23,966 nt of DNA from a virus: IMG/VR virus record IMGVR_UViG_3300044546_000041, positions 1 to 23,966 of that record; one strand, written 5' to 3'. Below the pieces are notes generated by a model, which saw only the letters and a program-made list of their open reading frames with translations, did not search any database and was not told where the DNA came from. Both the position numbers and the translations under genes were made by a program. Positions 1-23,966 of the stretch are shown here, one piece after another. Every line of letters begins with the position of its first letter. Position 1 is the stretch's first letter.

Positions 1-409
1 CTGACTTAGCACCAAATATATTTTTTCCACCTTTTTCCATGAGAATCATAGGGCCACTAATCACATGACGAACAGCAGGATTAGTAAGGTCTATTTCTTG
101 ATCAGGTTTTAATCCAGTTCTTTGAGCGACAAAATTAATATAGCCTTCAGTATCGTTTTTATCTTGTGGAGGAGCATAACGGCTAATCACTCCTCTTAGC
201 GTATTAATGTTATGTTTTGTTCCATAAATCCTAAGATTGTCATCCATAGCTTTAATACCTTCTTCATAGCTAGAAGGTTGTTGAAAGCCTGTAGATGATC
301 CAACTGGTCTTAAATTGCCAACATTGTATTGATTGACACCGCCAACAGGATTAGCTTGTGGGTTAGGCTTTGCTTGCCCACCCATTAAGAATTGGCTAAA
401 ATTATCCAT
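1..409 (-). CDS. Virion-associated protein, N-terminal part (continues past left edge)
   Basis: The reading frame opens with ATG at 409, sharing a TAATG junction with the upstream gene, and stays open for 136 codons to the window edge, so the 3' end is missing. Residues 29-37 read NVGNLRPVG and residues 75-100 contain ISRYAPPQDKNDTEGYINF. These resemble the NPGN(I/L)R ... I(S)RWAPP.(E)NDT.aYI signature of a phage structural/muralytic-like family found in ejected virion proteins. The first 30 residues are Q/N/P-rich and look like a linker. Its position after two ejection-type proteins matches P22 gene 16. I infer an ejected internal protein, possibly with peptidoglycan-binding or cleaving activity. 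The catalytic activity is not proven from what is visible. Confidence 0.75.
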   Translation of the reverse strand, partial: MDNFSQFLMGGQAKPNPQANPVGGVNQYNVGNLRPVGSSTGFQQPSSYEEGIKAMDDNLRIYGTKHNINTLRGVISRYAPPQDKNDTEGYINFVAQRTGLKPDQEIDLTNPAVRHVISGPMILMEKGGKNIFGAKS

Positions 410-1713
410 TACAAAGTTCCTGTTTGGACTAATTTATTAATATTGTTGTATTTTTCATTAAAAATTTTAATTTGTTTTGGATCAGTTCCTAATAATTTAT
501 CTCTAGCTTTGGCTTTTTCTTCAGCAGACAATTTTGGATCATTAAAAATATTCATAGCTTGAAATATTTTGGTATCCGCATTGTTTGACCACATTTGTTT
601 AAATGCGTTCATATTGTTATCACCAAATTTTTGAGTAAATTTTTCAGCAGCAGCAGCTTGCATTTCAATATTGTGCATATCTGCTTTAGCTCTTTGGGCA
701 ATTTTAATTAAAGTTTCAGGAGGATAGGTGTAATCACCATTTGCTGCTGAACTTAAATTTTTATCTGCATCAGTTCTTAATCCAAGAGCTTGCATATTGC
801 TTAAAGTAGTTTGTGCAAGGTTTTTTGATAATTCATAATAAGTTGGATCTCCAACCCAAGTTGCAATTTTTCTATAAGCTGCTCCAAAAATACCACTTGT
901 GGGAGCTGAAGATTTTTCAAGTTTTTCTGCTACTTCAATTGTTTCATCTATATTTCTGCGTTCTGTTGCCATATTTGGCAAACGAGATACAAGATTATTT
1001 CTAAATTCAGTTCCAAATTTACGATCTGCATCTTCTTGCGGAAGTGCTGTAAAGGCTTGACCAGCCTGCCTTACTTGATAAGACAATGGAACTGGCTTGC
1101 TAAATTCTGATTTAACTGGTTGGCTCATATCTTGAGGTTGAACACCAGTTTTAGGAGCTGTAGTAGGAGCAACAGCAGGAGCTGTAGCAGATGGTTGAGT
1201 TCCTTGTTTATTAGGCTGATAACCACTTTCAGGCAATTGTGATGGCAATATACCGCCTGGATATACCTTTTGAAGTTGGTCTTGAGCGCTCAAAGTTTTA
1301 GACAAACTCATAGCCAACCAAGCTCTTAGTTCAGTTGACGATCCGTTTACTGGAACTCCTGATAACGCTTGATTTACAGCGCTTTCAGGAGTATTCATTC
1401 TTTTAGCGTTTTCTTTTACAGCATTTACAACATCATCAGAAGTTAAGTCAGGTTTTGTCAAAAGACCTTGAATACTTTGAGTAACTTGAGTTGTATGTTT
1501 TAAAGCATTTTCTAAGGTTGCACTATCCGCTTGCATTGTTGCAGTTTGAGCTTGTGCTTGACCTTGTTGAATTGCTGAAGGTAATAAAGCCTTTTCTCTT
1601 TGAAAAGCAGTAGAAGTTCTTCCAAGATCAACCATTTCTTGAATAGACATAGCTTTAGGAGCTTGTGTATTTCCATAAATACTTGGATCAGTTAAAGTGC
1701 TTAAAGCTGGCAT
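409..1713 (-). CDS. Putative internal/ejection protein (434 aa)
   Basis: This 434-aa soluble protein is rich in Gln, Ala, Thr and Lys and has predicted-helical stretches (residues 20-75 and 225-360) and a P/A/T/Q-rich linker around 150-205. The ATG at 1713 has a good AAGGA ribosome site. I recognise no catalytic motif and no signal peptide. It sits between the gp7-like protein and the NPGN/WAPP-domain protein, the place occupied by ejection protein gp20 in P22, and its long helical composition fits an ejected internal virion protein. Similarity to gp20 is inferred from position and composition only. Confidence 0.7.
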   Translation of the reverse strand: MPALSTLTDPSIYGNTQAPKAMSIQEMVDLGRTSTAFQREKALLPSAIQQGQAQAQTATMQADSATLENALKHTTQVTQSIQGLLTKPDLTSDDVVNAVKENAKRMNTPESAVNQALSGVPVNGSSTELRAWLAMSLSKTLSAQDQLQKVYPGGILPSQLPESGYQPNKQGTQPSATAPAVAPTTAPKTGVQPQDMSQPVKSEFSKPVPLSYQVRQAGQAFTALPQEDADRKFGTEFRNNLVSRLPNMATERRNIDETIEVAEKLEKSSAPTSGIFGAAYRKIATWVGDPTYYELSKNLAQTTLSNMQALGLRTDADKNLSSAANGDYTYPPETLIKIAQRAKADMHNIEMQAAAAEKFTQKFGDNNMNAFKQMWSNNADTKIFQAMNIFNDPKLSAEEKAKARDKLLGTDPKQIKIFNEKYNNINKLVQTGTL

Positions 1714-1728
1714 ATTATGTCCTTACTA

Positions 1729-2493
1729 TTATGTCTTCATATTTAGAGAGCTTAAATTACCACCTGATTCGGTTGGCCCTACTTGATTTTGGTATGTATA
1801 ACCAGTATTTCTATTTCCGCTTATTCCCATATTTTGATATGGATTTTGATTTTGATTCATAGCGTAATACATTCCAGCGTTGCCTATTGATTGAGCTGTA
1901 TTTCCATAAATATTGCCTTGAGCTATTTGAGAAGCTGCTTGTGCATTTCCTCCAGCAGAAGTCAAACTTGCAATATTAGTTCCAGTTCCAATCATTGCAT
2001 TGGCTTGACCAGTTGTTGCTGTCATACCAAAGTTAGCAATATCTTTTAAATTAGAGAAAATGTTGCCTCTTTGAGTTTGAAATTGGTTAAAAGCATTAGC
2101 GTATTCGCCTGAAGCAAAGTTTTGGGTATAGTCTTGCAAGCTACGCAAAGCGTTACCGCTTACAGCTCCACCAGTTACATTTGATGCCATTAAATTAGCT
2201 TTTTGACCTTGACCTAATCTAAAGTCATAGCTTGGTGCTAAATATTGATTTAAATCTTGATTAGTAAATTGTTTAGTAAAGTAAGGATCTTCAGACATCT
2301 TATTAAGAGCTGTAACTCCTTTAGATACATAAGGAGCGTAAACATCAGCAGCTCTTTCACCAGTTTCTAATAGCTGACCTTGCGCTCTAGCTTGAGCATC
2401 CGCTTGAGTTTTAGCAGCGCTTTTAGCGCCTTGGCTTGCCATGTAGCCTGAAGCTACTGATCCTACTACGATAGCTGTTGCGACTCCTGACAT
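1729..2493 (-). CDS. Internal virion/DNA ejection protein, P22 gp7-like
   Basis: The 254-aa product has a hydrophobic, small-residue N-terminus (residues 5-20) followed by an Ala/Gln/Lys-rich helix (22-48). It then carries the family signature: APYVSKGVTALNKM (53-66), SYDFRLGQGQ (88-97), GGAVSGNALRSLQDY (108-122) and FASGEYANAF (126-135). These match the conserved 'APY..G..AL ... Y.FRl.QG ... SG..l..L..Y....A..EY' pattern of podovirus DNA-transfer (gp7-type) proteins. The C-terminus is N/Q/G-rich. The ATG at 2493 lies next to the stop of the SET gene and has an AGGAGA ribosome site. Likely role: packaged in the capsid and ejected with the DNA to form the trans-envelope channel. Confidence 0.8.
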   Translation of the reverse strand: MSGVATAIVVGSVASGYMASQGAKSAAKTQADAQARAQGQLLETGERAADVYAPYVSKGVTALNKMSEDPYFTKQFTNQDLNQYLAPSYDFRLGQGQKANLMASNVTGGAVSGNALRSLQDYTQNFASGEYANAFNQFQTQRGNIFSNLKDIANFGMTATTGQANAMIGTGTNIASLTSAGGNAQAASQIAQGNIYGNTAQSIGNAGMYYAMNQNQNPYQNMGISGNRNTGYTYQNQVGPTESGGNLSSLNMKT

Positions 2494-3327
2494 TTAATCT
2501 CTCCTTATTGCAATACTCAAGGCTTGTCGATAATCAATAGTAATTTCTTCGCCTAAATTACCCCCTTGACACCCATTTATAGCCTTTTTTGCCACTAAAT
2601 CAATGTCATTATTATCTCTCAAAACCATAATTCCGTTAGCATTTTTTGAATGATTTGTATATCTGCCAATAGGAGTTCTTTTGCCATTTAATCTTGAAGG
2701 AGCAATAAGCTCTCCTTCTTTAAAATTACCAGTAGCAAACACTCCTTTTCCATCAATTTTTGAGTTGGCTACCATTACTTTGTAATTGCCAAAAGGCATA
2801 GGAATCTGATCGTCTGTATTTTCTGTCTGTTTTCTGACAGTTTTATGGTCAAACCCAAATTCAGCAATAGCTAAGTAATAGTCAGCAATGTCGGAAGAAT
2901 GGTCTAGGGTAAGCAACAGTTTTTGTGAGCTTTGATGATCTTGCCAAGTCATGCTTTTAAGCAAAAACATATTCTCCAGCTTTTCTATGTCTGTTTCGCT
3001 TGTAGCGTAAACATTTTGCCAAATCATATCTTCATGGATATAGCCTATTTTTCTTCCAGCTTTGGCTACAAATGTCTGTGGAGCAACAAGCTCCGTATGA
3101 GAACCATCTTCATTCACCATAGTTACTCTACCAGCAAGCATAATGTTTAAATGCTCGGTTTTTTGGTAATGACCTATGGAGAATGTTCCTGCTGGAATCC
3201 TTACTTCTCGGATGTAAATATCAGGAGCAAAGTGATGCGTAACAGGACAATCAGCTTGTTTTTCTTGTAAAAAGTGCTTTTCTAAATTTTGCACCTTTTC
3301 TTCTGTTATGACTTGAATATTAGACAT
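2494..3327 (-). CDS. Cupin-like + SET-domain protein (putative protein-lysine methyltransferase)
   Basis: The 277-aa protein seems to have two domains. Residues about 27-120 are beta-rich with GHYQKTEHLNIMLAG (52-66) and IGYIHEDMIWQNVYA (94-108). The spaced His residues (H53, H59, H98) and glycines resemble the two motifs of a small cupin barrel. Residues about 182-270 carry SET hallmarks: KIDGKGVFAT (190-199, GxG SAM-binding loop), GRYTNHSKNAN (221-231, the R-x-x-NHS motif) and GEEITIDY (259-266, with the catalytic-type Tyr266). The SET part is compact, as in viral SET proteins. The ATG overlaps the upstream 79-aa gene by 8 nt, so it is translated with the tail module. I infer SAM-dependent lysine methylation of a virion or host protein; the substrate is unknown. 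The cupin call is weaker than the SET call. Confidence 0.8.
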   Translation of the reverse strand: MSNIQVITEEKVQNLEKHFLQEKQADCPVTHHFAPDIYIREVRIPAGTFSIGHYQKTEHLNIMLAGRVTMVNEDGSHTELVAPQTFVAKAGRKIGYIHEDMIWQNVYATSETDIEKLENMFLLKSMTWQDHQSSQKLLLTLDHSSDIADYYLAIAEFGFDHKTVRKQTENTDDQIPMPFGNYKVMVANSKIDGKGVFATGNFKEGELIAPSRLNGKRTPIGRYTNHSKNANGIMVLRDNNDIDLVAKKAINGCQGGNLGEEITIDYRQALSIAIRRD

Positions 3328-3559
3328 TGTAGTAAGGCACTTTATAGATTTTGCCGTTTACTGTCATTTCAATAAATCCAACAGGGTTAGCTGGTAAAAC
3401 AGCTCCACCAGCCGTTGCTGAAGGAGATGTTCTAGTAAAGTTTAAAAGATTGGAAAAGAATATTTGCCAAGCTCTAGTTGGTCTTTTGGTTTGCTCATCC
3501 ATAAAATCAGTCTGAGGATAAGGATTATCTTGGGATGGCCCATATATAAGATTAGCCAT
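3320..3559 (-). CDS. Small virion protein downstream of tail hub (79 aa)
   Basis: This 79-aa protein starts at a TAATG junction with the gp10-like gene. The N-terminus is polar (YGPSQDNPYPQTDF, 6-19), followed by a short helical stretch (RAWQIFFSNLLNF, 29-41), a small-residue linker, and a C-terminal beta strand with GFIEMTVNGKIYKVPYY (61-77). The 'GFI...VNG...KVPYY' ending occurs in small podovirus structural proteins of unknown role. It lies where P22 has its tail needle gene 26, but it is much shorter and shows no long coiled coil, so I do not call it a needle. Confidence 0.65.
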   Translation of the reverse strand: MANLIYGPSQDNPYPQTDFMDEQTKRPTRAWQIFFSNLLNFTRTSPSATAGGAVLPANPVGFIEMTVNGKIYKVPYYNV

Positions 3560-5688
3560 TAATTTTCTCCAACAGAGGCTTTTAGGTTAGCCGACACAAT
3601 GACAGCTTTGACAGGATCTGTAACTACTACCTCATATATACGATCTCTAGCTTGTCCTAATCTGCGCCAAATAATACGATTTTGGTATTTACCGACTTTA
3701 CCAATTCCAGCCCAATGTTCATTAGACCAAGTAGAACCACCATCATTAGACCAACGCAACATAGCTTGAGGGTTTATACCTATGTCGTTATCTCCCAATG
3801 GAAAGGTTTCTATGCCTTGCAAACCTATGCCAGGTTGAAATTGAATCTGCAATTCATCAAAATATTGCCTTTGAAAGTCAGCTACTAAATGAGGACACCT
3901 TCTCATTCTTCTTATGTGATTACCATTGTCTGTGTAATTATTAGGATCTAAGCGATAAATTTGCCCATTTTCATAATCCCCAACTAAGAACTGGTTTTGG
4001 AACAAAGCTCCACAATTGGATCTGTGCCGTTTGTAGTTGTTTTGAGTATCAGTCCAAAGCCATTTATGCCAAAGTTGAGTTGCTCCATCATAAACCCATG
4101 TTAATTCAAGAGTTGGAAAGCTAACAACATAGCACTCATGTCCTTCCAATTGGTAGGTATAAGCTACGGCATCACTAATAGTTTGATTTACCAAAGTGTT
4201 TTCTACTGCATGAGTAGAAATACGCTGTGGAAAATAACCATTCATTTGAACAATAACCGCTTGACCACGATCATTTCTAGACACATAAACAAACGAATTA
4301 GCAAATCGAGCCATTGAAAATTGAGCTGCTATTCCATGCTGTGATGATGCGCCTGGTATTCTTTGGAAAGGAAATGGAAAAGTTCCAACATCTGCCCAAA
4401 CTTCAGAAGTCTTTTCACCTAACAAATAGATTTGACCATGATCGACTATTAATGAAACTAAATCGTCAGGCCCTGTAAATTTACTAGCAAAAGAAAGACC
4501 ATAAGTAATTGGAGAAAGAACATCTGAAGCAGCGTATTGTTGAGTGTCAGGTCTGTTATAAATAAAGTAGTTATCAACTATATCGACTACAGAACCACCA
4601 GCAAAAGCTCCATCTGTAGATGGAAGTTCACTAAAATTTAAGCCATACATAGTTATAGAACTAATAGTTTGACTATTGTTTATGACATAGTTACCAGTTG
4701 AACCAGTTCCTGTTCCAAAAGTTAATGTTAAAGTTAATCCTGTTCCTGAACCATCAGAAGTAGTCGATACATTGTTTGCAGGATTAGCAGTATATTGACC
4801 TGAAAAAGTTCTTGTAAGTCCTGTAACATTTCCTGTACCGCCTATTGAAGTAACTGTATAAGTAGCAGGACTAGAACCATAAACACCGCCTAAAACAGTT
4901 ATATTTTCGTTTACACCATAACCAGTTCCTGCTGTTGCAATAGTTTCGCTTAAAACAGTTCCGCTACCTAAAGCTGTAATAATGGTTTTAGGGGTTATTC
5001 CAGTTCCTGTAATTGTTTGACCAGCATACAAAGTTCCACTAGCAACAGCCGAAACAGTTAAAGTTGTTGTTGACATAGATCCTGTCAATACAGCACCTAC
5101 TGTTGCTGAGTTCATTTGGATTGCAGGAGTAATAGTATGACTTTGATTAATAGTCCAAGATGTTCCTGATCCAGCCGTTATAACTGTTTGATTGGATATT
5201 CCAATACCAAATAAAGACTGACCTACAGCTATTGTTCCGCTTAAAACTAAAGTTACAGTAAGAGTAGTTCCGCTAATTGTTCCTTTAAATACAGCAGAAG
5301 CAGGATTAGAAATGCGCCAAGTGTAACGATTAGAACCATCTACGATATAGACATTTAAACCATTATCAGTAATGCCTACTTGACCAGTTGAAGTATTTAA
5401 CTGACCTACAATTGTTGCAGTAAATGTTGAACCCATTACATAAACATAAGGGCCACATACCGCAACCATATAATCTCCACCTGAAACAGTTCTCATGCCC
5501 CTTACTTGTTGAGCATTTTGAAGGGTTACAACATTGGTAAGTCCTGGTGTTGGATAAAGAGCAATAACCTGTCTAGCGCCTTGTGGAAGGGTAGGATCAA
5601 TTTCAGGTCTAAAGTTTATGCACTCCTGAGCATCTTGATAGATGGAAGGAGCTTCATAAGCTGCGCCAACAAAGTTAAAGTCTGCCAT
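3559..5688 (-). CDS. P22 gp10-like packaged-DNA stabilisation / tail hub protein with inserted beta modules
   Basis: The 709-aa product starts like gp10-family proteins: residues 1-30 include FVGAAYEAPS and the QECINFRPEI segment, then ALYPTPGL (43-50). Later segments with DNYFIYNRPDTQQ, GEKTSEVWADVG and CYVVSFPTLELTWVYD match the beta-propeller-like core of the phage stabilisation family. P22 gp10 has 472 residues. Here residues about 134-348 are a low-complexity T/S/G-rich insertion; removing it leaves about 494, close to the family size. In P22 this protein joins gp4 and the needle to seal the packaged DNA and carry the tail fibres. It lies 9 nt downstream of the gp4-like gene. The start ATG at 5688 has only a weak ribosome site, so it may be coupled to its neighbour. 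Confidence 0.88.
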   Translation of the reverse strand: MADFNFVGAAYEAPSIYQDAQECINFRPEIDPTLPQGARQVIALYPTPGLTNVVTLQNAQQVRGMRTVSGGDYMVAVCGPYVYVMGSTFTATIVGQLNTSTGQVGITDNGLNVYIVDGSNRYTWRISNPASAVFKGTISGTTLTVTLVLSGTIAVGQSLFGIGISNQTVITAGSGTSWTINQSHTITPAIQMNSATVGAVLTGSMSTTTLTVSAVASGTLYAGQTITGTGITPKTIITALGSGTVLSETIATAGTGYGVNENITVLGGVYGSSPATYTVTSIGGTGNVTGLTRTFSGQYTANPANNVSTTSDGSGTGLTLTLTFGTGTGSTGNYVINNSQTISSITMYGLNFSELPSTDGAFAGGSVVDIVDNYFIYNRPDTQQYAASDVLSPITYGLSFASKFTGPDDLVSLIVDHGQIYLLGEKTSEVWADVGTFPFPFQRIPGASSQHGIAAQFSMARFANSFVYVSRNDRGQAVIVQMNGYFPQRISTHAVENTLVNQTISDAVAYTYQLEGHECYVVSFPTLELTWVYDGATQLWHKWLWTDTQNNYKRHRSNCGALFQNQFLVGDYENGQIYRLDPNNYTDNGNHIRRMRRCPHLVADFQRQYFDELQIQFQPGIGLQGIETFPLGDNDIGINPQAMLRWSNDGGSTWSNEHWAGIGKVGKYQNRIIWRRLGQARDRIYEVVVTDPVKAVIVSANLKASVGEN
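4645..5289 (-). repeat. Inserted beta-module array in the gp10-like protein
   Basis: This encodes residues about 134-348 of the gp10-like protein. Module A (134-193) begins [20 protein letters not shown]. Module B starts at about 199 with TGSMSTTTLTVSAVASGTLY and ends at 330-348 with TGNYVINNSQTISSITMYG. A second kind of module, SETIATAGTGYGVNENITV onward (about 245-329), sits inside module B, so one insert is nested in another. The same type of module occurs in the gp4-like gene. At protein level the copies share the '[10 protein letters not shown].SGt...Gq...G.Gi...T.ItalgsGtg' pattern. Confidence 0.75.
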
Positions 5689-5697
5689 TTTTTAGCT

Positions 5698-6894
5698 TTA
5701 TCTAAAGAAACCGCCACTAAGAATCCAACCAGCATCTTTTTGTCTGCTTGAAAGCATTGCATCTGCAAACTGAGCTGATGCCATAGGTTTCATATTGGTT
5801 CGTTTTAAAGTTGCTTTAGCTTGAGCTGCGTAAGCATTAATCATTGTTATTTGCGTTGCAGAGGCTTTGCCATACATAGGCATTAAACGCTCTGCCAAAC
5901 ACCATCTGAGCGCCATTGAATAGCCTTGTGGAAGCACTATATCGTCATACATAGTGCCGTAATTGCTAAACAAGGTCTGAGCAAATAAATGTACTTCTCC
6001 CTGTGAAGGGTTTGGCCATAAGAACACATTTCCTGATTGCTCATTTGGATTGAAATAGACTGCCTTTGGCCATGGGCCATTAAGCGTTTTTAAACCAATT
6101 GAGTTGTAGTTATCCAAAGCCAAAACTGCCATTTGGTAATCTAAACCACCATTGTAAATAGGTTGACCATTAGAGCTAGTATTTACCCTTACATAAGCAC
6201 TATCAATTCCTAGTGGTTTTTGATAGTAAGCAGTAATAGTAGAAGCAACAATAGTTCCAGTTATGGTTGTAGAAGAAACAGTCTGCGAAGCGCTAACTGT
6301 ATAAGTTCCAGTTCCACCAGTTCCTGATACAAGAGCTGAAATAGTTGTTCCTACTGTTACTCCAGTTCCGCTAATTACAGAACCTACATTGACAGCACCT
6401 GAAGTCATAGCTGTAACAGTAAGCGTTGTTCCTGAGATTGAACCAGTAAATACAGGAACTTGAGTAGGTTGAGTAATGTTTAAAAGGTAAGTTCCTTGTT
6501 CATTTACATTACCACCAGCTCCTGTCAGATTACGAACAATACGAGTTCCGCTAGTAACACCTTGACAGGTTAAATATTGACCTTGAGCTACAGCTCCTGA
6601 ATTTATGCCAGTAACTGTCAAAACATTGCCTGAAAAAGTTCCTGTAAAAGAAGATCCAATAAAGTTAGCTGTAGAAGGATCAGGGCCAATGGTGTATTGC
6701 ACTTGACCAGCTACAACAGGAAAAATGATCTCCGTAATGTTGAAAACCATCATATCTTCGTTAGACCATTGGTCTATAAGGTCATTCATTAAATCAAAAG
6801 CATCTTTAGCAGAATCTGCTGTAGGTTGTTCTCCAGCTTCCAAAGCTCCTATGTCTTTTAATGAGCGACTAATAATGTCAATTGGTTTGGTCAT
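5698..6894 (-). CDS. P22 gp4-like head-tail adaptor (tail accessory factor) with inserted beta modules
   Basis: Residues 1-50 ([20 protein letters not shown], then [19 protein letters not shown]) match the helical N-terminus of the gp4 tail-accessory-factor family, which binds beneath the portal ring and starts neck assembly. The core resumes at about 225-398 with [12 protein letters not shown] and a helical C-terminus ([18 protein letters not shown]). P22 gp4 has 166 residues, against 398 here. Much of the excess is residues about 82-217, two T/S/G-rich beta modules placed between the TIGP segment and the [11 protein letters not shown] segment. The ATG at 6894 has an AGGA ribosome site. Its partner gp10-like gene follows directly. 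Confidence 0.85.
6244..6651 (-). repeat. Two inserted beta modules in the gp4-like protein
   Basis: This encodes residues about 82-217 of the gp4-like protein. Module 1 is at 84-145 ([20 protein letters not shown] onward). Module 2 is at 149-213 ([20 protein letters not shown], ending [18 protein letters not shown]). They have the same plan as the modules in the next gene. The nucleotide match between genes is visibly imperfect, so the spread is not recent. Confidence 0.72.
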
Positions 6895-6902
6895 AATAGT
6901 TC

Positions 6903-7217
6903 CTATTCAATAGTAAAAGTATTTGCTAACCAAGGAAATTCACTTTTTTTACTATTATTTAATGCTTCTAACTGTTTGTCTAAATTCAATTTTATGATGT
7001 TTACATCATTTTTGGTAGTATCTTGATCCAACCAACGAATTAAATCTTCTTCTTTAATTTCTGAATAAGGCTTAACAATTGTTCCTTCAGAGAAAGAATG
7101 ATAGCCTTGAGTTTTGACAGTATTTGTTTCATTTTGTGCTTTCAATAAAAATTGAACTTCTGTAATATTTTCGTTTTCAGAAAAAACTTTTAAAATTGAC
7201 CATTCATAATCAATCAT
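6903..7217 (-). CDS. Small virion-module protein (104 aa), cyanophage-type
   Basis: This 104-aa acidic/polar protein starts with ATG at 7217, overlapping the preceding gene by 8 nt. The N-terminus [20 protein letters not shown] (4-23), the middle segment EEDLIRWLD (56-64) and an ending with FPWLAN (93-98) resemble a small family that sits beside tail-fibre genes in cyanophages and pelagiphages (beta strand, 'tee.vi.Wl' helix, C-terminal PW). No enzyme motif is visible. Coupling to the 119-aa gene suggests a shared structural or fibre-assembly role. That role is inference. Confidence 0.65.
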
Positions 7218-7569
7218 TTATTTCTACCCAAGAAGTTGTAGCTTCATCCCAAGTATATTTCTTAGGGTTTTCTGCCGTACCTATATCGGTAGGATACGGA
7301 ACTGGAGAACTCCATAAACAAGTTTCTTCACTCATTATCCAACTTGGGAATGGTTGTGGTGGAATAAAGGCATCTCGTTGGCTGTCATATGTGTAACCAA
7401 TACCAGCATAGTTTTTACGCAATGGTCTGCCTTCAGGATGTTGTCCACCATGTGTATTGTAGGAAGTCTGAATCCAACCTGTACCAAACAAACCAGTATC
7501 AATAACATCTTGTTCAGCAACAATCACTTGAGTTACTAATCCGTTTTCTATTTTTGCAAAATGACTCAT
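7210..7569 (-). CDS. Conserved virion structural protein (119 aa), cyanophage/pelagiphage family
   Basis: I recognise the family from its order of motifs: SHFAKIENGLVTQVIVAEQD (2-21), GWIQTSYNTHGGQHP (31-45), NYAGIGYTYDSQRDAFIPPQ (53-72), PFPSWIMSEETCLW (73-86) and a final YTWDEATTSW (105-114). Such proteins of about 100-130 aa are common near tail-fibre genes of marine and freshwater phages and are taken to be virion components. Their precise role is unknown. The ATG at 7569 has a GAGG ribosome site 6 nt upstream and lies 8 nt after the glycine-rich fibre gene. Confidence 0.8.
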   Translation of the reverse strand: MSHFAKIENGLVTQVIVAEQDVIDTGLFGTGWIQTSYNTHGGQHPEGRPLRKNYAGIGYTYDSQRDAFIPPQPFPSWIMSEETCLWSSPVPYPTDIGTAENPKKYTWDEATTSWVEIND

Positions 7570-7577
7570 GTCATGCC

Positions 7578-8687
7578 TCAGAATGTAATTGAACCTGACG
7601 AGGTGAATGTATAAATTTTATTACCACCTGTATTAGAGAATGAAGGTGAACCAGTTGTAGAAGCAGCGTTATCAAAAGTATTTGGGTAACTAATAATTAC
7701 AATACCTGAACCGCCAGCACCGCCATTTGTTACAGTATATTGCCAACCAGCACCACCACCACCACCTGTATTTGCTGTACCAGGAAGTCCATCTAAAGTA
7801 GCAAAGCCACTATCACCACCACCACCTGTTCCACCTGCATTTCGACCACCTGCTGAAACAGCACCGCCACCACCACCTGCCCTAGTTACAGAACTGCCTG
7901 AAATAGATGATGTCGAACCATCACCACCTCTAGCATTACCATTAGTTCCACCAGCTTGACTAGCGCCACCGCCACCACCACCAGCGGAGCTAGTTCCACC
8001 AGCTTGTCCATTGTTTCCTTGACCACCAGTTCCTGAACCACCACCGCCACCACCATATTGTCCACCACCGCCTGAACCACCACTACCGCCAGCACTTGTA
8101 GAACCTGAACCACCACCACCATAACCACCACCAGTAGAAGTTATAGAACTGAAAACAGAATCAGAACCAGGTGATCCGTTTGAACTTCCTGGAGCACCAC
8201 TACCGCCACCACCTACTGTTACTGTAAGACTTGATCCTGGGGAAACAGAAAATCCTGATGCTGTTCTATAACCGCCAGCACCAGCACCACCGCCACCACC
8301 TGAACCACCGCCACCACCGCCAGCTACTACTAAATAAGTAACTGAGGTTGTTGGGTTTACAGTTGTTATGGAATTACTTGCTGCGCTTGGAGCGCTTGTT
8401 CCAATAGCGTTAGTCGCTGTAACAGTAAATGTATAGGAAGTTCCAGCAGTTAATCCAGTTACATTAATTGTTCCTGAGCCTGCTTGACTTATTGTGCCTG
8501 TACCACCTGAAGGACTTGAAGTTGCTGTATATGATGTAATTACAGAACCACCATCACTTACTGGTGCTGTATATGAAACAGTTGCTGTAGTTGCTCCTGT
8601 AGCAGTTGCTGTTCCTATTGTTGGCGCATTAGGTACTGTTGCCGTTACTCCCCCACCTGCAAGAAGATTAAGAAAAATACCACTCAT
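7578..8687 (-). CDS. Tail fibre/adhesin with fibronectin type III and poly-glycine domains
   Basis: The 369-aa product has three parts. Residues about 19-109 form a fibronectin type III domain (PNAPTIGTATATG ... NVTGLTAGTSYTFTVTATN). Residues about 118-328 form a glycine-rich domain that opens with TYLVVAGGGGGG, contains a beta segment with SVSPGSSLTVTVGGGG (147-162), and closes with GGSGIVIISYP (325-335), typical borders of phage glycine-rich adhesin domains. A short beta tail ends in IYTFTSSGSITF. Such glycine-rich folds can form polyglycine-II bundles at fibre tips and bind host surfaces. The start overlaps the 745-aa fibre gene by 4 nt (ATGA), so both are made together. No frameshift is visible despite the repetitive DNA. 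Confidence 0.82.
   Translation of the reverse strand: MSGIFLNLLAGGGVTATVPNAPTIGTATATGATTATVSYTAPVSDGGSVITSYTATSSPSGGTGTISQAGSGTINVTGLTAGTSYTFTVTATNAIGTSAPSAASNSITTVNPTTSVTYLVVAGGGGGGSGGGGGAGAGGYRTASGFSVSPGSSLTVTVGGGGSGAPGSSNGSPGSDSVFSSITSTGGGYGGGGSGSTSAGGSGGSGGGGQYGGGGGGSGTGGQGNNGQAGGTSSAGGGGGGASQAGGTNGNARGGDGSTSSISGSSVTRAGGGGGAVSAGGRNAGGTGGGGDSGFATLDGLPGTANTGGGGGAGWQYTVTNGGAGGSGIVIISYPNTFDNAASTTGSPSFSNTGGNKIYTFTSSGSITF
7704..8324 (-). repeat. Glycine-codon-rich low-complexity tract
   Basis: On the plus strand this reads as many short CCA/CCG/CCT runs, which are Gly codons of the fibre on the minus strand. Runs of 4-6 Gly alternate with short S/T/N/Q spacers. The unit length is irregular, so this is low complexity rather than a true tandem array. 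Confidence 0.8.
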
Positions 8688-10921
8688 GCAAGATTGCCTG
8701 TAACTACCGCAGTAGTAGCACTAATGAAAAGAATAGTAGCTACGCCTCTTGTTGTGACGCTAAAACTACTAATATCTGCATCCGTACCACCTTTATAAAC
8801 TGTTGTAACATTTGAACAAGCACAGGAAATAGATGCGCCTGTATTATTAAAGATGCTAATTACATCACCAGCAGCAAACACAGAGGCAGGAACAACAACA
8901 GTACCGCCAGTTCCTAATTCTATAAATTTACCTACATCACCAATAACTAGCGTGTAACTAGATGTTTTAGCGCCTGAATTTGGAATGTTTCTATAGCCAA
9001 CTTTATTTGTACCATCTGCCGTACAAGAATCAAGATTTCCTGAAGCTGGTGTACCTAGAACTGGTGCAGTTAATGTAGCCGAACCAGTAAAGCTAGTTGC
9101 ACTTAAAACACCAGTAGAAGGGTTAAATTGTAGTTTAGTAGAGCTTACATTTTGACCAGTAATTGTTCCGCTTGTAGCGCTTGTAAACGCTAAATAACGA
9201 GTTGCATTAGTGGTTGTATCGTCTGTAATCGTAATTCCGCTTGCTGGAAGCGCTTGCCAAGTAGGAGCAGAAGCGCCATTGGAAGTTACTACATATCCAG
9301 CAGTTCCTGTAGATCCAGCCAACGATAAGGTGTTGTTAAACCTTAAATCAGTAAATGTTCCAGCTAAAGGTGTTGTTCCACCAATAACCATGTTATTCAT
9401 TGTTCCAGCGTTTGTAGGTGCTATTTCTACTGCGCCTGTGCCTGTAGGCTTAATATGAACATGACCAGTTCCAGTAGGACTAATATCTATTTGAGCATTA
9501 GCTCCATTTAAATTAGTTGAAACATTGATGGAAACATTATCGCCACCACCGCCACCCATGCTAATTTGGGTTGTTCCAGCCGAATTTCTAAGGGCTAAAC
9601 CGCCTGAATTGGTAGCCTGAACTATTGGGGTAGTAAGACTTGAAGAAGCAGTAATTGTAGTAAATGCTCCTGAATTTGGAGTTGTTCCACCAATAGCAGG
9701 AGGAGCTGATAAATCTAAAGTTCCGCCTAATGTAAGATTTCCTGAAGTAGTTACAGTTCCTGAAAGACTGATTCCTGATACTGTTCCAGTTCCACCTACT
9801 GAAGTTACTGTTCCAGTTGTAGGAGTTGCCCATGATGGAACTCCTGAAGCCAAAGTAAGGACTTGACCATTTGATCCAGTTGCTAAGAATGTTGTTGCTC
9901 CACTAGCAGTCTGATAAGGAACATTTCCGCTTGCACCACCAGCTAAATTAGTAGCAGTAGTCGCTGAAGTTGCTGAAGTAGCTAAAGTAGCAGTTGCAGC
10001 ATTTCCACTAATAGATCCTGTAATGGTATTAGTTACAGTTAAATTGCCAAGAGTTCCTAAACCAGTAATACCGCTATAAGAACCACTTAAACGACCTGAA
10101 TCTATTGTTCCGCTAGTAATTTGCGTTGCGCCAATGGCAATACTTGTATTTGTTACGCTAGTCGCTTGACCTTGAGCGTTTATTGCAATAACAGGAACAC
10201 TTGAAGCTGAACCATAAGTTGCAGCACTAACTCCTGTATTGGTAATGCTAAATACATTAGCAAAAAGACTTAAACCAGTTCCAGCAGTATAAACAGAAGA
10301 TACGCTAAAGTTTGCCCAATTAAGAGCAGTAACCCCAAGAGTTCCACCATCTTGAGCTAGGCTATACCATGCAGAAAATGCTTGTGAGCCTTCTTCTACA
10401 AAGACAATAGCGCCTACATATTCTTGCCAATCATCAGCTCCTACAGCGTATTCCCAAGCTCCTGAGCGTACTACATAAATACCATTGTTTTGAGAAAGAG
10501 TTTGGTTTTTTACTAAAACTCTATCTCCATTAGTTAATGAAACTGTATCAACAGTCTGAAAACCTGATAACGAGGTTATATTTGCAACAGATGCTACCTT
10601 TACTGGTTGCTTCCAACTAAGTCCAGCAGCGTAATAATCCACATACTGTTTATTGGCAATATCTGTAGCACTTGTTGGAGCAGTTGTAATTGTTCCAGTA
10701 GTAGTAGCAATGTTAGTAAAAACACCAGTAGAAGGAGTTGTTGCGCCAATAGTAGTGCTGTTAATTGTGCTATTGGTAATATTAAGACCTGATTGACTTG
10801 GATTAGCCGTTGCATAAAACGGCTGACCTTGACCAATAAAAGTTTGAAAATTACCTTGAGCATCAAAATAAGCCTGAACAGGCAGTAGATTCTGAACAGT
10901 TGAATCTGATGGATTAGCCAT
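8684..10921 (-). CDS. Large tail fibre / receptor-binding structural protein (745 aa)
   Basis: This 745-aa T/S/G/A-rich beta-type protein starts with ATG at 10921 (AGGG ribosome site). Residues 1-80 form an N-terminal part. Residues about 83-206 match a domain recurrent in phage fibres (ATDIANKQYVDYYAAGLSWK, GDRVLVKNQT, NGIYVVRSGAWEYAVGADDW, SAWYSLAQDGG ... NWANFS). The rest is fibrous with repeats: the element IG(A/G)TTPxxGxFTxI occurs at 58-71, 410-423 and 513-526, and SNG(A)SAPTW-like turns at 547-555. The C-terminus has a small beta domain with two near-adjacent Cys (C700, C702). It is followed by the glycine-rich fibre, with which it overlaps by 4 nt. I infer a side or tail fibre; no hydrolase motif is visible. 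Confidence 0.82.
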   Translation of the reverse strand: MANPSDSTVQNLLPVQAYFDAQGNFQTFIGQGQPFYATANPSQSGLNITNSTINSTTIGATTPSTGVFTNIATTTGTITTAPTSATDIANKQYVDYYAAGLSWKQPVKVASVANITSLSGFQTVDTVSLTNGDRVLVKNQTLSQNNGIYVVRSGAWEYAVGADDWQEYVGAIVFVEEGSQAFSAWYSLAQDGGTLGVTALNWANFSVSSVYTAGTGLSLFANVFSITNTGVSAATYGSASSVPVIAINAQGQATSVTNTSIAIGATQITSGTIDSGRLSGSYSGITGLGTLGNLTVTNTITGSISGNAATATLATSATSATTATNLAGGASGNVPYQTASGATTFLATGSNGQVLTLASGVPSWATPTTGTVTSVGGTGTVSGISLSGTVTTSGNLTLGGTLDLSAPPAIGGTTPNSGAFTTITASSSLTTPIVQATNSGGLALRNSAGTTQISMGGGGGDNVSINVSTNLNGANAQIDISPTGTGHVHIKPTGTGAVEIAPTNAGTMNNMVIGGTTPLAGTFTDLRFNNTLSLAGSTGTAGYVVTSNGASAPTWQALPASGITITDDTTTNATRYLAFTSATSGTITGQNVSSTKLQFNPSTGVLSATSFTGSATLTAPVLGTPASGNLDSCTADGTNKVGYRNIPNSGAKTSSYTLVIGDVGKFIELGTGGTVVVPASVFAAGDVISIFNNTGASISCACSNVTTVYKGGTDADISSFSVTTRGVATILFISATTAVVTGNLA

Positions 10922-10939
10922 AAAGCATCCCTTTAATTT

Positions 10940-11290
10940 TTAAGACTGATTCCCAACTGGAGTTATATACACAAGAGCAGGGCCTGATGCAGAACCAATA
11001 GCTGATACTTGGAAGTTATTGGCAGGAGTAGCTAAAACAATCGGCTGAGTCATCAAGGGAGGCAATACAAAAGAACCATTAGTTCCATCAACAGGAAGTG
11101 TAGCTGTTTTAGCTGTAATTGTTGTTGAAGAAATTTCAATAGCTACTGAATTAGCTCCAGCATTTAAAAAAGCTGCGTAATTCACTTGATTGTTACCTAC
11201 TGATGAAACAGTAACAGCAGCATGAGCTGAAGCCGTTACTGATAAAGCAGTTGTCTGAGCTTGTAATCGTAAAACGATAGTATTAGACAT
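10940..11290 (-). CDS. Small virion protein (116 aa), head/fibre associated
   Basis: This 116-aa Ala/Thr/Ser/Val-rich protein has no charged catalytic motif. Recognisable segments are RLQAQTTALSVTASAHAAV (8-26), QVNYAAFLNAGANSVAIEIS (35-54), NGSFVLPPLMTQPIVL (71-86) and an ending of VYITPVGNQS (107-116). This pattern recurs in small structural proteins of uncultured phages located between capsid and fibre genes. The ATG at 11290 has an AAGGA ribosome site. I infer a capsid decoration or fibre-base protein; the function is unproven. Confidence 0.68.
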   Translation of the reverse strand: MSNTIVLRLQAQTTALSVTASAHAAVTVSSVGNNQVNYAAFLNAGANSVAIEISSTTITAKTATLPVDGTNGSFVLPPLMTQPIVLATPANNFQVSAIGSASGPALVYITPVGNQS

Positions 11291-11303
11291 AATTTGTCCT
11301 TAA

Positions 11304-11627
11304 TTAGACTGCTGTAGCAGGATAAGAACCTTCAATACGAATAACATCAATTATGTAATTACCTGATGCTGGAGTTAATGAACCAGCAGTAATGTTACCG
11401 AATTGAACACTTAATGTATTTGCTGCCGAAACTCTAACATCAGCGACAAAAATGCCAGCAGTCTGAGCGCCAGCACAAGCTATTGCTACATGATCGGTTG
11501 TTTCTAGACCAGCGACAGTAAATGTTTGTGCAGCAGTAATATTAGCTGCGACTGCTGCTGGAGTTAAAGATGGTTGAATGTAGAAAGTGCTAATTGCATT
11601 TCCACGAGCAAGAGTTGTAGATGGCAT
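11304..11627 (-). CDS. Small virion protein (107 aa)
   Basis: This 107-aa beta-rich protein contains SLTPAAVAANITAAQTFTVA (20-39), LETTDHVAIA (41-50), VRVSAANTLSVQFGNITAG (64-82) and a final ASGNYIIDVIRIEG (87-100). This 'PaaVaanTtaeQTFTV.GL...D.V ... RVsaantl.v.f.N.Ta ... Y...viR' pattern is widespread in phage structural modules, without a known function. It is the first gene after a candidate promoter (11665-11692), has an AAAGGA ribosome site, and is followed 13 nt later by the 116-aa gene. The two show no clear homology, so they are not obvious paralogues. Confidence 0.7.
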   Translation of the reverse strand: MPSTTLARGNAISTFYIQPSLTPAAVAANITAAQTFTVAGLETTDHVAIACAGAQTAGIFVADVRVSAANTLSVQFGNITAGSLTPASGNYIIDVIRIEGSYPATAV

Positions 11628-11664
11628 AATATTTCCTTTGCAAAGAGGGTTGAACTACCACCCC

Positions 11665-11692
11665 ATTATCCTATTTTTTTGTAAATATTCAA
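11665..11692 (-). promoter_or_regulatory. Candidate sigma70-type promoter upstream of the 107-aa virion gene
   Basis: Read on the minus strand, TTGAAT (11687-11692) and GATAAT (11665-11670) are separated by 16 bp. They match 4/6 and 5/6 of the -35 and -10 consensus. This is one of the longer intergenic gaps in the window (11628-11697). In AT-rich DNA such matches arise by chance, so the call is tentative. Confidence 0.35.
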
Positions 11693-11697
11693 TAATA

Positions 11698-12372
11698 TTA
11701 ACGATTTCGCAAATAATTCCCTAAGTGTCCTTCAAAAACTTTAAGTCCAATATGACCCATACCTATTTCAGGATCTATCCACACTCTGCCACCTATAGAA
11801 ATCCATTTGTAACAAAAGCTGTAATCTTCTCCATGCTTAAATTTCAGTCCATTTCTATCGACAATGTAAGAGTCAAATAATGGATAGAACTCCTCATTAA
11901 TAGCGCTTTTGTGAAAGTATTTTTCAGGAAATGCTTCGATCATTTTCTCTATGCAGTTCCTACTGATCTTGGTAAATCCAGCAGGAATAGCTTCAACTTC
12001 CAATAATTTAGTTTCAGGATCTGCCCAAAGCTCAGGTTTATCTAAGTATTTGACCATATATTGAACAGGTTCTACCCTAGAAGCATATATTCCACCTACC
12101 AAATCGACAGGATGATCTATAAGCCTTAAAAGCGCTCCACGCTCCCAACAGACATCCGAATCAACAAAGACAAGCTGATCGCAATCTGAATGGTAAAAAT
12201 TAGTAGCAATTACTCCTCGGCAATCGGCTATTAAAGCGTTGCCAATATCATCAACAAGCGTAAATCTATCGCCTCTAGAAACTAATTGGATTAAGTCATC
12301 TATCAGACTGTGCATTGTTCCGATATGAACTGTGCCTGTATAAACAGGCATTGCAATCATTACATGAGTCAT
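11698..12372 (-). CDS. GT-A-type glycosyltransferase (224 aa)
   Basis: The N-terminus MTHVMIAMPVYTG (1-13) is a GT-A nucleotide-sugar binding strand. LVFVDSDVCW (67-76) carries the metal-binding DxD motif (D71-S-D73), and KHGEDYSFCYKW (179-190) carries the downstream ED motif seen in this class of family-2-like transferases. WIDPEIGMGHIG (198-209) fits the C-terminal metal-ligand His segment. No membrane segment is seen, so it is likely cytosolic. The gene lies directly after the capsid terminator and before the small virion and fibre genes, which suggests it sugar-modifies a virion protein or host surface glycan. The ATG at 12372 has an AAGGA only 2 nt upstream, so the Met at codon 5 is an alternative start. 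Confidence 0.78.
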   Translation of the reverse strand: MTHVMIAMPVYTGTVHIGTMHSLIDDLIQLVSRGDRFTLVDDIGNALIADCRGVIATNFYHSDCDQLVFVDSDVCWERGALLRLIDHPVDLVGGIYASRVEPVQYMVKYLDKPELWADPETKLLEVEAIPAGFTKISRNCIEKMIEAFPEKYFHKSAINEEFYPLFDSYIVDRNGLKFKHGEDYSFCYKWISIGGRVWIDPEIGMGHIGLKVFEGHLGNYLRNR

Positions 12373-12383
12373 CTTCTTCCTTC

Positions 12384-12419
12384 ACAAAGAAAAAGCCCAC
12401 CCCTTTTAGGAGTGAGCTT
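12384..12419 (-). terminator. Intrinsic terminator after the capsid genes
   Basis: On the minus strand AAGCTCACTCCT (12419-12408) pairs with AGGGGTGGGCTT (12404-12393) across a 3-nt AAA loop. This makes a 12-bp stem with two G-U pairs, followed by TTTTCTTT. The U-run is on the correct side for the leftward transcript leaving the 77-aa gene. On the plus strand the G-U pairs become mismatches, so orientation is clear. Confidence 0.78.
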
Positions 12420-12438
12420 CCGTTTATTACATTTGCTT

Positions 12439-12672
12439 TTAAGCAGTCAAACCAAGGTTTTTCAACGCTGTAATTACAGAGTTTACAGCCGTTGCAATTG
12501 CTGTTCCAGTAGCTGTATCGCTAATGGTAGTAATTGCAGAAGGTCTACTGATTGGAGTTGTGCCATAAAAGCCCATTTCACCACCAGCTAAACCTAGTGC
12601 AATACCATCTGCTGCATTGCCGTTGAATAGATAGACTGGGGTTACTGTTGATGCTGGTCCTGGATTAGCCAT
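12439..12672 (-). CDS. Small head-fibre/decoration-like protein (77 aa)
   Basis: This 77-aa protein immediately follows the coat gene with a strong AAAGGA ribosome site. Residues 30-50 (GGEMGFYGTTPISRPSA) and the ending VNSVITALKNLGLTA (63-77) match a short C-terminal element common in phage head-fibre and decoration proteins: 'GFfGttPv..ps.i ... l..al..LGL', often trimeric. It shares its transcript with coat and is followed by an intrinsic terminator, so it is likely made in large amounts. Capsid decoration is inferred from position and motif. Confidence 0.68.
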   Translation of the reverse strand: MANPGPASTVTPVYLFNGNAADGIALGLAGGEMGFYGTTPISRPSAITTISDTATGTAIATAVNSVITALKNLGLTA

Positions 12673-12699
12673 GATTTATTCCTTTCTTGAGCTAAAAAA

Positions 12700-13929
12700 T
12701 TAAGATGCAATACGGCAAGCCAACTCAGGATAGAGTGGGGCCCAACCATAAAGAACATCCAAACGAGTTGGGATTGAGTCGTTGTTAATAGTGTATTGAC
12801 GAACTACACGCATAGACAGACCAATTTCCTTGTCGCTTGCTCGACCAGCAAAATGAACACCTTCAGGCAACTCAAGATCGGCTACTGCGAGAGTAAATGC
12901 GTTCTTGTGCATGAGGATATTTTGTGGGCTAACAGTTCCTGCGCTATTAAAGAAAACTACAGATTGTGCGCCTGAACTTGTTACGCTGATGTTTTGGAAT
13001 TGACCAGCGCTGATTGGAGCAGGAGATACATTGACTGTAATAGTTCCACCAGTTCCAGTAACCGCAGTATTGACTACAAAATTACGCAGTTTGCCGTAAG
13101 ACTGACGATTCTGTGGGTTTACACCGAATACACCAGCAATAGTGAAAGTATCACCTTGATTTAATGTAACTGTGTTGGTCAAAGTCAAAGTAATGTTTGC
13201 AGAAGAAGCCCAACCGCTAGTCAAAAAGCCAGTAGCTGTAGTCACATTGACTGTAGCTGTTCCAGCGAATGATCCATAAGTTTGGTTCACAATGTTTTGA
13301 TCCATCTTCCAATTCATACCACCTGAATCTCGACCCATCAGACCTTTACGATACTGAGCAGAAATAGCTTCTTGTGGAACAAAAAGACCCTTCAAGCTAT
13401 CAACAATCGTTGCGCTTGAGAATGGATCGATAACAACAGCTCTGCGACCATCTCTAGGAGCGCCTTCAGAATCAAGGTAAGCACCAGCGTTTAAGAAGGT
13501 GATTAGTCCTGTTGGTGGAGTTCCTGCTGTTCCTACTGTGTTGTAAGTAGCATTTTTAGCCATTGTCAAACCATCTAAGTCGATTTTGTTTGCAATAGCT
13601 GCAACTGCTGGTTTTAAAACACGATCAGAGAACATATCCAAGCTCAATGCCAAATCCTGAGTAGTAAACTGCGTGTCCACATGGAACTGGGTGCTGAGGG
13701 TGACTGGTACTGAGGTTTCGTTGAAGTCCTCGACATTAAGCGCAGGGCCTGTCGTACCAATGAAACGACCAGGTCTACGGACATTGACTGTGTTACCAAT
13801 CTTTGCACCGACTACAGCGAACTGATCATCATAGTTACGATCTACTTCAGATGTAAAAGTTAATTCGTTTTCCAAGACCATCAACGCTTCGTTGGTGATC
13901 TTGCTAATGGTTAATAAAGTATTACTCAT
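12700..13929 (-). CDS. Major capsid protein, P22 coat (gp5) family
   Basis: The 409-aa product has length and motif order close to P22 coat (430 aa). The N-terminal segment is SNTLLTISKITNEALMVLEN (2-21). Then come RNYDDQF ... GNTVNVRRPGRF (31-56), the helical spine segment near DLDGLTMA (117-124), and a beta-rich insertion domain at about 218-330 in the place of the P22 I-domain. The C-terminal family signature is HKNAFTLAVADLELPEG (341-357) through SMRVVRQYTINNDSIPTRLD (372-391) and VLYGWAPLYPELACRI. It forms the HK97-fold shell on the scaffold encoded just upstream. The ATG at 13929 has an AAGGA ribosome site. Confidence 0.9.
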   Translation of the reverse strand: MSNTLLTISKITNEALMVLENELTFTSEVDRNYDDQFAVVGAKIGNTVNVRRPGRFIGTTGPALNVEDFNETSVPVTLSTQFHVDTQFTTQDLALSLDMFSDRVLKPAVAAIANKIDLDGLTMAKNATYNTVGTAGTPPTGLITFLNAGAYLDSEGAPRDGRRAVVIDPFSSATIVDSLKGLFVPQEAISAQYRKGLMGRDSGGMNWKMDQNIVNQTYGSFAGTATVNVTTATGFLTSGWASSANITLTLTNTVTLNQGDTFTIAGVFGVNPQNRQSYGKLRNFVVNTAVTGTGGTITVNVSPAPISAGQFQNISVTSSGAQSVVFFNSAGTVSPQNILMHKNAFTLAVADLELPEGVHFAGRASDKEIGLSMRVVRQYTINNDSIPTRLDVLYGWAPLYPELACRIAS

Positions 13930-13958
13930 TTTCTCTTTTCCTTAAAAGAAATTAGTGT

Positions 13959-14906
13959 TTACCTGATCTTCCCTGCCTTACGAGCTGCCTTCCATGCTTG
14001 GTAAGACCCATGAAACTCACCATCTGAGCCAATAGGTGTTTCCATTGCACTTCCAGTTGCTCTTATAGGACTAAGAGGAGCAGGAGCTTTAGACTTCTGA
14101 GTAACAGACTTACTTAAAGGCTTATCTTCAGCAATTGCTTGCTTCTCAAACTTAGCCTCCAATTTCCCAATCTCTCTAAGCGCTTTTGACATAGGTAATG
14201 CTTGGAACTTCTCAGCTTCTTCTTCCTCTAGACTAGCTAAATGGTAAAGAATCTCAGGGCCAACATCCGACTCAATGATTGCATCCCTAACTTCGTTGCT
14301 TACAACAACTTTAGTAGATTCAACAATATCGTCAAAATCAGCTAAATTAGGCTTTGCTTTGGCTAGTTTCTCACTCCAAGTCTTTAGGACTTTAGAGCGT
14401 TCTTCTTGAGCTTTGCGAACCGCTTCTTGCTGATCCCTATCGTATAACGCTTTCTCTGCTGACCATTCCGCTAATGCCTTTGCATATTCAAAAGCATCAT
14501 CAAACTGATCTGCCCTAGGTTCTGTTCCAATTGGATTTTCCACATTTTGCTGTGGAGCAACCCTTTCTTCATATTCCCTAAGTCTAGCTTCCAAAGCCTC
14601 TTTTTCAGCTTGCACCTTAGCAGAATTTTCTTCTGCCAATTTACGAGCCTTAGTAAGCTCCGAAAACCGCTTTTCGAGTTTAGGATTTTGTTTCCGTTCC
14701 TCTGTTACTTTCGCTTCAGGATCTGATTCTTGTTCACTCTCACCTTCAGCTTCAACTATCGGCTCTGATTTAGGAGTTTCCTCAACTTCATCAGCCTCAA
14801 CAGGAGCTTCCTCGGTAGCTAAACCAAGACGATTCATAGTCCATTCGGCTAAATTATCACTTGTTACTACATTTCCAGCTTGTTTTGCTTCTTGCACTTC
14901 TGCCAT
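13959..14906 (-). CDS. Capsid scaffolding protein
   Basis: The 315-aa product is highly charged. It has an acidic segment at about 33-70, a long coiled-coil region (about 75-120, KLEKRFSELTKARKLAEENS), a second helical block (150-250), and a short basic C-terminus YQAWKAARKAGKIR (302-315), like the coat-binding basic tail of P22-type scaffolds. It lies between portal and coat, as expected. The ATG at 14906 has a GAGGA ribosome site. No protease motif is visible. It should direct procapsid assembly and then leave. Confidence 0.85.
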   Translation of the reverse strand: MAEVQEAKQAGNVVTSDNLAEWTMNRLGLATEEAPVEADEVEETPKSEPIVEAEGESEQESDPEAKVTEERKQNPKLEKRFSELTKARKLAEENSAKVQAEKEALEARLREYEERVAPQQNVENPIGTEPRADQFDDAFEYAKALAEWSAEKALYDRDQQEAVRKAQEERSKVLKTWSEKLAKAKPNLADFDDIVESTKVVVSNEVRDAIIESDVGPEILYHLASLEEEEAEKFQALPMSKALREIGKLEAKFEKQAIAEDKPLSKSVTQKSKAPAPLSPIRATGSAMETPIGSDGEFHGSYQAWKAARKAGKIR

Positions 14907-14992
14907 GAGTTTTCCTCAAGATTTAACCCAATGATCCCATTGGTAGGTTTACAACACTTCATTTTTACCACCAAAACTTATTTAAAACAATA

Positions 14993-15397
14993 TTATTTGA
15001 AGTTTGTATTATCTTCAACTTGTTCTCTATGAACACTTTCAAAATGATGAGCTGCTTCTTTTCTTTCTGCTGGAGAAAACATTTTGTGCCAAGGTGTATC
15101 AGGAGTTCCATGCTCTTTGTGATACGACTGAGCTGCTCGATCCGCATGGTATCCCCATAATTTACGAGCTTGTTCTTGTTCATAAACACCTTTTGACATT
15201 TTCTTTTGTAAGTTTTTGACAATAGGAATATGACTTGATTTATATAAATGTTGATCGTTATCAGCATGGAGAGCTAATTCTTTAGCTCCAGCGCTCATTT
15301 TGTCGTAATCAGGTTCATCATATTTAGGCTTTCCAGCCTTTTTATCCATCTCTGATTTGATGAATTGTTCTCTGTTTTCGCTTGTAACTAAAGGCAT
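14993..15397 (-). CDS. Conserved hypothetical protein between portal and scaffold (134 aa)
   Basis: This 134-aa hydrophilic protein is rich in Lys, His, Glu and Gln and starts at a TAATG junction with the portal gene. Segments include ENREQFIKSEMDKKAGKPK (7-25), KLWGYHADRAAQSYHKEHG (79-97) and FSPAERKEAAHHFESVHRE (106-124). The several His residues (near 85, 93, 96 and 116-122) are notable but I recognise no metal site. No membrane or secretion signal is seen. Coupling to the portal suggests a head-assembly role. Confidence 0.65.
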   Translation of the reverse strand: MPLVTSENREQFIKSEMDKKAGKPKYDEPDYDKMSAGAKELALHADNDQHLYKSSHIPIVKNLQKKMSKGVYEQEQARKLWGYHADRAAQSYHKEHGTPDTPWHKMFSPAERKEAAHHFESVHREQVEDNTNFK

Positions 15398-17643
15398 TAT
15401 TGGACTCCTTGTGGCATTGGTTGTTGGGGTTGCATTGGTTGTTGCATTTGTTGGGGTTGAATTGGCTCTAAAGCTACATCTCTAGGAGGCATAGGAATAT
15501 TGGTTTGAAGCTCTCCAGTTAAAGGATTGGCTTCATGCGCTATATCACTAGCAGCTTCTTTTGCATAAGCAAATTGCTCATCATTTCTACGCTCAATTTC
15601 AGCTTCCAGTTGTCTTGTGTCAAGATTAGCAATAAGTAGCTTAACAATTGCATCAATTTCTGTCTTGTTTTGGCTAGTGATAGACCTAGTATTTTGGTCA
15701 TTGACCTTAACTTCTGCCATTGTCTGAGTGTTATAGGCTCTAGCAGTAGTTTCCATAAGTGTGCGCTTAGTATGAGCTTCTTCCTTGGCTTGTTGCATTG
15801 TTGCGCCATATTTAATATCCATTCCCAATACTTGAATCTGTTGTTGCAACTGTTGGATCGTTTGTTGAGATTGAGCCAATTGCATTTGAACTTGAGGAGG
15901 AATGTCTGATTTCTCGTCAATCTGAGCTAATGGATTAGATGCTGCAAGTCTGTCGGCAATAATCTCAGCGCCTGGGAAGTCCATGTTACGGAAGATTAAA
16001 TCACCAGCAGTTGCCATTAAGTTAGGATCGGCAGCTAGTAAAGTCATCATGTTTTCAACAGCTTCTGTTCTCTTGGTTGAGAAGCCAGGCCCTGTATCCA
16101 TAACCACATCATAGCGACCAACAGACACATCATTAAGGATTTTCTCAATACCTTCTTCATCCGTTACTCGTTGATTTAAAGTAACAATCTCAGGCTTTTC
16201 ATCAGCTCCAATAATTCGCATTACACGCTCTGTATCGTAAATATTTGGAATTAGATCAAGAATGATGCGACCACAATAGGCAATAGAGCGAGTCAGATTG
16301 TCGTAATAATGGAAGTTCACCATATCAACTTGTTGTTGCTGACCAGCTAATGCTTTACCTGAAATGTTTCCTTGTGGGAGCTGACTAGGATCATAGATGC
16401 CTACGACAGTCATTAAGTCTGCACTCATTCCTTGAGTTGCTGCAATAACTCCAGCAGGAGGAGGCTCAGGCTGTAAACGAGTAGGAGGTTGAGCTACTCT
16501 GCCTTCACTATCTGTTTGCTTATAACGCAATACAGGCATAGCTTTGATGTTAGCTTGATTCCACTCTTGCTCATGTCCTTCGTCTTGACCTTCAGCAAGT
16601 AACCACTTGGCTTTAGGAGCTAAAGCGACAGATTCTGTCAAAGCTGTAGTCCAGTAGTTATACATACGCTGTGGATCTTTTGCCATTCTGACCAAGCCAA
16701 ACTTCTTATGCTTGGCATCAATAATGCAAGACTGACCATAGACAGGAATAATTGGAATGTATTTACCAGCCCAATCTCCTTCTTCAAGCACTTGCATAGC
16801 TGTTACTTTGCACCATTTAATTTGTTTCTTGTAGGTATCTCTACGCTCAATAATGGTAATTCCAGCATCTGCTAATGCTTGTTCGCTAGGCATTTCGTCT
16901 TGATAAACACTTGTTCCATCTGACAATAAAACAAGTTTTGTAGGAGTTTTAACTGTGTAAAAGTATTCAGCAATCCGAACATCTTCCTTTGTTACCCATT
17001 CTGCATCCGAATCACCAGTTCCTCTGCTATTAAAGCCTTGACCATCATCTTTGTCAGGATACATAGCTTTAAAAGTCTTTTTGCTTACTACAGTAGTAAT
17101 TAAACAACGCTCTGCATCCGAGCCATCAGGTAACTGTGAATTAGGATCAAAATAGACTGTAAAAGGATTGTCGATTGGTCTAATGTAGATTTCTTGGTCA
17201 AAGGAATCATCAGAGATGTAATCGGTCATTACTCGGAAGTAACCCCAACCCATCTTAACTGCGTATTCAACTGCCGTATCGTATGCGACATCAGCAGAGG
17301 ATTGATATTCAATGTGTCGGCAAACACCACTAAGAATCTCAGCTAACTTAGCATCTGCCTCATTGTTCATGCCTTGCACTTTAATGCGAGGTCTTTGTTG
17401 TCTGATTTGGTTACAGATTTGACGAACATAAGCATCAACCTTATTAATCGTCAAGCAAGGTCTAGACTCTAGAACTCGGCTATTTTGCACATCTACTGGC
17501 CATTGATCTCCAGCGCAAAACCTTACATCATCAAGAGCTTCAGCTCGATTGTTAGAGTCGGTATCGTTACAAAGATTTAGAAACTTCTTAGCTTCATTGA
17601 TACGACTATCTTCGCTTGAATCTTGATCTTGATAATCTGCCAT
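15397..17643 (-). CDS. Portal protein, P22-like
   Basis: The 748-aa product (P22 portal 725 aa) forms the dodecameric vertex through which DNA is packaged. Family-type segments include ARFCAGDQWP-like DVRFCAGDQWP, RPCLTINKVDAYVRQICNQI, RQQRPRIKVQ, YAVKMGWGYFRV, DNPFTVYFDP, and GYDVV-like SVGRYDVVMDTGPGFSTKR. Gln-rich helices (crown/barrel-type) follow, and the tail is Q/M/P-rich (QPQQMQQPMQPQQPMPQG). A TTG at 17658 would add 5 residues. I prefer the ATG at 17643, just after the terL stop. It lies between terL and the head-assembly genes. Confidence 0.9.
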   Translation of the reverse strand: MADYQDQDSSEDSRINEAKKFLNLCNDTDSNNRAEALDDVRFCAGDQWPVDVQNSRVLESRPCLTINKVDAYVRQICNQIRQQRPRIKVQGMNNEADAKLAEILSGVCRHIEYQSSADVAYDTAVEYAVKMGWGYFRVMTDYISDDSFDQEIYIRPIDNPFTVYFDPNSQLPDGSDAERCLITTVVSKKTFKAMYPDKDDGQGFNSRGTGDSDAEWVTKEDVRIAEYFYTVKTPTKLVLLSDGTSVYQDEMPSEQALADAGITIIERRDTYKKQIKWCKVTAMQVLEEGDWAGKYIPIIPVYGQSCIIDAKHKKFGLVRMAKDPQRMYNYWTTALTESVALAPKAKWLLAEGQDEGHEQEWNQANIKAMPVLRYKQTDSEGRVAQPPTRLQPEPPPAGVIAATQGMSADLMTVVGIYDPSQLPQGNISGKALAGQQQQVDMVNFHYYDNLTRSIAYCGRIILDLIPNIYDTERVMRIIGADEKPEIVTLNQRVTDEEGIEKILNDVSVGRYDVVMDTGPGFSTKRTEAVENMMTLLAADPNLMATAGDLIFRNMDFPGAEIIADRLAASNPLAQIDEKSDIPPQVQMQLAQSQQTIQQLQQQIQVLGMDIKYGATMQQAKEEAHTKRTLMETTARAYNTQTMAEVKVNDQNTRSITSQNKTEIDAIVKLLIANLDTRQLEAEIERRNDEQFAYAKEAASDIAHEANPLTGELQTNIPMPPRDVALEPIQPQQMQQPMQPQQPMPQGVQ

Positions 17644-17645
17644 AT

Positions 17646-18932
17646 TTATCCCATCCAACTGCCACCCAAGGCATAATTTTGTTTAACTGGTTGCCTTTTC
17701 TTAGGCTCATTTACCATCAATCCAATATACCTCCATGCATCTGCACCATGACTGTAGATGTTATGGAGTGGCTTTTGGCTAAAAGTTCCATGTTCATCAA
17801 CATCATAGCGATAATGTCTTAAACAGTTTAAACCTTCTTCTGTATTTTTTCTATCAAAATAACATCTTGGGAATATTGTTCTTGCAGCATTGATTGAGTC
17901 TGTAATTGGAACTCGGTCAAGGATCTGAACTTTCAATCCTGTCGCTCTAACTATTTCCTCAATCGACTTTCCTGTTCCTAATGATTTGGCAGCAGCATCA
18001 TGTGGTAGCCAAATAGTGTCATAAATGTATCCAAATGTTTGCATTAGGCTTAGATAGTGCTGAATAGTCTTTTGGTTATCTTCGAAGTAACGCAATACTC
18101 GGATCTCAAAACCCACAAATTGTACGATCCAAGCAGCCGTATTATCTGCCCAACCAAGGTCAAAAATAATATGACATGGTTTGGAAGGATCATAGGGAAC
18201 ATTGGTAATTCGGTTCTCAAGCTCTGCTTGTTCCATCTCTTTACCAAAGATAGCGCCATCAACTGTATTTCTTGTTGAGCCTTCCCACACATTGTTATAG
18301 GCAGATAAATCCCTAGATTTAAGCGATAAGCGTTCTAGATTAAGGGTTTCAGGAAACCAAGGATTGTCATTCCAATTAACTTTTACAACTATTGATCTTT
18401 CAGGAGGATTCTCCACAAATCGTTTCCAAGTATCGTCAGACTGCAACTCAGGATTAAAACTTACCCATATTTCTGAGTCTTGTTTACGGATCGTTGGGAT
18501 AAGAACATTCCAACTGTTAGCCGATACGCTTTGTGCTTCCTCAACCCAACAGATGTCTATTCCTTCTATACTTTTAACATTATTTGTATTGTTTTTGACA
18601 CCAGCAAAAATAAACTCAGTTCCGTTAATGCCTTTAATTGAAGTTTGAGTAATCTCATAGAAGGACTCCATGTTCAACTCATATATTTGATCTGACAAGA
18701 GCTTGTGAACTGAATCCCTAATGCTAGTCTGAAATTCCCTAGCGCATAGGATACGCAAAGGTTGTTTAGTACCTTTAGCTAACAGCGCTCTAGAAAAACA
18801 CCATGATTTTGCGCCACCTCTACCGCCAAAAAATATGCGATACCGCATTTTCTCAGGTTGAAATAGTGCTTCAAATTTCTTAGGAAACCTTATCCTAGAA
18901 ACTGCATCCTTAATCTTCTGACTTGTTTCCAT
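17646..18932 (-). CDS. terL: Terminase large subunit
   Basis: The 428-aa packaging ATPase/nuclease has a Walker A FFGGRGGAKSW (34-44), a Walker B with catalytic acids IDICWVEEA (125-133), and a coupling motif SFNP (158-161). Its RNase H-like nuclease acids are in IIFDLGWAD (D258), LPHDAA (D312) and SHGADAW (D398). It matches the compact terminase-3/PBSX-type subfamily in length and order. I use the ATG at 18932 rather than the TTG at 18935. It overlaps terS by 23 nt. Together with TerS and portal it fills the procapsid. Confidence 0.93.
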   Translation of the reverse strand: METSQKIKDAVSRIRFPKKFEALFQPEKMRYRIFFGGRGGAKSWCFSRALLAKGTKQPLRILCAREFQTSIRDSVHKLLSDQIYELNMESFYEITQTSIKGINGTEFIFAGVKNNTNNVKSIEGIDICWVEEAQSVSANSWNVLIPTIRKQDSEIWVSFNPELQSDDTWKRFVENPPERSIVVKVNWNDNPWFPETLNLERLSLKSRDLSAYNNVWEGSTRNTVDGAIFGKEMEQAELENRITNVPYDPSKPCHIIFDLGWADNTAAWIVQFVGFEIRVLRYFEDNQKTIQHYLSLMQTFGYIYDTIWLPHDAAAKSLGTGKSIEEIVRATGLKVQILDRVPITDSINAARTIFPRCYFDRKNTEEGLNCLRHYRYDVDEHGTFSQKPLHNIYSHGADAWRYIGLMVNEPKKRQPVKQNYALGGSWMG

Positions 18933-19413
18933 CAAACTCTAAGGCATTTGTTGGCTCTGCATCAATAAACATGATCTCCACGCTCTTGAGCAATGGAGCG
19001 CCTTCAGCTCCAGTTAGCTCCTGTCTAATGCGCTCTGAATACTTTTTAGGAAATCTTGCTGCCATTGATCTAGACCATAGACCAACATTCAGCTTATCCC
19101 CATCTTTATGCTCTACAAGGTAGGCTTGAGCGTGTTCTTCCCACCAAATCAGCTCTTTAACCTTTGCTTCTTCCAAGGCATGAAAAAATTCTTCGTATTC
19201 ATCTCTCCAATTGCATAAGGTTCTGTAAGTGATTCCCAATGCTCCTGAAATCTGTTCTAAGGATTTACCCTTAGCTCCTAGCTCTATAGCCTTTAAGCAA
19301 TAAGAAGGATCGTATGCACTAGGTCTGCCAACAGGATTAGCAGAAACAACTCCTCCTTCTACATTTGCAGTAAAAGTTTCTTTAATAGGAGTTGCTTGCA
19401 TTAACTGAGTCAT
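18910..19413 (-). CDS. terS: Terminase small subunit
   Basis: The 167-aa product has an N-terminal DNA-binding part: VGRPSAYDPSYCLKAIELGA (28-47) leading to a helix-turn-helix, SLEQISGALGITYRTLCNWR (51-70). A helical oligomerisation region (75-130) follows, then an acidic C-terminus (DAEPTNALEFDGNKSED). This is the layout of small terminase subunits that recognise the packaging site. It starts at a TAATG junction with the 68-aa gene and precedes terL. TerS binding sites are often in or near this gene; I see no obvious pac repeat. Confidence 0.87.
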   Translation of the reverse strand: MTQLMQATPIKETFTANVEGGVVSANPVGRPSAYDPSYCLKAIELGAKGKSLEQISGALGITYRTLCNWRDEYEEFFHALEEAKVKELIWWEEHAQAYLVEHKDGDKLNVGLWSRSMAARFPKKYSERIRQELTGAEGAPLLKSVEIMFIDAEPTNALEFDGNKSED

Positions 19414-19619
19414 TAGGATTCTTCAGTAGTCTTTTCGGTATTCTCTACCAATTCCTGAGCTTTTGCATCAGCTTCAGCTTGCATGATTGCATGAGCTTGT
19501 GGAATAGCTTGGATTTTGATCTTCTCAATAACAGGAGCAACCAAAGCGTATTCCCCTTTAGATAACGCTGCCAAGATAAACTCTACTTCTTGGATTGTTA
19601 GGTCTTTTAAGGTAATCAT
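19413..19619 (-). CDS. Hypothetical helical protein upstream of terS (68 aa)
   Basis: This 68-aa protein starts with ITLKDLTIQEVEFILAALSK and is predicted helical throughout, ending in an acidic E/T-rich tail. I use the ATG at 19619, which overlaps the previous stop as TAATG. A TTG four codons earlier is less likely. The gene is joined to terS by another TAATG. I do not recognise a family. The tight coupling suggests a packaging-related accessory. Confidence 0.62.
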   Translation of the reverse strand: MITLKDLTIQEVEFILAALSKGEYALVAPVIEKIKIQAIPQAHAIMQAEADAKAQELVENTEKTTEES

Positions 19620-19897
19620 TAGCAATTCCAATTCTTTAATGATGCTTTAGCTCTTTCGGCAGGCCCTTTAGCTTTTTTGACAACTCCTTCCATCCTTGCA
19701 CAGAAAGAGGCTTTTCTACCCTTGTCTTTCTCTGTCTTAGGATTTGGTGCAGGAGGCTTTAAATTGGCATTGTTCTTAGCGTTGTATTCAGCTCGACCTT
19801 TAGCTGTCATTCCAGCTCCCTTGTCTGTAGGATTGTAGGTCTTGTCTTTTCCTGTCGTTTTACGAGGAATTGGCTTGTCATGTTTTTTGGTTGCCAT
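19619..19897 (-). CDS. Lysine-rich conserved phage protein (92 aa), MTAKGRAEYNAK family
   Basis: This 92-aa basic protein contains MTAKGRAEYNAKNNANLKPP (30-49), APNPKTEKDKGRKASFCARM (50-69) and an ending of RAKASLKNWNC (82-92). It is a small family I have seen in many phage genomes near packaging genes, with conserved SFCARM and W-N-C ends (I recall it as DUF6321). The strong basic charge suggests nucleic-acid or DNA-packaging association, but no function is established. It starts 2 nt after the upstream gene's stop. Confidence 0.75.
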   Translation of the reverse strand: MATKKHDKPIPRKTTGKDKTYNPTDKGAGMTAKGRAEYNAKNNANLKPPAPNPKTEKDKGRKASFCARMEGVVKKAKGPAERAKASLKNWNC

Positions 19898-19899
19898 AA

Positions 19900-20160
19900 T
19901 TACACTTTCTTAGCAGTTTTAGCAGATTGTTTAAAAGCTGCTGCTGTAGGAGCGCCTTTAGATCCTACTTTACGCATCCTTTCAACTGGTTTGCCTTCTG
20001 CTTTTTGTCTTTCTATGCGTTCCTGCTTTTTATGAATATTGGCATAAAGTCCGTTTTTAGTAGCCATTTCCTGTTCCTTTCGTCTATGTTGCTTCCAAAT
20101 TTGGTCAAAAATAACCGATACGACAACTCCAAAAGCGAATATTGCAATAATCTCAAACAT
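19900..20160 (-). CDS. Membrane-anchored/basic small protein with likely internal start (86 aa; 55-aa short form)
   Basis: The 86-aa frame begins with ATG at 20160 (8-nt overlap with the GroES gene). One hydrophobic segment FEIIAIFAFGVVVSVIF (2-18) is followed by a positive stretch KQHRRK, suggesting one membrane pass. From Met32 the same frame reads MATKNGLYANIHKKQERIER and ends with GAPTAAAFKQSAKTAKK. I recognise this as a small basic phage protein normally found alone. The internal ATG at 20067 has AAAGGA 7 nt upstream, a better ribosome site than at 20160. So either two products share one frame or a membrane segment has fused to the basic protein. An ATG at 20187 is possible but weaker. 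Confidence 0.7.
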   Translation of the reverse strand: MFEIIAIFAFGVVVSVIFDQIWKQHRRKEQEMATKNGLYANIHKKQERIERQKAEGKPVERMRKVGSKGAPTAAAFKQSAKTAKKV

Positions 20161-20455
20161 GAGCTTTCTCTTGTATGAAACAGACATCTTGCCAACTCAT
20201 TACTAGGTAACGCTCACCATCTTCTGTGTATTCAAAGTATTTTAGATATTCTTCAGTTCCCATAGTTCCATAACGAACAAAATCACCTACAGCTATAGGC
20301 ATTTCCTGTCTGCGACCCTTAATGAACTTACCTTCGCCAACAGCTACGACAGTTCCCATATTCGCTTGCTCATACATTACAACTTCAATAATGGAGCTTT
20401 TGAGCCTTTCTTGAGGCTTTACAACGATCTTATCGCCAAGTGGTTTAAGTTTCAT
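20153..20455 (-). CDS. GroES-like co-chaperonin
   Basis: This 100-aa protein has Cpn10 layout: KPLGDKIVVKPQE (4-16), a mobile-loop-like stretch (about 16-32, including SSIIEVVMYEQ), MGTVVAVGEG (33-42), the roof/turn region MPIAVGDFVRYG (52-63), and the final strand YLVMSWQDVCFI (83-94). It should form a heptameric lid on the host GroEL. Phage GroES analogues such as T4 gp31 help fold large capsid proteins. No GroEL partner is in the window. It shares 11 nt with the preceding gene and lies upstream of the terminase genes, so it is placed to act on head proteins. Confidence 0.85.
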   Translation of the reverse strand: MKLKPLGDKIVVKPQERLKSSIIEVVMYEQANMGTVVAVGEGKFIKGRRQEMPIAVGDFVRYGTMGTEEYLKYFEYTEDGERYLVMSWQDVCFIQEKAHV

Positions 20456-20729
20456 CTTTAACCTTTCTTGGTCTGCCTTTTGGCTTAGGCGCTACAAAGG
20501 AAGCATCTTCCATGAGCTTTTTGCGTTTTTCGATTGCGACAATCTCCATGTCTTGAACCATTGTTTCAAAGACAGGATTTGGAGGAACAATGACAAATTC
20601 ACCACACCATTCCGAACCATGTCGGTTTTGGTAAGTAGGAAATCGTCTGCATAAACCCATTAAATCATTTTCTTGATAAAGAAAATATATACAGGAATTA
20701 CAACCATCTTTAGAATTTATATCAGCCAT
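20445..20729 (-). CDS. Cys-rich protein with AT-hook-like tail (94 aa)
   Basis: The N-terminal half has spaced cysteines in GCNSCIYF (9-16), GLCRRFPTYQ (25-34) and SEWCGEFV (39-46). This is a C-x2-C ... C-R-R-x-P ... W-C-G-E-F pattern common in small phage proteins and consistent with a Zn or Fe-S site. The middle is helical. The C-terminus PKPKGRPRKVK (81-91) contains a GRP core flanked by Lys/Arg, like an AT-hook that binds AT-rich minor groove. The ATG at 20729 has GGAG 7 nt upstream. It is the first gene after the hairpin at 20761. The cofactor and the role are unknown. Confidence 0.7.
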   Translation of the reverse strand: MADINSKDGCNSCIYFLYQENDLMGLCRRFPTYQNRHGSEWCGEFVIVPPNPVFETMVQDMEIVAIEKRKKLMEDASFVAPKPKGRPRKVKDET

Positions 20730-20760
20730 CCAACATCTCCGAGTTGTTGCTTGGTTAGAG

Positions 20761-20788
20761 ATCCCCTAGAACCTTCACGCTAGGGGAT
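20761..20788 (+). terminator. Strong hairpin, terminator-like in the plus orientation
   Basis: ATCCCCTAG (20761-20769) and CTAGGGGAT (20780-20788) form a perfect 9-bp stem with a 10-nt loop, lying 8 nt from the stop of the 69-aa gene. The T-rich stretch TTTCGCTTTTT follows on the plus strand only. In the leftward direction the hairpin is followed by CTCTAACC without a U-run. It is either a plus-strand terminator or a leftward RNA-processing/stability hairpin. Confidence 0.6.
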
Positions 20789-20796
20789 TTCGCTTT

Positions 20797-21006
20797 TTAA
20801 CAGCCACGCTTATGTGTGTAGCAAACACCAGCAGTTTTGCCTGTATTAAATAACTTATCACTACCACAAGCATCTTCTTTGCCCATAGCTACACCACCAG
20901 TTTTACGCTCCATACGCTCACCAGTTTTGTCAGATGAGGTTGCTTTAGCTGGAGCTTTAGCGCCAGTAACTGAAGGAATACCAGTCATAGAATCCATTTT
21001 GCCCAT
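20797..21006 (-). CDS. Small Gly/Lys-rich protein (69 aa), unknown
   Basis: This 69-aa basic protein has a strong AGGAG ribosome site. It opens with MGKMDSMTGIPSVTGAK, has a charged middle (SDKTGERMERKTGG) and ends with two Cys in DACGSDKLFNTGKTAGVCYTHKRGC (three Cys: C47, C62, C69). It is likely unstructured or metal/disulphide-stabilised. I do not recognise an assigned function. It stands between the nuclease cluster and the hairpin and ends that block. Confidence 0.68.
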   Translation of the reverse strand: MGKMDSMTGIPSVTGAKAPAKATSSDKTGERMERKTGGVAMGKEDACGSDKLFNTGKTAGVCYTHKRGC

Positions 21007-21048
21007 GTTTTTCTCCTATAGAAATTTGATGACAGGCTTTATTTTCGC

Positions 21049-21339
21049 TTAACTGCAATGGTTGTCAAGCATTTTTACTAAGCGTATTGCACCATCAACA
21101 TCATTAATTCTAACAACTGTTGATCCTCTCCAGTTCATCATAAACAGTTCTTGAGTGGGAGTGTATTTACTTTTTTCGTTTTGTTTAATTTCAACTAAAC
21201 AAGTAATTTTATTTTTACCAACAACTAAATCAGGAAAACCTCCTGCGACTCTGCTGGTATCAAATACAGAACAACCTAACTGTCGTAAGGTTTTGACAAT
21301 TTCTGAATGGTTATTGTCAGTTCTCTTTGCGTAACTCAA
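21049..21339 (-). CDS. VRR-NUC/PD-(D/E)XK-type nuclease (96 aa), TTG start
   Basis: The 96-aa protein matches the minimal phage VRR-NUC core: helix with E13 in HSEIVKTLRQLGC, GGFPDLVVG (33-41, D37), CLVEIKQ (47-53, E50-x-K52) and YTPTQELF (59-66, Gln63), which together make the PD-(D/E)XK active-site layout. Such stand-alone domains cut branched or flap DNA, like Holliday-junction resolvases. The start is TTG at 21339: a stop lies directly before it, no ATG follows near the conserved part, and AAAGGA sits 5 nt upstream. It overlaps the Ref-like gene by 23 nt. Confidence 0.8.
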   Translation of the reverse strand: MSYAKRTDNNHSEIVKTLRQLGCSVFDTSRVAGGFPDLVVGKNKITCLVEIKQNEKSKYTPTQELFMMNWRGSTVVRINDVDGAIRLVKMLDNHCS

Positions 21340-21613
21340 TTAATTCCTTTGTTTTTTCTAATAAATCTTCTTCACTCATTCCCCAATACTTAGCAAAGCC
21401 TTTATGTCCTAAAGTATGTACCGAGTTATCTCCAAGCCTGTGATGCCACATACAGAGTGGTATTGCATCCGAGTTGCTACGCTTTTGACCAAAGCGCCTT
21501 ATGTGATGGATCTCAACTGGTGAATCGTCTATGTCTTTAACTTCCTTCTGTCTGCACAAAATACATCCAAGCCTAGCGAGTTGAGCGTATTTTTGTCTTT
21601 CAGATTTATTCAT
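21317..21613 (-). CDS. Ref-like HNH nuclease (98 aa)
   Basis: The 98-aa protein has CILC (17-20), VEIHHIRR (33-40), IPLCMWHHRLGDNSVHTLGH (51-70) and KGFAKYWG (71-78). This His/Cys set is the pattern of the C-terminal nuclease domain of the P1 Ref family (RecA-dependent nuclease) and related HNH proteins. P1 Ref is 186 aa with a basic N-terminal arm; here only the catalytic domain is present. Ref cuts DNA at RecA-formed D-loops. Whether this short form needs RecA is unknown. TAATG joins it to the preceding nuclease-like gene. Confidence 0.82.
   Translation of the reverse strand: MNKSERQKYAQLARLGCILCRQKEVKDIDDSPVEIHHIRRFGQKRSNSDAIPLCMWHHRLGDNSVHTLGHKGFAKYWGMSEEDLLEKTKELIELRKEN
21345..21350 (-). 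promoter_or_regulatory. Ribosome-binding site that decides the TTG start at 21339
   Basis: AAAGGA on the minus strand, 5 nt before TTG, lies inside the end of the Ref-like gene. It supports a rare TTG start for the VRR-NUC-like nuclease. Confidence 0.65.
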
Positions 21614-22041
21614 TAAAAAGGTTCTGTTAAATCCACATATTCAAACAAATGTTTAGGAACATCATAGTAAAGCTCATGCTTCGTATCATCTTTCATTTCC
21701 CAAAATGGAAAAGCTAAAACTGCATTTCCCTTAATCCAATAAGCATGAGTCATGTTTTGCGTAAGCGCAAAGAACAAAGTCTTAGGCGCTTCAAGCATAT
21801 GCTTTTTGCGAACAGGAACATGAATTGTGGGAAAAGGACAGGTTGGATACCAAGACCTTACTTCTACTTCAGCAAATCCTATTCTTTTTCCATTTCTTCC
21901 CAAAATTAAATCAGTTCCATAAATATCAGGATTATCTTTAGAATCCATTCCCCATTTCATCTTAACCCAAGCAGATACAGCTTTACGAGCTGGAGGATCG
22001 TATTGGTCATGTAGAACTTGGTCAAACTTCTTAATCTGCAT
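21613..22041 (-). CDS. PD-(D/E)XK-like putative nuclease (142 aa)
   Basis: The 142-aa protein contains NPDIYGTDLILGRNGKRIGF (37-56) and FAEVEVRSW (57-65): a possible active-site Asp (D44) followed by E58-x-E60 in a beta hairpin, then FPTIHVPVRKKHM (70-82), like the 'D ... EVEVK ... FP...hiP.RK' phage family. I infer a restriction-endonuclease-like fold. The usual Lys of ExK is replaced by Glu, so activity is uncertain. I use the ATG at 22041; a TTG at 22056 would extend it by 5 residues. It is first of three consecutive nuclease-type genes. Confidence 0.65.
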   Translation of the reverse strand: MQIKKFDQVLHDQYDPPARKAVSAWVKMKWGMDSKDNPDIYGTDLILGRNGKRIGFAEVEVRSWYPTCPFPTIHVPVRKKHMLEAPKTLFFALTQNMTHAYWIKGNAVLAFPFWEMKDDTKHELYYDVPKHLFEYVDLTEPF

Positions 22042-22186
22042 GAGATATATCTTCAAGTTTTAAGGCAGCTTCCACAAGCTCATTTGCAATTTGTTTTAAC
22101 GCATCTTTATTTTGTGCAATTGCAGCGTTGTAGTAAGCATCTAAAAGTCTTTTTGCATCTAAAAATGGTTGGCTAAAATCTATCAT
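22031..22186 (-). CDS. Short helical protein (51 aa)
   Basis: A 51-codon frame starts with ATG at 22186 in a TAATG junction with the upstream gene and ends with TAA at 22031, overlapping the next gene's ATG by 11 nt. The product is amphipathic and helical: IDFSQPFLDAKRLLDAYYNA (2-21), then ALKQIANELVEAALKLED. Codon use and junctions match neighbours and it fills an otherwise empty gap. I do not recognise a family. Confidence 0.65.
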   Translation of the reverse strand: MIDFSQPFLDAKRLLDAYYNAAIAQNKDALKQIANELVEAALKLEDISHAD

Positions 22187-22518
22187 TAAATATTCCCCTG
22201 TCTGCGATTGCTACTCAAAGTTCTCCAAATATCAATAATTCGGATCTCATGGTTTCGCTCATTGTCAATTTGCTTAAAATTCTTGAGCGCTTCAGTCCAC
22301 GCTTTGACAGCTTTAGCGTAAGTTTCGCTAGATTTGGCTATAGCTGTTCTTTCGGCAACTGTTCCTTCAGCAAGCAAAAAGGCATGACTTTCAGCTTGTT
22401 TCAAACCTTCCTCAAGGTATTTAAGCTCCCCATACCATCTAGCATGATTCTCGTCAGACATAGACAGCTTGATTAAGGCTTCCTCAATTCGGTTCTCATT
22501 TAATTGATCTAAGTTCAT
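22186..22518 (-). CDS. Conserved phage protein, coiled-coil (110 aa)
   Basis: The protein is predicted mostly helical: IEEALIKLSMSDENHARWYG near the start, then LEEGLKQAESHAFLLAEGTV (45-64), AERTAIAKSSETYAKAVKAW and a C-terminal IIDIWRTLSSNRRQG. The 'A...EGTVAER...A...s..y ... WR...S.+R.G' pattern recurs in small phage early proteins of unknown role. Two ATGs exist. The one at 22518 makes an ATGA overlap with the previous stop and has AAGGAG at 7 nt, so I prefer it to 22524. Confidence 0.68.
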   Translation of the reverse strand: MNLDQLNENRIEEALIKLSMSDENHARWYGELKYLEEGLKQAESHAFLLAEGTVAERTAIAKSSETYAKAVKAWTEALKNFKQIDNERNHEIRIIDIWRTLSSNRRQGNI

Positions 22519-22709
22519 TTCCATTCTCCTTTTTCATCAGCTCTGTTTCTTTTTAACCATTGATCTTCATAATCCCTTAACAACTCAAAACTTAATTTGT
22601 TTTTGTATTTGTATAAATATTCTTTAAAAACCTTTAAACCCCATTGTCTGCGCCACATAATAAGCTGTCTAACAGCGCATTGGTGCTTGTAAATTTGCTC
22701 ATTTTTCAA
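22515..22709 (-). CDS. Small basic protein (64 aa), TTG start likely
   Basis: This 64-aa protein is rich in Lys, Arg, Trp and Tyr: YKHQCAVRQLIMWRRQWGLK (7-26), then KVFKEYLYKYKNKLSFELLR and an acidic/basic end. The HQC.VRxLI.WR segment resembles small phage proteins located in DNA-metabolism regions. The frame's first start is TTG at 22709, overlapping the methyltransferase stop by 11 nt. An internal ATG (Met17) would cut the conserved-looking N-terminus. No function is assigned. Confidence 0.58.
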   Translation of the reverse strand: MKNEQIYKHQCAVRQLIMWRRQWGLKVFKEYLYKYKNKLSFELLRDYEDQWLKRNRADEKGEWK

Positions 22710-23337
22710 TTACCCAACCCTTAAATTCTCCAAGCTGAAAAAATTGTTTTGCATTTTTAGGTATGTTGATTGGTCTTTGGACACCTGAAAGACTAAGTTC
22801 TTTATTCAAAATATCCTCAGCTTTTGCTCCGTTTTTCAATTTCCAAAACATTGTGAGTCTTTTCATCACAGTAGAAAAATAACCATGCTCATCACAAAAT
22901 TTATCAACTACGATAATTGCTCCACCTTTATTCATTTTTTCATAAAGTTGCTCTATAAATTTTTCTTGTTCATTGACAGGAAAAAACATGGTTGTAAGCA
23001 TCAAAATAGCAACATCAAATGATTTATAGTTATGCAGAGTTGCATCACAAATCCTTACTTCATAAAGATTGTCTGTGTTGTATTTATAAATTTCACACAT
23101 TTCTTCGCTTTGATCTAAAGCAATTATTTCTGCATTTCTTTCATGTATTAATTCTTTTAAAGCCAAAGTCATGTTTCCTGTGGAACATCCAATATCATAA
23201 ATAACCCCATTTTTAGGTAAATAATTTCTTGTAATGTAAGCAACTGATTCTGTTACCAGCTCATACCAAGGAAGTTGTTCCCTAACATGGGAATCAAATT
23301 TTTCAGCAAACCCTTCTTCAAAAGTCCAATCTTTCAT
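22699..23337 (-). CDS. Class I SAM-dependent methyltransferase, CmoA-like (212 aa)
   Basis: The 212-aa protein has the Rossmann SAM motifs GVIYDIGCSTGNMTLALKEL (44-63; motif I D48-x-G50), IIALDQSEEM (71-80; acidic D75 for ribose) and VRICDATL (94-101; D98). The N-terminal FAEKFDSHVREQLPWYELV (10-28) and the whole layout resemble CmoA, which makes carboxy-SAM for tRNA U34 modification in bacteria, and related phage methyltransferases. The carboxy-SAM residues cannot be confirmed by eye, so the substrate is open (small molecule, tRNA or protein). ATGA overlap with the cytosine methyltransferase indicates joint expression. Confidence 0.75.
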   Translation of the reverse strand: MKDWTFEEGFAEKFDSHVREQLPWYELVTESVAYITRNYLPKNGVIYDIGCSTGNMTLALKELIHERNAEIIALDQSEEMCEIYKYNTDNLYEVRICDATLHNYKSFDVAILMLTTMFFPVNEQEKFIEQLYEKMNKGGAIIVVDKFCDEHGYFSTVMKRLTMFWKLKNGAKAEDILNKELSLSGVQRPINIPKNAKQFFQLGEFKGWVIEK

Positions 23338-23966
23338 AATGGCAACCTTTTAGCTATTTCATAAATAACATTGACAGTTACAGCTCTACCGCAACGCTCA
23401 TATCGTTGAGAATCTCCAACTAAACTTCCATCTGAATACCATTTTGTCCAGTTATCAGGCAATGATTGAAGTCTTTCACACTCCAAAGGAGTTAATTTTC
23501 TTAAACTTGATCCAACCATTACTCCATGCCTATCCTGAGCTGTTACAGTAAAAGCGACTTCGTTATGATCTTTTATTCTTCTGCCGTTTTGCCTTTTTTC
23601 TTTACGATCAGGAGTTAAAACAGCTCTAACTTCAGTTCCAATATAAGGAACATTATTCCCACCAGTTCCCATATTTGCTGTCAAAGTAGGTGCGTAATCA
23701 CCTTTTATATCTCTGAAATGGGTTCTTCTCCATTGGGTTGCTCGAACAAATCCATTTGATTCGTTTCCTTCGTCAATAACGGCTCTTGTTCCGCCGCCTT
23801 TGTAATAGTGTCCGTCAAGCGTTGGTAAATAACTTGACCAAATCCGTTCCCCTTGTCCTTGTGTTTCTTGGTTCTGTCCACCATTCTCTGCAAAGCACCT
23901 TCCGAGAGGAAATACTTTGGGAGGGGTTCTGCCTCTAAGATGTCCGATAATAAACACTCTTTCCCT
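23334..23966 (-). CDS. DNA cytosine-5 methyltransferase, C-terminal part (continues past right edge)
   Basis: The frame is open to the window edge. The GTG at 23957 is an internal Val codon because the preceding codons give R-E-R in RERVFIIGHLRG, motif VIII of C5-MTases. A target-recognition region of about 150 residues follows, with repeated APTLT/AFTVT-type strands. Then comes motif IX RKLTPLECERLQSLPDNW and motif X CGRAVTVNVIYEIAKRL. Motifs I-VI (SAM-binding, PCQ and ENV) lie outside the window. It likely methylates phage DNA against host restriction. It is 4 nt coupled to the CmoA-like gene. Confidence 0.88.
   Translation of the reverse strand, partial: RERVFIIGHLRGRTPPKVFPLGRCFAENGGQNQETQGQGERIWSSYLPTLDGHYYKGGGTRAVIDEGNESNGFVRATQWRRTHFRDIKGDYAPTLTANMGTGGNNVPYIGTEVRAVLTPDRKEKRQNGRRIKDHNEVAFTVTAQDRHGVMVGSSLRKLTPLECERLQSLPDNWTKWYSDGSLVGDSQRYERCGRAVTVNVIYEIAKRLPL

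Follow-up and report, generated by a model that had tools for sequence, protein, structure and literature searches.

A cupin–SET fusion gene beside the first ejection protein of a P22-like podophage, and covariation of the SET domain with the N-terminus of its neighbor

Gene organization of the virion operon

The window (the entire 23,966-nucleotide stretch of viral DNA analyzed here) contains the virion operon of a P22-like podophage, with P22-type portal, coat, and gp10 proteins. A cupin–SET fusion gene on the minus strand (2494–3327; 277 aa; PHROG_34170) lies between the gene of a 79-aa protein (3320–3559, minus strand), similar to proteins encoded upstream of many family members, and the gene of a gp7-like first ejection protein (1729–2493, minus strand; 254 aa; PHROG_598, 1e-24) that starts with MSGVATAIVVGS. 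These genes are flanked by those of a gp10-like head closure protein (3559–5688, minus strand; PHROG_578, 1.9e-98) and of a 434-aa protein (409–1713, minus strand), which was assigned to the place of P22 gene 20 by position only. The original prediction described these genes as joined by overlaps, and this applies to the gp10-like and 79-aa genes (1 nt) and to the 79-aa and fusion genes (8 nt), but the TAA of the fusion gene directly abuts the ATG of the gp7-like gene, with an AAGGAG sequence within the 3' end of the fusion gene. No matches were returned when the window was scanned with Rfam and for tRNAs. Within 3559–6894, insertions of a common Thr/Val-rich repeat are present in both the gp10-like and the adaptor-like proteins, and a protein with fn3 (4e-12) and Gly_rich_2 (6.6e-17) domains is encoded amid structural genes (7578–8687).

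The position just upstream of the first ejection protein is occupied by a small gene in other phages as well: gene 14 in P22 (DUF2824), gene 13 in T7 (PF11090), and gp13 in epsilon15 (PF11090). A profile of the proteins downstream of the fusion genes, built without P22, matched P22 gp7 (8e-15), and the fusion gene was found in the slot of P22 gene 14, as proposed earlier. However, these slot genes are members of other families, and a sequence relation to cupin or SET domains was not found for any of them. P22 gp14 was rejected as a cupin given its DUF2824 membership; it matches only PHROG_651 and DUF2824, neither of which is matched by the window protein, and its relation to the fusion gene is thus one of gene position only. 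The record of epsilon15 gp13 describes a GNAT acetyltransferase, with tblastn matches to gp13-type proteins. The link between T7 gp13 and GNAT rests on this protein; direct hhalign comparisons of T7 gp13 and DUF2824 with GNAT were weak.

Domain structure of the fusion protein

The window protein shows a full-length match to PHROG_34170 (1.1e-89, residues 4–271), and its AlphaFold2 model (mean pLDDT 90.5) comprises a beta-barrel (residues 29–107), helices (114–168), and a SET part (180–273). We distinguish a cupin-fold domain (residues ~8–125; 2953–3306, minus strand), a helical linker (residues ~126–177; 2797–2952, minus strand), and a compact SET domain (residues ~178–270; 2518–2796, minus strand).

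SET methyltransferases are best known in animals and plants. The Pfam SET profile scored 24.6 bits in the window protein (cut-off: 22.4) and matched 30 of 32 family members, and the family profile in turn matched the SET domains of MLL1 (1.5e-6), vSET (6.6e-4), and EZH2 (0.0017). In Foldseek searches, the second half of the model matched SET8, EZH2, and vSET. Based on the Pfam profile and on the AlphaFold2 and Foldseek results, the fusion protein is assigned to the SET fold; the fusion of a cupin-like first half with a SET-like second half was anticipated in the original prediction, and both folds are recovered in the model. The motifs that it named are all at the positions given (G193/G195, R222-x-x-N225-H226-S227, and GEEITIDY at 259–266), with R217-T218 as a further SET element. 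Motifs for SAM binding and the active site (GxG, R..NH, and E.T.DY) are present and essentially invariant in 63 representatives (<90% identity), including residues S189, G193, G195, R222, N225, H226, E261, and Y266, and the dN/dS of the SET part (0.05–0.26) shows purifying selection. Such conservation is expected for a working SAM enzyme, not for a relic.

Among known proteins, vSET of the PBCV-1 chlorella virus (A612L) is also a compact viral SET domain, and an alignment with it shows that the SET-I insert is nearly absent in the window protein. The vSET structure (3kma) and the model share 29% identity, with a TM score of 0.65 by target length. The two differ in context: vSET stands alone as a 119-aa enzyme for histone H3K27, whereas the window SET domain is fused to a cupin and encoded in the ejection cassette of a tailed phage.

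For the first half of the model, Foldseek returned many single-domain cupins (E ~1e-4, probability 1.00; double-stranded beta-helix); the top matches, two-domain oxalate decarboxylases, were set aside because of an rmsd near 21. The Cupin_2 Pfam match remained below the cut-off (12.3 bits vs. 27.2; E 0.14). Given this weak score and the clear fold, we assigned the domain to the cupin fold and not to Cupin_2. Candidate metal-ligand sites are occupied by H/K (residue 53), Q/H (55), mostly H (59), and variable residues (98).

Family distribution and domain arrangements

We found 572 relatives in viral contigs. The fusion is present in GenBank phages including Rhodoferax phage P26218, Pseudoalteromonas phage PH1, and Manatee Spring phages, and the cupin half alone was matched in about 50 more GenBank records, being a separate gene in those inspected. 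In Vibrio and Dickeya phages, a stand-alone cupin gene is directly upstream of the ejection protein. Scans of one genome per species yielded no more than seven relatives, each in a metagenome-assembled bin; the stand-alone cupin profile, built from mixed members, was too divergent for scanning. Among 237 loci, 123 contain fusions and 98 contain stand-alone cupins. Two loci (L122 and L123) encode the domains in reversed order (SET–cupin) in one gene, and in two others (L222 and L224) the SET domain, accompanied by the helical linker, is a separate gene that overlaps the cupin gene. The joining of SET and cupin in several arrangements implies that the two domains act together.

Similar compact SET domains with an RTPxGxxxNHS-type signature exist in T4-like marine phages and a pelagiphage (PHROG_28741; L126–L134), but these stand alone, without a cupin and away from ejection genes. 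In large marine phage contigs, two compact SET genes are arranged in tandem (L132, 5914–6668; also L126–L131), and those of L132 sit between glutaredoxin-like and deformylase-like genes.

The stand-alone cupins (PHROG_12032, PHROG_24280, PHA00672) have a homologous cupin-fold domain and occupy the same slot before the ejection protein, without the SET domain of the window protein. One of the PHROG_12032/PHROG_24280 kind is encoded at 7947–8441 of L042 and is named as a short tail fiber/adhesin. The names given to the cupin half in PHROG ("short tail fiber" and "tail fiber adhesin") would suit a structural tail-tip or adhesin protein in which the SET domain is an inactive, beta-rich building block. 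We consider this quite improbable: the catalytic motifs and the low dN/dS described above argue against an inactive domain, the SET domain is absent altogether from many homologues, and the linkage that stays constant is with the ejection protein and not with fibers. No experimental basis was found for the tail-fiber names of these three groups and, given this linkage, the names of PHROG_12032 and PHROG_24280 may be wrong.

Linkage to the first ejection protein and its N-terminus

Linkage to gp7-type genes had been named as a test of the original prediction, and it holds: a gp7-like gene is directly downstream in 104 of the 113 fusion genes with a readable neighbor. Linkage was scored with the gp7 profile alone because the gp10 and gp4 profiles cross-match, probably via common repeat inserts. 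Nine neighbors failed this profile, at least one of which (L040) is explained by a wrong ORF pick. When neighbors are not gp7-like, or when the locus contains only a cupin, the first 20 residues usually fit the pattern M[ST]x[VA]A.A..G. In L026, L077, L107, L114, and L124, for instance, the body of the neighbor is not gp7-like and the N-terminal segment is of the same kind. Because this start is kept despite differing bodies, the N-terminal segment (residues 1–20; 2434–2493 of the window, minus strand) appears to be the constant partner.

Residues 2–3 of this segment covary with the SET domain. In representatives taken from contigs found by a few queries, residue 3 is small (MS[G/A/S]) in 39 of 41 SET-bearing cases and bulky (Trp in most) in 54 of 55 cupin-only cases (small in one; Fisher: 2.6e-23, phylogeny ignored). 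Where several starts were possible, the choice followed a rule favoring an M[ST]x[VA]A.A..G-type N-terminus, and most of the starts used are those of the longest ORF. Gene overlap was ruled out as the source of the pattern, given that among non-overlapping gene pairs residue 3 is small in 14/14 with SET and bulky in 14/14 without. The two exceptions among the 41 SET-bearing cases are L119 and L185, and the L222/L224 lineage also departs from the pattern. L119 combines a full-length fusion with a W3 neighbor, and LTEAARWINH replaces RTPxGRYTNH in its SET motif; L185 has an F3 neighbor and a truncated SET domain; and L222/L224 have an intact, separate SET domain, yet an MSFA (F3) neighbor.

The pattern also changes within the cupin tree. 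Three cupin-only loci (L051, L148, and L221) have nearest cupins that are all SET-bearing and neighbors without MS[GAS] (the start is ambiguous, MMGW, in L148), and are apparent SET losses. Conversely, PH1 and the L122/L123 pair are SET-bearing, have cupins nearest to cupin-only ones, and have MSG/MSA neighbors. The covariation is a new finding and, judging from these sequences, mostly tracks apparent gains and losses of the SET domain.

The same data bear on phylogenetic inertia, that is, a single gain of SET by a lineage in which MSG starts were already present, in which case the covariation would not indicate the target. A single clade of all SET-bearing cupins was not rejected in the cupin tree, which is short of columns (AU test: p-value 0.13), and well-supported (starred) branches provided only three independent pairs, too few for significance. 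These few switches and the L222/L224 exception are consistent with inertia, whereas the differing gene arrangements, the changes of residue 3 with SET state in L051, L148, L221, PH1, and L122/L123, and the start kept across varying partner bodies speak against it. Overall, we regard inertia as possible but somewhat unlikely.

N-termini in podophages with other slot genes

In phages that have a GNAT or T7-gp13-type slot gene and no cupin, the neighbor starts with Met-Cys in 13/13 cases (L140, L141, L144, L238, L239, L240, L242, L243, L244, L246, L248, L249, and L250), which points to acylation or acetylation of the N-terminal Cys of T7 gp14 by gp13. The slot gene is absent in SP6 and phiKMV, and the neighbor starts with Met-Ala. 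SnaP-R1 encodes a cupin before a T7_gp14-family protein that starts with MTW. In Colwellvirinae (L142, 4998–5629; L136, 5866–6560), a GNAT gene is followed by a gene of 59–60 aa and the portal gene, and at this place Alteromonas phage R8W has a cupin together with an 82-aa protein whose N-terminus is gp7-like.

Proposed function

A literature search returned nothing on the function of phage SET or cupin proteins. We give about an even chance to the reading that the cupin–SET protein is an assembly enzyme with two domains. The cupin-fold domain would dock the product of the next gene, the ejection protein, at its hydrophobic N-terminus (M[ST]x[VA]A.A..G), and the SET domain would then methylate this protein ahead of its packing into the head, leaving an N-terminus ready for storage or membrane insertion. 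The likeliest target would be the free alpha-amine of Ser after removal of the initiator Met, with a lysine in the same ejection protein as second choice. The cupin–SET gene would thereby take the place of the GNAT acetyltransferase-type gene (T7 gp13, epsilon15 gp13) of other podophages. Methylation of an ejection protein was part of the original prediction; linkage and covariation support it indirectly and narrow it to the N-terminus of the neighbor.

Methionine aminopeptidase removes the initiator Met when position 2 is small, and S, T, A, or G occupies this position in almost every partner; removal of the initiator Met is thus expected, which would leave the alpha-amine free. Methylation of an alpha-amine has a precedent among SET enzymes in the Rubisco small-subunit methyltransferase. 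Two points favor the alpha-amine as target: no other amine at the conserved end is common to all partners, and a small residue 3 accompanies SET, as needed for a narrow channel. SET enzymes admit the amine via such a channel, and lysine is their usual target (PMC1282579). A peptide starting with Ser-Gly could enter the channel, and one starting with Ser-Trp could not easily do so. In T7, the first ejection protein is insoluble in water, is believed to leave before the others, and forms an outer-membrane pore (PMC8954989), so its N-terminus would be a sensible thing to prepare.

The preference of SET enzymes for lysine, together with a Lys or Arg around residues 20–28 in many partners, could instead point to a lysine methyltransferase whose target is an internal lysine of gp7 or a different virion protein, with the residue-3 pattern reflecting cupin binding only. 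However, the partners have no lysine position in common, the first lysine being beyond residue 90 in some, and in PH1, L122, and L123 residue 3 is small despite cupins that are closest to those of cupin-only loci, showing that the switch tracks SET more than cupin type. We view this explanation as unlikely. A virion-borne enzyme that is ejected to methylate a host protein would fit the location in an ejection cassette, but the covariation with the adjoining phage protein indicates a phage substrate, and a stand-alone cupin without SET can occupy the same slot. Action in the host, also raised in the original prediction, gained no support of its own and is in our view very improbable.

Taking the assembly enzyme together with the Met-Cys phages, we tentatively propose, at less than even odds, a slot model in which an enzyme or chaperone gene prepares the N-terminus of the first ejection protein, with SET methylating the alpha-amine. 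GNAT-type genes would be paired with Cys starts (T7 gp13/gp14), cupins with Ser/Thr-Trp, and cupin–SET genes with Ser-Gly/Ala. This parallel raises the finding above a domain oddity, and an orphan family present in hundreds of contigs is now tied to a specific partner. The model predicts that the first ejection protein carries a modification at its mature N-terminus, of a kind that residues 2–3 and the upstream gene would reveal, with a bearing on how hydrophobic ejection proteins are stored and inserted. If true, T7 gp13 would gain a role, this would be, to our knowledge, the first known N-terminal methylation of a phage ejection protein, and SET enzymes would be extended to virion assembly in bacteria.
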